From positions 1-50,594 of the forward strand of contig CAIJMU010000029.1 of assembly GCA_903821875.1 (NCBI GenBank): 50,594 bases of DNA, in the 5' to 3' direction. Shown here one piece after another: positions 1 to 50,594 of this stretch (the first letter of the stretch is position 1; each line of letters opens with the position of its first letter). The notes beneath the pieces are model-generated. The model ran no database searches and was not told where the DNA came from. It was given only the letters and a program-made list of their open reading frames with translations. The position numbers and the translations under genes were made by a program. The DNA comes from an uncultured Spirochaetota bacterium (GTDB lineage Bacteria > Spirochaetota > Spirochaetia > Treponematales > Rectinemataceae).

Positions 1-101
1 TAAGCCTTTGAACAGGCAGTGAACCCAGGAGGAGTCAGACCGCGAGCCTGACCCCTGCTTCGCATCCTCGATCATGATGACCTGTTCAGATGCCTCGGTG
101 T

Positions 102-190
102 TGACGAGCCCTGGGGGTCTGACGAGCCCTGGGGGTCAGACCCCAGGCCGCGACGGACGAACCCTCGGTGACGAGCCCTGGGTCAGACCC
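102..190. repeat. Cluster of three palindromic repeat copies
   Basis: Three copies of TGACGAGCCCTGG followed by GGTCWGACCC lie at about 102-122 (truncated after GGTCTGA), 120-147 (complete, ending in CCCCAGG) and 169-190 (shorter core). The first two abut almost head to tail. The core is a near-perfect palindrome able to form a short hairpin. The conserved GACGAGCC lead-in sits only on one side, which gives the element an orientation. It resembles REP-type elements in size and layout. Confidence 0.85.
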
Positions 191-353
191 TCGCAGTCCA
201 ACCTGGACTCCGTGGGTTCGGATCTTTGTTCATCCCCACATCCTGATAGACTGGCTTTGTGGAACAGCCCGGCAGCGACAACACGATAGATCCCGCCTTC
301 GAGGCCAAGTTCATCGCCCTCCTGGAGCGCGATCGGGCATCCTTGCACTCCCG

Positions 354-404
354 TGACGAGCCCTGGGGGTCTGACCCCAGGGCGCTCACTGACGAGCCCT
401 GGGG
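354..404. repeat. Two palindromic repeat copies, one truncated
   Basis: A complete copy at 354-382 (TGACGAGCCCTGG lead, then the GGGGTCTGACCCC core and AGG) is followed by a truncated copy at 390-404 that stops after CCTGGGGA. Same orientation as the copies further left. Confidence 0.85.
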
Positions 405-489
405 ATATCATGAGACCAGCAGCAAGGAACGTGCTGCATCGTGCAGGTGAAGGTAGCATCGACGAAGGGATCAACGGAAAAAGATGAAG

Positions 490-507
490 GCTGGGGTCAG
501 ACTGGGA
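490..507. repeat. Degenerate palindromic repeat core
   Basis: The string CTGGGGTCAGACTGGGA matches the left arm and centre of the repeat core, but the right arm has diverged and the GACGAGCC lead is absent. It is probably a decayed copy. Confidence 0.55.
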
Positions 508-555
508 TCTGGAGGAAACGAAAGAAGCTCGATTGGGGATTAGCCAGCCTTCACC

Positions 556-580
556 TGACGAGCCCTCGGGGTCTGACCCC
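556..580. repeat. Palindromic repeat followed by a T-run
   Basis: The copy reads TGACGAGCCCTCGGGG then TCTGACCCC and is followed directly by six T residues at 581-586. The GGGGTCTGACCCC hairpin plus T-run could act as a weak terminator in the plus direction. That role is inference; no plus-strand gene ends here. Confidence 0.75.
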
Positions 581-646
581 TTTTTTGCGCACGAGCGTGG
601 CTGCAGAAACTCAAGTCGTCCGGGGAGCCGATGGTTTTTCGATCCG

Positions 647-676
647 TGACGAGCCCTGGGGGTCAGACCCCAGGGG
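647..676. repeat. Complete palindromic repeat copy
   Basis: Full-length copy: TGACGAGCCCTGG lead, GGGGTCAGACCCC core and AGGGG tail. A further GACGAACCC string follows at about 677-685, so this may be the remains of a doublet like the one at 102-147. Confidence 0.85.
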
Positions 677-787
677 ACGAACCCATGGCCTGACCCGTGC
701 ATCGCCGACCGAAGTTGTTAGGACTATTCTTCTCAGGAGCGGTCGCGAGGGAGGTCGCCCAATTCCTTTGGACGCACAGAGCCGATC

Positions 788-837
788 TTATGCAACCCAA
801 TATGGATGGTGTATAATAGGTTTACCAGTGGTATAAT
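788..837 (+). promoter_or_regulatory. Candidate promoter region of the DUF4160/DUF2442 pair
   Basis: Two TATAAT hexamers lie at 812-817 and 832-837, inside a short direct repeat of the type GTGGTATAAT. The second is only six bases before the DUF4160 start codon, so it is more likely an operator-like repeat than the working -10. No good -35 box is visible. Duplicated elements in front of toxin-antitoxin-like pairs often serve autoregulation, but that is inference here. Confidence 0.35.
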
Positions 838-843
838 GACACT

Positions 844-1330
<487 letters not shown>

Positions 1331-1346
1331 TGTACCGAAACGAGCA

Positions 1347-1366
1347 CTGAGGGGTCAGACCCTAGG
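1347..1366. repeat. Palindromic repeat core between gene pairs
   Basis: CTGAGGGGTCAGACCCTAGG carries the GGGGTCAGACCC core without the GACGAGCC lead. It sits just after the DUF2442 stop and before the UPF0175 gene. The rest of 1367-1484 is moderately AT-rich with no clear promoter. Confidence 0.65.
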
Positions 1367-1484
1367 CCGCTAGGCCCTTGGTCTCTGCTTAAGACTTTAC
1401 TTTTCTACTGCTAGTCAAGAAAATCCAATTGGGGATCGGGAACAAAGAAATTGAATAGAAAGTCTGCGATCCCTGAGGGCATGC

Positions 1485-1736
1485 ATGAACAGCACCGTGA
1501 TTTTTGATTGTCCGCAGGAACTGTTGCTTGGCTTGCATTATGATGCCAAGCAGTTTGCTGAGCTGGCTAAGACTGAAACTGCGTTGGCCCTGTTCAAAGC
1601 CGGAAAGGTCTCATCCGGAATGGCTGCAGTCTGGCTGGGGGTACCAAGGGCCCATTTCCTGATCCATGCTTGTAGCGTCGGGATAGAATTGCTTGATGAC
1701 AGCTCCGATGATTATCGCAGGGAGATGGCAGATTAA
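1485..1736 (+). CDS. UPF0175 family antitoxin
   Basis: This 83-residue protein fits the UPF0175 family. It has an N-terminal strand (STVIFDCPQELL), then a helix-turn-helix-like region in which ALALFKAGKVSSGMAAVWLG matches the family's typical growth of helices that pack as a DNA-binding fold. It ends with a short acidic tail. UPF0175 proteins are the usual partners of DUF3368 PIN-like proteins and probably neutralise them and repress the operon. The stop codon overlaps the start of the DUF3368 frame (TAATG), typical of such a module. The antitoxin itself appears intact while its partner is broken. Confidence 0.8.
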   Translation: MNSTVIFDCPQELLLGLHYDAKQFAELAKTETALALFKAGKVSSGMAAVWLGVPRAHFLIHACSVGIELLDDSSDDYRREMAD

Positions 1737-2108
1737 TGATCGTCTTCTCCAATACGACACCCTTCATCGCCCTGGCCAGTATTGGACATCTGCAATTGTT
1801 ACCAACATTGTATTCCCGTATCCATATCGCCACGTCTGTTCTCGATGAATGCGCATGCGGAGGTCCGGTTATCGTTCCCGATCTAGCTCGTTTTGACTGG
1901 ACAACCATTCATGAAGATTCCAACAAGTCAGGTTCCCGGTCTTGCTTGAGCTAGACCGGGGAGAAAAACAAACAATTGCTCTAGCAATGGAAAAAGCTGA
2001 TGCCGTGGTAATTATTGATGAGAAAATCGGCCGCAACCTTGCTGAGTATCTCGGACTTAGGGTGATCGGCACACTTGGTGTCCTCGTCCAGGCTAAGCGA
2101 CGTGGTCT
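1736..2108 (+). pseudogene. DUF3368 PIN-like toxin gene, frameshifted and interrupted by a repeat
   Basis: The first part (1736-1954) encodes a DUF3368/PIN-type N-terminus: IVFSNTTPFIALASIGHLQLL, then a CGGPVIVPD region. It stops after a divergent SRSCLS tail. The rest of the domain (LELDRGEKQTIALAMEKAD, then VVIIDEKIGRNLAEYLGLRV and TLGVLVQAKRRG) continues in a different forward frame from about 1930. One single-base change near 1925-1945 would join the two. At 2109 a palindromic repeat replaces the natural C-terminus and stop, so the shifted frame runs on into the next gene. PIN-like proteins are RNases with acidic metal ligands, and several such acidic residues are still visible. I infer that no functional toxin is made unless the frame change is an assembly error. 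Confidence 0.75.
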
Positions 2109-2137
2109 TGACGAACCCTGGGGGTCTGACCCCAGGC
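2109..2137. repeat. Palindromic repeat inside the 3' end of the DUF3368 gene
   Basis: A near-complete copy (TGACGAACCCTGG lead, GGGGTCTGACCCC core, AGG) directly follows the codons for AKRRG, a typical near-terminal motif of DUF3368 proteins. The repeat is in frame and free of stops, so it contributes LDEPWGSDPR to a read-through frame that continues into the DUF1638 gene. Confidence 0.85.
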
Positions 2138-2205
2138 CGATGCTTCGACGACGCCAAGTAAAGGCCGTCACGTTTCTGACCAATTCCGGGGCAAAGGGGC
2201 GAAGC

Positions 2206-2904
2206 ATGGATGACCGACGAACGTTCGTACTCGCCTGCGCGACAGTGATCGAGGAGATGCTTCCATTTCTGCCGCCCGGAACGGAGCACAGGGTCCTCGA
2301 TTTCGGCCTCCATTCCTCGCCGTCCCGGCTGCAGGCTTCCCTCCAGGAGGCCATCGACGAGCTCCAGGACAGAACCGACGTGATACTCCTCGGCTACGGT
2401 CTTTGCTCGCAGGGAACTATCGGACTCCGGGCAGGTCGCTGCACCATCGTCTTGCCCCGGGTCGACGACTGCATCTCGATCTTCCTCGGATCCCGGGCAG
2501 CCCACCATGAAGAGTCGAGCCGGGAACCGGGGACCTACTACCTGACAAAGGGTTGGATCGAGGCCGGTGACGGGCCCTTCGCGGACATCGAGGGGATGCA
2601 GCGGAAATATGGCCATGCCAGGGCAACGAGGCTGATGGCGGCGATGTTCGGCAACTACAGGCGCCTGGCCCTGATCAACACCGGGAACTATGACCTCGAG
2701 AGGTACCGCGCCCAGGCCCGGGGCCAGGCGCAACGCGTCGGTCTCCGCTTCGAGGAGATCGACGGCTCTGATCGCCTCGTACGGAAGATGATCGAGGGGC
2801 ATTGGGACGAGGAGTTTGTCGTCGTCGGACCGGGGGGGACAGTGGAATTCAAGGATTTCTTCAGGTCAGGGGCCGTCGTCCTCGCTCCTGGTCCCGGGGA
2901 ATGA
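2206..2904 (+). CDS. DUF1638 family protein
   Basis: This is a 232-residue protein of the DUF1638 type, starting MDDRRTFVLACATV. The diagnostic segment is VILLGYGLCSQGTIGL with a conserved cysteine, followed by a repeat of the pattern in RCTIVLPRVDDCISIFLGSR. It ends with VVGPGGTVEFKDFF and a short tail. In other genomes DUF1638 genes lie near corrinoid-dependent methyltransferases, but none is seen here and the function is unknown. I chose the ATG at 2206 because it follows AAAGGGGCGAA and matches family length. The frame is open further upstream only because it has fused with the broken DUF3368 gene through the repeat at 2109-2137. Confidence 0.8.
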   Translation: MDDRRTFVLACATVIEEMLPFLPPGTEHRVLDFGLHSSPSRLQASLQEAIDELQDRTDVILLGYGLCSQGTIGLRAGRCTIVLPRVDDCISIFLGSRAAHHEESSREPGTYYLTKGWIEAGDGPFADIEGMQRKYGHARATRLMAAMFGNYRRLALINTGNYDLERYRAQARGQAQRVGLRFEEIDGSDRLVRKMIEGHWDEEFVVVGPGGTVEFKDFFRSGAVVLAPGPGE

Positions 2905-3251
2905 ATGGCTCGATGCGTTGCCTCTTGACCCCGTTGCTCTGACGAATAAGAATAGGAGTTGCCGACGAATGGCAAGCCCGGCTTCAAATATCGGGTATGG
3001 ACCTGCGGGACCTGGGGCGTGAAGGTGCTTTGCACATAATCCCGGCAACGGGAGCGCCGATCCACTTTGGGCGCCATTCGTCGGCTATTCTTCACATCCC
3101 AGCAGGCTCGAGAATCGCCATGGCGTTGGCTTCGTCGAGGACCTCCTCGCCCCGGATGCCAATCCAGGGGGGCAGAGCCCCAGTCTTCCTGACGAACCCT
3201 CAGACCTCGCCCTTCTGGCGATACCTTGCCCCCTTCTGGAACAGTCGATCC
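2905..3251. other. Apparently non-coding stretch
   Basis: No supportable gene. An open plus-strand frame from 2997 has no recognisable family features. On the minus strand near 3110-3170 a short stretch translates plausibly, but it is broken by stops and could be a further gene remnant. A degenerate trace of the repeat lead (TGACGAACCCTCAGACC) is present at about 3190-3206. Confidence 0.45.
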
Positions 3252-3401
3252 TTACAGCAGCAATTGGTCATATTCAGCGTGGGTTCCGATCCAGGACAAG
3301 ATGACTCCGTCTTCTTCTCTCAGGGCAAACCCAAGGCCCCGACAAGAGAGGATCACGCGCACCGAGTAGAGCGAAGACATCTGCTTCAAGTGAAGTAAAG
3401 G
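3252..3401 (-). pseudogene. 3' remnant of a RelE/ParE-superfamily toxin gene
   Basis: Reading the minus strand from about 3401 down to the TAA at 3252 gives roughly 48 codons. They end in YSVRVILSCRGLGFALREE, then DGVILSWIGTHAEYDQLLL. This is the typical C-terminus of RelE/ParE-like toxins: a core strand with SVRV, an R-G-L-G hairpin, and a terminal WIGTHAEYD signature. No N-terminal half or start codon is visible upstream; the frame closes at a stop just beyond 3401. The usual length is about 85-100 residues, so roughly half is missing. No antitoxin partner is recognisable. I read it as a decayed toxin-antitoxin remnant in the same repeat-rich zone as the other small modules. Confidence 0.6.
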
Positions 3402-3437
3402 GTGTCAGCGATCAAGCCAGAGGCGCGTGTTTTCCCT

Positions 3438-3986
3438 CTAGAGCTTCGCGACGTCGAGACCGATGACCATTGTCCCTATGGCTTTCTTGCCATCGAGGAT
3501 GGGGAAGGAGATCTGGACCGTGATCCTGCCTGAAGACTCATCGAGTTCGGGGGGGCCAATCCAGGTCTTCCCAGACATGGGCACGTCCTGCTTGGGCTTG
3601 CCCGAGTGGTTCCAGCTCGTCGTCTTGCCGAAGAAGGCGACCTTGGTGCCGTTGGCTCCCGAGACAAAGAGCTCTGCGATGACGGGCTCGCGCTTGGCCT
3701 TGAGATACTCCGCGAGCGCATTTTTGGAGAGGTTCCGGACTTCCGGGCTCAGGGAGCCCAGCGCGGCCCACTTGTCCTGGGTCATGCCGCTGAGCTCTTC
3801 CGGAGGCTGGGCATTGAAGGCTTTGACAGCGGCGATTACCGTTGGATCGCTGCCCAGGGGCTGGTATTTTACAAGCCAGCCTTCGACCCTGGCCTTTTGC
3901 TCTGCGTTGAGGCTCTGTGTCTGAGCCATCACGATACCCGCGGCCATGGCCAGAATAATTGAAAGAACGATTCGGATGCGTTTCAT
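3438..3986 (-). CDS. Exported protein with a PDC/Cache-like sensor fold
   Basis: The protein is 182 residues. Residues 1-21 form a clean signal peptide (MKRIRIVLSIILAMAAG, then IVMA/Q). The mature part has a helical opening and a C-terminal sheet with SGKTWIGPPELDESSG and VQISFPILDGKKAIGTMVIGLDV. This pattern is typical of PDC/Cache ligand-binding domains, where a predicted small-molecule pocket is followed by an IGTMVIGLD-like strand. It has no transmembrane anchor beyond the signal and no signalling output domain, so it is a free periplasmic sensor-like protein whose partner is unknown. A GGAGGG ribosome site lies just before the ATG. It is divergent from recQ. Confidence 0.65.
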   Translation of the reverse strand: MKRIRIVLSIILAMAAGIVMAQTQSLNAEQKARVEGWLVKYQPLGSDPTVIAAVKAFNAQPPEELSGMTQDKWAALGSLSPEVRNLSKNALAEYLKAKREPVIAELFVSGANGTKVAFFGKTTSWNHSGKPKQDVPMSGKTWIGPPELDESSGRITVQISFPILDGKKAIGTMVIGLDVAKL

Positions 3987-4157
3987 CGAGGGCCCTCCAT
4001 GGATGACTCAAAGTGTATGCATTAGCCTGCCGCTTGCCAGTGCTGATGGAAACCATAGCTGTGTTTCATGTCGCTCGCCAAGGCATATGGCAACACACAG
4101 GGCTGAATTCCTCCTACGGACGCAATCGCGGCGGCTTCGTCCGGGCGTACTGTAGGC

Positions 4158-6113
4158 ATGGAAGACAGCGTAACAGTGCCCCGACTCCTGGCCGACCGCC
4201 CCCCCGAAGCGGACGCGCACCCGCTGGCCGAAACCCTGACGGAGCCCCTGGCCACCCCCCTGCCCGACCCCGTGGCTGAAACCGCCCGCGAGCGCTTCGG
4301 CATCCCCTGGCTCTTCCCCATCCAGCGCCTGGTGATGGCCAACATCCTGGAGGCGGCGGCCGCAGTGGATCCGCCAGCCACCCCTCCGTCCGTTACCGGC
4401 GACGATCATCATAATGCTGACGATTTTTCCGACCGCCCACCGCCGCGCCAGGTAGTCGTCCTTCCCACTGGCGCTGGCAAGTCCCTCTGCTTCCAGGTGC
4501 CTGCCCTCCTCCTCGACGGCCCCACCCTCGTGCTCTATCCCCTCCTCGCGCTGATGGAGGACCAGCGGCGGCGCCTCGAGGAGGCGGGGATAGCCTCGGT
4601 GACCTTCCGAGGCGGCCAGTCCGCAGGGGAGCGAGGACTCGCCCTCTCCGCCCTCGCCTCGGGCACGACAAAGATCGCCATTGCCAATCCCGAGGTCCTC
4701 GAAAAAGGAAGGCTTGCAGTCGAGCTGGCCGGACTGGGAATCGCCCACCTGGCCATCGACGAGGCCCATTGCGTCTCCGAATGGGGAATGAGTTTCAGGC
4801 CAGCCTACCTCGAGATCGGCCGCATTGCGCGCACCCTCAAACCCCGGGCCATCACCGCCTTCACCGCCACCGCCGGCCCGGCGGTGCTGGAAGCCACTGC
4901 GGCAAGCCTCTTCGGCCAGGAGGCCTGGCGTCTCCTGGCCGGCAATCCCGACCGGCCAAACATCCTGTACTCGGTCGTACCAACACTGTCGAAGCAGCGC
5001 AGCCTCGCGCGCCTCGTCGCGGAGTCGGAAAAACCCCTCATTGTCTTCGCAGGCTCTCGGCGCGGCGTTGAAAACCTCGCTTCCCGCCTCCGCCTCGACC
5101 AGAGGGGTCTCGATGCGCGCTTCTATCACGCGGGACTCGCAGCGGAGGAAAAGCGCCGGATCGAGGCCTGGTTCCTCGCGAGCGCCGAGGGTGTCCTGGC
5201 GGCAACCTGCGCCTATGGCATGGGCGTGGACAAGAAGAACATACGTACGGTGATCCACTGGGAGGCTCCGGCCTCGGTCGAGGCCTACCTCCAGGAATCG
5301 GGGCGTGCCGGCCGCGATGGGGGGCAGTCGCGGGCGATACTCCTCCACAACGCTTCTGGGGCGGTCCGGCTGAAGGGTTCCAGCAGCGGAGAGGGTCAGA
5401 GGGCTGCAGCCTTGGAGTCTTACGCAGCCTCGGATTCGGGCTGCCGGCGCGAGGCCCTCCTCGCCCTCCTTGGAGCAGCGCCCGAGGGCAGCTGCTCGGG
5501 CTGTGACCGCTGCTCCGGCGAGGCCCTTGCAGAGCCTGAGGGAGAAGCAGAAATCCGGTCCTTCCTCCAGGCAAACCCACGGCGCTTCACCGAGTCCGAT
5601 GCCATCGCCCGCCTCCGTGGTGAGCGCGGCTTCGACCCTCCCCTCGTGCCTGGGGGAGCCAGCCTGTCAGCCTGGCACCGCGCCGAAGTTGCAGAGGCCC
5701 TCAAGGCCCTGATCCGGCTCGGGAGGATTCGTGTACTCGAGGGCTTCCCCTGGGGGGGCAGGTTCGAATGGAAGCGGCGGAGCGTCTCAGCGTCGCCTCG
5801 AACCCCGTCCACCAGGCTCCTCATCGTCCTCGATCTCCGAGTCCGCCTCTCCCTTCTTTGCCTTCGGAGCCTTCGGCGCCTTGGCAACCTTCGCCTTTTT
5901 CGCCTTCGGAGCGGCGGGCCTCCGCTGCGAGATGACGCCAACAAAGCGGAAGAGGGCCAATATTGCCAAGACCGCCAGGGCGACGCCGATGATGCGGGGG
6001 TCCGTAAGCACGCCGATGGCGACGCGCTTGTACTCGTCAATACCCACTCGCCTGCTCCCCCGCAGCAATGGCGAGTTCGGGCCGCCCGTAATAGCCGCGA
6101 GCCAGCGCGTTGA
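4158..6113 (+). CDS. recQ: RecQ-family ATP-dependent DNA helicase
   Basis: This is a superfamily 2 helicase that unwinds DNA 3'-5' in recombination and repair. Motif I is LPTGAGKSLCF (about residues 102-112) and motif Ia is YPLLALMEDQ. Motif II is DEAHCVSEWG with SFRPAY (201-217), a RecQ hallmark. Motif III is AFTATA; motifs V-VI are GMGVDKKNIRTVIHWEAP and QESGRAGRDG (about 354-388). Four cysteines in the SGCRRE and SCSGCDRCSG segments form the zinc site, followed by a winged-helix region. There is no HRDC domain, and an extra proline-rich loop precedes motif I. Recognisable protein ends near residue 543. The last 110 codons are antisense to two minus-strand genes and look like missing-stop read-through. 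It could be annotated as shorter. Confidence 0.88.
   Translation: MEDSVTVPRLLADRPPEADAHPLAETLTEPLATPLPDPVAETARERFGIPWLFPIQRLVMANILEAAAAVDPPATPPSVTGDDHHNADDFSDRPPPRQVVVLPTGAGKSLCFQVPALLLDGPTLVLYPLLALMEDQRRRLEEAGIASVTFRGGQSAGERGLALSALASGTTKIAIANPEVLEKGRLAVELAGLGIAHLAIDEAHCVSEWGMSFRPAYLEIGRIARTLKPRAITAFTATAGPAVLEATAASLFGQEAWRLLAGNPDRPNILYSVVPTLSKQRSLARLVAESEKPLIVFAGSRRGVENLASRLRLDQRGLDARFYHAGLAAEEKRRIEAWFLASAEGVLAATCAYGMGVDKKNIRTVIHWEAPASVEAYLQESGRAGRDGGQSRAILLHNASGAVRLKGSSSGEGQRAAALESYAASDSGCRREALLALLGAAPEGSCSGCDRCSGEALAEPEGEAEIRSFLQANPRRFTESDAIARLRGERGFDPPLVPGGASLSAWHRAEVAEALKALIRLGRIRVLEGFPWGGRFEWKRRSVSASPRTPSTRLLIVLDLRVRLSLLCLRSLRRLGNLRLFRLRSGGPPLRDDANKAEEGQYCQDRQGDADDAGVRKHADGDALVLVNTHSPAPPQQWRVRAARNSREPAR
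5787..6047 (-). CDS. Small membrane protein with a Lys/Ala/Pro-rich tail
   Basis: From the GTG at 6047 the protein is 86 residues. It has a short amphipathic start (GIDEYKRVAIGVL), one membrane segment (IIGVALAVLAILALFRFVGV) and a highly basic tail of repeated KAKKAKVAKAPKAPKAKK type that ends acidic (SEIEDDEEP). I prefer GTG 6047 over the ATG at 6068 because GGGGGAGCAGGCGA precedes it and the gene then overlaps the PilZ gene's stop by only 11 bases. That implies translational coupling downstream of the PilZ gene. I do not recognise a family. The tail resembles histone H1-like or ribosome/nucleic-acid binding tails, but no function can be assigned. Confidence 0.6.
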   Translation of the reverse strand: MGIDEYKRVAIGVLTDPRIIGVALAVLAILALFRFVGVISQRRPAAPKAKKAKVAKAPKAPKAKKGEADSEIEDDEEPGGRGSRRR

Positions 6114-7260
6114 CCGTCTTCAAAGGCAGCCCCTCAAGGGCAAGCCCGTACTGGTTGCGGCCGTCGATCTCGTAGTGGCGCGCGATCAACCCCATGCAGG
6201 ACAGCTCGCCCTTCGGAAAGGCGAGCCGCAGGTCAAAGCGTGCGCCGAGGTCCAGTCGCGGCGAGTGGGCGCCGAGTGATACCCGAAGCCCGACAGGCGT
6301 TGCGTCAAGCACCTCGGCCCGCTCGGCCTTGAAGCCCTCCTGGTCTCGATAATAGCCGTGACGCTTGAGGAAAGAGGCGAAGTGCCGCGAAAAGGACCAG
6401 GCCAGGTCGAGGGCAGCGCGCTCCAGGGGGCGTGCCCGCTCGGCCCCGTTATGGAGGTGGACAAAGCCTATGACGCTGCAATTGTATACAACAGGAGAGA
6501 TGATGAAGGAGGCTGTTCCCTCCTCCGCAAGATCGTGGAGAAAGTCAGCAAAGCGGGCGGCGTGCTCGCCCGAGGTGAGCCATTGGCGGGACTGCAGCAT
6601 ATCGCGGACGATGAGGCGGTCGTCCGCGTAGGGCGTCATGACAGGGAAGGGATTGCCCAGCGTCGAGGGCACGAAGAGCATGCGTCCTAGGAGGCCAGCG
6701 ATCTCCTCGGCGCAGCTTGGCGGACTCGAATCCTCCCGGAGCATGCGGAGGGCTGCACCTGAAGACAGGGTTTCTGCCTTTTTCCTGAAGCTCGTCACGA
6801 GGGCCTCGAGGTTCGACAGGTCGAGGCCGCCCGACTCGCCCGGCTGCCCTGGATCGCGGAACACCTCGCTCTTCGGAAAGTGCGCTGGTACTGCCGCGTC
6901 TGGCAGGAGGAGATCGACCCTAAGCCCCTTCGGGCTGGCCAGGCGGGGCCAGCGACGCTCGAGCCCCCTCCAGAGGGCCTCGGGCTTCTTCAATGAAATG
7001 AGATGCCCCATGGACTTGTGGAGGGTTGAATCGAAGGCAAACTCCTGGCCCTTGTGACTGATGCGGGTCGTGATGCGCTCTCCGGGCAGAAAACTGGGCG
7101 GGAGCTCCTGAGCCTTTCCAAAGGCGATGGCTACAGCGTCAACCCCTGCGATCCTGCACTCCCAGCTCCGTCCGGGGGCATGGAGCATCACCGGCGATTC
7201 TTCTTTCCTGGTCGCGTCCAGAATGAGATCCCTTTCTACGGGACCGATCTTGCTACCCAT
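6037..7260 (-). CDS. PilZ-domain protein with a GAF-like middle
   Basis: The protein is 407 residues. The N-terminal part (about 1-115) has a YcgR-N-like beta-barrel look (LILDATRKEESPVMLHAPG, and GERITTRISHKGQEFAFDSTL). The central 170-310 region, with LTSGEHAARFADFLHD and ASFIISPVVYNCSVIGFVHLHNG, resembles a GAF fold. The C-terminal 100 residues look PilZ-like: ERAEVLDATPVGLRVSLG, then FDLRLAFP, then a LIARHYEIDGRNQYGLALEG strand pair. PilZ proteins bind cyclic di-GMP and act on motility or exopolysaccharide. Here the D-x-S-x-x-G signature is D-A-T-P-V-G and no clear RxxxR precedes it, so binding is uncertain. A diguanylate cyclase is encoded at 38,635. The gene is divergent from pgi and probably cotranscribed with the small gene at 5787. 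Confidence 0.7.
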   Translation of the reverse strand: MGSKIGPVERDLILDATRKEESPVMLHAPGRSWECRIAGVDAVAIAFGKAQELPPSFLPGERITTRISHKGQEFAFDSTLHKSMGHLISLKKPEALWRGLERRWPRLASPKGLRVDLLLPDAAVPAHFPKSEVFRDPGQPGESGGLDLSNLEALVTSFRKKAETLSSGAALRMLREDSSPPSCAEEIAGLLGRMLFVPSTLGNPFPVMTPYADDRLIVRDMLQSRQWLTSGEHAARFADFLHDLAEEGTASFIISPVVYNCSVIGFVHLHNGAERARPLERAALDLAWSFSRHFASFLKRHGYYRDQEGFKAERAEVLDATPVGLRVSLGAHSPRLDLGARFDLRLAFPKGELSCMGLIARHYEIDGRNQYGLALEGLPLKTVNALARGYYGRPELAIAAGEQASGY

Positions 7261-7384
7261 TGAGCTCCCTCCGCATCTTTATGTTTCGGTTGTTTCCTGA
7301 AGGGATTGAGCGCGACCAATCCAGGATTCGTCCAGGCTGCCTCAGGTGGATCCACCCAGCGCCTGCCTCCGGCGGGGTCCACGG

Positions 7385-7413
7385 TTGATGAAGGGGCCCG
7401 GCGGAGGTACTAT
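7385..7413 (+). promoter_or_regulatory. Sigma-70-like promoter for the pgi operon
   Basis: TTGATG (7385-7390) and TACTAT (7408-7413) are separated by 17 bases. They lie 28 bases before the pgi start codon, in the divergent gap with the PilZ gene. Spacing is ideal and both hexamers match 4-5 of 6 consensus positions. Confidence 0.5.
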
Positions 7414-7441
7414 GTCCTTGGTCCTGGGAAAAGGGGGAGAC

Positions 7442-9072
7442 ATGGCTCGATTCATGGATTTCGATACGACAGTGGCAGGGAAAAAACTCGTCGGAGCAAA
7501 GACTCCGGGGCTGGCCTCCCTTCTCGACTCCAGGCGCGTCGCATCCTGCCAGCTGCCGATGGGAGGGGGACTGGCCTTCAATTACGCAGCCACAGCTGTC
7601 GATGCATCCCTCCTGTCGCTGTTTTCCGAGTTCGCGGCCGAACAGGAACTCGTGACCAAGTTCGGCCTCCTCGCAGCAGGTGAAGTCATGAATCCTGGCG
7701 AAAAGCGCATGGTCCTCCACCATCTCGCACGCGGCGAGCTGTCAGGCAAGGTCCTCCGCGAGGGCCGCGACTTCCGCGCCTTCTACGAGGGCGAGGCCTG
7801 AAGACCGCCCAATTCGCGCGACGGGTCCGCTCCGGGGAGCTCCGTGGATCGAGCGGCAAGCCCTTTGCGACGGCCGTGCAGGTGGGCATCGGCGGCTCCG
7901 ACCTCGGCCCCCGTGCCCTCTACCTCGCCCTCGAACGCGCCGAGCGCGCAGCCGGTCATGCCACGCTCGCGGCACGCTTCATCTCCAATGTTGATCCCGA
8001 TGACGCCGACTCGGTCATCGCCTCATTGGACCTCGCCTCGAGCCTCTTTATCCTGGTGTCCAAGAGCGGCACTACGCAGGAGACCCTGGCCAACGAAACC
8101 CTCGTGCGCGCGCGCCTGGCTGCGGCGGGACTCGACCCGGCGAAGCACTTTGTCGCAGTTACGAGCGAGACGAGCCCCCTGGCCAAGAGCGCCGACTTCC
8201 TCGCCTCCTTCTTCATGGACGACAACATAGGCGGCCGCTACTCCTCGACGAGCGCGGTTGGAGGCCTGGTATTGTCGCTGGCCTTCGGACCGGAGACCTT
8301 CACGGCGCTGCTCGAAGGCGCCCACGAGGAAGACCTCCTGGCCCTCAACACCGACATCACGAAGAACCCCGCCCTCCTGGACGCGATGATAGGAGTCTGG
8401 GAGCGCAATGCCCTCGGCATGGCCTCGACGGCCATCCTGCCTTACTCAGAGGCCCTTTCCCGCTTTCCGGCCCACCTCCAGCAGCTCGACATGGAGTCCA
8501 ACGGCAAGCGCGTCAACCGCGAGGGCAAAGCGCTTTCCTACGCGACCGGCCCGGTGATCTTCGGCGAGCCTGGCACGAACGGCCAGCATTCCTTCTTCCA
8601 GCTCCTCCACCAGGGCATGGATCCGATTCCCCTCCAATTCATAGGATTCCGCGAAAACCAGCTTTCAGCCGATGTCCGCTCCGAGGGCTCCACAGGCCGG
8701 GGCAAGCTCAACGCCAACCTCGCGGCCCAGATCATGGCCTTCGCCCTCGGCAAGGCCGACGAAAACGGTGCCAGGCACTTCCCCGGCGAGCGCCCCTCGA
8801 CCCTGATCCACGGCGACCGCCTCGACGCGCGGGCCCTCGGCGCCCTCCTGGCCCACTACGAGAACAAGGTCGCCTTCCAGGGCTTCGCCTGGAACCTCAA
8901 CTCCTTCGACCAGGAGGGCGTCCAGCTCGGCAAGCTCCTGGCGAAAAAGGTCCTTGCGATGGACAGCGCGGCAACGCTCGAGGCGGCGAAGGCCAGCGAC
9001 GGGCCTGCAGCCAGGGCGGACGCCGCCCTGGCTGCATTCTCACAACTGTTAGGAACAGGGACGGGCCGGTGA
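7442..9072 (+). CDS. pgi: Glucose-6-phosphate isomerase, interrupted by a frameshift near 7795
   Basis: This enzyme interconverts glucose-6-phosphate and fructose-6-phosphate. The ATG at 7442 follows AAGGGGGAGA. The first segment (about 119 codons, to a TGA at 7799) ends RDFRAFYEGEA. Family sequence resumes in another forward frame with GLKTAQFARRVRSGELRG. It then shows VGIGGSDLGPRAL, the SIS phosphosugar loop ILVSKSGTTQETL, signature 1 (DDNIGGRYSSTSAVGG) and signature 2 (WNLNSFDQEGVQLGK). The two frames join without loss if one base is restored around 7790-7797. The downstream open frame begins at a GTG near 7870 but would lack the N-terminal domain. Either the gene is truly frameshifted or the assembly misses a base. 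Given the essential role and otherwise perfect conservation, I favour an assembly error. The end overlaps murG by four bases. Confidence 0.85.
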
Positions 9073-10184
9073 GCCCAGTCCCGACGATTGCCTTCACCGG
9101 AGGGGGCTCAGGCGGGCACATCTACCCGGGACTTGCCGTCATCGAAGCCCTCCGGGGCTCCTTCAAGGGCCGGCTTGTCTGGATCGGTTCCACCAAGGAC
9201 TCGGACAGGCAGGCGGTCGAGGCCGCCGGCGTGGAATTCTTTCCCATCCCCTCGGGCAAGCTCAGGCGGCAACTCTCGGCGAAGAACCTCGCGGACGCCT
9301 TCCGGGTCTTCGCCGGTTACCTGGCCGCGCGGAAGCTGCTCCGTGAGCTTGAACCCGTCCTCCTCTTCTCCAAGGGCGGCTACGTGAGCGTAGCTCCCTG
9401 CAGGGCCGCCGCCAGCCTCGGCATCCCGGTGTTCACCCACGAATCGGACCTGAGCCCCGGCCTGGCCACGAGGCTGAACGCCCGCGTCGCCGAGACTGTC
9501 TTCACGGCCTACGAAGAGACGGGCGCAGCCCTCCCCGAGGCGCTCCGGCCCCGGGTCAAACAGGTCGGCAACCCCATCCGCGCCGCCTTCGCCTCGGCCG
9601 ACGCCGCACGGGGCAGGGCCTTCCTCGGAATCCAGGACGGCCTCCCCCTGGTCCTCGCTCTGGGCGGCAGCCAGGGCTCCCAGCAGATCAACCAATTGGT
9701 GGCATCATGCCTTCCGGACATCCTTCCGCGCGCCTTCCTGGTCCACCAGACCGGCGAGGCCAACAGGGTGGCCCCTTCGGCGGGCCTGCCCTGCGGGGAG
9801 CGCTACAGGCCGATGCCCTACATCGGAGACGAGTTGCCCGACATCCTGGCCGCCGCCGACCTCGTGGTAACCCGCGCGGGAGCCGGTGGCCTGTGGGAGG
9901 CCGGCGCCCTCGGGAAAGCCCTCATCCTAGTGCCTCTGGAGGGGGCCGGTACACGGGGCGACCAGGTCGACAATGCGCGATACTTCGAGTCCCGGGGAGC
10001 AGCCCAGGTCCTCGCCGGTGCCGGAGCCACGCCCCGGCGACTGTCACAATTGGTTTTGTATTGGCTCGACAACCCCGGCGAGGCTGCCTCTGCCGGGGCG
10101 GCCGCCAGGGGCATCGCCCATCCCGGGGCCGCCCGGGGCATCGCGGCTTCCATCCTCGAACGTACAGGAGCGACTTCACCATGA
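9069..10184 (+). CDS. murG: UDP-GlcNAc:lipid-pyrophosphoryl-MurNAc-pentapeptide transferase MurG
   Basis: This 371-residue GT28 glycosyltransferase turns lipid I into lipid II on the cytoplasmic face of the membrane, the last cytoplasmic step of peptidoglycan precursor synthesis. The N-terminal glycine-rich loop GGGSGGHIYPGLAV (about residues 10-23) and a later HESDLSPGLATR motif contact the lipid side. LALGGSQGSQQIN opens the C-terminal domain, and TRAGAGGLWEAGALGKALILVPL with DQVDNAR binds the UDP-sugar. The GTG start overlaps the pgi stop (GTGA) and the gene overlaps cvpA by four bases, so it is embedded in an operon. It is full length for the family. Confidence 0.95.
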   Translation: MSPVPTIAFTGGGSGGHIYPGLAVIEALRGSFKGRLVWIGSTKDSDRQAVEAAGVEFFPIPSGKLRRQLSAKNLADAFRVFAGYLAARKLLRELEPVLLFSKGGYVSVAPCRAAASLGIPVFTHESDLSPGLATRLNARVAETVFTAYEETGAALPEALRPRVKQVGNPIRAAFASADAARGRAFLGIQDGLPLVLALGGSQGSQQINQLVASCLPDILPRAFLVHQTGEANRVAPSAGLPCGERYRPMPYIGDELPDILAAADLVVTRAGAGGLWEAGALGKALILVPLEGAGTRGDQVDNARYFESRGAAQVLAGAGATPRRLSQLVLYWLDNPGEAASAGAAARGIAHPGAARGIAASILERTGATSP

Positions 10185-10711
10185 GCGTATTCGACTGGAT
10201 CCTCCTTGGCCTGGCGGCCCTCGCGGGCATCAGGGGTTACATGCGCGGCTTCGCCAGGGAGCTTGGCGGAGTGGCAGCCCCCCTGGCCGGCCTCGCTGCA
10301 GCCGTCTTCTTCTACGACTGGGGAGCCGGTCTCCTCAGGACGAAGCTCAAATTCACCTTCATGCCCGAGGTGGTGGCCTGCATCGTCCTCTTCGTCGTGG
10401 CCTTCGCAATTGTGAAGATCGTCGCCTCGATCCTCCACGAAGCCCTCGAGGTGGCCCACCTCGGACTCATCGACCGCTGGGCCGGCGCGGCCCTCGGACT
10501 GGCCGAGGGCTTTGTCGTAGTCGCGGCCGTCCTTCTGGCCCTCCAGCTCCAGCAGTTCTTCGACGCCAAGGCCCTCCTCGGGGACTCGGTCTTCGCCAGG
10601 AACATACTTCCCATCCTCGGGCCTGAATTCGACAAGGCCATGAAATCCATCGGCGGCAGCCAGGTCAAACCTGGCAGTGCTCCCCTCGGCATCCCGGTAA
10701 AAAAGCCCTGA
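10181..10711 (+). CDS. cvpA: CvpA family membrane protein
   Basis: The 176-residue protein has four hydrophobic segments and the family's start, FDWILLGLAALAGIRGYMRGFARELGG, with the conserved G-x-x-RG-x-x-RE pattern. DRWAGAALGLAEGFVVV is the conserved R-x-G-x-x-x-G-x-x-x-G segment of the last helices. CvpA proteins are needed for colicin V production in E. coli and for envelope integrity, but their molecular role is unclear. The ATG overlaps the murG stop (ATGA), and the next gene begins eight bases after the stop. A conserved place next to murG fits an envelope role. Confidence 0.85.
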   Translation: MSVFDWILLGLAALAGIRGYMRGFARELGGVAAPLAGLAAAVFFYDWGAGLLRTKLKFTFMPEVVACIVLFVVAFAIVKIVASILHEALEVAHLGLIDRWAGAALGLAEGFVVVAAVLLALQLQQFFDAKALLGDSVFARNILPILGPEFDKAMKSIGGSQVKPGSAPLGIPVKKP

Positions 10712-10718
10712 TCAATTC

Positions 10719-12029
10719 ATGTTCGACAACCTGATAGGACAGGAGGAGGTAAAGGCCCTCCTCGAGGGCGACCTTCGGGGCGGAAGCCTCCCTCCCTCGA
10801 TGCTCTTCTCGGGGCCACCCGCCTCTGGGAAGCTCACGACAGCCCTCGAGCTTGCCCGCGTGCTGTCCTGTGAGGGAAACGACAGGGGTGCCTGGAGCTG
10901 TCCCTGCGCCTCCTGCGCCCAGCACCGCGCCCTGACAAGCCCCGACCTCCTCCTCTTCGGAAGGCGCAGCTTCCCCGAGGAAATCCCGGCTGCCCGCGAG
11001 ACCCTCGTACGCGCACCGGGAAAGGCGGGAGCTTTTTTCTTTGTCCGCGCCGTCAGGAAACTCACCAAGCGCTTCGACCCCCTCCTCTGGGAAGGCGAAG
11101 AGGCCAAGCTCGGCAAGGCAGCGCCCATCGTAGCCGACATCGAGGAGAGGCTGGCGCTGATCGTTCCCACCCCTGCGCAGGAAGGCGAGCGCGAGGGAGC
11201 TGCCAAGGCTGCCTCCGACATCGTCGCGGCAGCCCGGAAGCTCGAGGGCATCCTTCCCGACATGCCTCCCGTGGCCATGGTCCGCCACGCCGAGGGCTGG
11301 GCCCGCCTGGCCCCCTGGGGACTGCGGAAGACCATAATAATTGAGAACGCCGACGCCATGAACGAATCAGCACGCAACGCCCTCCTCAAGATCCTTGAGG
11401 AGCCGCCGCGTGCCCTCAGCTTCGTGCTCCTGTCCTCCAGGAGGTCCGCCCTCCTCAAGACCATCCTTTCACGCGTGCGCTGCTACCCCTTCGCTGCCCG
11501 CGATGGGGCCGCCTCCTCCCTGGTCCTCGAGCGGGTCTTCCGCGCCCACGAGGCGGCGACGCTCGAGGGCGCGGGTCCGGCAGTGCTCAGTATCGAGCGC
11601 TGGCTCGAATCGCGGCGCCCCTTCCCCCCGACCCGTGCGCGTGAGATCGCCCTTGCCCTCCTGTCGGCCATACTCGGGGAGCGCGTCGCCCTGGGAGCCC
11701 GGCACGCTGGCCCCCTCGGAGCCCTGGGCGACACAGCCCTGGCTGAGCGCCTTGACCTCACCGCCGCCTTCGCCCTGGTCCGTGACGTCACCAAAGACCT
11801 CGGACAAAAGGACGACGACTACGCGACAAGCTTTTCAGCCATTCTCGAGGCGATGGAGGGTGTCCTCGGCGAGTTCCTGAGGGCCGAGGACCTGGCCGCC
11901 GCCGAGCTCCAGTTCATGGCCCGCCTGGCCGGACTCCTCCGCGAGGCCAAGACCAGCCGCGAAACCTTCAACCTCCAGGCGGGACTCCTCCTTGAGTCCC
12001 TCGCCTACCGCGCGCGCGACCTCCCATGA
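10719..12029 (+). CDS. DNA polymerase III clamp-loader subunit (delta'/gamma-tau-like ATPase)
   Basis: This is a 436-residue AAA+ clamp-loader protein. Walker A is GPPASGKLTTA (about residues 33-43). A zinc-module-like cysteine set follows (SCEGNDRG then CPCASC). NESARNALLKILEEPP is the classic delta'/gamma sensor region and is followed by SRRSALLKTILSRVRCYPF. Between the zinc module and the KTIIIENADAMNE Walker B strand there is an extra segment of about 100 residues (PAARETLVRAPG to MVRHAEGWARLAPWG) that canonical HolB lacks. The last third is a collar-like helical domain. The subunit would load the sliding clamp. Whether it replaces HolB or a separate DnaX exists elsewhere cannot be told from this window. 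Its stop overlaps the kinase start by four bases. Confidence 0.8.
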   Translation: MFDNLIGQEEVKALLEGDLRGGSLPPSMLFSGPPASGKLTTALELARVLSCEGNDRGAWSCPCASCAQHRALTSPDLLLFGRRSFPEEIPAARETLVRAPGKAGAFFFVRAVRKLTKRFDPLLWEGEEAKLGKAAPIVADIEERLALIVPTPAQEGEREGAAKAASDIVAAARKLEGILPDMPPVAMVRHAEGWARLAPWGLRKTIIIENADAMNESARNALLKILEEPPRALSFVLLSSRRSALLKTILSRVRCYPFAARDGAASSLVLERVFRAHEAATLEGAGPAVLSIERWLESRRPFPPTRAREIALALLSAILGERVALGARHAGPLGALGDTALAERLDLTAAFALVRDVTKDLGQKDDDYATSFSAILEAMEGVLGEFLRAEDLAAAELQFMARLAGLLREAKTSRETFNLQAGLLLESLAYRARDLP

Positions 12030-13246
12030 GACCCTTTGTCGAGCGGGCCCTGGCCAAGGCCCCGCGCATGAACGCCGACCAGCTTCGCGCCCTCCTCCGC
12101 GACCTCGCTTCCGAAAACGGAAAGCTCGAGGCGGCCCTCGACTCGATGCTCGATGGCATCGTGGTCTGCGACAGCAAGAACCTGCCCTCCATCTGGAACA
12201 AGTCGGCCGAGCGCATGCTCGGCCTGTCTTCCGGCGAGGCACCGGAGCGGCCCCTCTGGTTCGGCCTCCGTGATCCCGTCTTCGCCGCCTTCCTGAAAAG
12301 CACCTTCGAGGGAGAGGACACCATCCTCGATCGCGAGTTCGAGCTCGACGCCCCGGCGGGACGCTCCATGCTCGTCGCTGCCAGCGTGACGCCCCTTGTT
12401 TCCAATCACCGCATTGTCGGCACCCTCATCCACCTCGAGGACATCACCGACAAGCGGCGCCGTGAAGCCCAGTTCCGCCGGGCGGAGAGCCTGGCCTCGC
12501 TCACCACCCTTGCTGCCGGCGTAGCCCATGAAATCAAGAACCCCCTGGGCTCCATCTCGATCCATATCCAGCTCCTCCAGAAGGCCCTCCGGAAACAGTA
12601 CGAGAGCGTCGACGGGAACTGTGATGAGTCAGTCTTTGCCTCTGCGGCCGACCGCCACCTCGGCGTGGTCACCGAGGAGATAGAGCGTCTCAACAAGATC
12701 GTGGTCGACTTCCTCTTCGCCGTCCGGCCCATGGAACTCCAGTTGCGCGACACTGATCCCTCGGCCTTCCTCCACGAGCTGGCCGACTTCATCGCACCGG
12801 AGGCCGAGCAGGCCGGGGTTGAGCTCGTCATGGCCATCCCCCAGAACGCGCCCAGGGTCCTCCTGGACACTCGTTACATGAAACAGGCGATCCTGAACCT
12901 CGCCAAGAACGCGCTGGCTGCGATGCCCCTGGGGGGCAAGCTCTCCTTCGCCCTCCTGTCCAGCGAGGAGTGGGTCCGCTTCATCGTCGCCGATTCGGGC
13001 CAGGGCATGGCTCCCGATGTCCTCGCCAAGATCTTCGAGCCCTACTACACGACCAAGGAGACCGGGACGGGCCTGGGCCTGACCATCACCTTCAAGATCG
13101 TGCGCGAGCACCGGGGCGAGATCACCGTGGACTCGCGGCCCGGCGAGGGCTCGGCCTTCACCATCTCGATCCCCGTACCCCAGCGTGAACGGAAATTCCT
13201 CCCATCCCCCGCACAGGAAGGCGACCATGCCAAAGCAATCAATTAG
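12026..13246 (+). CDS. NtrB-like soluble sensor histidine kinase (PAS-HisKA-HATPase)
   Basis: This 406-residue kinase has no membrane segment, so it senses something in the cytoplasm. A PAS domain spans about residues 32-145 (MLDGIVVCDSKNLPSIWNKSAERM). HisKA follows with the phosphorylated histidine in GVAHEIKNPLGS (H168). The HATPase domain shows the N box (NLAKNALAAM), G1 (VADSGQGM), the F box (IFEPYYTTK) and G2 (GTGLGLTITF). The architecture and the adjacent sigma-54 activator make an NtrB/AtoS-like pair. What it senses is not evident; no glnA or nitrogen gene lies nearby. It is translationally coupled to the upstream clamp-loader gene. Confidence 0.9.
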   Translation: MRPFVERALAKAPRMNADQLRALLRDLASENGKLEAALDSMLDGIVVCDSKNLPSIWNKSAERMLGLSSGEAPERPLWFGLRDPVFAAFLKSTFEGEDTILDREFELDAPAGRSMLVAASVTPLVSNHRIVGTLIHLEDITDKRRREAQFRRAESLASLTTLAAGVAHEIKNPLGSISIHIQLLQKALRKQYESVDGNCDESVFASAADRHLGVVTEEIERLNKIVVDFLFAVRPMELQLRDTDPSAFLHELADFIAPEAEQAGVELVMAIPQNAPRVLLDTRYMKQAILNLAKNALAAMPLGGKLSFALLSSEEWVRFIVADSGQGMAPDVLAKIFEPYYTTKETGTGLGLTITFKIVREHRGEITVDSRPGEGSAFTISIPVPQRERKFLPSPAQEGDHAKAIN

Positions 13247-13284
13247 TACATACTCGCCTCCGGTCCGAAGGGGAGGCCCGCGAC

Positions 13285-14667
<1,383 letters not shown>

Positions 14668-14734
14668 GGCAGCCAGATTCAGCTGCCCTCCCCGGTCTGG
14701 CGAAATCGCCGATCCCGGTGCTATCCTAGACAGT

Positions 14735-16270
14735 ATGACTCCTGTCCAGAACGAACCCAGGGCGGTTCCCTACGCGATCGCCAACTTCGAGGAACTCATC
14801 GAGGGAAACTACTACTTCGTAGACAAGACGGCCTACATCCGTCTCCTCGAAAAGTACAAGGTTCCCGTGTTCCTTCGGCCACGCCGCTTCGGAAAAACCC
14901 TGTATTGCTCCATTCTCGAGTGCTACTACGACGTCGACCGCGCGGCCAAGTTCGACAGCCTCTTCGGGGGTCTGGACATCGGCAACTCCCCGACCGGGGA
15001 GCGGAACAGCTGCCTGGTCCTCAGGCTCAACTTCTCCAAGGTCGAAGTGCGCGCATCCTACGAAGCCATCGAGAAGAGCTTCAACAATGTCTGTCGGAAT
15101 TCCTTCGGGATTTTTATTTCGAAGTACAGCCAGGCTCTGGGCCTATCGGAAAAAGAGATACTGGACACAACAGCCTCTGGCTTCCTGGATGCCATTCTCC
15201 GCGCCATTCAGATCAAGAAGGCCCCGCGCCTTTTCATCATCATCGACGAATACGACAACTTCACCAACCAGCTCATCACAGCCCGTCTGGATTCGCTCTA
15301 CCACGACCTGACTGCGGGCGATTCCTTCCTCCGCACCTTCTTCAAGGTGATCAAGTCCGGCTGCGAGGACGACTCGATCAAGCGAGTCTTCATCACCGGG
15401 GTCCTCCCGGTCACCATAGATGACCTGACGAGCGGCTTCAACATTGCCCAGATCCTGACCTTGAAGCCCGAGTTCGAAAACATGCTGGGCTTTATCCAAA
15501 GCGAAGTCGACCTTTACCTGGACGCAATATTCAGGGAGTATGCCTACCCCGCTGAACGGAAAAAAGAGCTCTGCGAGACCCTCCGCTCCCACTACAACGG
15601 CTACCGCTTCCGCGCCGACGCCGAGGAAACCCTCTACAATTCCACAAGCCTAAATTATTACCTCCAGAACATGACTCTGGGGAATGGTCGTCAGCCCCGG
15701 GAGCTGGTGGACGAAAACCTCCGCATGGATATCGGCTGGCTGGAGCGCCTGGCCGGGAGCGCTGCCTCCGCGATGGAGTCCGTGGACCAGCTCGTCATCG
15801 AGGGTTCGCTCCCTGCGAGCGTCGAGCAGGTGGCATCAAAATTCAGCATGAGCCGCTTTTTGGACCCGAAGTTCCTGCCGGTGGCGCTCTTCTACCTCGG
15901 GCAGCTCACCTACAAAAACGAGTTCGCGCTTGGCTTTCCCAACCTCACCGCCAAGAAGATATTCATAGGCTATTACAACGAATTGCACCGTCTCGACGCC
16001 GTGGATCTCTTTGCCCCCCTGTTCCAGCGCTTTACCGAGGACCGCGACTGGGCTGCCCTCTTTGCAGGTTACTGGAAACACTATATCTGCCGCATCCCGG
16101 CCCAGACCTTCGACAAGGCCAACGAGAATTTCTACCGCAGCACCTTCTTCGAGCTCTGCTCGCGTTACCTCCAGCGCTACCTGGTGGAACTCCTGCCCGA
16201 CCATCCGGGCCGGGTCTGCTATCGGCACCTTGTGTATGCGTCGGCCAATGCCGAGTACCGGTTTTTTTAG
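14735..16270 (+). CDS. AAA-ATPase-like / DUF1703 family protein, C-terminus probably lost
   Basis: This 511-residue protein belongs to the AAA-ATPase-like (PF09820) family. It opens VPYAIANFEELIEGNYYFVDKT, then FLRPRRFGKTL as the Walker A-like loop. The Walker B-like strand is LFIIIDEYDNF, followed by RVFITGVLPVTIDDLTSGFN, a strong family signature. The usual C-terminal PD-(D/E)XK nuclease part should carry a GR-x-D-L-like motif. Here the protein reaches FYRSTFFELCSRYLQRYLVEL and then stops about 45 residues later without that motif, so the nuclease is truncated or replaced. The family expands in spirochaetes and gut anaerobes. Its role is unknown, with mobile-element or defence links suggested. 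It has a mononucleotide-rich end (TTTTTTTAG). Confidence 0.8.
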   Translation: MTPVQNEPRAVPYAIANFEELIEGNYYFVDKTAYIRLLEKYKVPVFLRPRRFGKTLYCSILECYYDVDRAAKFDSLFGGLDIGNSPTGERNSCLVLRLNFSKVEVRASYEAIEKSFNNVCRNSFGIFISKYSQALGLSEKEILDTTASGFLDAILRAIQIKKAPRLFIIIDEYDNFTNQLITARLDSLYHDLTAGDSFLRTFFKVIKSGCEDDSIKRVFITGVLPVTIDDLTSGFNIAQILTLKPEFENMLGFIQSEVDLYLDAIFREYAYPAERKKELCETLRSHYNGYRFRADAEETLYNSTSLNYYLQNMTLGNGRQPRELVDENLRMDIGWLERLAGSAASAMESVDQLVIEGSLPASVEQVASKFSMSRFLDPKFLPVALFYLGQLTYKNEFALGFPNLTAKKIFIGYYNELHRLDAVDLFAPLFQRFTEDRDWAALFAGYWKHYICRIPAQTFDKANENFYRSTFFELCSRYLQRYLVELLPDHPGRVCYRHLVYASANAEYRFF

Positions 16271-16300
16271 GAAGGGTCCGGCTCCGGCAGAATCCTCCCC

Positions 16301-17473
16301 CTACTTCAGCATCTCCATCCCCGAAAAGCCCCGATACAGGCTCAATTGGTCGAATACAAAGCCGTATTCGGTGGTGCCGGCAGGCTTGTCGATCGAGGCG
16401 CCTGCGACAAAGGTCTCAGCGAGGATCTTCCCGAGGCCCGGCCCGAGCATAAAGCCCTGGCCGCACATGCCGACAGCCTGGAGGAAGTTGGCTGCCTCCT
16501 TCGGATAGGAGACGATGGGGAAGCCGTCGGGCGTCATCGGGTAGAGGCCGCGCCAGGTACGCCTGACCTTGAGGTTACGGAGCCGGGGGTAGAGCTCGAT
16601 CATGCGGCGGAGCACGAGGGGAAGGAAGCTGGAAGTCGCGTCGGTGTCCTTGCCCCAGATCTGGGGCTTGGGCGTGATGCAGAATACCACCTGTCCGGTC
16701 TCGGCCTGATAAAAGTAATAATTGCCTGATTCTCCGTCGGCCCGGATGTCCACGAGCATGGGTTCCATGAAGCGCTCGACGGGTTCGGTGACGCCGCCCT
16801 CGTGGCAGTCGGGGCGGACGGGCACCTGGATCCCTGCAAGCCCTGCGATGTCGGCCGCGTCGGCCCCGGCTGCGTTCACGAAGAGGTCCGCGTGGTAGTC
16901 GCCCTGGCTCGTGACAAGACGGACCACCCGCTTGTTCTCGATGACAATGCCAGAGACCTTCTCGCGATAGTGGAACTCCACGCCGGCTTCCATGGCCAGC
17001 CGGTGGAAGGCCGTCGAAGTCATAAGTGGCGAGGCGTAGCCGTCGCCCGGGCTGTAGGTCCCTCCGCGAAGGCCGCTGGGGTTGATGCCCGGAGCGAGCT
17101 CTTCCACCCGAGCGGGAGGAATCCAGTCGATGCCGAGGCCGGCTGCCTTCTGCTTGACCAGGAGTTCGCGGAAGGCCTTTTCCCTCTCCTCGTCGTAGGC
17201 GACGAAGAGGTAGCCCCCGGACTTCCACTCGACGTCCAGTCCCGTCTCGCCCTGGAGCTTCGAGACAATTGCGATGGACTCCTGGGAGATGCGGATCTTG
17301 GCCGCATCGGAGTGCGTGGCCCTGATCCCCCCGATGGCAGCGCGGTTCTGCCCCCGTCCCCAGGAAGCCTCCCGGTCCAGGACGCAGACCGACAGGCCCT
17401 TTTTCGCGCAATAGTACGACAATGGAATGCCGACCGAACCAGACCCAATTATGACGATATCGTAGTGCTTCAT
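16301..17473 (-). CDS. FAD-dependent amine/amino-acid dehydrogenase (DAO family, HcnC-like)
   Basis: The protein is 390 residues. The N-terminal Rossmann fold is DIVIIGSGSVGIPLSYYCA with the acidic end VLDRE. An arginine/glycine loop AAIGGIRATHS follows, as in sarcosine oxidase and proline dehydrogenase beta relatives. The C-terminal FAD segment is RTWRGLYPMTPDGFPIV then GMCGQGFMLGPGLGKILAE. It has no signal or membrane segment. It overlaps the upstream 706-residue gene by four bases. The pair matches dye-linked L-proline dehydrogenase, opine oxidase and hydrogen cyanide synthase complexes, where a DAO subunit oxidises the amine and passes electrons to an FAD/iron-sulfur subunit. The substrate could be proline, sarcosine, an opine or a D-amino acid and cannot be settled here. 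Confidence 0.82.
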   Translation of the reverse strand: MKHYDIVIIGSGSVGIPLSYYCAKKGLSVCVLDREASWGRGQNRAAIGGIRATHSDAAKIRISQESIAIVSKLQGETGLDVEWKSGGYLFVAYDEEREKAFRELLVKQKAAGLGIDWIPPARVEELAPGINPSGLRGGTYSPGDGYASPLMTSTAFHRLAMEAGVEFHYREKVSGIVIENKRVVRLVTSQGDYHADLFVNAAGADAADIAGLAGIQVPVRPDCHEGGVTEPVERFMEPMLVDIRADGESGNYYFYQAETGQVVFCITPKPQIWGKDTDATSSFLPLVLRRMIELYPRLRNLKVRRTWRGLYPMTPDGFPIVSYPKEAANFLQAVGMCGQGFMLGPGLGKILAETFVAGASIDKPAGTTEYGFVFDQLSLYRGFSGMEMLK

Positions 17474-19590
17474 GGTTCGCCCCTTCCACCCTCGTCAAAG
17501 CCGCCGGTCCCGAGGTTGCCCTCGTTCGCCAGGTCGCCCATGGTGACCTCCATGTTGAGGGGCCGCTGGCTCCCCTTCTCCACCGCGGCGGGATCGAGAC
17601 CGGCCTTCCTGAATATCGAGGGCAGGATGGCCGAGCAGGTCTTGGAGCCGCAGGAGCCCATGCCGACGCGGATGCTCTTGAGCTGGTTGATGTCGCGGAC
17701 CTCGTTGTCGCGGATGAACTGGAGGATCTCCCCGACCGTGACGCGCTCGCAGCGACAGACAATGGCATCGTCCGGCGGGCAGGAGCTGATGAGCTCGGGC
17801 CTGGACTCGGTGACGGCTGGGTCCTGGACGAGGACTCCCGAAGCCCGGCTCGCGTTGCGTGAACTCATCCTGATCGTGAGGAGCCAGGTCCTGTTCTTCC
17901 TGTTGAACACCTTCTTCAGGAGTTCGCCCTCCTCGAGAAAGGCTGCATCCTTGTCCAGTACGCGGAACTTCGCCCCCGCTGCGAAGCTCCCCTCGAATTC
18001 GTGGGGAAGCATCACCTCTGCCCAGGCCTCGCCCTCCGACCCTGGGGCCCGGCGTATGAGACTGATGGCCAGGCCCGGGCAGATGGCTACGCAGGCACCG
18101 CAGCCGATGCACTCGCGCCTGGAATACCAGGGTATGTCCATGAGGCTGCCGCGCTTCGGCTTGAGGGAGATCGAGTTCGTCGGACAGACGGTTGCACAGG
18201 GATTGCAGGGAATCTCCTCGTTGCAGGTGAAGACTGGCTTCCACTTCTCCTCGGGGATCTCGGGGCTGCGCGCCAACCAGTCGCCGGGCCGCGATTTCAG
18301 CACCTCGCGCTTGGCTATCCACTCCTCGTTGACGGCCACGTTGGTGCCGAGCATGCGCGCGAGGCGCTGGGCTGAGATGCGGCCACCGAACATCGCGCTG
18401 GAGGCCTCGGCGATCTCCTCGGCGTCGCCGGCCGTCACGGCGGGAATGCCGAAGGCCTGCGCCTGCCTGTAGAACTCGTCGCAGGGTGACAGTCCCGTGG
18501 CGACGAGGACCGTATCGACCTCGTAGCTCCGGGCAGTCTCGAACATGGGGCTAAAGGAGCCGTCGACCCTGGCAATTGTGGCTTTTTCGACCCGGCCCTC
18601 GCCCTCAACCGAAAGCACCGTCGTGGCCAGGTGGATGGGCACGCCCATCCTGACGATCTTGTCCACGTGCACCTTGTAGCCATTGGCCTTGCCGAGAATC
18701 TCGACGATGCCGACAACCTCGATGCCAGCCTGGAGGGCGTGGTAGGCGGCGATGAGTCCCACGTTGCCCGAACCGACGATGAGGACCTTCTTCGAGGGCC
18801 GCACGAAGTCGCGGTTTACGAGGGTCTGGAAGGCGCCGGCGCCGAAGACTCCAGGAAGGTCGTTGCCGGGGAAGAGTATCGACTTCTCCCTCGCGCCAGC
18901 AGCGACCAGGAGGGCGCGGAATTCAACCAATGCATAGGATTTGTAGTCGAGGTAGATCCCTGCCTTCCTGTCCTTGTAGATGCCGACCACCGGCGAGTTG
19001 GCAAGGACCCTGACATTGGGGGTCGAACGGAGCTCGGCCTCGAGCTTGCCGGCGATGTCGATGCCGCGCACGCCTGCGTAGCAGTCCTCCTCCGAGCCGA
19101 AGAACTTGTGCGTCTGGAGGACGAGCTTGCCACCGAGCCTGGCCTTGTCGTCGGCCAGGATAACGGCATAGCCGAGCTTGCCGAGTTCGACGGCCGCAGC
19201 GATGCCCGAGGGACCGCCGCCCACCACCAGGATGTCGCAGGTCAGGGCCTGCTTCCCTGCCCCCGCGAAGGGTGTGGCGTCCAGGGGCAGCTTCGGATGG
19301 CCGACCAGGGTCCGGACATCCATGCCGGCTTCAAGGGGCGTCATGCAGGACTTCCGGGGCAGGCCGTCGATCACGAGCGTGCATTGGCTGCACTGCCCGT
19401 TGGCGCAGAAAATGCCCTGCGGCCCTCCCCCCTTGTGGTGGTGGGAAAAGGTAGTCACGCCAGCGGCTGAAAGGGCCGTCGAAACCGGTTCGGCCTGAAA
19501 GCCGGCTAACTTCTTCCCATCGAAGGTGAACTGCACCTCGACGCGCTCGCCCGGAGGGCTAGCGACTGGATGGCTGGTAATTCGACGCAT
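17470..19590 (-). CDS. Multi-cofactor FAD/iron-sulfur oxidoreductase subunit (HcnA+HcnB fusion with ferredoxin insert)
   Basis: The 706-residue protein fuses parts often on separate chains. An N-terminal [2Fe-2S] domain has GIFCANGQCSQC and a fourth cysteine in PRKSCMTPL. Residues from about 118 carry an FAD Rossmann motif (DILVVGGGPSGIAAAVELGKLG) and a second NAD(P)/FAD motif (KKVLIVGSGNVGLIAAYHA). Two [4Fe-4S] motifs follow: CNEEIPCNPCATVCP and CIGCGACVAICP. The end is a BFD-like [2Fe-2S] module (CRCERVTVGEIL then GSCGSKTC). It should take electrons from the DAO subunit encoded next to it and pass them along the clusters to a ferredoxin or quinone. It is preceded by a strong promoter at 19,700-19,728. 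Related anaerobic enzymes include the opine oxidase and proline dehydrogenase alpha subunits. Confidence 0.85.
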   Translation of the reverse strand: MRRITSHPVASPPGERVEVQFTFDGKKLAGFQAEPVSTALSAAGVTTFSHHHKGGGPQGIFCANGQCSQCTLVIDGLPRKSCMTPLEAGMDVRTLVGHPKLPLDATPFAGAGKQALTCDILVVGGGPSGIAAAVELGKLGYAVILADDKARLGGKLVLQTHKFFGSEEDCYAGVRGIDIAGKLEAELRSTPNVRVLANSPVVGIYKDRKAGIYLDYKSYALVEFRALLVAAGAREKSILFPGNDLPGVFGAGAFQTLVNRDFVRPSKKVLIVGSGNVGLIAAYHALQAGIEVVGIVEILGKANGYKVHVDKIVRMGVPIHLATTVLSVEGEGRVEKATIARVDGSFSPMFETARSYEVDTVLVATGLSPCDEFYRQAQAFGIPAVTAGDAEEIAEASSAMFGGRISAQRLARMLGTNVAVNEEWIAKREVLKSRPGDWLARSPEIPEEKWKPVFTCNEEIPCNPCATVCPTNSISLKPKRGSLMDIPWYSRRECIGCGACVAICPGLAISLIRRAPGSEGEAWAEVMLPHEFEGSFAAGAKFRVLDKDAAFLEEGELLKKVFNRKNRTWLLTIRMSSRNASRASGVLVQDPAVTESRPELISSCPPDDAIVCRCERVTVGEILQFIRDNEVRDINQLKSIRVGMGSCGSKTCSAILPSIFRKAGLDPAAVEKGSQRPLNMEVTMGDLANEGNLGTGGFDEGGRGEP

Positions 19591-19699
19591 GGCAACTCCG
19601 CTTCCGCACCTGAAACTTTCCCGGCTGGCTCCACACTCGGTCGGTACTGACCCAGGAGCGTTTCATCTGCCGGAACGAAGTTTCGAGGAGAGTGTATCG

Positions 19700-19728
19700 A
19701 GCATAAAATGGCGATTCGCAATTGTCAA
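19700..19728 (-). promoter_or_regulatory. Sigma-70-like promoter for the FAD dehydrogenase pair
   Basis: On the minus strand TTGACA (19,723-19,728) and TATGCT (19,700-19,705) are separated by exactly 17 bases. This is the best consensus promoter in the window. It lies about 110 bases before the 706-residue gene's start, leaving a leader of roughly 100 bases with no clear riboswitch fold that I can name. Confidence 0.75.
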
Positions 19729-19756
19729 GAAAAGTCGCTTTGCCTGGAATAGCAAC

Positions 19757-19780
19757 AGCGGCGCCAACTGTGGCGCCGCT
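19757..19780 (-). terminator. Hairpin, probable terminator of the opp operon
   Basis: AGCGGCGCC and GGCGCCGCT form a perfect 9-bp stem around a six-base loop, 35 bases after the oppF-like stop on the minus strand. It is followed by GTTGC rather than a long T-run, so termination may be partial. It lies between the transporter operon and the dehydrogenase promoter. Confidence 0.5.
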
Positions 19781-19814
19781 GGATGGAATGCCAAGGCACA
19801 GGGCCTTAGGACGA

Positions 19815-20831
19815 CTATAGTTCCTTGTATCTCCTGCAGGCATGGAAGTGCCCCATGCCAACATCCTCGAGCTCGGGCTCCGGCAGGGAGGAGCACTCCG
19901 GCTTTGCGTAGGGGCAGCGCGTATGAAAGCGGCAGCCCGGGGGGATGTGCGCCGGGCTCGGAATCTCGCCGGAAATCGGGAGCTCCTTGACCACGTGCAC
20001 CTTCCCGCTCTCGGGCTCGGGAACGGCGTCGATGAGGGCGCGGGTGTAGGGGTGGAGGGGATGGTCGATGATGTCGTCGGCCCGGCCCATCTCGACGATG
20101 CGCCCGAGGTACATCACCGCGATTCTGTCGGTGAAGTAGCGCGTCGTCGAAAGATCATGGGTAATATAAAGATAGGTCAGCCCGAGGTCGCGCTGGACAT
20201 CCTTCATCATGTGGAGGATCTCTGCGCGGGTCGACAGGTCGATCATCGAGACAGGCTCGTCTGCGACCAGCATCTTCGGGTTCAGGATGAGGGTCCTCGC
20301 CGTCGAGACGCGCTGGCGCTGGCCTCCGGAAAGCATGTGGGGCCAGCGCCCCATGAAGTCCTGGGGCGGGGTCATCTTGACCTCGGTGAGGGCCTGGACG
20401 ATCATGGCCTCACGCTCGTCCCTCGAAGCCTTGATCTTATGGATTATGAGGGGTTCCTCAAGGACATCCCGGATCTTGAAGCGCGGGTTCATCGAGGCGT
20501 AGGGATCCTGGAAGATCATCTGCACCTTGCGGCGGTAGGCAATCAGCTCGGCCTTGCCGAGGGAGGTAACATCCTCGCCGTCGAAGAACATCCTGCCCGA
20601 GGTCTGGGGGATGAGCTTCATGACAAGCTTGCCGGCAGTGGTCTTGCCGGAGCCCGACTCGCCGATGAGGCCGAAGATCTCCCCCCGCCTGATCTCGAAG
20701 CTCACCCCATCGACTGCGCGCACGAGCTTCCGCTTCTTCTGCCCGGCGATCGCCTGGGCGATGCTCTGGTGCGGCTCGAAATGCTTCTTCAGGTTCTCGA
20801 CGCGGAGGATGATGTCAGTGTGGTCTTCCAT
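19815..20831 (-). CDS. Oligopeptide/oligosaccharide ABC transporter ATP-binding protein (OppF-like)
   Basis: The 338-residue ATPase has Walker A GLIGESGSGKTTAGK, Q-loop QMIFQDPYASMNPRF, signature LSGGQRQRVSTART and Walker B MLVADEPVSMIDLS. After the H-loop (YITHDLSTTRYF) comes the OppD/F C-terminal extension with HTRCPYAKPEC and the closing cysteine in HACRRY. That extension carries a 4Fe-4S-like cysteine set in this family. The acidic catalytic residue after Walker B is E, as expected. It is the last gene of the operon and starts three bases after the partner ATPase stop, using a GGGGAGGTGAGAG site that overlaps that stop. It powers import through the two permeases upstream. Confidence 0.92.
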   Translation of the reverse strand: MEDHTDIILRVENLKKHFEPHQSIAQAIAGQKKRKLVRAVDGVSFEIRRGEIFGLIGESGSGKTTAGKLVMKLIPQTSGRMFFDGEDVTSLGKAELIAYRRKVQMIFQDPYASMNPRFKIRDVLEEPLIIHKIKASRDEREAMIVQALTEVKMTPPQDFMGRWPHMLSGGQRQRVSTARTLILNPKMLVADEPVSMIDLSTRAEILHMMKDVQRDLGLTYLYITHDLSTTRYFTDRIAVMYLGRIVEMGRADDIIDHPLHPYTRALIDAVPEPESGKVHVVKELPISGEIPSPAHIPPGCRFHTRCPYAKPECSSLPEPELEDVGMGHFHACRRYKEL

Positions 20832-20834
20832 CTC

Positions 20835-21821
20835 TCACCTCCCCTCGTCATTGAGCCAGCAGGACGAGAAATGGCCGGCCTCGATCTCCCGAAGCGGCGG
20901 CTCCTCGTTCCGGCACCGTTCCATGACGCGGTGGCAGCGCGGATTGAAGCGGCAGCCATTGGGCGGCGAGATGAGGTCGGGAGGCGTTCCTTCTATGTAG
21001 GACAATTTTTCGACCTTCCTGTGGAGACGTGGCGTGGAGGCGAGGAGTTTTTCGGTATAGGGGTGATTGGCCCCGCGCCCGGCGGCGGCGGGCCCGAAGA
21101 TCTGCTCGTTGGTGCCGAGTTCGGCTATCTTGCCCGCGTACATGACGCAGAGCCGGTCGGAAATCTCGGCCTCGAGGGCGAGGTCATGGGTGATGAAGAT
21201 GAAGGAAAGGTTGAAGGTCTGCTTGAGCTTCTTGAGGAGATTGATTATCTGGGCCTGGACGATGACGTCGAGGGCTGTCGTCGGCTCGTCCAGGATGACC
21301 ACAGAGGGCTTCAGGAAGAGGGCAGTCGCTATGACGACGCGCTGTTTCATGCCGCCAGACATCTCGTGGGGGTAGCGTCCCATTACCTCCGCGGGCAGTC
21401 CGACAAGGCCGAGGTACTCCTTGATGAGTTCCGTGGCGTAGGAATCCTCCATCTCCCGGTGCTCTTTAAGGGTCTCCAGCATCTGGCGGCCGATCGTGTA
21501 CACCGGGGTCAGGCAGTTCATCGCGCCCTGGAAGACCATCGAGATCTTCTCCCAGCGTATGTCCTTCCTTATCTCGCGCTCACTCATGGGAATTATGTCT
21601 TTCCCGTCCAGGATGATCCTGCCGCTTTCGTAGCGCCCCGGAGGTGTCGGCATGCGGAGCAAGGATGTGCCGAGGCTCGTCTTGCCGCAGCCCGACTCGC
21701 CCACAAGGCCCAGGGTCTCGCCGACCTTGAGGTCGAAGTTCAGGTTGTCGATCGCCTTAACGGCTCCCTTCGACGTGTGATAGTACATTTTCAGGTTTTC
21801 CACCCTGAGTATCGTGTCCAT
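20835..21821 (-). CDS. Oligopeptide/oligosaccharide ABC transporter ATP-binding protein (OppD-like)
   Basis: The 328-residue ATPase begins MDTILRVENLKMYYHTSKGAV. I chose the ATG at 21,821 because GAGGTGAT precedes it; the longer frame upstream is a shadow of the permease gene. Walker A is GLVGESGCGKTSLG, Q-loop SMVFQGAMNCLTPV, signature MSGGMKQRVVIATAL and Walker B VVILDEPTTALDV. The C-terminal extension has CRFNPRCHRVMERCRNEEPP and a final cysteine in SSCWLNDEGR. It forms a heterodimer with the downstream ATPase. The gene starts five bases after the permease gene ends. Confidence 0.92.
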   Translation of the reverse strand: MDTILRVENLKMYYHTSKGAVKAIDNLNFDLKVGETLGLVGESGCGKTSLGTSLLRMPTPPGRYESGRIILDGKDIIPMSEREIRKDIRWEKISMVFQGAMNCLTPVYTIGRQMLETLKEHREMEDSYATELIKEYLGLVGLPAEVMGRYPHEMSGGMKQRVVIATALFLKPSVVILDEPTTALDVIVQAQIINLLKKLKQTFNLSFIFITHDLALEAEISDRLCVMYAGKIAELGTNEQIFGPAAAGRGANHPYTEKLLASTPRLHRKVEKLSYIEGTPPDLISPPNGCRFNPRCHRVMERCRNEEPPLREIEAGHFSSCWLNDEGR

Positions 21822-21826
21822 TCGTA

Positions 21827-23239
21827 TCACCTCGTCTGGAGCTTGGGATGGAGGATCTTGTCCATGGCGAACCCGAGGAATGCGAAGGTCATTCCTGTAA
21901 TTGCGATGGAAAGCCCCGGAGGAATGATCCACCACCAGACTCCGTTGAGCACCGCGCCACCGGCCATGGCGTCGTGGAGGATCTGGCCCCAGGTGACGAT
22001 GGTCGCGTCTCCGAGGCCGAGGAGGCTCACTGTAGACTCGTAAACGATGGCGCTCGGTACCGAGAGGGCCATGGAAGCGAAGGAATAGGGAATGAGGATG
22101 GGCATCATGTGCCTGAAGATGATCCGGCTGTTCTTCGCACCCAGGGCCCTCGCGGCTTCGACGTAGGTCTCTTCCTTGATCTGGAGGGCCATCGATCGGA
22201 CAGTCATGACCGATCCGGTCCAGAAGAAAAGAACCATCACCAGTACGATGAACCAGATGCTCGGCTTGAAGATGGCCGACACCACTATGAGGACCGGGAG
22301 GAGGGGCATGCTGTTCACGATCTGGTAGATGAACTGCATGGCACTGTCCACGACGCCGCCGTAGTAGGCCGAAGTGATGCCATAGAGAACGCCTACGAAG
22401 ACCGAGATGGCCGAGGTCATGAGTCCTATGAGGAGTGCCCACTTGATGCCGGCCACAAGCCCCGAGAAGATGTCCCGCTTCATGTCATCGGTACCCAGAA
22501 CGCCGGATACAGCGCCTGAAACCACAAAGTGGGGATCGGCGATGACTGCGGTCGCTGGGTCGATGAGCATGGCCTTGACGATGAGCTTGTAGTCCCCCTT
22601 CAGCGCCATCGGTTTCGAGGCCATCGTGGGCTCGCCCTTGGCGAATATGAGGGTGACCGGCTCGAGCGATCCGGAATTGAGGCTCGAAAGGTCAGCCTCG
22701 CTCACGTAGTCCTTGACGAAGGCAAAGGTCGTAGCGTTGGCCTCGTTGTTGAGCGTGACGCGGATTCCCTGGTTGGCGAGACCGGGCTCGAAATGCGAAA
22801 CGAGCTCGATGCCCGTGCCGTCGGGACGCTGCACGCTGAAGGTCATCGGCACGTCACCGGTGATCGTAGCCCGGAAAATGAGGTCCAGCGGCGCCTTGTC
22901 GGCGGTGAACCTGTAGGGGAAGGTCAAGGTCAGGATCTTCCCGACCCCTCCGTCCATGTCGGATTCGGCTTTTCCGGGCGCCCTGAGCTGGGTAGTCACC
23001 GCCTTCTTTTCAGCCGCGAAAAGGTTGGTCCAGGCCGGCGGCGCGGCCGGGGAGTTGTCGATCCAGTAATCGATGTTGCGCCACTTCCTGTTCACGTCCT
23101 TCCAGGGGAGGATGACGGGCTCGAAGATGACAACTAGTACAAACAGGGCCAGGATGCCCAGGCCGATGAGGCCCGAGGTGTCCTTGCGGAATTCGTTCCA
23201 GAATTCCAGGAGGGCCCTGCGCGTGTCTTTCAGGTTCAT
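21827..23239 (-). CDS. ABC transporter permease (OppC-like) with a large periplasmic insert
   Basis: The protein is 470 residues, against about 300 for most OppC proteins. The first membrane helix (LIGLGILALFVLVVIFEPVI, about 23-42) is followed at 55-245 by a soluble beta-rich insert (ILTLTFPYRF, DVPMTFSVQRPDGTGIELV, PVTLIFAKGEP). The conserved GVLGTDDMKRDIFSGL leads into the usual five-helix core. The EAA cytoplasmic loop is EETYVEAARALGAKNSRIIFRHMMP. The insert sits outside the membrane, facing the binding protein. It overlaps the OppB-like gene by four bases. The enlarged permease fits the unusual binding protein encoded upstream. Confidence 0.88.
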   Translation of the reverse strand: MNLKDTRRALLEFWNEFRKDTSGLIGLGILALFVLVVIFEPVILPWKDVNRKWRNIDYWIDNSPAAPPAWTNLFAAEKKAVTTQLRAPGKAESDMDGGVGKILTLTFPYRFTADKAPLDLIFRATITGDVPMTFSVQRPDGTGIELVSHFEPGLANQGIRVTLNNEANATTFAFVKDYVSEADLSSLNSGSLEPVTLIFAKGEPTMASKPMALKGDYKLIVKAMLIDPATAVIADPHFVVSGAVSGVLGTDDMKRDIFSGLVAGIKWALLIGLMTSAISVFVGVLYGITSAYYGGVVDSAMQFIYQIVNSMPLLPVLIVVSAIFKPSIWFIVLVMVLFFWTGSVMTVRSMALQIKEETYVEAARALGAKNSRIIFRHMMPILIPYSFASMALSVPSAIVYESTVSLLGLGDATIVTWGQILHDAMAGGAVLNGVWWWIIPPGLSIAITGMTFAFLGFAMDKILHPKLQTR

Positions 23240-24276
23240 GACTTGCCTCCAACCTTGATGCGCGGATCGAGGAATCCGTAGAGCAGGTCGAGCGAGATCA
23301 GGCCCACCTGGTAAAGACCGATTGTGACTGCAAGGTCGGCGAGAAGGACCGGGATGTCATTTTGCTGGACGGCGATCCAGTACAGGTTTCCGAGGCCAGG
23401 CCAGCTGAAGATTCCTTCGAAGACAATGGCGCCGCCGATGGAACCGAGAAGCCCGAGGATGGCCATGGTCATCAGGGGCGGCGCCGCAGTCCGGAGGGTG
23501 TGGCCGAAGAGGACCCTGCGCTCGGGGATGCCGCGGGCGCGCGCTGCCATGATGTAGTCTTCCTGGAGGATGCCGAGCACGATGTTCCGGGTCACGAAGG
23601 CCGTACCCCAGAAGCCCAGCACCAGGAGGGTGAAGAGGGGAAGGATGATGTGCCAGAGCATGTCCACGAAGTACATGATGCCCGTTGGCATGGGAACGGA
23701 GTGGATGCCCCCGGAGGGGAAGAGCTTCAGCGTGTAGACAAAGAACATAATTATGATCATTGCGAGCCACCACACGGGCATGCCATAGACGACCATGGTC
23801 ACGACGCTGGTGGTGCGATCGAGCTTTCCGCCGGGCTTCTGCGCCTGCTTGAGCCCGAGGAAGATGCCGAAAGCTATCTCTATCGCTGCGGCCACCACAA
23901 AAAGGATGAGGGACCTCGGTATGGTCTCGCTGATTATCTTGCTGACGTCACGCTCTCCCTTGGAAGAGGTGATCGTCATGGATTTGCCGAAGTTGAAGGT
24001 GAGGATCGAGGCAGTCCTGAAAATGATCCGCTCGACGATCGGCCTGTCGAGCTTGAATTGCCTGATGAGGTTGGCCCTTCGCTCGACCTGGAAGGCCTGG
24101 ATCTGGGCGGGCAAGAGGTTCTTGAGCCTTGTCTGCTCGAGGCGGATCTGTTCCTCGATCTGGCTTCGCTGGGTCGCCTCGCTGACGGTGTTGAACAGGG
24201 CCGAGAGCAGGAATATGGTGATCGCGTATATTACAACGCCCTTCAATATACGCTTTACCGCGAACCACTTGTACAT
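23236..24276 (-). CDS. ABC transporter permease (OppB-like) with an extended first loop
   Basis: The 346-residue permease starts MYKWFAVKRILKGVVIY at 24,276; the extra 87 upstream codons in that frame do not look like protein. After the first membrane helix comes a charged, helix-prone stretch (SQIEEQIRLEQTRLKNLLPAQ, about 38-58). Then FNFGKSMTITSSKGERDVSKIISETIPRSLILF leads into the core. The EAA loop is QEDYIMAARARGIPERRVLFGHTLRTA. GGAIVFEGIFSWPGLGNLYW is the typical OppB/DppB pattern. It pairs with the OppC-like protein. A strong hairpin separates it from the binding-protein gene. Confidence 0.9.
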   Translation of the reverse strand: MYKWFAVKRILKGVVIYAITIFLLSALFNTVSEATQRSQIEEQIRLEQTRLKNLLPAQIQAFQVERRANLIRQFKLDRPIVERIIFRTASILTFNFGKSMTITSSKGERDVSKIISETIPRSLILFVVAAAIEIAFGIFLGLKQAQKPGGKLDRTTSVVTMVVYGMPVWWLAMIIIMFFVYTLKLFPSGGIHSVPMPTGIMYFVDMLWHIILPLFTLLVLGFWGTAFVTRNIVLGILQEDYIMAARARGIPERRVLFGHTLRTAAPPLMTMAILGLLGSIGGAIVFEGIFSWPGLGNLYWIAVQQNDIPVLLADLAVTIGLYQVGLISLDLLYGFLDPRIKVGGKS

Positions 24277-24364
24277 ATACCCACCTGTTTGATTTTCCGA
24301 CCGGGGTTTCCGCGAGGGGGATCGCAGCGTCGGCAGTATGCGCCAAGGGCCGGAAAGAAGAAGT

Positions 24365-24392
24365 GCGGCGTCGCCCCGGGGGGCGACGCCGC
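24365..24392 (-). terminator. GC-rich hairpin between the binding-protein and permease genes
   Basis: GCGGCGTCGCCCC and GGGGCGACGCCGC form a 13-bp perfect stem with a tiny loop, starting 14 bases after the binding-protein stop. On the minus strand it is followed by ACTTCTTCTTTCC, a pyrimidine run rather than pure T. It likely acts as a partial terminator or as an RNA-stabilising hairpin, giving more binding protein than membrane complex, as is common in ABC importer operons. Confidence 0.75.
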
Positions 24393-24406
24393 GTGCTTGG
24401 CTTAGC

Positions 24407-26989
24407 TTAGAAGAGAACGAGGGTGGACGGGAGAACGGAGGGAGCTTCGCTGCCGATGAAGGACTGCACCACGAGGGTGTAGGCGCCGGCACTGAGCTTG
24501 CCGAGGTCGGCTGCGGGGATCTTGACCTGGAAGGCACCGGCCTTGACGAAGGTACCGTTATAGACCTTCTCGCTTCCGTCGGACTTGACCATGGTCACCG
24601 TGACCTTGGCGCTCTTGTCGGCGGCAGTGGCGGTGTCGTTCGGGAAGACCTGGGCAGAGACAGTCACGTCGATCGTGATGTCCTTGGTCTTCTGGGCGGT
24701 CGCGGGAGCCACCACGTTGTCGATGCGCGTGATCGTAGCCGCAAAAGCCTTGCCGAAGTAGTCGGACTTGAGGGGGTAGCTGCGGTTGGCGGTCAGCTCG
24801 ACGTAGTTGGCGGTGGTGTCGATCTTGGACACGATGAAGGGGCCATTGGAGATGTAGCCATGGCCATACTTGTCGATGAAGGCGATCGCGTTCTTGTAGC
24901 GCGCGACTGCCTGGTCGGGAGTGACCCACTTCTTGATGGAGACGGGGACATACTTCTCTGCCATCATGTCCTGGAGCTTGGCCTTGAGGTCGGTTACGCA
25001 CTTGGGCACGGAGACATCGACTTCTGTAGAGGCGCCATCGCTGGAGAAGCTATAGGCCTCGCCGGACTTGGAACCTTCGGTAACCATCTTGACGAGGGCT
25101 TCGATGACCGGCCACTCGACGACTGTCTGACGGCCAGGGTTCGCGGACTTGGGATCGATGTAGCCAGCGCCGGTGGCGGCTACATAAGCCATATCCATCG
25201 GGAAGTTGTAATCGAAGTAGGTCGAAAAGCTTCCATCCTTGTTGAGGACGACGCCCTTGAATACGGGGAGGCTTGCGGACCACTGGGAGGCGAGGGACTC
25301 GTCATAGAGCTTGTCGCTGTCGCCGTCCTTGTTCGTCCACTCGTAGCCGAAGGCGATGCTGTACATGGAGTCGGAAACGTCGGCCTTGTTTCCATCGTGC
25401 CAGGTAAAGGGCACGAGGCTGACATTGCTGAGCTTGGAGTAGGAAACTATTGCAGCATTGGGGGCGTAGGAATGCTTGCCATCTGCGTTCTTGTACTCGA
25501 CGCCAGTGACCCAGTCCTTCTTGCCGGAGTCATAGATCAGTGCAGTCTTGTCGACAGCCACGAGACCGAGGGGCTTGTCGTTCGGAACGGCCTTGACCTG
25601 GGTGACTGCGTTCTTGAGGTCGTACTTGGCCATGACCGCGATCGGCTTGGCCGAGCTCGAGGAGTACATCACCACCTGGTCAGTGGCATTGTTGAAGATC
25701 ATGTTCTCGTAGGTGCCGTTGAAGCCATCGACGCCAACCGGATCGAGGGCGCTCATGAAGAGGCCGCCGCGGGCGGAGAACTGGGTAGCGCGGAGAACTT
25801 TCTGGCCCTTGTTCGGGCCATCGGCATCCGGCTTTACGTCAGCGGTGCGCACGGAGTAGGTGTCAAGACCGATGCCGAGGCCATAGGCCATGCGGGCATT
25901 GAAGCGGTCCTTGTTGGACACCTGAGAGGTCTTCGCGGAGGCGATGAAGACACGGACTGCTTCCTGGAGGGCCAGGCTGACGACCTTCTCGTTGCCCTTC
26001 CAGTACTCGTCGGCGGTGAGGAACCAGCCGTTGATGTTGGTCTGGGCAATCTTGTCGATCTCGTCGTTGCTGTAGTTCCAGAACGTGGACTCGCCCCAGC
26101 CGGGCATGTTGGTGTAGTAGGGTGCGTACATCTGGGAGATGTTGGTGTCCCAGTACTCGCGCATTCCACCGCCACCCCAGCCACCGGTGTAGATGTTCCA
26201 GAGGTAGTCGGCGGGGTCGGTTGCTGTCTGGGTCTTGATGCACTTGGTACGGTCCCACTCAAGGCGGTTGACCTTGATGCCAGCCTTCTCGATCTGGTCG
26301 GCGACGTAGCGGCCCTCAAGGAGGCGACCGGAGGCATCGTCGACACGCATCATGAAGTTGATGGCGATGTCCTCGCCATCGAACTGCCAGAACTGGCCGA
26401 CCTTCTTGAGCTTGCCGGCGTTGTCGGGGAGCTTCGAGGCAGCGGTCAGGGCAGCGGTGATGTCATCGATGCCTTTCTTCTCGTTGCCACGCGCGCTGAT
26501 GCCGAGCTTGGAAGCCACAAGGTCGTACTTGTAGGTACCGGGCTGACCAGGGGTCATGGCGGTGGTCATGGGATCGCCCATGCCAAGCATGATCTCGTCG
26601 ACGACCTTCTTGCGGTCAACGAGGAAGTTGATTGCAAAGCGGACTTCGCGGATGGCAAAGGGGTTGAAGAAGGTCTTGCCTTCCTTCGTGGTGACCTGGT
26701 AAGGGGCCTTGTTCGGAACCGGGTTGAAGGTGAGTTCCCAGTAGGTGCCGGGAGCATTATACGTCGAAAGTTTGGCGAGATCGGCGTCGGGGATGGACTT
26801 GTAGTCCTTTCCGCCGAGGTTCTCGGTGAATACATCGGTCTTGCCGGCCACTACGTCCTTCCAGCCGATGGTGCGATCCATCCTGACATCGAAGATGACC
26901 TTGTCCACGATCGGACCGTTCTTTGCCTGGGCTCCAATGGCAAGCACGCAGGAGAAGCCAACCGCGAGCGCAGTCAACAGTTTCTTCAT
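24407..26989 (-). CDS. Large extracellular solute-binding protein (SBP family 5) with permuted domain order
   Basis: The protein is 860 residues with a signal peptide cut after about residue 22 (VLAIGAQA/K). Family 5 landmarks are present in unusual order. The mature N-terminus (IVDKVIFDVR, then GTYWELTFNP and VRFAINFLVDRKKVV, residues about 26-133) corresponds to the middle of canonical DppA/OppA. FTWHDGNKADVSDSMYSIAF (about 526-545) and ISNGPFIVSKID with NRSYP (about 710-740), canonically in the first half, come last. A beta-rich Ig-like tail of about 110 residues (DITIDVTVSAQVFP, then AGAYTLVVQSF) ends the protein. AAGGAGGTTTAG precedes the ATG. It should capture the solute and hand it to the two permeases. 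Divergence from a GH18 gene hints at oligosaccharides rather than peptides. Confidence 0.85.
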   Translation of the reverse strand: MKKLLTALAVGFSCVLAIGAQAKNGPIVDKVIFDVRMDRTIGWKDVVAGKTDVFTENLGGKDYKSIPDADLAKLSTYNAPGTYWELTFNPVPNKAPYQVTTKEGKTFFNPFAIREVRFAINFLVDRKKVVDEIMLGMGDPMTTAMTPGQPGTYKYDLVASKLGISARGNEKKGIDDITAALTAASKLPDNAGKLKKVGQFWQFDGEDIAINFMMRVDDASGRLLEGRYVADQIEKAGIKVNRLEWDRTKCIKTQTATDPADYLWNIYTGGWGGGGMREYWDTNISQMYAPYYTNMPGWGESTFWNYSNDEIDKIAQTNINGWFLTADEYWKGNEKVVSLALQEAVRVFIASAKTSQVSNKDRFNARMAYGLGIGLDTYSVRTADVKPDADGPNKGQKVLRATQFSARGGLFMSALDPVGVDGFNGTYENMIFNNATDQVVMYSSSSAKPIAVMAKYDLKNAVTQVKAVPNDKPLGLVAVDKTALIYDSGKKDWVTGVEYKNADGKHSYAPNAAIVSYSKLSNVSLVPFTWHDGNKADVSDSMYSIAFGYEWTNKDGDSDKLYDESLASQWSASLPVFKGVVLNKDGSFSTYFDYNFPMDMAYVAATGAGYIDPKSANPGRQTVVEWPVIEALVKMVTEGSKSGEAYSFSSDGASTEVDVSVPKCVTDLKAKLQDMMAEKYVPVSIKKWVTPDQAVARYKNAIAFIDKYGHGYISNGPFIVSKIDTTANYVELTANRSYPLKSDYFGKAFAATITRIDNVVAPATAQKTKDITIDVTVSAQVFPNDTATAADKSAKVTVTMVKSDGSEKVYNGTFVKAGAFQVKIPAADLGKLSAGAYTLVVQSFIGSEAPSVLPSTLVLF

Positions 26990-27182
26990 CTAAACCTCCT
27001 TGGCAAATATGCCTATGGTATCTTGAAGCAAACCACCCCAAAAGTAAAGGGAAAAACGGACTTCGACATGCCAGGACCAGAGGACTCAGGCATTGCGGCA
27101 GCGCCGGGCATGCACGACATTCTAGATATCCGGCGCTCCTCCCCCGCGATTCAAGAGCCGGCTACCCTAAGGAGGGCCACTG

Positions 27183-28490
27183 ATGCGCCACAGCATTCCT
27201 CTGCTTGTGCCCCTGCTCGTGCTGGCCTTTGCCGGCTGTGCGACAGCTCCGGCGTCGAAGCCTCCCCTGGCTACGGTCGTCCGTCCCGAACCCGCTCCCA
27301 GTCCCGCAGCGACGCCACCCCCACCGGCCAAAGTCCTTCCCGAGATCGGAGTCGGAGGCTACTTTGCCAGCAACAACATCTATGCCAAACGCGATTACCA
27401 GGTGGCCGATATACCCGCCTCGAAACTGACAACTATCTATTACGCCTTCCTCAAGATCGATGCCGATTCCACCCTTACCTTCTACGACAGGAACGCGGAC
27501 ATCGTGAAAAAGCTGCCTGACGATCCTCCGAAGCTCGGCTATCACGGCAGTTTCGCCCAGCTCCAGCTCCTGAAGGAGCAGAACCCGAAACTCCGGGTCA
27601 TAGGCAGCGTTGGCGGGGGTAACATGTCAGACATGTTCAGCCCGATGGTCGCCACCCTGGCAACGCGCAAGGTTTTTATCGATTCAGCCCTGGCCTTCAT
27701 GCAGAAGTACGGCTTTGACGGCCTCGACCTCGACTGGGAGTTTCCCGTGACGGGGGGACAGCCAGGCGTTCCGCACGATCCCGAGGATGGCCGCAGGTTG
27801 ACCAAGCTCCTCGGGGAGATGCGCCGGGCCTTCGATGCCGCCGCTCTGGCCGACGGGAGGAAGTACTACCTCGGACTCACCGTGAGTCCGAACCCGGGCT
27901 ACGGCAAGTACCTCGAAATCGGCGATCTGGCCGCAATCGTCGATTTCCTCAACATCATGACCTACGACTATCACGGGGCCTGGGACGCGACGAGCGGCCA
28001 CCTCGCCCCGCTGTTCGCAAGCCCCGAGGATCCGGGCTTCAAGTGGGAGGCGACCAAGAAAATGAATGTAGCCGGCGCGGTCCAGTACTACATCGAGCGG
28101 GGGATGGATCCCCGGAAGCTGCACATCGGGATCCCCCTGTACGGCATCGGAGCCCAGCTCGCTGTCGGCCTGAAAAAGCCCCTGTTCACAGCCAAGGTAC
28201 CAAAGGCGACAATCAAGGACACAGGCGTCATGGACTATGCCTCGGTGCAGCGCCTCGTCGCGGGAGGCACTCATCCCAATTGGGACGAGGGAGCCCACGC
28301 TCCCTACCTGTACCAGCCGGACACGGGTCTCTTCGTGAGCTATGACGACGGCCGCTCGGTGACCGAGAAGGTGGAACTCGTCGCGGACAAGGGGCTCGGA
28401 GGCGTCTTCTTCTGGGAACTGTCGCAGGACCGCGGGGGCGACCTGGTCAACTTCACGGTATGGACGATCGGGAGGCTCAAGCCGAGGTGA
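27183..28490 (+). CDS. GH18-family glycoside hydrolase lipoprotein (chitinase-like)
   Basis: The 435-residue protein has a lipoprotein signal (LLVLAFAGC, lipid on the cysteine near residue 19) and a Pro/Ala-rich linker to about residue 50. The barrel opens IGVGGYFASNNIY. The SVGGG substrate motif is in RVIGSVGGGNMSDMF. The catalytic DxxDxDxE motif is DGLDLDWEFP, with the acid near E186. MTYDYHGAWD and a closing GGVFFWELSQD strand complete the family pattern. GH18 enzymes cleave beta-1,4 GlcNAc polymers (chitin or related glycans) by substrate-assisted catalysis. It would be anchored in the envelope facing outward. An AAGGAGG site precedes the ATG. It is divergent from the binding-protein gene, so joint regulation is plausible. 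Confidence 0.9.
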   Translation: MRHSIPLLVPLLVLAFAGCATAPASKPPLATVVRPEPAPSPAATPPPPAKVLPEIGVGGYFASNNIYAKRDYQVADIPASKLTTIYYAFLKIDADSTLTFYDRNADIVKKLPDDPPKLGYHGSFAQLQLLKEQNPKLRVIGSVGGGNMSDMFSPMVATLATRKVFIDSALAFMQKYGFDGLDLDWEFPVTGGQPGVPHDPEDGRRLTKLLGEMRRAFDAAALADGRKYYLGLTVSPNPGYGKYLEIGDLAAIVDFLNIMTYDYHGAWDATSGHLAPLFASPEDPGFKWEATKKMNVAGAVQYYIERGMDPRKLHIGIPLYGIGAQLAVGLKKPLFTAKVPKATIKDTGVMDYASVQRLVAGGTHPNWDEGAHAPYLYQPDTGLFVSYDDGRSVTEKVELVADKGLGGVFFWELSQDRGGDLVNFTVWTIGRLKPR

Positions 28491-28518
28491 TGCCTCGGCC
28501 ATGCCAGCCGCATCTGGA

Positions 28519-29097
28519 TCAGCTCTTGCAGGACTGCAGGAACATCCTGTGGATGCCGTCATTTCCCGACAGCTCGGGATGGAAGGAGGCCGCGAGGATT
28601 CCGGCCTGCCTGAGGAGGACGGGCTCGCCGCCCCGGGCTGGAGGCCTGCGACCGAGGACCTCGGTGGAACCAATTGGAATGAACCGCGGCGCCCTGATGT
28701 AGATGCCAGGAAAGGGGCTGCCTTCGAAGTCCACCGGCTCCTCGAAGCTGGACAGCTGTCGGCCGTAGGCGTTCCGGATGGCCCGGACCCCGAGGAGGGC
28801 AAGGGCGCCGGAGACGACCCCTTCAGGGCCCTCCACCTCGGTGCAGAGGAGGATGGCTCCGGCGCAGACCCCGAATACGGACAGGCCATCCACGACCCGG
28901 GCACGGATAGCCGAGTCAAGCCCGTACTCGCGGAGATACATGGCCATTACCGTACTTTCGCCACCGGGAAGTATGAGGCCCCGAAGGCCCTCGAGGTCCG
29001 AGGGATGCCTGACCTGTACGGTCACGGCCCCGAGCCTGCGCAGGACCCGCTCGTGATCCTGTATGGCTCCCTGGAGGGCCAGGACTCCAATCTTCAA
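28519..29097 (-). CDS. pdxT: Pyridoxal 5'-phosphate synthase glutaminase subunit PdxT
   Basis: This 192-residue class I glutamine amidotransferase releases ammonia from glutamine for PdxS. It shows GVLALQGAIQDH at the start, LILPGGEST, the nucleophile C78 in FGVCAGAILL, and the H173/E175 pair in SFHPEL. It starts at a TTG two bases after the pdxS stop, so it depends on translational coupling for its expression. The triad is complete, so the enzyme should be active. The pair gives pyridoxal phosphate from ribose-5-phosphate, glyceraldehyde-3-phosphate and glutamine without pyridoxine intermediates. Confidence 0.95.
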   Translation of the reverse strand: MKIGVLALQGAIQDHERVLRRLGAVTVQVRHPSDLEGLRGLILPGGESTVMAMYLREYGLDSAIRARVVDGLSVFGVCAGAILLCTEVEGPEGVVSGALALLGVRAIRNAYGRQLSSFEEPVDFEGSPFPGIYIRAPRFIPIGSTEVLGRRPPARGGEPVLLRQAGILAASFHPELSGNDGIHRMFLQSCKS

Positions 29098-29099
29098 GC

Positions 29100-29966
29100 T
29101 TACCAGCCCCGCTCCGCGAGCTTGGTCTCGAGGCCCTTCATCTCCAGGCCGCGCATGGCCTCTCCGAGGCCCTCCGAGAGCTCGGCGAGCCTGGCCGGAT
29201 CCTGCCAGTTGATGACAGCCTGGACGATGGCCTTGGCTGTAACCGCTGGGTTGGAGGACTTGAAGATGCCAGAGCCGACAAAGCAGCCCTCCGAACCGAG
29301 CATCATCATGAGGGCGGCGTCTGCAGGGGTGGCGATGCCGCCGGCAACAAAGGTGACGACCGGTAGGCGACCGGCTTTCTGGACCTTTTTCACGAGGGCG
29401 AGGGGAACACGGTACTCATTGGCCTTCTTCTCGAGGCCGGCCTCGTCGAGTCCCTTGAGTTCGAGGATCTGGCGGCTGACGGTCTTGATATGGCGCACCG
29501 CCTCGACCACGTTGCCCGTACCAGCCTCACCCTTGGTGCGGATCATCGAGGCACCCTCGTTGACGCGTCGCAGGGCCTCCCCGAGATCGCGGGCACCGCA
29601 TACGAAGGGCACCGAGTAGGCCGTCTTGTCGACATGGGCCTCCTCGTCAGCCGGCGTCAGGACCTCGGACTCGTCGATGAAGTCGACGCCGATGGCCTCG
29701 AGGATCTTAGCCTCTGCCAGGTGGCCGATGCGGACCTTGGCCATTACCGGGATGGAGACGGCAGCCATGATCTCGCGGATCATCTTCGGATCGCTCATGC
29801 GGGCCACACCGCCGTCGCGGCGGATATCGGAGGGCACGCGCTCGAGGGCCATGACGGCACAGGCGCCAGCCGCCTCCGCTATCCGTGCCTGCTCGGGGTT
29901 GGTCACGTCCATGATGACGCCATTCTTGAACATTTCCGCAAAGCCTGTATTGAGTTTCTCGCGCAT
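29100..29966 (-). CDS. pdxS: Pyridoxal 5'-phosphate synthase subunit PdxS
   Basis: This 288-residue TIM barrel condenses ribose-5-phosphate (or ribulose-5-phosphate), glyceraldehyde-3-phosphate and ammonia into PLP. The active lysines are K77 in [10 protein letters not shown] and K145 in [28 protein letters not shown] and [18 protein letters not shown] are family signatures. I chose the ATG at 29,966 because it follows GAGGAGGC and gives standard length; the longer frame upstream is unsupported. pdxT follows two bases after the stop. A candidate promoter lies about 90 bases upstream. Confidence 0.96.
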
Positions 29967-30056
29967 TGAAGCCTCCTCGGGCGCTGGTCGTGAACTCCAG
30001 CAACTGTTGTTCCGCTGACGGGGCGGCAGGATCGCGACCCCGGGAAAGGACAAATA

Positions 30057-30085
30057 GACTTATCCGGCACGACAGCTTTGGTCAA
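30057..30085 (-). promoter_or_regulatory. Candidate promoter for pdxS-pdxT
   Basis: On the minus strand TTGACC (30,080-30,085) is 17 bases from TAAGTC (30,057-30,062). The -35 is good but the -10 is poor. A somewhat better -10 (TCTATT) is four bases further, at suboptimal spacing. Confidence 0.35.
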
Positions 30086-30169
30086 GTGGAGGGGCCTCCT
30101 GCCGCCCGGGCCCGCCTGATGCGGCACCTTGATCAGCGAGGCGGCTTCCGATACCCTCGCCCGGTGGGA

Positions 30170-31057
30170 ATGCGCATACTGTATGTCGGGGAGATAGTCG
30201 GCAAGTCCGGCGTCTTCGTGGTGAAACGGCTCCTTTCGAAGTTCCGGAAGGAGAACTCCATTGACTTCGTGATCGGCAACGCCGACTCGGCCACGGGAGG
30301 AGCGGGCATCGGCCGCCAGCATGCGGTCTACCTCCGGAAGCTCGGCCTCGAGGTCATCACCCTCGGGGAATGTACCTACTATAAGAAAGACATCGTGGAG
30401 CACCTCGGCCAGGCTTCCTACATCCTCAGGCCGGCCAACTATCCGCACTCGAACCCGGGACGGGGCTGGAAGGTCTTCTCGACTCCCAAGGGACCCGTAG
30501 CGGTGATCAGCCTCCTCGGGCAGGCCGGCTTCCCCCGGGTCCACCTCGCCAATCCCTTCCACGCGATGAGCGACATAGCCCGCAAGGCCCACGAGGAAAC
30601 ACGCACCGTGATCCTCGACTTCCACGCCGCGACGACGGCCGAGAAGGAGACCATGGCCTACCACGCCGACGGGGCCCTCACTGCCGTGATCGGCTCGCAT
30701 GGCAAGACCCAGACCGCCGACGCGCGCGTATCGCGCGCCGGGACCGCGTCCATCACCGACGCCGGCCGCACCGGCTCCATGATGTCGGTCGGCGGGCTCG
30801 ATCCGGCGACCCGGATCCGGGAGTACCTCACCGGCGTGCCGGCCTGGGCCAAGGACGGGACGGCCGGCCTCGAGCTCCAGGGCTGCGTGATCGACATCGA
30901 CGAGGGGGGCAAGGCCATCGCGATGCGCTCAATCAGGGTCGCGCTCGACGAGGAAATGAAGGCCACTGACCAGCCTCCCGACGGACCAGGCGAGGACCAG
31001 GGCGCCAGCCAGGGTCAGGGTGCCGCGGGACCGCCCCTGCAGGCTTCAACCAAGTAG
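30170..31057 (+). CDS. YmdB-family phosphoesterase-like protein with altered metal site
   Basis: From the ATG at 30,170 (MRILYVGEIVGK) the protein is 295 residues and aligns end to end with the YmdB/TIGR00282 family, whose members hydrolyse cyclic nucleotides in a two-metal site. Positions expected as D8, E39-N40, N67-H68 and the HTH pair are here E8, D39-S40, E67-C68 and H177-G-K179. H152 in LDFHAATTAEK is kept. So at least six ligand or catalytic positions differ while the fold signatures (ATGGAGIG, QTADARV, GMMSVGG-like) remain. The C-terminal tail is low-complexity (Gly/Gln/Pro). It may bind another metal, have shifted activity, or act as a regulator. Its tail overlaps the convergent DJ-1 gene by 12 bases. 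Confidence 0.85.
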   Translation: MRILYVGEIVGKSGVFVVKRLLSKFRKENSIDFVIGNADSATGGAGIGRQHAVYLRKLGLEVITLGECTYYKKDIVEHLGQASYILRPANYPHSNPGRGWKVFSTPKGPVAVISLLGQAGFPRVHLANPFHAMSDIARKAHEETRTVILDFHAATTAEKETMAYHADGALTAVIGSHGKTQTADARVSRAGTASITDAGRTGSMMSVGGLDPATRIREYLTGVPAWAKDGTAGLELQGCVIDIDEGGKAIAMRSIRVALDEEMKATDQPPDGPGEDQGASQGQGAAGPPLQASTK

Positions 31058-31621
31058 TACCTTTCCGGCGAGTTCCCGGGCGGCCTCCCTCCCGAGGAGG
31101 GCCTCCACGATCGCGACGGAGAATTCCCCCGCAGCGCCCGCTGCCCGCGCGGTGACGAAGTTGCCGTCAACAACAACGCGGTCGGGCACGAAGGTCGCCC
31201 CGGTCACGGAAGCCTCTGTCCCGGGATAGCCGGTGAAGCGGCGGCCGGCCAGGAGGCCACAGGCACCGTGGAGCACCACAGCCGGCGCCGCGCAGATGGC
31301 CGCCACGAGCCCGCCACGGGCCGCCTGATGCAGGATTATCGCAGTTGCTTCTTTTGATGCCGCGATGTTGCGCGAGCCCGGCTGCCCCCCCGGCACCACC
31401 ACCGCGTCCCAGCTGCCCCCCCTGTCCGTGGCTTCGCCCATGGCCAGGGCCTGTGCCACGGACAGGTCCGCAAGGACCTCGATGCCGTGCGAACCGGTGA
31501 CGCGGAGGCTGCCGATGGCGAGGGTCGTGACCTCGACACCAGAGCGCCTGAGGTAGTCGACGGGCGTGAGGGCCTCGACTTCCTCGAAGCCCTCGGCGAG
31601 AAAGACGCAGGCGCGTTTCAT
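31046..31621 (-). CDS. DJ-1/PfpI family protein (YajL/ThiJ-like)
   Basis: The 191-residue protein opens KRACVFLAEGFEEVEAL with E15, and has the nucleophile elbow LVAAICAAPAVV (C110). Together with VPGGQPGSRN this matches the YajL/DJ-1 branch, which includes protein and nucleotide deglycase or chaperone activities tied to oxidative and carbonyl stress. RFTGYPG and DGNFVTARAAGAAGEF are typical near the end. It overlaps ppk1 by four bases (ATGA) and is therefore cotranscribed with it. The enzyme's exact in vivo substrate is debated for the whole family. Confidence 0.9.
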   Translation of the reverse strand: MKRACVFLAEGFEEVEALTPVDYLRRSGVEVTTLAIGSLRVTGSHGIEVLADLSVAQALAMGEATDRGGSWDAVVVPGGQPGSRNIAASKEATAIILHQAARGGLVAAICAAPAVVLHGACGLLAGRRFTGYPGTEASVTGATFVPDRVVVDGNFVTARAAGAAGEFSVAIVEALLGREAARELAGKVLLG

Positions 31622-33846
31622 CCCTCGGTCCCCGGGAGGCGCCGCACGACAAGCTCCTCGCGGTCGTTCCGTTCCTCCAGCTCGTGTCGCCTCCTGGCCT
31701 CCTCATGGAAATCGTCCTGGGCAGAATAGGCCGAGCCACCCCGCGGGACGCGCTTCCACAGGCCATCGGGGCCGAGCTTCCGGGCCTTCGCGTCGTCGCG
31801 GAAATACGCGTCGAGGATGCCGGCGACCCTCTCCCTGATGCGGGGATCGAGGAGGGGGAACATGAGTTCGACGCGCTTCTCAAGGTTGCGCGACATCCAG
31901 TCGGCGCTCGAGAGGTAGATTTCCTCGTTGCCTCCGTTCCCGAATCTCATGATGCGCGTATGCTCGAGGAAACGGCCGACGACACTCACGACCTGGATGT
32001 TCTCCGAGAGGCCCCTCAGGCCGGGCTTGAGGAGGCAGACTCCCCTGACATTGAGCCTCACCCGTACGCCAGCCTGGCTCGCACGGTAGAGCGCCTTGAT
32101 GACATCGATGTCGGCGAGGGCGTTGAGCTTGACCTGGATGAGGCCCGGAATCTCCGGGGAAGAACGCTGGATCTCCCGCTCGATGAGGGCGATGAGCTCG
32201 GTCTTGAGGGCAAAGGGCGCGGCCACAAGGCGGCTGAAGTCGCGGGCAGCGGACCATCCGGTAAGCATGTTGAAAAAGCCCGAGGCGTCGCGGCAGAGCT
32301 CCTCGTTGCAGGTGAACAGCGAGAGGTCGGTGTAGAGCCTCGCCGTCCTTTCGTTGTAATTGCCCGTAGACAGGTGCAGATAGCGCCGTATCATCCCGCC
32401 TTCCTCGCGCCGGACGACGAGGACAGCCTTCGCGTGGACCTTGAGCCGCGCCACACCGCAGGTGACTATGGCTCCTGCCTGCTCGAGCCGGTTGGCCCAG
32501 GCGATGTTGCGCTCCTCGTCGAAACGGGCCTTGAGCTCCATGACGACAGTGACCTGCCTGCCGTTTCGCGCGGCCCTGGTGAGGGCACGCACGATGGGCG
32601 AGTTGCCGGAAGTCCTGTAGAGGGTCATCCTGATCGCCAGTACCTGGGGATCGTCGGCTGCTGCCTCGAGGAACTTTATCACCGGGTCGAAGGACTCCCA
32701 GGGAAGGTGGACGAGGCGGTCGGCCTTGGCGATCTCCTCCCAGATGCTCGAGCCCTCGGGTACCTCGAAGGAGGGCACCGGCGGCCAGGATTCGTAGCGC
32801 AGCGCCGCAAAGGCCGGTCCGCCGCCGAGGCTTTCGGAGCTCGCGAGTTCCATGAAGCTCCTGAGCTCGACGGGACCCTGTACACGCGTGATGTCGTCTT
32901 CGCCAAAGCCCAGCGCAGCGACGATGCGGTCCACAAGGGGGCAGGCGTGGTCGGAGACCACGAGATGGACGGGCCAGGAGTTCTGCCGGCCGGCGAGCAG
33001 CTCTTCCATGGCAGCCACGAAATCGTCGTCGCGCTCCTCGTCGACCCCGGAATCGGCGTCACGGATGACCTTGAAGAGGAGGGTCTCCTCCACGGTCCAG
33101 CCCGGAAACAGCGCGCCGCCAAAACGCTCGACCAGGTCGTCGATCAGTGCGAGCCTCAAGCCCGGCCCCTCGCCGGGCATGCGGATGAATTTGTCACAAT
33201 TAGGAGGAATCTGGACGACTGCGAGGCGCGGGCCCCCGTCGTCGGCACCGAAGCAGGCGGCATCGCCGGCAGTCTCGTCCGCCCTGGCGCCGGCGCCCCC
33301 CTCCGCCCTGGTGCGGCTGAGCGAGAAGGCGGCGTGGACACGCAGGTTGCCCGTCGTCGGGAATTCCCGGTCCTCCTCGACAGCCAGGGGAGTGAGGACG
33401 GGGAAGATCGAATCCATGAATTTGCCCTCGAGGAAGCGGCGGTCCTGGGGAGTCCAGCGCGAGCTTTCCACGAGGGTGATGCCCGCTGCCGCGAGGGCAG
33501 GCAGGAGCTCGGTCCGGAGACAGCGGTACTGCCTCTCGTAGATGGAGCCAGATCGCTCCGCTATGGCTCCGAGCAGGGTCTCCGGCGTCTGTCCCGATGC
33601 ATCGGAGCCGAGATCGCCCGACCGCAGGGCTGCCTTCAGGGCCGCTACGCGCACCATGAAAAATTCATCGAAATTGGTTGAAACGATCGAGAGGAACTTC
33701 AGGCGCTCGAGAAGGGGATTGGCGGGATCGAGGGCCTCCTCCAGGACGCGGGCGTTGAACTCGAGCCACGAAAGCTCGCGGTTGAAGAACTGGATGATTC
33801 CTGGTTTGGCGCTCAGAGACGTTCCTCCATATGCGGCGCCTGTCAT
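31618..33846 (-). CDS. ppk1: Polyphosphate kinase 1
   Basis: From the ATG at 33,846 this is a 742-residue PPK1, which reversibly polymerises the gamma-phosphate of ATP into polyphosphate at the membrane. The N domain starts FFNRELSWLEFNARVLEEA, and the head domain has VSTNFDEFFMVRVAAL. The catalytic histidine is H471 in RLKVHAKAVLVV. The second conserved histidine is H629 in GRFLEHTRIMRFG. ATP/Mg site residues sit in RMTLYRTSGNSPIV and STGNYNERTARLYTDL. There is a Gly/Ala-rich insertion at about 180-205 in the head domain. The extra upstream codons to 33,894 are doubtful. It is followed by the DJ-1 gene with a four-base overlap. Confidence 0.95.
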   Translation of the reverse strand: MTGAAYGGTSLSAKPGIIQFFNRELSWLEFNARVLEEALDPANPLLERLKFLSIVSTNFDEFFMVRVAALKAALRSGDLGSDASGQTPETLLGAIAERSGSIYERQYRCLRTELLPALAAAGITLVESSRWTPQDRRFLEGKFMDSIFPVLTPLAVEEDREFPTTGNLRVHAAFSLSRTRAEGGAGARADETAGDAACFGADDGGPRLAVVQIPPNCDKFIRMPGEGPGLRLALIDDLVERFGGALFPGWTVEETLLFKVIRDADSGVDEERDDDFVAAMEELLAGRQNSWPVHLVVSDHACPLVDRIVAALGFGEDDITRVQGPVELRSFMELASSESLGGGPAFAALRYESWPPVPSFEVPEGSSIWEEIAKADRLVHLPWESFDPVIKFLEAAADDPQVLAIRMTLYRTSGNSPIVRALTRAARNGRQVTVVMELKARFDEERNIAWANRLEQAGAIVTCGVARLKVHAKAVLVVRREEGGMIRRYLHLSTGNYNERTARLYTDLSLFTCNEELCRDASGFFNMLTGWSAARDFSRLVAAPFALKTELIALIEREIQRSSPEIPGLIQVKLNALADIDVIKALYRASQAGVRVRLNVRGVCLLKPGLRGLSENIQVVSVVGRFLEHTRIMRFGNGGNEEIYLSSADWMSRNLEKRVELMFPLLDPRIRERVAGILDAYFRDDAKARKLGPDGLWKRVPRGGSAYSAQDDFHEEARRRHELEERNDREELVVRRLPGTEG

Positions 33847-33865
33847 CGGCGCCCCGCATGGGTCA

Positions 33866-33894
33866 ACTATAGCGCGGGCTTGCCAGGCGGACAA
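33866..33894 (-). promoter_or_regulatory. Candidate promoter for ppk1
   Basis: On the minus strand TTGTCC (33,889-33,894) and TATAGT (33,866-33,871) are 17 bases apart. If used, the leader is only about 12 bases before the chosen ATG at 33,846, which supports that start over the longer frame. Confidence 0.45.
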
Positions 33895-33901
33895 GAACCA
33901 G

Positions 33902-33930
33902 GGACAGGCGAGACCCTCCCTGGCCTGTCC
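33902..33930 (-). terminator. Hairpin after the acyl-CoA synthetase gene
   Basis: GGACAGGC (33,902-33,909) and GCCTGTCC (33,923-33,930) form an 8-bp stem directly after the synthetase stop. An alternative inner pairing (CAGGGA/TCCCTG) is also possible. No T-run follows, so intrinsic termination is uncertain; the stem may end the ior operon before the ppk1 promoter. Confidence 0.4.
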
Positions 33931-36306
33931 TCACCCGCCCCCTGGACCCCTGGAAATCCAGAGGTTGAGCATCGCAAGGGCGCGGTCAGCCGTCCTGAAG
34001 GTCGGTACGCCCTGGGCCGTGAGGGCCCACGTCAGCGGATCGTACAAGGCACCGGAGTCTACTACCGCGACCCAGGGCTTGTCATTTTCCCGCATCAGGG
34101 CCCCGTATCGCGCGGCGATGGAATCGTCGCGGCTGACATCCTCCCCGTGCGTTCCAGGGTCAGCGGCCAGGGTATTCATCATGACCGTCAAGGGCACGAT
34201 CCCCACGATGCCTGAGTCCATGCCCGGGTCTTCCAGGGTTGCCCGGAGGCTCTCCTCGTAGGCCAGGTCACCGGCCATGGGCGTGAGATCGATGGGGTTG
34301 TGAACATCGACGATCTCGCTGATCCTGGCATCGGCGAAGATCCTCTGGAGCTTCGACACCGTCTTTTGGGCATAGGTGCCGAGCCTGAGCGAGCCGAGGT
34401 TGTCGGCAAAGGCCACGCACTCGAAACCCGCGTTGGAGACCGCACCAAGGGTCGGAGCGGCAGCGGTCGGCCGCCTCTTTTTACGAAGCAGATGGAAGGT
34501 GGAAAGGGCATCATCGAAGTCGTCAAGGGTCTCGGCAACCACTGCGCCCACTCCCTCGAGGAGGGCCCTCGTGACCGGCCAGTCGCCCGCAATGCTCGCG
34601 GTGTGGCTTGCGCTCGCCGCCGCCCCCGCTGCCGTGCGGCCCGCCCGATAGAAGATCAGGCTCCGGCCCGAGGCCACGATATCGCGGGCAGCGCAGAGAA
34701 GCTTTGCGCCATCGAGGGGCTTGAAGCCCTCGACGTAGACCGCGAAGATCTCCAGTTCCCGGTCACGAGCCAGGTGTTCGAGGTAGTCGCCGACGGTGAG
34801 GTCCATCTGGTTTCCGACGGTGATGACATATTTGGGATTGAGCTGGGCGTGCTTCGAAACGCGGCAGATGGCGAAGGCTCCCGACTGCGAGAGCACTGCC
34901 ACGGGAGCCACCTCGCCCCTGGGCATGGGCAGCTTGTAGCCGGGGATGAAGAGGGTGTTGAAGCGGCCCGGGACGGAGCGGATACCGAGGCAATTGCCTC
35001 CATTGATGAGGGGCCCTCCCGAGCAACCGTCGTGCAGGCGCATGCGCGAGCGCGCGAGGGCTTCGCGCATACGGGTCACGATGGCTTCGGTACCGCCCTT
35101 TTCCTCGAGTCCTCCGGGAATCACGATGACCGACTCGGCCTTGTCGAGCTCTGCCAGGAGGGCTATGGCCTCTGCAGCCTGGGCTGCAGGTATCACCAAT
35201 ACAAGGAGATCCACCTTCTCAGGGAGGCTGGCGATGTCGGGAACGCAGCGGCATCCATCGAGCTCGGCGAGGCCTGGCTTGACGATATAGAGCCGCTTCC
35301 GGTCAAAGCCGTCCTGGATCAGGTTGTTCAGGATGATCCGCCCGTTGTTCATGCCCTTTTCGGAGACACCGATTACCGCGGCACTCGCCGGACAGAGGAG
35401 TCGGTCGATCTTGGAGACGGGACGCTGCGACTGGGCGAGGTTGACGAGCCCCCTGCCCTCCTGGATCCCGAGGGCGCCGGACAGGGAAACGTCGCCGACC
35501 TTGACAAGGATGTCCAGGGCCACCAGGACGGCGTCGGGCGATCCTGGGCGCAGCGAGATCACGAAGGGATTGACCTCGAACTCGGTGATGCCGGCCAGGG
35601 CCAGCACCGGGGCTGCGTCGAGGAAGGCCATCACAATACTGACGATCTTCCCGAAGGCTATGGCCGGCCGCGTTCCGCGGAGCCCGCCCGAGGCCAGGAC
35701 ACAGATCGCGTTGTCGGTGAGCACGCGCTCCACCGAGGCGCGATCCGCCGTCAAGGGGGAGAAGAAGGCTGTCGAGGCTCCCTCCCGGAAGGACTTAGCC
35801 AGATGCTCGGTGAAAACACCTCCGGCGCCGAAACTGACAATTGCACCGAAATCGGCGGCAAAACGGTAGCCGACGATGAGTTCGTGACCGATGCGGCTTT
35901 CGTAGTCGATGAATTCGTTGACCGTGTAGCCCTCGACATGCTTGCCGGCAAAGCGCGCTGCCATGTCGGCCACCGCTGCCTCGACCCTGTCCGCGAGGCC
36001 CTCGGCCTCCGGATGCTCCACGACCAGGACTCCCCGGACCTCGGTCTTGTGGAGGATTTCAGGGCTCACGACCTTTACGACGAGCTTGCGGGCCCCTGTG
36101 GCCGCAGCGTCGAGGGCTGCTGCCCTCCCCTCGCCCGGGTTGCGCGCGAGGCGGTAGAAGGGGCGCTCTACACCCATGGCGGCCAAAAGCTCGAGCCCCT
36201 CGAGGTCGGTCAGGGCATCGCGGCCCTCGGCTTGTGCCCTCGCTGCGAAACCTTCGGCCAGAGTGCCGAGGGCGGCGAGCCTGCCGACACTATCAGCGTG
36301 CTGCAT
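33931..36306 (-). CDS. NDP-forming acyl-CoA synthetase, fused subunits in beta-alpha order
   Basis: This is a 791-residue fused acyl-CoA:ATP synthetase of the ACD type, which turns acyl-CoA, NDP and phosphate into acid, CoA and NTP. The N-terminal ATP-grasp (beta) part shows KLVVKVVSPEILHKTEVRGV, NEFIDYESRIGHELIVGY, FGAGGVFTEHLAK and ITEFEVNPFVI. The CoA-binding alpha part follows from about 310: SAAVIGVSEKGMNNGRIILNN, GGNCLGIRSVPG, VAVLSQSGAFA and SASHTASIAGDW with the phospho-transfer histidine. Many ACD fusions are alpha-beta; this one is beta-alpha. The ATG at 36,306 overlaps the iorB stop by 14 bases, so it is coupled to the indolepyruvate oxidoreductase. Together they conserve energy from aryl-acyl-CoA. 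ATP or GTP preference cannot be read. Confidence 0.88.
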   Translation of the reverse strand: MQHADSVGRLAALGTLAEGFAARAQAEGRDALTDLEGLELLAAMGVERPFYRLARNPGEGRAAALDAAATGARKLVVKVVSPEILHKTEVRGVLVVEHPEAEGLADRVEAAVADMAARFAGKHVEGYTVNEFIDYESRIGHELIVGYRFAADFGAIVSFGAGGVFTEHLAKSFREGASTAFFSPLTADRASVERVLTDNAICVLASGGLRGTRPAIAFGKIVSIVMAFLDAAPVLALAGITEFEVNPFVISLRPGSPDAVLVALDILVKVGDVSLSGALGIQEGRGLVNLAQSQRPVSKIDRLLCPASAAVIGVSEKGMNNGRIILNNLIQDGFDRKRLYIVKPGLAELDGCRCVPDIASLPEKVDLLVLVIPAAQAAEAIALLAELDKAESVIVIPGGLEEKGGTEAIVTRMREALARSRMRLHDGCSGGPLINGGNCLGIRSVPGRFNTLFIPGYKLPMPRGEVAPVAVLSQSGAFAICRVSKHAQLNPKYVITVGNQMDLTVGDYLEHLARDRELEIFAVYVEGFKPLDGAKLLCAARDIVASGRSLIFYRAGRTAAGAAASASHTASIAGDWPVTRALLEGVGAVVAETLDDFDDALSTFHLLRKKRRPTAAAPTLGAVSNAGFECVAFADNLGSLRLGTYAQKTVSKLQRIFADARISEIVDVHNPIDLTPMAGDLAYEESLRATLEDPGMDSGIVGIVPLTVMMNTLAADPGTHGEDVSRDDSIAARYGALMRENDKPWVAVVDSGALYDPLTWALTAQGVPTFRTADRALAMLNLWISRGPGGG

Positions 36307-36868
36307 CACGGCCCTTCCTGAAGGCTGCCAGGTTGACATCCACGAGCGCCTGGCCCTTCCTCGCGAAGACTTCCCCGATGGCCGCCTCGAGGCGTTCCAC
36401 AGGGAGGGGGAGGAGCCAGGAGGCCGCTCCGACGAGGACCATGTTGGCCGCACGGGCGTTGCCCGCCTCGCGGGCGAGGGCATCCGCGTCGAGGAGCCTC
36501 GCCCGTGGCAGGGACCGAATCGCGGACAGGACGGCTTCGATATCGGGGTAATTGGGAATGTTTTTGATGGGGGCGATTGCAGAGATCACCGAGCCTGCTT
36601 TGGCCGAGAGCCAGGGCAGGTAGCGGAGGGCTTCGAGGGGCTCGAAGGCAATCAGGAGCGAGGCTGTGCCAAGGGGGATGGTCGGGCTCGCGGGCTCGCT
36701 GTCGGAAATCCGGAGGTGGGCGAGTACCTCCCCTCCCCGCTGCGCCATGCCGTGTACCTCTGACTGCTTGACCCTGAGGCCCTCGGCCATGGCCGCCTTC
36801 GCGATCACGATCGAGACCGAGATGCCACCCTGGCCGCCGACACCGGCGAGAATCATGTCATAGTTCAT
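36293..36868 (-). CDS. iorB: Indolepyruvate ferredoxin oxidoreductase beta subunit
   Basis: This 191-residue gamma-domain-type subunit starts MNYDMILAGVGGQGGISV, the classic GVGGQG motif of 2-oxoacid:ferredoxin oxidoreductases. QSEVHGMAQRGGEVLAHLRI and FEPLEALRYLPWL are IorB signatures. The ATG at 36,868 overlaps the iorA stop (ATGA), so the longer upstream frame is rejected. With IorA it oxidises arylpyruvates to aryl-acetyl-CoA with reduction of ferredoxin. The product gene order iorA-iorB-acyl-CoA synthetase makes a complete pathway from aryl-pyruvate to aryl-acetate with one NTP. Confidence 0.92.
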   Translation of the reverse strand: MNYDMILAGVGGQGGISVSIVIAKAAMAEGLRVKQSEVHGMAQRGGEVLAHLRISDSEPASPTIPLGTASLLIAFEPLEALRYLPWLSAKAGSVISAIAPIKNIPNYPDIEAVLSAIRSLPRARLLDADALAREAGNARAANMVLVGAASWLLPLPVERLEAAIGEVFARKGQALVDVNLAAFRKGRDAAR

Positions 36869-38502
36869 GCGTTCCTCGCCTTCTTCATCCATTCGATGCA
36901 CTCGCGCACGAGCAGCACCACCGAGGGTCCCCTGTGAGCGAGTTCCTCCTTGATGGCGGCGACGTTGGCGGCGTGCTCGGTCCGGTGGGCCCGGAGCACG
37001 CGGATGTGGGCCGGGTCGACGCCGATGCCCTCGAGGACGGGCACGAGCCTCGAGGAGGGTGCTATGGTCGGCTGCGCCCCCGTCATGCCCGTCGTGTCGT
37101 TGTCCAGGATCAGGAGCGTGATGTCAGTGCCATGGGAGACGGCATCGACGAGGTTGGGCAGTCCCGAGTGGTAGAAGGTCGAGTCTCCTATGGCCGCTAC
37201 CGCCGGGCTCAGGCCAGCGCCCGAGGCACCGCGCGCCATGCCCACCGAGGCGCCCATGTCGACGCAGGATTCGATGGCGTTCCAGGGCGGGAGGGCAGCG
37301 AGCGTATAGCAGCCGATGTCCGAGTTGACCGAGAACAAGGGGTAGTCGGACAGGGCTTCCTTGAGGGCCGTGTAGGAATCGGCGTGCGGGCAGCCCTGGC
37401 AGAACTGGGGCGGCCGGCCCGGGGCCACGAGGGCGCTCGGGGCGAAACCCTCGCGGGCGGGCAGGCCCAGGGCTTTGCGCACGAGGTCGGGCGACAGCTC
37501 CCCGTCGAGGGGAAGCTCGCCCGAGCGTTTGCCGGCAATTGGTACGGGTCCCCCGAAGACACCGCGAAGCTGGTCCTCGACGTAGGGGTAGCCCTCCTCG
37601 AGGACGAGGATCCTGTCGACTGCGGCGGCCAGGGCGCGGATCTTCGCAACTGGTACGGGGTAGGAATTGATGGAAAGTACCGAGGGCATTCCACCCGCAC
37701 TGGCAGCGAAGTCCGCGAGGTTCTCGGCGAGGTACTGGCGCGCCAGGCCGCAGGCGATCACGCCAAGCTTCCTGCCCGCCAGGGCGAGGACCGCAGCCTC
37801 TTCCGAGCGCGTCCTGAAGGCCTCCTGCTTTGCAAGCAGGCCCTTCCAGCGCTGCCGTGCCATCGCAGGCATGAGGATCCAGCCCTTGGTGTCAGTGGTC
37901 TTGTGCATGGGGTTCACCGCCCGCGCGGGCCGCGCCTCGATGATCGAGCGCGAGTGTGCGAGCCGTGTCGTGATCCGCATGAGGACGGGAACCTCGTGCT
38001 CCTCCGAGAAATCGAAGGCTTCCCGCGTCATGTCATAGGCTTCCTGCTGGGTGGCCGGCTCGAAGCAGGGCATCCGGGCAAAATCGGCGAAGACCCGCGA
38101 GTCCTGCTCGTCCTGGCTGGAGTGCATGCCCGGGTCGTCGGCAACCACTACGACGAGCCCCCCGTTTATCTTGACTAAGGCAGAGTTGATGAAGGGATCA
38201 GCCGCTACGTTGAGGCCGACGTGCTTCATCGAAACCATGACCCGCCTGCCGGCAAAGGATGCCCCTAGGGCCGACTCGTAGGCTGTCTTCTCGTTGGAGC
38301 ACCACTGGGCGACAAGGCTGTCCAGGGAGCCTCCGGCCGATCCGGGAGCCGATCCTGGAGCTGCTCCTGCGGCCTTCCATGCCTGGAAGGACTCCATGAT
38401 TTCGGTGGAAGGCGTGCCGGGGTAGGCATACGCCGAGGATATGCCCGCGTGGAGGGCGCCCAAGGCGATCGCTTCGTCGCCCATCACTGTTTCAGTTGCC
38501 AT
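36865..38502 (-). CDS. iorA: Indolepyruvate ferredoxin oxidoreductase alpha subunit, lacking the ferredoxin domain
   Basis: This 545-residue thiamine-diphosphate enzyme opens MGDEAIALGALHAGISSAYAYPGTPSTEI. It has SMKHVGLNVAADPFI, DDPGMHSSQDEQDSR, CQGCPHADSY, and the ThDP-metal segment GDSTFYHSGLPNLVDA with DNDTTGMTGAQP. Canonical IorA proteins carry a C-terminal 2[4Fe-4S] ferredoxin domain of about 60-90 residues. Here the protein ends VVLLVRECIEWMKKARNA with no C-x-x-C clusters, so electrons must leave by another carrier. A small Gly/Ser/Pro/Ala-rich insertion (about residues 45-60) is likely a loop. It starts the operon, with iorB overlapping by four bases. Confidence 0.9.
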   Translation of the reverse strand: MATETVMGDEAIALGALHAGISSAYAYPGTPSTEIMESFQAWKAAGAAPGSAPGSAGGSLDSLVAQWCSNEKTAYESALGASFAGRRVMVSMKHVGLNVAADPFINSALVKINGGLVVVVADDPGMHSSQDEQDSRVFADFARMPCFEPATQQEAYDMTREAFDFSEEHEVPVLMRITTRLAHSRSIIEARPARAVNPMHKTTDTKGWILMPAMARQRWKGLLAKQEAFRTRSEEAAVLALAGRKLGVIACGLARQYLAENLADFAASAGGMPSVLSINSYPVPVAKIRALAAAVDRILVLEEGYPYVEDQLRGVFGGPVPIAGKRSGELPLDGELSPDLVRKALGLPAREGFAPSALVAPGRPPQFCQGCPHADSYTALKEALSDYPLFSVNSDIGCYTLAALPPWNAIESCVDMGASVGMARGASGAGLSPAVAAIGDSTFYHSGLPNLVDAVSHGTDITLLILDNDTTGMTGAQPTIAPSSRLVPVLEGIGVDPAHIRVLRAHRTEHAANVAAIKEELAHRGPSVVLLVRECIEWMKKARNA

Positions 38503-38528
38503 GATACCTCGCTTCTCGATCCGGGCCG

Positions 38529-38558
38529 ATCATAGACCCCTTCTCCCTTGAGGGCAAG
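38529..38558 (-). promoter_or_regulatory. Candidate promoter for the ior operon
   Basis: On the minus strand a good -10 (TATGAT, 38,529-38,534) sits 18 bases from CTTGCC (38,553-38,558), a weak -35. It lies about 27 bases before the iorA ATG. The upstream gap 38,559-38,634 is AT-richer than its surroundings and otherwise featureless. Confidence 0.35.
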
Positions 38559-38634
38559 ATTCAAAACGCCGTTTCGAATATTGGAAAAGTGCTAAAAGTG
38601 TAGCAGGGCTGGAAAACTATCCCGAGGAGAAGGC

Positions 38635-40269
38635 CTAGGAAGGGTCGCCCGCCTCCCCGCTGCCTTCCTCCATCGAACTCGCCCCGACAACCCGGTTCCG
38701 CCCGCTCGTCTTGGCCCGGTACAGGGCAGAATCGGCACGCGAGAAAAGTGTGGCAGTATCAAAATCCAGGCTTACATCCATCGCCGCCACGCCAAGACTG
38801 AGCGTGACAAAATGCGAAATGGGCGAATCCTCGTGGGGGATGGCGAGGGACTCAACCTCCTTCCGGATTAGCTCAGCAAGTACCAGTGCGCCATCCTCCG
38901 AGGTACCCGGGAGCATCACAAGGAACTCCTCGCCCCCGTGCCGGGAAGCGAGATCAGTCGGCCGCTTGAGTGAGCCCGCTATCGCCGCCGCTACAGCCCT
39001 CAGGCAGGAATCTCCATCCTGGTGCCCGTAGCGATCGTTGTACTTCTTGAAAAAGTCGATGTCGCACATGACGAAGGCCATCATTATGGGGGGGAGCCCG
39101 TGCCGCTCCCTGATCAGGCGCTTCCTTTCACTGTCCAGGCGGTCGGTAAAGCATCGACGGTTTGCAAGGCCTGTAAGCGAGTCGGTCGAGGCGTGAAGGG
39201 CAAGCTCACGATTGAGGGCGGCGAGTTCCTCATTGCGCTGACGCTCGGCCTCGATGAGGCCATCGACGCGATCGGCGAGGATGCCGATCTCATCAAGGCG
39301 ACCCGCAGCCAGTCCGATTCCGAGCGGAGCATCCACCGCGCCTGCAACAGCCCTCGTCAAATGATGCGCGAGCTTCCAGATCGGCTTGATGACCAGCCTC
39401 GTGAGCGCGAGTGACAAGCCAAGCAATGCCAGGATGATCGCCGCGACATAGGCGGTACCAGCCTGGAGGATGAGGGTGCGGGCAGCGGGAGCGGCGTCAG
39501 GGCGGTAGACGATGCGCAGCGCTATTCCCGGAGTGGCCCCCCCAGCTATGAGGGGAATATCGAGGGTCCGCTGCTCTCCCTCGTCCAGGACAAAAAACAG
39601 GCCCTCCGGTCCCTGGATCGAGCGCCTGCCCCCCTCGGATCTCCAGAGCATCAGGCCGATCCGAAGCTGGGCTATCTCGCCGATCCGGGCCATCGGCTCC
39701 CCTGCGAGATAGCGTCCAAACAGGAGGAGACCCTGCCCCTTCTCCCGCATCGCCGTATCGCGCACAGGCATGCCTGCCAGAATCAGGGCTCCCCTGGGGG
39801 ACTGCATGATGAGGGTGAATCCGTCCTTCCCGTAGGTCGTGGGGATGGCGAGATTCGGCAAGGAATCGACCGGACAGGGGGAAAAGCTGCCGCCTACTGA
39901 GTCACGCATCCCGGACCAGATCGCCTCGCCATCCTCCGCCCGGAGCTGGATGAGATCCAGGCCAGATCGTTCTATCCATTCAGTGTGCAAGAGGCCAGAA
40001 AGGCCGCTGATATCCTGCTTCCTTACAACAGTGAGCATGTCGTCCCGGATCGCGTTTTCGGCAACAAGGGCAAGGAGGCTCGATTTCTCACCTTCGATGA
40101 CCCTCAAGGTACGCCTGACGTGGGCGAAGCTTGCCCTGTCCTCGAGGGCGCCGAAGCTGCGGGAGGTGATGAGTTCGAGGGCTTCGAACTGGAGCAGGCC
40201 TGTCGCCGCGAAAACAGCTATTCCTATGAGCGCCATCCGCGCCGCGAGCGTGATCCTGAGCTTCCCCAT
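38635..40269 (-). CDS. Membrane diguanylate cyclase (periplasmic CHASE4-like sensor, HAMP, GGDEF)
   Basis: The protein is 544 residues. The first membrane helix (MALIGIAVFAATGLLQFEAL) is followed by a periplasmic region of about 250 residues with the CHASE4-like start DRASFAHVRRTLRVIEGEKSSLLAL. The second helix is about 270-290 (AYVAAIILALLGLSLALTRL), then a HAMP-like stretch and short coiled coil (IEAERQRNEELAALNREL). The GGDEF domain has TDSLTGLANRRCF, the active HGGEEF motif near residue 445 and an upstream RPTD that fits the RxxD inhibitory site. It should make cyclic di-GMP from two GTP and be product-inhibited. The PilZ protein at 6,037 is a candidate partner. It is monocistronic. Confidence 0.9.
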   Translation of the reverse strand: MGKLRITLAARMALIGIAVFAATGLLQFEALELITSRSFGALEDRASFAHVRRTLRVIEGEKSSLLALVAENAIRDDMLTVVRKQDISGLSGLLHTEWIERSGLDLIQLRAEDGEAIWSGMRDSVGGSFSPCPVDSLPNLAIPTTYGKDGFTLIMQSPRGALILAGMPVRDTAMREKGQGLLLFGRYLAGEPMARIGEIAQLRIGLMLWRSEGGRRSIQGPEGLFFVLDEGEQRTLDIPLIAGGATPGIALRIVYRPDAAPAARTLILQAGTAYVAAIILALLGLSLALTRLVIKPIWKLAHHLTRAVAGAVDAPLGIGLAAGRLDEIGILADRVDGLIEAERQRNEELAALNRELALHASTDSLTGLANRRCFTDRLDSERKRLIRERHGLPPIMMAFVMCDIDFFKKYNDRYGHQDGDSCLRAVAAAIAGSLKRPTDLASRHGGEEFLVMLPGTSEDGALVLAELIRKEVESLAIPHEDSPISHFVTLSLGVAAMDVSLDFDTATLFSRADSALYRAKTSGRNRVVGASSMEEGSGEAGDPS

Positions 40270-40314
40270 GGAGGGAGTATAGGTCAGCCCGCAGTAGGGA
40301 CGCTATGCCTCCCA

Positions 40315-40342
40315 TTGACGCCTTATCCTCCTCCGAGATAAT
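40315..40342 (+). promoter_or_regulatory. Promoter of tRNA-Leu
   Basis: TTGACG (40,315-40,320) and GATAAT (40,337-40,342) with a 16-base spacer lie 13 bases before the first base of the mature tRNA. Position and match are typical of a stable-RNA promoter. Confidence 0.7.
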
Positions 40343-40354
40343 GTCGCTTCTCTC

Positions 40355-40438
40355 GCCCGGATGGTGAAATTGGCAGACACGCTAGATTCAGGTTCTAGTG
40401 CCGTAACTGGCTTGGGGGTTCAAGTCCCCCTCCGGGCA
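40355..40438 (+). tRNA. tRNA-Leu(CAG)
   Basis: This is an 84-base class II tRNA without encoded CCA. The acceptor stem GCCCGGA (40,355-40,361) pairs with TCCGGGC (40,431-40,437), and the discriminator base is A. The D-arm begins TGGTGAAATTGGCAGACAC. The anticodon stem CTAGA/TCTAG encloses loop TTCAGGT with anticodon CAG (40,389-40,391), reading CUG. The long variable arm is typical of leucine tRNAs. The T-arm is GGGGG-TTCAAGT-CCCCC. The last 18-20 bases recur in the element downstream. Confidence 0.97.
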
Positions 40439-40444
40439 GTGAGA

Positions 40445-40470
40445 AAACGCGCAGCAGCGCGTTTTTTTTT
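40445..40470 (+). terminator. Intrinsic terminator after tRNA-Leu
   Basis: CGCGC (40,448-40,452) pairs with GCGCG (40,457-40,461) around an AGCA loop, flanked by AAAA on the left and nine T residues (40,462-40,470) on the right. It is a textbook bidirectional-looking intrinsic terminator, seven bases beyond the tRNA. Confidence 0.85.
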
Positions 40471-40611
40471 GCCCGGAGGGGGACTTGAACCGAGTCGCCC
40501 GCGCCGCGATAGCGGCGGAAAGCGCACAAGGACGTGCGCGTCAGGGCGACGAGGCGGCCCGGAAGGAGCGATCAGGATGATCGCGACAGGAGGGCAAGTC
40601 CCCCTCCGGGC
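40471..40611 (+). ncRNA. Structured element bounded by copies of the tRNA-Leu 3' end
   Basis: The first 17 bases (40,471-40,487) are the reverse complement of the last 17 (40,595-40,611), and both copy the tRNA 3' end, so the two arms can pair perfectly. Inside, GTCGCCC (40,494) pairs with GGGCGAC (40,544) and encloses GCCGC/GCGGC (40,503/40,512) and GCGCAC/GTGCGC (40,522/40,534). GCGATCA/TGATCGC (40,568/40,578) forms a separate hairpin. The fold would be a branched structure that looks selected. No open frame is present. It might be a non-coding RNA, a remnant of an integrative element, or a mobile DNA hairpin. Expression is unproven; the upstream terminator would block read-through from the tRNA, and no promoter of its own is evident. 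I do not recognise any named family. Confidence 0.55.
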
Positions 40612-40612
40612 A
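40595..40612 (+). repeat. Direct repeat of the tRNA-Leu 3' end (att-like)
   Basis: The 18 bases CAAGTCCCCCTCCGGGCA at 40,595-40,612 exactly repeat the tRNA's last 18 bases (40,421-40,438), 174 bases downstream. Such a direct repeat of a tRNA 3' end is the usual mark of site-specific integration, where an element restores the tRNA and leaves a second copy at its far end. No integrase gene is present here, and AT-rich DNA begins directly after the copy. Confidence 0.75.
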
Positions 40613-40843
40613 TCGCCTAAATGATTTTTTAATAGCAACTTAACGAAAGACCAGAAAACCGGATTTTGAGATTATTCCTTGCATGTTACCCATTTGTTGC
40701 CCAAATGGGAAAAGAGCGATGTGGCTCGGAAGGTCTGGGACGACGGGCGAAGACCGCACATTCCGGTATCCTTGTTCACATAGAATTCCGCATAGACAAA
40801 AAAGCCATAGACTACAGTCCTTCCCGTAGATTGCCGCAATCTG
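40613..40843. other. AT-rich non-coding stretch after the att-like repeat
   Basis: No gene is supportable. Base composition changes abruptly from GC-rich to AT-rich at about 40,615. A short plus-strand frame (from 40,666) has no family features. The stretch would hold the 3' untranslated region of the minus-strand kinase gene. A run of imperfect dyads (around 40,810-40,850) is too weak to call a terminator. Confidence 0.45.
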
Positions 40844-42979
40844 CTATTCCTGAAATTCAAGGATTATTTTAGTGCCATTGACTCGTTCTATTCCAATCGC
40901 ACCATGCAACTGTCGTGACAGCCCATCAATAAGCTGTAGTCCAAAACCTGTTGAATCTTCGAAGCTGACAGATTCAGGCATTCCGCTACCATCATCTTGA
41001 ACGGAAATTGATACTCGACCGCTTAAATTAGTGGCCGAGATGATGATCATTCCTGCACTTTTTCCAACAAATGCATACTTCATGATATTTGTTATGAGTT
41101 CATTGATGACGATTCCGATTGTCTGCAGGCGCTTTGAATCCAATTTGAAATCCTGGATATGTTTCAGAACCTTCACCATATGGCTATTAGGGAAATTGCC
41201 CATTATCTCATCCACTAATCCTGAGAGATAGTCTTTGATTGATAGTTCCGTGAAGGACGCAGACCGGTAAAGTTTGTCATAAAGAATGGACATGTTCTGA
41301 ATGCGGTTGCCAGCATCCTGCAGAATCGTAATCGCAGATGGGTCAGAGGCTTTTGCTGCCTGAAGGGCAAGCAGACTTGCGACTATGCCCATATTGTTCT
41401 TTATGCGATGATGCACTTCTTTCAATATGAGTTCTTTTTCCGCTAATGCGTCATTCAGTTGGTATTCAATGGCTTTCCTTTTTGATATGTCCCTCATTAT
41501 TGCCAGCGAGTGCCAGGCATTGTTTTTCCTATGGGCAGACAAGGACATTTCAACAAGAACGATGTGGCCGTCTTTATGGATGACTTCTGCATCGATAGTC
41601 TGGTTTATTGCATTTCCTTCGCCTGTTCGCCTGTAGTGTTCATGTGCGTTTCTATATCGTTCTGCGTATATTTCAGGAACCATCATTTCATGGAGATCCT
41701 TTCCCATGACATCTTCTTGAGAATACCCAAACATCTTTTCAGCGGAGATATTCCAATACGAAACCAAGAAGTTTTCATCAAGCATTACTATTGCATCAAG
41801 AACAGCGGACGAAAGAAGGGAGGAGAGAGGATTTTTATATTCCTTAATATCTATCCCTTCCATTATTTCTGTAATGTCATTTATCATCACAATGGCATTG
41901 TCATTGCCTAATGGTGCAGCACTCGCATTTACCCAGATAGTTCCACCATCTTCCTTTATGATTCCTATCTCCATTGGTCCAACAGCCTTTTTTTCATCCA
42001 AAGCCCGCTTGCTGGGAAACTCATTCACCGATATGGGGGTTCCATCCTTCCTTATATATCTCCTTTGCAAGTATTTCTTGTCGATATATTCTTCTTCGGT
42101 CAGTTGCAGGATTTCACAAAGGCGTTTGTTATGTTTGATTGGACTTTGAGTCTTGTCGGTAATAGAGATACCCGTTGGCGCGTTGTCCAGCACAGCGTTA
42201 AGAATGGAACTATTACGCGCAAGTTCATTTTCCAGTGTGTATTCGCTCGTTATATTTCGCAAAACGCCGGTTACCTTTCCATCTTTTCCTATTTGCGCTA
42301 TGGAATGTATGATCTTCATCTCTTTTGTATCTTTTGTGAGTATGGCGAACTTGATGTTATAAGGCTTGTTTTCTGTCAACAGGTCTATCATGGCTCCATT
42401 TACATATTCCTTATCCATTACGCAATTCATTACCTCGTCGGAAGAAAATACATCTTTTTCCAAATCAAATCCATACATTACCTTGCCTGCATCATCGCCC
42501 CAAAAAGTATTATCGCTTGGATTATATTCCCAGCTTCCAATATGGCTTATTTGTTGCGCTTTTTCATACCTGCTATTGCTTGTAAGAAGGGTCTTTTTTG
42601 ATTCATATAGCTTGAACGCCATTTTTATTGAGGCGTCAATAACAGTGATTGATGAGTTTTTTACAACGTAGCCATAAGAGGAAATCTTTTCAGTCTTTTC
42701 AACAACATCTTTTTCGATATGGCTTGAGAGGAAGACTATCGGGATGTCATGGGCTTTCAGAATCGCTTCGGCGGCCTGTGTCCCGTCTATCCCATTTCCG
42801 AGGTTTATATCCATAAGGATCAGGTCAATGGATGATTTCTCGTTTGTGAATTCAACAGCTTTTTCGCCTGAATTAGCAATGAGGACGGCATAGCCATACT
42901 TTTCAAGTTGGGTCTTCTCGTTCATGGCTAGCAGGAACTCATCTTCAACGAGGAGGATTGTCTTTCGTTGTTCGCCCAT
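40844..42979 (-). CDS. Hybrid receiver-PAS-HisKA_2 sensor kinase, AT-rich
   Basis: From the ATG at 42,979 (MGEQRKTILLVEDEFLLA, preceded by GGAGA) the protein is 711 residues, soluble and cytoplasmic. A receiver at 1-120 has D57 in LILMDINLG. PAS-like domains follow (SHIGSWEYNPSDNTFWGDDAGK, LDNAPTGISITDKTQ, MLDENFLVSYWNISAEKMFGYS) with PAC-like segments. HisKA_2 has EVHHRIKNNMGIVASLLAL (histidine near residue 520). The HATPase has VINELITNIMKYAF, VQDDGSGMP and GFGLQLIDGLSRQL. This is the HWE/HisKA_2-type family. Base composition is far lower in GC than all neighbours, and the codon use differs (many AT-ending codons). It sits just beyond an att-like repeat, so recent transfer is likely. No output regulator is nearby. 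Confidence 0.9.
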   Translation of the reverse strand: MGEQRKTILLVEDEFLLAMNEKTQLEKYGYAVLIANSGEKAVEFTNEKSSIDLILMDINLGNGIDGTQAAEAILKAHDIPIVFLSSHIEKDVVEKTEKISSYGYVVKNSSITVIDASIKMAFKLYESKKTLLTSNSRYEKAQQISHIGSWEYNPSDNTFWGDDAGKVMYGFDLEKDVFSSDEVMNCVMDKEYVNGAMIDLLTENKPYNIKFAILTKDTKEMKIIHSIAQIGKDGKVTGVLRNITSEYTLENELARNSSILNAVLDNAPTGISITDKTQSPIKHNKRLCEILQLTEEEYIDKKYLQRRYIRKDGTPISVNEFPSKRALDEKKAVGPMEIGIIKEDGGTIWVNASAAPLGNDNAIVMINDITEIMEGIDIKEYKNPLSSLLSSAVLDAIVMLDENFLVSYWNISAEKMFGYSQEDVMGKDLHEMMVPEIYAERYRNAHEHYRRTGEGNAINQTIDAEVIHKDGHIVLVEMSLSAHRKNNAWHSLAIMRDISKRKAIEYQLNDALAEKELILKEVHHRIKNNMGIVASLLALQAAKASDPSAITILQDAGNRIQNMSILYDKLYRSASFTELSIKDYLSGLVDEIMGNFPNSHMVKVLKHIQDFKLDSKRLQTIGIVINELITNIMKYAFVGKSAGMIIISATNLSGRVSISVQDDGSGMPESVSFEDSTGFGLQLIDGLSRQLHGAIGIERVNGTKIILEFQE

Positions 42980-43015
42980 GCTTTGTCTCCACTGCGAGGT
43001 CGGAAGGCTACTCAA

Positions 43016-43375
43016 AAGTTTAGGCGTTGATAAGCCATTGGGGAAGAGTAAGAAGATAGATTATTGATGAAAGGCGTAGCTCAGTCAGGGGTTCATCAAC
43101 AAGCCCTATAGCTATAAAGCACATAGACTTAGCAAGATCTTCATTTGAAAATTGCTAGTTTCCTAACGGAATAGGACTTCTAAGGATAGGCTTTTGGCTG
43201 ACTATATGTCCCAAAGTTCAGTGTCCTCCAATACAGCCAATGAGACAGATAAAAGGCAAAAGAATTATTCTATGCCAAGACACCCACACTATCGCAGCGC
43301 GGGATGACCCTGTTTTGGCAGGCTGAAAGGGGGGGGAGAACGAATGTCCTGGAGAAGGAAATGGGCCCGGTGCCA
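43016..43375. other. Intergenic stretch at the end of the AT-rich region
   Basis: This 360-base gap shows no supportable gene. It rises from AT-rich to GC-rich near 43,290, which marks the far end of the low-GC region. A fragment GGCGTAGCTCAGTCAGG at 43,073-43,089 looks like a tRNA D-arm but no anticodon or T-arm follows. No copy of the tRNA-Leu 3' end is visible here. A minus-strand promoter for the kinase is expected upstream of 42,979, but I could not choose one. Confidence 0.5.
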
Positions 43376-45916
43376 TCATTTCCTGAACACCCCCCAGAAA
43401 CCCGAGCTGGTCAACAAGGCGATCTTGAATATGTGCCAGGGGGCGGCGAGCGTGACGGGGATGGCGATGTAGACCGGGTGCCATAGAGGACTGAACTTGT
43501 CCTTGTACAGGCGAAGTCCCTTGAAATTGTAGATTTTTTCAACATAACTATAAATATAATAACAGACCTTGTCCCAGCGGGAGGCCAGGGGATGGTAGCC
43601 GAAACCGGACAGGGGAGCGATTCCGAGGTTGAAGTGGCGGAAACCGCGCCCTTTCCCGTACTCCATGAGCGACACGAACAGGAACTCCATGATGCCGTGC
43701 GGCAGCCCACGGCGCTGGCGCATGAGATCGATCCTGAGTTCCTCTCCCGAGCCGGCGGGCCAGAGGTTGCCGAAAGCGACGATGCCGCCCTCTTTCCTGA
43801 CGATGGCGCAGTCGAAGCGGGAAATGTAGGAGGGATCGAAGCGGCCCTGGGAAAAAGACTTTTCAATTGCCTGTTTTTCCTGGAGCCATGAGTCCGAGAT
43901 CCCGGTGAGTTCCGGCAGTATGCCCGGAACCTGCGATGCCGGAATGACTTCGAAGGTGAAACCCTCCCGCGACAGCTTGTTCATCGTATAGCGGAGGCCC
44001 TGGTTGGCCTTGCCCGCAGTCGAGAAGCTGTCGAGAGGCACGCGCGCCTCCTCGCCCATCTTGAAGAACCCGAGTCCGAGATCGATGTAATGGTCGAGGT
44101 AGCTGCAGTCGATTTCATAGAAAATGGGAATGCCGTCGTAGCAGTCGCAGAGTTCGCGGAATTTCCAGATTACCTCGTTCACTTCGGCCGGGTCGCCGAT
44201 GGGGTCGCCCATGGCTACCCAGCTGCGTCCGCGCACCGCGTACATGATGAAGCTTTTCCTGCTGGCGCTGAAAAGGAAGGCCTTGTCCCCCAGGAGGGCG
44301 AGGTTCGCCAGCGAAGAGGTGGAGGACCCGAGAATGGCCTCGGCCTCGGCCATTTCTTCCATCCCCGGCCTGGCCACCACATGGTGCGCCGGCTTGATGA
44401 GGAGATAGAGTACCGAGAAAAGAAGCACAGTATTTCCAACAAACAACAGGAGGAGGGAATGGGAGAGATCGCTCTCCAGCCGCACGATGTGGTCGTACCT
44501 CAGAAAGAATGCGACCATGACTGCGGATAGCGCTGCCGCGAGCCCCACCAGCAGGAGCCAGAGCGGTTTTCCGACTTCCTGCGTAAGCCGGCTTTTCCGG
44601 CCGAAGTGGGATCCTGAGGGCACAAACATGATAAGTAGTACGAACAAGTAGATCGTCATGACCAGGGGCATATGGAACCAGGCGAAGAGGACGAGTTCGA
44701 CAGCCATCACCAGGATTGCCACTGGATGGATGACGTCGCTCCGCTTGCGCACGCCGAGGGCGAGGAAAAGGAAGGCAATGCCGATGAAGAGCCTGGAGGT
44801 ACTCCGGTACTCCAGGATGTGGATGGTGAAGGTGAAATCGACCCAGCGAAGGTCGAGGGCAGTCGTGAACTCGATGGCCACAAGGATGGACACGATCCCC
44901 CAGATGACCGCGCTCAGCGCGAAGACCTTGGGGACGAAGCGTGTACCGAAGGTACGCAGGAAGGAAAGGAGCCGGTCCAGGAAATGGCGGTGCATGACGA
45001 GTTCCCGGATCCCGTGGACGGCGAAGCCGAGGACGAGGGGAATCAGGTAATAGATAAGACGATAGGCAAGGAGGATGCCAAGGAGGGTTGCATCCCCCAT
45101 TCCCGGCGAGAGTCCCCAGAGGATGCATGCGTCGAAGACACCGAGGCCCGCGGGCACATGGCTCAGGAGTCCGGCGATCTGGGCGATCATGAAGATCGAG
45201 AAGAATGCGGGAAAGCCAGGAGCCCCTTGGGTTGGCAGGAGCGCATACAGGACAAGGCCCGCGAGAACCCAGTCCACGAGTGCCACGAGGACCTGGGCAA
45301 GCGCGGTGGCAGGGCTGGGGAAGTGCACTTCGTGTCCCATCACCCTGAGTGGCCCGCGACGGCGCAGGGCGAGGAGGATATAGGCCAGCACAACTACGAT
45401 CAAGCCACTGCCGATGAGCGTGGCACTGCCTGGCTTCATCCAGGCGGACAGCGGCTCCGGAATCGCGGGAGGGGCAATGACGAGGGCCAGTCCCCCGCTG
45501 AAGGCGAGGCCGACCCAGAAGGTGGCAATGCACATGGAGATCACCTTGGCGATCTCGAGTCCTCCCAGTCCCTGCTGCGAATAATACCGGTAGCGGATCG
45601 CATTTCCCGTGATGAGGGTAAAGCCGAGGTTGTTGCTCAGGACATAGCTGACCATCGAGGTGAGGGCGACCTTGCGCAGGGGAAGACGCTTGCCGATGTA
45701 GTGGAGGGCTACCAGGTCATAGCCGATCAGCGCTACGTAGGAGAGGAGTGTCAGGACAGCAGCGACTGCAACCTGCCAGGGGGGGATGCGGGAAAAGCCT
45801 TCGAGCAGCGCAGCAGGATCCTGTCCCTTGAATTTGACTGCCATGGTGTAGGCGGCCGCGCCGAACACGAGGACGGAGACGCCAGCGCCGAGGAGCAGCG
45901 AGATGCGCTTAGTCAC
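43376..45916 (-). CDS. mprF: Bifunctional phosphatidylglycerol lysyltransferase/flippase MprF
   Basis: The 846-residue protein has an N-terminal flippase part with about twelve to fourteen membrane segments. Its LPG-flippase features include SNNLGFTLITGNAIRYRYY, LLSHVPAGLGVFDACIL and AYRLIYYLIPLVLG. The C-terminal soluble synthase (DUF2156, from about residue 540) has FLFSASRKSFIMYAVRGRS, MGDPIGDPAEVNEVIW, GKANQGLRYTMNKL and FRHFNLGIAPLSGFG. MprF adds an amino acid (usually lysine) from charged tRNA to phosphatidylglycerol and flips it, giving resistance to cationic peptides. The start is GTG at 45,916. Length fits the family. A DUF6483 gene lies upstream on the same strand. Which aminoacyl-tRNA it uses cannot be told. 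Confidence 0.92.
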   Translation of the reverse strand: MTKRISLLLGAGVSVLVFGAAAYTMAVKFKGQDPAALLEGFSRIPPWQVAVAAVLTLLSYVALIGYDLVALHYIGKRLPLRKVALTSMVSYVLSNNLGFTLITGNAIRYRYYSQQGLGGLEIAKVISMCIATFWVGLAFSGGLALVIAPPAIPEPLSAWMKPGSATLIGSGLIVVVLAYILLALRRRGPLRVMGHEVHFPSPATALAQVLVALVDWVLAGLVLYALLPTQGAPGFPAFFSIFMIAQIAGLLSHVPAGLGVFDACILWGLSPGMGDATLLGILLAYRLIYYLIPLVLGFAVHGIRELVMHRHFLDRLLSFLRTFGTRFVPKVFALSAVIWGIVSILVAIEFTTALDLRWVDFTFTIHILEYRSTSRLFIGIAFLFLALGVRKRSDVIHPVAILVMAVELVLFAWFHMPLVMTIYLFVLLIMFVPSGSHFGRKSRLTQEVGKPLWLLLVGLAAALSAVMVAFFLRYDHIVRLESDLSHSLLLLFVGNTVLLFSVLYLLIKPAHHVVARPGMEEMAEAEAILGSSTSSLANLALLGDKAFLFSASRKSFIMYAVRGRSWVAMGDPIGDPAEVNEVIWKFRELCDCYDGIPIFYEIDCSYLDHYIDLGLGFFKMGEEARVPLDSFSTAGKANQGLRYTMNKLSREGFTFEVIPASQVPGILPELTGISDSWLQEKQAIEKSFSQGRFDPSYISRFDCAIVRKEGGIVAFGNLWPAGSGEELRIDLMRQRRGLPHGIMEFLFVSLMEYGKGRGFRHFNLGIAPLSGFGYHPLASRWDKVCYYIYSYVEKIYNFKGLRLYKDKFSPLWHPVYIAIPVTLAAPWHIFKIALLTSSGFWGVFRK

Positions 45917-46016
45917 AGCTCATCCTATCCACGCGGTGGCACAGGGAGGGAGGCTGCCGTGGGCCGCCGGATGTCCGCGCTGCCGGCCGTGCCGACAGGT
46001 TGCACGATACTCATAA

Positions 46017-46736
46017 TTAATCACCCTTGCTGCCTGGAATGGCAGGGCAAATCCCACAGATCCACAGGCCCTTCAGGGTCTGCAATCCTTCGAGGATTTC
46101 TGTCCTCGGGAGCCCACCTCGAGCAAGTTCGCCGTCCTCCTTGAGCAGCAGCCTGTCATAGAAGGACAGGCAGAAGCCATGCTCTTCCTCCCCGGCGAGA
46201 GCGGCGAGGATAAAGAGGAAATCCTCTGCCTTTCCATAAAGACTGTCTGCTTCATAGTGGAGGAGCAAGGACCTGAGGAGGCCAAGGTCGGCAGCCTCGA
46301 ACTCGATGGAAGCGACGAGGGCATCAATCCGGGCATGGACCCTCGCCTGGTCGGCTCCTGCCTGGCAGGCCTTCAGCAGCATGGAAACAGCCCCGGTCCT
46401 CCTGCCATGGATGCGCCTGTCCTCGGCGCCAGCGCCAGGGGCAGCGATGCTGGGTGCAGCGGCGCGTTCGAGGAGGTCCGCCTGCTCTGCCAGCAGGACT
46501 CCTGCGACATACCAGGTATCGGGGCCAGGAGCGGCACTGGTGTCGATGAGGGCGGAGAGGGCCTCGGGGGGGAGGGAAAAGAAAAGTTCCGGATCGAGGC
46601 CCAGCATGTTCGTGACTGTCGCTTCCAGCTCATTCCCGGCTTCGACGAGATTGCCCGCAGCCTTGTGGAACATGATGCGACCCAGGAAGACCGCGAGCTG
46701 GTCAATCATCCTCATGATATAGTCCTGCTGGTTCAC
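46017..46736 (-). CDS. DUF6483-like helical protein
   Basis: From the GTG at 46,736 (VNQQDYIMRMIDQLAVFLGRIMF, preceded by GGGGAGGGGAG) the protein is 239 residues and almost entirely helical. The opening matches the DUF6483 family, which typically starts with an NDYI-x-R-x-I-E-x-F-x-x-x-L-like pattern. It continues with EATVTNMLGLDPELFFSLPPEALSALI and a TPR-like later part (ALVASIEFEAADLGLLRSLL, LHYEADSLYGKAEDFLFIL). Function is unknown. The gene is 100 bases upstream of mprF on the same strand, so cotranscription is possible. The much longer upstream frame is a shadow of the divergent permease gene. Confidence 0.6.
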   Translation of the reverse strand: MNQQDYIMRMIDQLAVFLGRIMFHKAAGNLVEAGNELEATVTNMLGLDPELFFSLPPEALSALIDTSAAPGPDTWYVAGVLLAEQADLLERAAAPSIAAPGAGAEDRRIHGRRTGAVSMLLKACQAGADQARVHARIDALVASIEFEAADLGLLRSLLLHYEADSLYGKAEDFLFILAALAGEEEHGFCLSFYDRLLLKEDGELARGGLPRTEILEGLQTLKGLWICGICPAIPGSKGD

Positions 46737-46882
46737 GCCACTCCCCTCCCCCGCCGCCGACCTGTATGCGACGCGGTCTGTCAGGCACCTCTCAGTAATA
46801 CTCCATTTTTCTAATAGTAGCGAGGGTTCCCGGGGGCGTGGCCTTCCCTCCGGGGGGTGGGCCGGGCTATCCTCGGCCACCC

Positions 46883-47788
46883 ATGGCACGCCCCGCGGAT
46901 TACCTGGCCGGCATCGGCTACGCTTCGATATTCGGACTCTCCTTTGTCGCGACGAAGGGAGCCCTCGAAGTACTCGCTCCCTTCGAACTGCTCTTCCTGC
47001 GCTTCGCCCTCGCGACGCTCCTCTTGGCCGCCCTCGCGGGATTCCGGCTGATCCGCCTCGACTACCGCGGCAAGAGCTGGGCAGGACTCGCCCTCGTGTG
47101 TGTCTTCCAGCCACTCCTCTACTTCACCTGCGAAACCTTCGGGGTCAAGGAATCCTCGGCAAGCACGGCCGGGATTGTCATCGGCGCCCTTCCCGCGCTC
47201 GGAACGATCTTGAGTGCCCTCATCCTCGGAGAGAGGGTGGGCATCCTCCAATCACTCTTCCTTGGGCTGTCGATCGGAGGGGTTGCGGTGATCGCGGTAT
47301 TCGGCGGCGCTGCGGGGGGCGAGGCGGGCAGCCTTCTGGGATTCATCCTCCTCCTTGGAGCAGTGGCGAGCGCTGCCTTCTACAATGTGTTTTCGCGGAA
47401 ATCGAGCGTAAAATTCAGCCCCGTGGAAACCACCTTCGCGATGATGGCCTCCGGCGCAGTGGCCTTCGGGATCCTCGCGCTTGTCACGGTCCGGGACGGG
47501 AGCCTCAGGGACCTCCCCGAGCGCGCGATGGGAGTGATTCCGGGCATCCTCTACCTCGGTGCCCTGTCGTCGGTACTCGCTTTCTTCCTCATCAACTTCA
47601 CGCTCTCGCGGCTTCGCGTCTCGCAGTCCATCGTCTTCTCGAACCTGACGACGGTCATCGCGGTGACAGCAGGGGTCGCCCTGCGCGGCGAGAGCTTTGG
47701 TGTCGCGCAACTTGCCGGTTCACTCATGATCGTGGCCGGGGTCTGGGGCACGAACTCCTTCGCGCCGGGGACAGCCCGTGCCGCGTGA
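46883..47788 (+). CDS. DMT superfamily (EamA) permease
   Basis: This 301-residue permease has ten hydrophobic segments and two EamA repeats. The first repeat starts DYLAGIGYASIFGLSFVATKGAL and ends SSASTAGIVIGALPALGTILSALILGERV. The second ends QSIVFSNLTTVIAVTAGVALRGESF. I chose MARPADYLAG at 46,883; the upstream codons are Gly/Pro-rich and unsupported. Substrates in this family are amino acids, nucleosides or similar metabolites and cannot be predicted. It overlaps the DTW-domain gene by 11 bases and heads the plus-strand cluster. Confidence 0.88.
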   Translation: MARPADYLAGIGYASIFGLSFVATKGALEVLAPFELLFLRFALATLLLAALAGFRLIRLDYRGKSWAGLALVCVFQPLLYFTCETFGVKESSASTAGIVIGALPALGTILSALILGERVGILQSLFLGLSIGGVAVIAVFGGAAGGEAGSLLGFILLLGAVASAAFYNVFSRKSSVKFSPVETTFAMMASGAVAFGILALVTVRDGSLRDLPERAMGVIPGILYLGALSSVLAFFLINFTLSRLRVSQSIVFSNLTTVIAVTAGVALRGESFGVAQLAGSLMIVAGVWGTNSFAPGTARAA

Positions 47789-48479
47789 GTTCTGCTGGCG
47801 CTGCAGGCGGCCTGCGGATTCCTGCCTCTGTCCGCAGCAGCCCCCGATGGAGACCGAGACGCGCATCGTGCTTCTCATGCACCCCATGGAGTGGAGGCGC
47901 GAGAAGTGCACGACAGGAAGGCTGGCCTGCCTCAACCTCGCCAACTCGGAGATCATCCAGGGCATCGATTTCGACGAGCATCCGAGGCTGCGGGAACTCG
48001 TCGACGACCCGGGCAACCGTCCCATGCTCCTCTATCCCGGAATCGGTTCGCATAACCTGTCAGAGGGCCCCTTCCCCGGGGGGGCCATCCCTGGGGGGCC
48101 TGCCACTGAGGTCGGCCCCGGGGACGGCCCGGTTACCGCTGCAGGCAGGCGACGCCTCGTGGTCTTCCTGATCGACGCGACCTGGACCTGCGCGAAGGTC
48201 ATCGCGCGGCACAATCCCGGGCTCCTGGCCCTTCCCCGCCTGATGTTCACGCCTGTCGAGTTGAGCCGCTGGACGATAAAGCGTCAGCCGGAAGCCTGGT
48301 GCCTGTCGACGATCGAAGCCATCCACGAACTCCTCCTCTCGCTCGAGGCAGCGGGCCTCGAACGCTATCCCGACAAGGATCGACTCCTGTCGGCCTTCGC
48401 CACCATGCAGGAGTACCAGATCCTCCGTCGCGACAGGGACGGGCACCAGCGATTTCTCGCGCGCAAAAATCTCGCCTGA
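47778..48479 (+). CDS. DTW-domain tRNA-uridine aminocarboxypropyltransferase
   Basis: The 233-residue protein has an N-terminal zinc-type cysteine set (CWRCRRPADSCLC, residues about 6-18), then LLMHPMEWRREKCTTGRLACL, LLYPGIGSH, the DTW motif in LIDATWTCAKVIAR and the STIEAIHELLLSLE segment. These match the TapT/YfiP family, which uses S-adenosylmethionine to add an aminocarboxypropyl group to U47 in tRNA variable loops (acp3U47). The GTG start at 47,778 lies inside the permease gene. A Gly/Pro-rich insertion (about 95-120) precedes the DTW motif. It is 15 bases upstream of manA. Confidence 0.87.
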   Translation: MPREFCWRCRRPADSCLCPQQPPMETETRIVLLMHPMEWRREKCTTGRLACLNLANSEIIQGIDFDEHPRLRELVDDPGNRPMLLYPGIGSHNLSEGPFPGGAIPGGPATEVGPGDGPVTAAGRRRLVVFLIDATWTCAKVIARHNPGLLALPRLMFTPVELSRWTIKRQPEAWCLSTIEAIHELLLSLEAAGLERYPDKDRLLSAFATMQEYQILRRDRDGHQRFLARKNLA

Positions 48480-48493
48480 GGTAGAATCGCGGC

Positions 48494-49744
48494 ATGCGTA
48501 TCCACCGACTTGACAACCAGGTCATGGCCTACCCATGGGGGAGCGCCGACGGACTTTCGAAGACGCTGGACATCGGGAACCCAGGCTCGGGACCGCGGGC
48601 CGAGCTGTGGATGGGTGCCCATCCGAGGGGAGCTTCGGAGCTCCTCCTGCCGGAGGGCAAGCGACGGCTCGACCAGGCCATTGCCAGTGATCCGGAGGGG
48701 ATGCTGGGAGCTGACTGCCTCGCGCGCTTCGGCGCGCAGTTGCCCTTCCTGTTCAAGGCCCTTTCCGCCGAGCGCCCCCTGTCCATCCAGGTCCACCCCG
48801 ACAAGGGCAGGGCCGAACGGGGCTTCGCCCGCGAAAACGCCAATGGCATCCCGGTGGACGCTCCCACCAGGAACTACCGCGACCCCAACCACAAGCCCGA
48901 GGTCTCCGTAGCCCTCCTCCCCTTCGAAGCCCTCTCCGGTTTCAGGCCCATCGAGGAGATCATCGCTTTTTCACCCCTCTATGCCTCGGGCGGAATAGTG
49001 AAAAACCTCGAACGGCTCGGAAGCCAGCCGAGCCGCGTCGAGCTTTCGCTGTTCTTCTACAGCCTCATGTCAGTGGGCGCTGAGGAGAAGACGAAGCTCC
49101 TCGAGGACCTCCTTCCCAAGCTGACGGAAGCCCTCGGATCCGAGAGCCTTTCTGCGGCCGACCGCAGCGCCTTGGCCTGGGTCAGCCGGCTTGCGGAGCT
49201 CTGGCCCGGGGACATCGGAGCGCTCATGCCACTCCTGCTCAACCACCTCGTGCTCGAGCCGGGACAGGGAATCTACATCGCCCCAGGAGAGCCCCATGCC
49301 TACCTCCTGGGCACCTGTCTCGAGCTGATGGCCAACTCTGACAACGTCATCCGCGGAGCCCTCTCCGATAAGCACATAGATATGATGGAGTTCATCTCGG
49401 CCCTGTCCTTTTCTGCCGGAAAGCCCCGGCTGCTCGAGCGGGCTGGAGCCGCGGCTGGGGCCGGGGCTGGGGCTGCCGAAGGCGTCTACAACTGCCCTGT
49501 CGAGGACTTCCTCCTGTCGGCGGTCCGGCCGGGAACCGCGCTGGCGGCGACGGGACCGGAGATCGTCCTTGCCGGCGAAGGGCCCCTACTCCTCCGGAAC
49601 GGAGGCGGAACCCTGGAGCTGCGCCGCGGACAATCCGCCTTTGTGAGGGCCGATGCAGGCAGTTATGACATCCAGGGCGAAGGGCTCCTGTGGCGGGCGA
49701 GGATCGGGGTGGTGGCAGCGCCCGGGGTAGTGGCGCCGCCGTGA
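48494..49744 (+). CDS. manA: Mannose-6-phosphate isomerase, class I
   Basis: The 416-residue type I phosphomannose isomerase interconverts mannose-6-phosphate and fructose-6-phosphate using zinc. It opens VMAYPWGSADGLS. It has ELWMGAHPRGAS, LFKALSAERPLSIQVHPDK with metal ligands Q and H, PNHKPEVSVALLPFEALSGFR, and ILVLEPGQGIYIAPGEPHAYLLGTCLELMANSDNVIRGAL-like core strands (positions about 255-295). It has a Gly/Ala-rich loop (about 318-330). The next gene begins inside its stop (GTGA). It supplies mannose units for glycan synthesis or channels mannose into glycolysis via the pgi product. Confidence 0.93.
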   Translation: MRIHRLDNQVMAYPWGSADGLSKTLDIGNPGSGPRAELWMGAHPRGASELLLPEGKRRLDQAIASDPEGMLGADCLARFGAQLPFLFKALSAERPLSIQVHPDKGRAERGFARENANGIPVDAPTRNYRDPNHKPEVSVALLPFEALSGFRPIEEIIAFSPLYASGGIVKNLERLGSQPSRVELSLFFYSLMSVGAEEKTKLLEDLLPKLTEALGSESLSAADRSALAWVSRLAELWPGDIGALMPLLLNHLVLEPGQGIYIAPGEPHAYLLGTCLELMANSDNVIRGALSDKHIDMMEFISALSFSAGKPRLLERAGAAAGAGAGAAEGVYNCPVEDFLLSAVRPGTALAATGPEIVLAGEGPLLLRNGGGTLELRRGQSAFVRADAGSYDIQGEGLLWRARIGVVAAPGVVAPP

Positions 49745-50298
49745 CGCTGTGGGCCGACGCCGACAGCCTGCCGGTAGAGGTACGGCGCGTGATCGAGACC
49801 CGGGCCGCCCGCGAGGCCAGGCGCTCTGGTGGGCTCCGCCTCGTCTACGTCGGCGCCCGTGCCTTCAGGGTCTCCCCGCCGGCGGAGTTCATCCTGGTGG
49901 AGGCGGGAGCGGGGGCTGCCGACGACCGCATCCTGTCCGAGGCCCTGCCGGGGGACCTCGCGGTGACCCGCGACCTCCCCCTGGCAGAGCGCCTCGCGGA
50001 GAAAGGCATACTTGTCCTGAACGACCGCGGCCAGGCCTTCACCGCCGACACTGCCCGCGAGCGCAGGTCCCTCCGCGACCGCGCCCAGGAACTCCGGGAG
50101 CTGGGACTTGCGCCTGAATCGCCGAGGGCCCGGACTCGGGGACCGCGGGAACTTAAGGCCTTCGCTGACGCCTTCGACAGGGTGCTGACGCGGGCCCTCG
50201 CGGCGCAGTTGCCTATGCGGGCGGCAGCCCAGCCGGCAGGGCGGCCAGGGCAGGTGCCCCCGGGGGCGGAGTGCCCAGATGCTGCGCCGGGCGGTTGA
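49741..50298 (+). CDS. YaiI/YqxD (DUF188) family protein
   Basis: From the GTG at 49,741 the protein is 185 residues. It opens LWADADSLPVEVRRVIE, the family's conserved D-A-D/N-x-x-P start, then FILVEAGAGAADDRILSEALPGDLAVTRDLPLAERL and LNDRGQAFTADTARERRSLRDRAQELR. DUF188 has a PIN-like fold with predicted nuclease acidic residues, but its role is unknown. A Gly/Pro/Ala-rich tail of about 35 residues follows the domain and is less certain. The start overlaps the manA stop by four bases, so it is the last gene of that cluster. Confidence 0.88.
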   Translation: MTLWADADSLPVEVRRVIETRAAREARRSGGLRLVYVGARAFRVSPPAEFILVEAGAGAADDRILSEALPGDLAVTRDLPLAERLAEKGILVLNDRGQAFTADTARERRSLRDRAQELRELGLAPESPRARTRGPRELKAFADAFDRVLTRALAAQLPMRAAAQPAGRPGQVPPGAECPDAAPGG

Positions 50299-50319
50299 GC
50301 CCGCGGGCGGTTGAGCCCG
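50288..50319. repeat. Two-copy 16-base tandem duplication at the DUF188 stop
   Basis: CGGGCGGTTGAGCCCG occurs twice head to tail (50,288-50,303 and 50,304-50,319). Each copy can form a GGGC/GCCC hairpin and the first contains the TGA stop. It may work as a weak terminator or be a simple slippage duplication. Confidence 0.75.
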
Positions 50320-50382
50320 GAATCCAGGCTTTCACGACTACCCGTCCGACGAAACAGCCAAGGGGCGAGAACACACTACCGG

Positions 50383-50422
50383 ACATATGAACGCATGATC
50401 ATATGTTCATGTGTTCATATGT
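50383..50422. promoter_or_regulatory. Inverted and repeated CATATG motifs
   Basis: ACATATGAAC (50,383-50,392) and GTTCATATGT (50,413-50,422) are perfect inverted repeats separated by 20 bases, with a third CATATG half-site-like copy (ATCATATGTTC) between them. This looks like a multi-site protein-binding element or a long imperfect cruciform. The AT-rich sequence stands out from the GC-rich flanks. It could be an operator for a gene beyond the window. Confidence 0.5.
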
Positions 50423-50442
50423 TGGATAGCGCTTTCGCGGCC

Positions 50443-50594
50443 GGGCTGGTGTGGGGCTTGGGCTGGTGTGGGGCTTGGGCTGGTGCGGGGCTTGGGCTGG
50501 TGCGGGGCTTGGGCTGGTGTGGGGCTTGGGCTGGTGCGGGGCTTGGGCTGGTGCGGGGCTTGGGCTGGTGCGGGGCTTGGGCTGGTGTGGGGCA
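50443..50594. repeat. 17-bp tandem repeat array, about nine copies, running off the window
   Basis: The unit GGGCTGGTGYGGGGCTT is repeated about nine times, head to tail, with only a T/C difference at position ten (T,T,C,C,T,C,C,C,T). The array reaches the end of the window, so its full length is unknown. A 17-base period is not a multiple of three, so it is not a coding repeat on either strand. It is G-rich on the plus strand and could favour G-quadruplex or slipped structures. Confidence 0.9.

Follow-up and report, generated by a model that had tools for sequence, protein, structure and literature searches.

The window, i.e. the complete stretch of DNA that was analysed (50,594 nt), is contig C29 of the 4.68-Mb draft genome of an uncultured Spirochaetota bacterium. 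It codes for a tRNA-Leu(CAG), which is followed, after a spacer of 31 nt, by an inverted and a direct copy of its own 3' end (the arms) with a structured interior of about 103 nt (X) between them (Table 1). A repeat search of the window returned two perfect inverted repeats, one of 22 nt (40417-40438 / 40470-40491) and one of 18 nt (40470-40487 / 40595-40612), as well as a direct repeat (40421-40438 / 40595-40612). These exact repeats bear out the arrangement of tRNA 3'-end copies around a structured interior that was described in the initial annotation. The element proper (40470-40612) has 143 nt; the earlier length of 141 bases is thus to be corrected, while the structure given with it stands. 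A perfect 17-bp outer stem with four inner stems, as described there, is recovered in the predicted fold under DNA as well as RNA parameters (z = -9.1 for DNA, z = -10.4 for RNA; 0 of 200 shuffles folded as well). The hairpin in the spacer (40439-40469) is not called by a terminator consensus scan of the window.

Table 1. Features of the tRNA-Leu(CAG) locus in the window.
Feature	Position	Strand	Basis
tRNA-Leu(CAG), host gene of the cassette	40355-40438	+	ARAGORN; Rfam RF00005
A, last 22 nt of tRNA-Leu(CAG), source of both arms	40417-40438	+	repeat analysis
T, spacer: terminator-like hairpin AAAACGCGC (40444-40452) / GCGCGTTTT (40457-40465) and T run	40439-40469	+	sequence reading
A', inverted arm: exact reverse complement of the tRNA 3' 22 nt (nt 52-73)	40470-40491	+	repeat analysis
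X, conserved structured interior; the folding strand is the tRNA-sense strand	40492-40594	+	model R1 (127.3 bits), covariation, strand test
P2, stem GTCGCCC (40494-40500) / GGGCGAC (40544-40550), enclosing hairpins P3a and P3b	40494-40550	+	structure/pair counts
P3a, hairpin within P2	40502-40517	+	structure/pair counts
P3b, hairpin within P2, loop AAGGAC	40522-40539	+	structure/pair counts
P4, outer GCCC/GGGC, 3x3 GGA/GGA loop, tandem G.A, inner hairpin GCGATCA-GGA-TGATCGC	40557-40595	+	structure/pair counts
A2, direct arm: copy of the tRNA 3' end from the T-loop (C56) to the discriminator base	40595-40612	+	repeat analysis

About 70-100 nt beyond the direct arm (40683-40710), the window has the words ATGTTACCC and TTGTTGCCC, which are similar to words that precede integrase-like ORFs at two other loci (L070, L032). 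They may be arm-type sites left over from an island that has been lost.

Conserved fold and strand preference

From an unguided MAFFT alignment, RNAalifold derived only a poor structure; the one used here was drawn up manually after the fold predicted for the window and was tested by pair counts. Standard pairs are found in 87% of the cells, and double changes occur in 40 of the 43 pairs. The covariation score is 0.620 on an alignment that was fitted to our covariance model (R1), compared to 0.156 upon shuffling (0 of 500 shuffles reached it) and at most 0.111 in slid controls. An independent MAFFT alignment of 18 sequences scores 0.411 (shuffled: 0.130). The interior fold is proven by this covariation.

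Of 103 copies, 101 (DNA parameters) and 96 (RNA parameters) have a tRNA-sense strand that folds more stably than the complementary strand. G.A accounts for 11.9% of the stem cells, much of it as tandem G.A. G.U contributes 1.3% of the G.U and Watson-Crick pairs, compared to 8.2% in the acceptor and T stems of the tRNAs from the same loci; a high G+C content could be a partial cause of this low value. Most of the interior hairpin loops contain GGA, which is often replaced by CGA, ATGA or GAGA. We infer a strand-specific fold that would form in single-stranded DNA more probably than in RNA, because the stems are rich in tandem G.A and almost devoid of G.U.

In several copies, the arms or hairpin loops of X are interrupted by a REP-like repeat of about 60-70 bp, ATGAGGTCG...CGACGCAT (L214, L218, L223, L229, L230 and L245 from genomes G027/G032; L117 from G094). 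These insertions look as if folded X had been their target.

Distribution and arms of the family

In the genome to which the window belongs, a DNA search detected copies behind tRNA-Leu(CAA) and tRNA-Thr(CGT). When the flanks of the tRNA genes were read, five carriers emerged, each having the 3' end of its own tRNA as arms: Leu(CAG), Leu(CAA), Met, Pro(CGG) and Thr(CGT). In relatives, the carriers are the tRNAs for Val, Pro, Ala, Ser, Gln, Arg, Trp, Glu, Gly, Asn, Asp, Cys and others, and also the tmRNA gene. R1 detects copies in 75 of the 119 genomes of the order, many of which are draft MAGs; the counts are not independent. There are up to 20 copies per genome, a number that is reached in G036, which by its size may be Treponema primitia ZAS-2. 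Across the phylum, 42 of 296 Spirochaetota genomes are positive at E < 1e-8, and these include other orders and classes. Treponema socranskii, other Treponema and further Spirochaetia are carriers according to a pattern scan of named genomes. The same scan returned a single MAG labelled Deltaproteobacteria (tRNA-Ser) and a single MAG labelled Planctomycetota (tRNA-Leu), both with arms from their own tRNA, and for both of which a binning error is possible. Most of the other pattern matches (e.g., L089, L081 and L076) were rejected as chance matches, devoid of structure or of a tRNA. No copies of the family, and hence no vector, were found in the phages, plasmids and viral contigs that were scanned. 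Rfam searches at gathering and at loose thresholds gave nothing beyond tRNA and chance matches, and a description of the spirochaete family was not found in the openly accessible literature that was searched. The spirochaete cassettes are a large, hardly described repeat family behind tRNA and tmRNA genes.

The initial annotation had made its reading depend on homologues that a covariance model should detect, on compensatory base changes, on copies at other tRNA genes with the respective 3' end as arms, and on an interior that is not a fragment of a known element. Homologues are widespread in the order and compensatory changes are abundant, copies with the predicted arms do exist, and the interior is not part of any family that reaches Rfam thresholds. 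What could not be seen from the one locus is that the arms differ from one resident tRNA to the next and that E. coli shares the layout (see below).

Nearly all copies are placed by a simple rule. An upstream tRNA or tmRNA gene on the same strand accompanies 98 of 103 R1 matches from one alignment. The remaining matches, as far as examined, are mostly at contig ends or behind displaced tRNA 3' fragments, and in one (L072), X is flipped between the arms. The order of a unit is tRNA 3' end (A), terminator or other spacer (T), A', X, A. In other copies, the spacer is the terminator of the tRNA itself, which has been duplicated along with the arm. The distance from repeat to repeat is about 140-250 bp, and no gene is found inside in the arrays that were read. 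Arm extents were compared over 96 copies, 88 of which had a clear direct-arm match; in 68 of these 88, the direct arm starts at nt 55-56 of the tRNA, which is in the T-loop. This position is used by many tRNA/tmRNA-specific integrases. The inner end of the inverted arm is at nt 51-54, and its outer end is either at the end of the T-arm or near the end of the tRNA. The element is far beyond chance, since compensatory changes conserve its fold and dozens of other tRNA genes follow the arm rule.

Five displaced tRNA 3' fragments still carry a cassette (L307, L230, L312, L126 and L197; the isotypes are Leu, Val, probably Arg, Glu and probably Ala). This is as would be expected if islands had integrated upstream and had carried the old 3' end away. 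At another locus of the genome of the window (L044 on contig C88, downstream of tRNA-Thr(CGT)), the tRNA-derived arms are the same in units 2 and 3 of the array, but they enclose another hairpin insert (TTACTGAATCGCGCTCAGCCA...GCGCGATTCAG...). Therefore, X is not the sole kind of insert.

Gain, loss and spread of units

One tRNA-Met in G066 has the arrangement A-T-A'-X-A-T, with an exact duplication of the 39-nt terminator. Several polymorphisms emerged when G027 and G032 were compared, the flanks of which are 85-92% identical. The tRNA-Gly(tcc) locus is empty in G032 (tRNA, terminator and flank) and filled in G027. At tRNA-Leu(gag) and at one tRNA-Met, an additional unit is present proximally in G032 and has a different terminator of its own, and the terminator shared with G027 is distal. 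At tRNA-Ser(gct), G032 retains A'-A with X precisely missing, and X is bounded by a 7-bp direct repeat in G027. The order of units in the Pro(cgg) array differs between the two genomes, but shuffling is not proven because the contig of G032 ends there. G063 and G066 differ by one unit at a tRNA-Thr. Their interpretation as a filled and an empty site was rejected: a truncated unit is kept in G066, so that this is a loss or gain of a unit and not a first insertion. Ordinary recombination between direct repeats, with loss of a unit, could account for all polymorphisms seen. None of those compared captures a unit that has newly jumped to another tRNA, and for most of them insertion and loss are not separable.

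When tandem partners were excluded from a comparison of the interiors, 22 of 98 copies had their closest X behind another tRNA of the same genome (shuffles: 3.8), and 27 of 98 had it behind the same tRNA in a different genome (shuffles: 5.3). From this pattern it follows that units are inherited in place and also spread between tRNAs. The X of the window is closest to the one behind tRNA-Leu(CAA) of the same genome (86%).

Relation to RtT and proposed mechanism

The closest known counterpart is RtT (RF00391) of E. coli and other Enterobacterales, which has the same layout. Behind tyrV/tyrT of E. coli, rtT occurs three times, and the tRNA-Tyr 3' end is followed by a spacer, GGGGAAGGAT (inverted), the interior and ATCCTTCCCCCACCACCA (direct). 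These repeats score 134-138 bits with RF00391. RtT-like units are also found behind tRNA-Pro(cgg) in Salmonella, E. coli and Klebsiella, and behind tRNA-Lys in Providencia, Klebsiella and E. coli; their direct arm is the 3' end of the resident tRNA, and the own terminator is duplicated in several of them. The number of RtT copies varies from 1 to 10 across E. coli genomes. For the E. coli tRNA-Lys in the nadA region, there are exact empty and two-unit alleles (L321 versus L326/L327), the filled allele having a 53-bp duplication that consists of the tRNA 3' end and the terminator.

RtT thus shares with the spirochaete family the location directly 3' of a tRNA gene, the succession of spacer or terminator, inverted 3'-end copy, structured interior and direct copy from the T-loop, the tandem arrangement, and arms that track the resident tRNA (Tyr, Pro, Lys). 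The interior words GAGCGAAGCGAG and GGCCCGrAAGG..CGAG-hairpin-CGAG recur in both. The inverted arm of RtT is shorter, however, and the spirochaete family uses nearly all isotypes and the tmRNA gene. RF00391 (gathering threshold 45 bits) matches neither the window nor any of 99 genomes of the order. R1 reaches only 12.9 bits (E 0.16) on RtT, although its two best matches in the sequence set searched are annotated RtT units. The common interior words suggest that the two are likely homologous. An old orphan, the rtT behind E. coli tyrT that was filed as a small RNA, and a large spirochaete family thereby come under one rule, namely that the arms copy the resident tRNA. According to the statement in PMC4986893 that cites Bosl and Kersten (1991), RtT RNA is released from transcripts of tyrT and other tRNA operons and is linked to the stringent response.

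We lean towards the view that the unit is a mobile or recombining cassette at the T-loop of tRNA ends and that it is the same kind of thing as the Enterobacterial RtT repeats. Of the three options offered in the initial annotation, a folded hairpin substrate for a recombinase has the best support, from the strand asymmetry, the tandem G.A and the few G.U pairs as well as from the fixed T-loop junction and the cassette arrays, but the enzyme was not found. A relic of repeated integration fits insofar as units do repeat, with tRNA 3' end and terminator duplicated, but the family is large and living and is not a relic.

The third option, a small RNA that mimics the acceptor/T-arm, is retained as the main rival, which we consider rather unlikely. 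The unit would then be an RtT-like small RNA or a tRNA 3' trailer, its arms being kept by selection for RNA pairing; its GGA loops might bind a protein such as CsrA, or the arms might act on tRNA processing. The consensus of CsrA sites contains GGA, as do most interior loops of the element, the element is on the transcribed strand, and RtT RNA itself has been reported. A weak match to PrrB/RsmZ points the same way, but with 16.2 bits it stays below the gathering threshold of 44 for this model of CsrB/RsmZ-type sponge RNAs. The GGA loops, however, are often swapped for other sequences. Furthermore, tRNA and element often have a terminator-like hairpin between them, G.U is about 7 times rarer than in tRNA stems, whole units are duplicated and lost together with the terminator, and near-identical X occur behind different tRNAs with different arms.

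An ordinary attachment-site relic is disfavoured and improbable. In this reading, phages or islands that target tRNA 3' ends would have left the direct repeats, and X would be a leftover attP arm; direct repeats that start in the T-loop are the trace of tRNA/tmRNA integrases (PMC3146451), remnants of integrase genes lie beyond some copies, an element whose integrase is intact has integrated at one tRNA-Met, and X is found on displaced tRNA 3' halves. The cassettes have in common with attL/attR the 3'-end direct repeat from a fixed crossover point. However, attL/attR pairs lack inverted arms, most copies are not adjoined by an integrase, neither an integrase gene nor cargo is found between the cassette repeats, and a single covarying interior is common to almost all isotypes, to tmRNA and to phyla. 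Islands specific for tmRNA insert at the T-loop of ssrA, and those of Dehalococcoides (PMC3146451) share with the cassettes the 3'-end direct repeat and the repeated insertions behind one gene, but the cassettes are only about 140-250 bp long, are free of genes and have inverted arms and a conserved fold. That the units are true integron attC sites, used by the integron integrase, can hardly be upheld. A predicted strand-biased folded single-strand site, the arrays and the gain and loss of units are in line with integron cassettes, the T-arm GTTCRAN resembles GTTRRRY, and an integron integrase (TIGR02249 over cut-off) is encoded in 43 of the 119 genomes of the order. However, the attC core motifs RYYYAAC/GTTRRRY are not found at the ends (CTTGAAC and GGGCAAG in the window, similar in other copies), the arrays that were read have no gene cargo, and the site is rebuilt from the sequence of each tRNA itself. 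Also, the integrase is not associated with the element (25 of 75 positive versus 18 of 44 negative genomes, p = 0.43), and the 20 copies of G036, if this genome is Treponema primitia, stand against a report that the species has no integrons (PMC3607928). REP/BIME palindromes are likewise short, structured, gene-free intergenic repeats, but the cassettes are strictly tied to tRNA ends and obtain their arms from the host gene.

If the unit is a tRNA-end cassette, its insertion would be site-specific, in the T-loop (nt 55-57), and would supply or recreate the tRNA 3' end and thereby keep the tRNA functional. A', X and A together may form a folded single-stranded DNA site for a recombinase or for template switching during replication. 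Arrays would grow, shrink and flip by recombination between arms, and the arms would be held identical to the tRNA by copying among A, A' and A2. The unit would resemble an integron cassette, with the tRNA gene as attachment site and no gene as cargo. Duplication of the tRNA end and the terminator would be expected upon insertion with target duplication, or if a cassette inserts before the old end. The inverted arm is not accounted for by any standard integrase reaction; candidates are a folded single-strand site like that of integrons, or template switching that copies within the A-T-A' palindrome. More tentatively, one might envisage a gene-free, integron-like system that can use any tRNA or tmRNA gene as attachment site and builds its folded single-stranded DNA sites from the T-arm and acceptor end of the host tRNA; a recombinase would move these sites between tRNA genes, and RtT would be the Enterobacterial branch.

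The long-standing puzzle of the nature of repeats behind tRNA genes, and of the source of the matching tRNA end each time, thereby becomes testable, as does the question whether a cassette system that adopts a single-stranded DNA fold targets tRNA T-loops. Since E. coli has alleles with and without units (tRNA-Lys), genetics is feasible at once.

A dedicated enzyme associated with the family was not found. One candidate, a 394-aa tyrosine recombinase (L116, 96-1280, + strand), is integron-integrase-like with an N-terminal extension and is encoded directly upstream of a tRNA-Asp with a cassette. It was rejected as the cassette enzyme: relatives occur in many genomes of the order, including element-negative ones, and no general linkage was seen.

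One copy behind a tRNA-Thr (L182 from G063) deviates in its inverted arm, which copies the 5' side of the T-arm (GGTACTCGGTTCA) and not the 3' side. This may have a bearing on how the arm arises.
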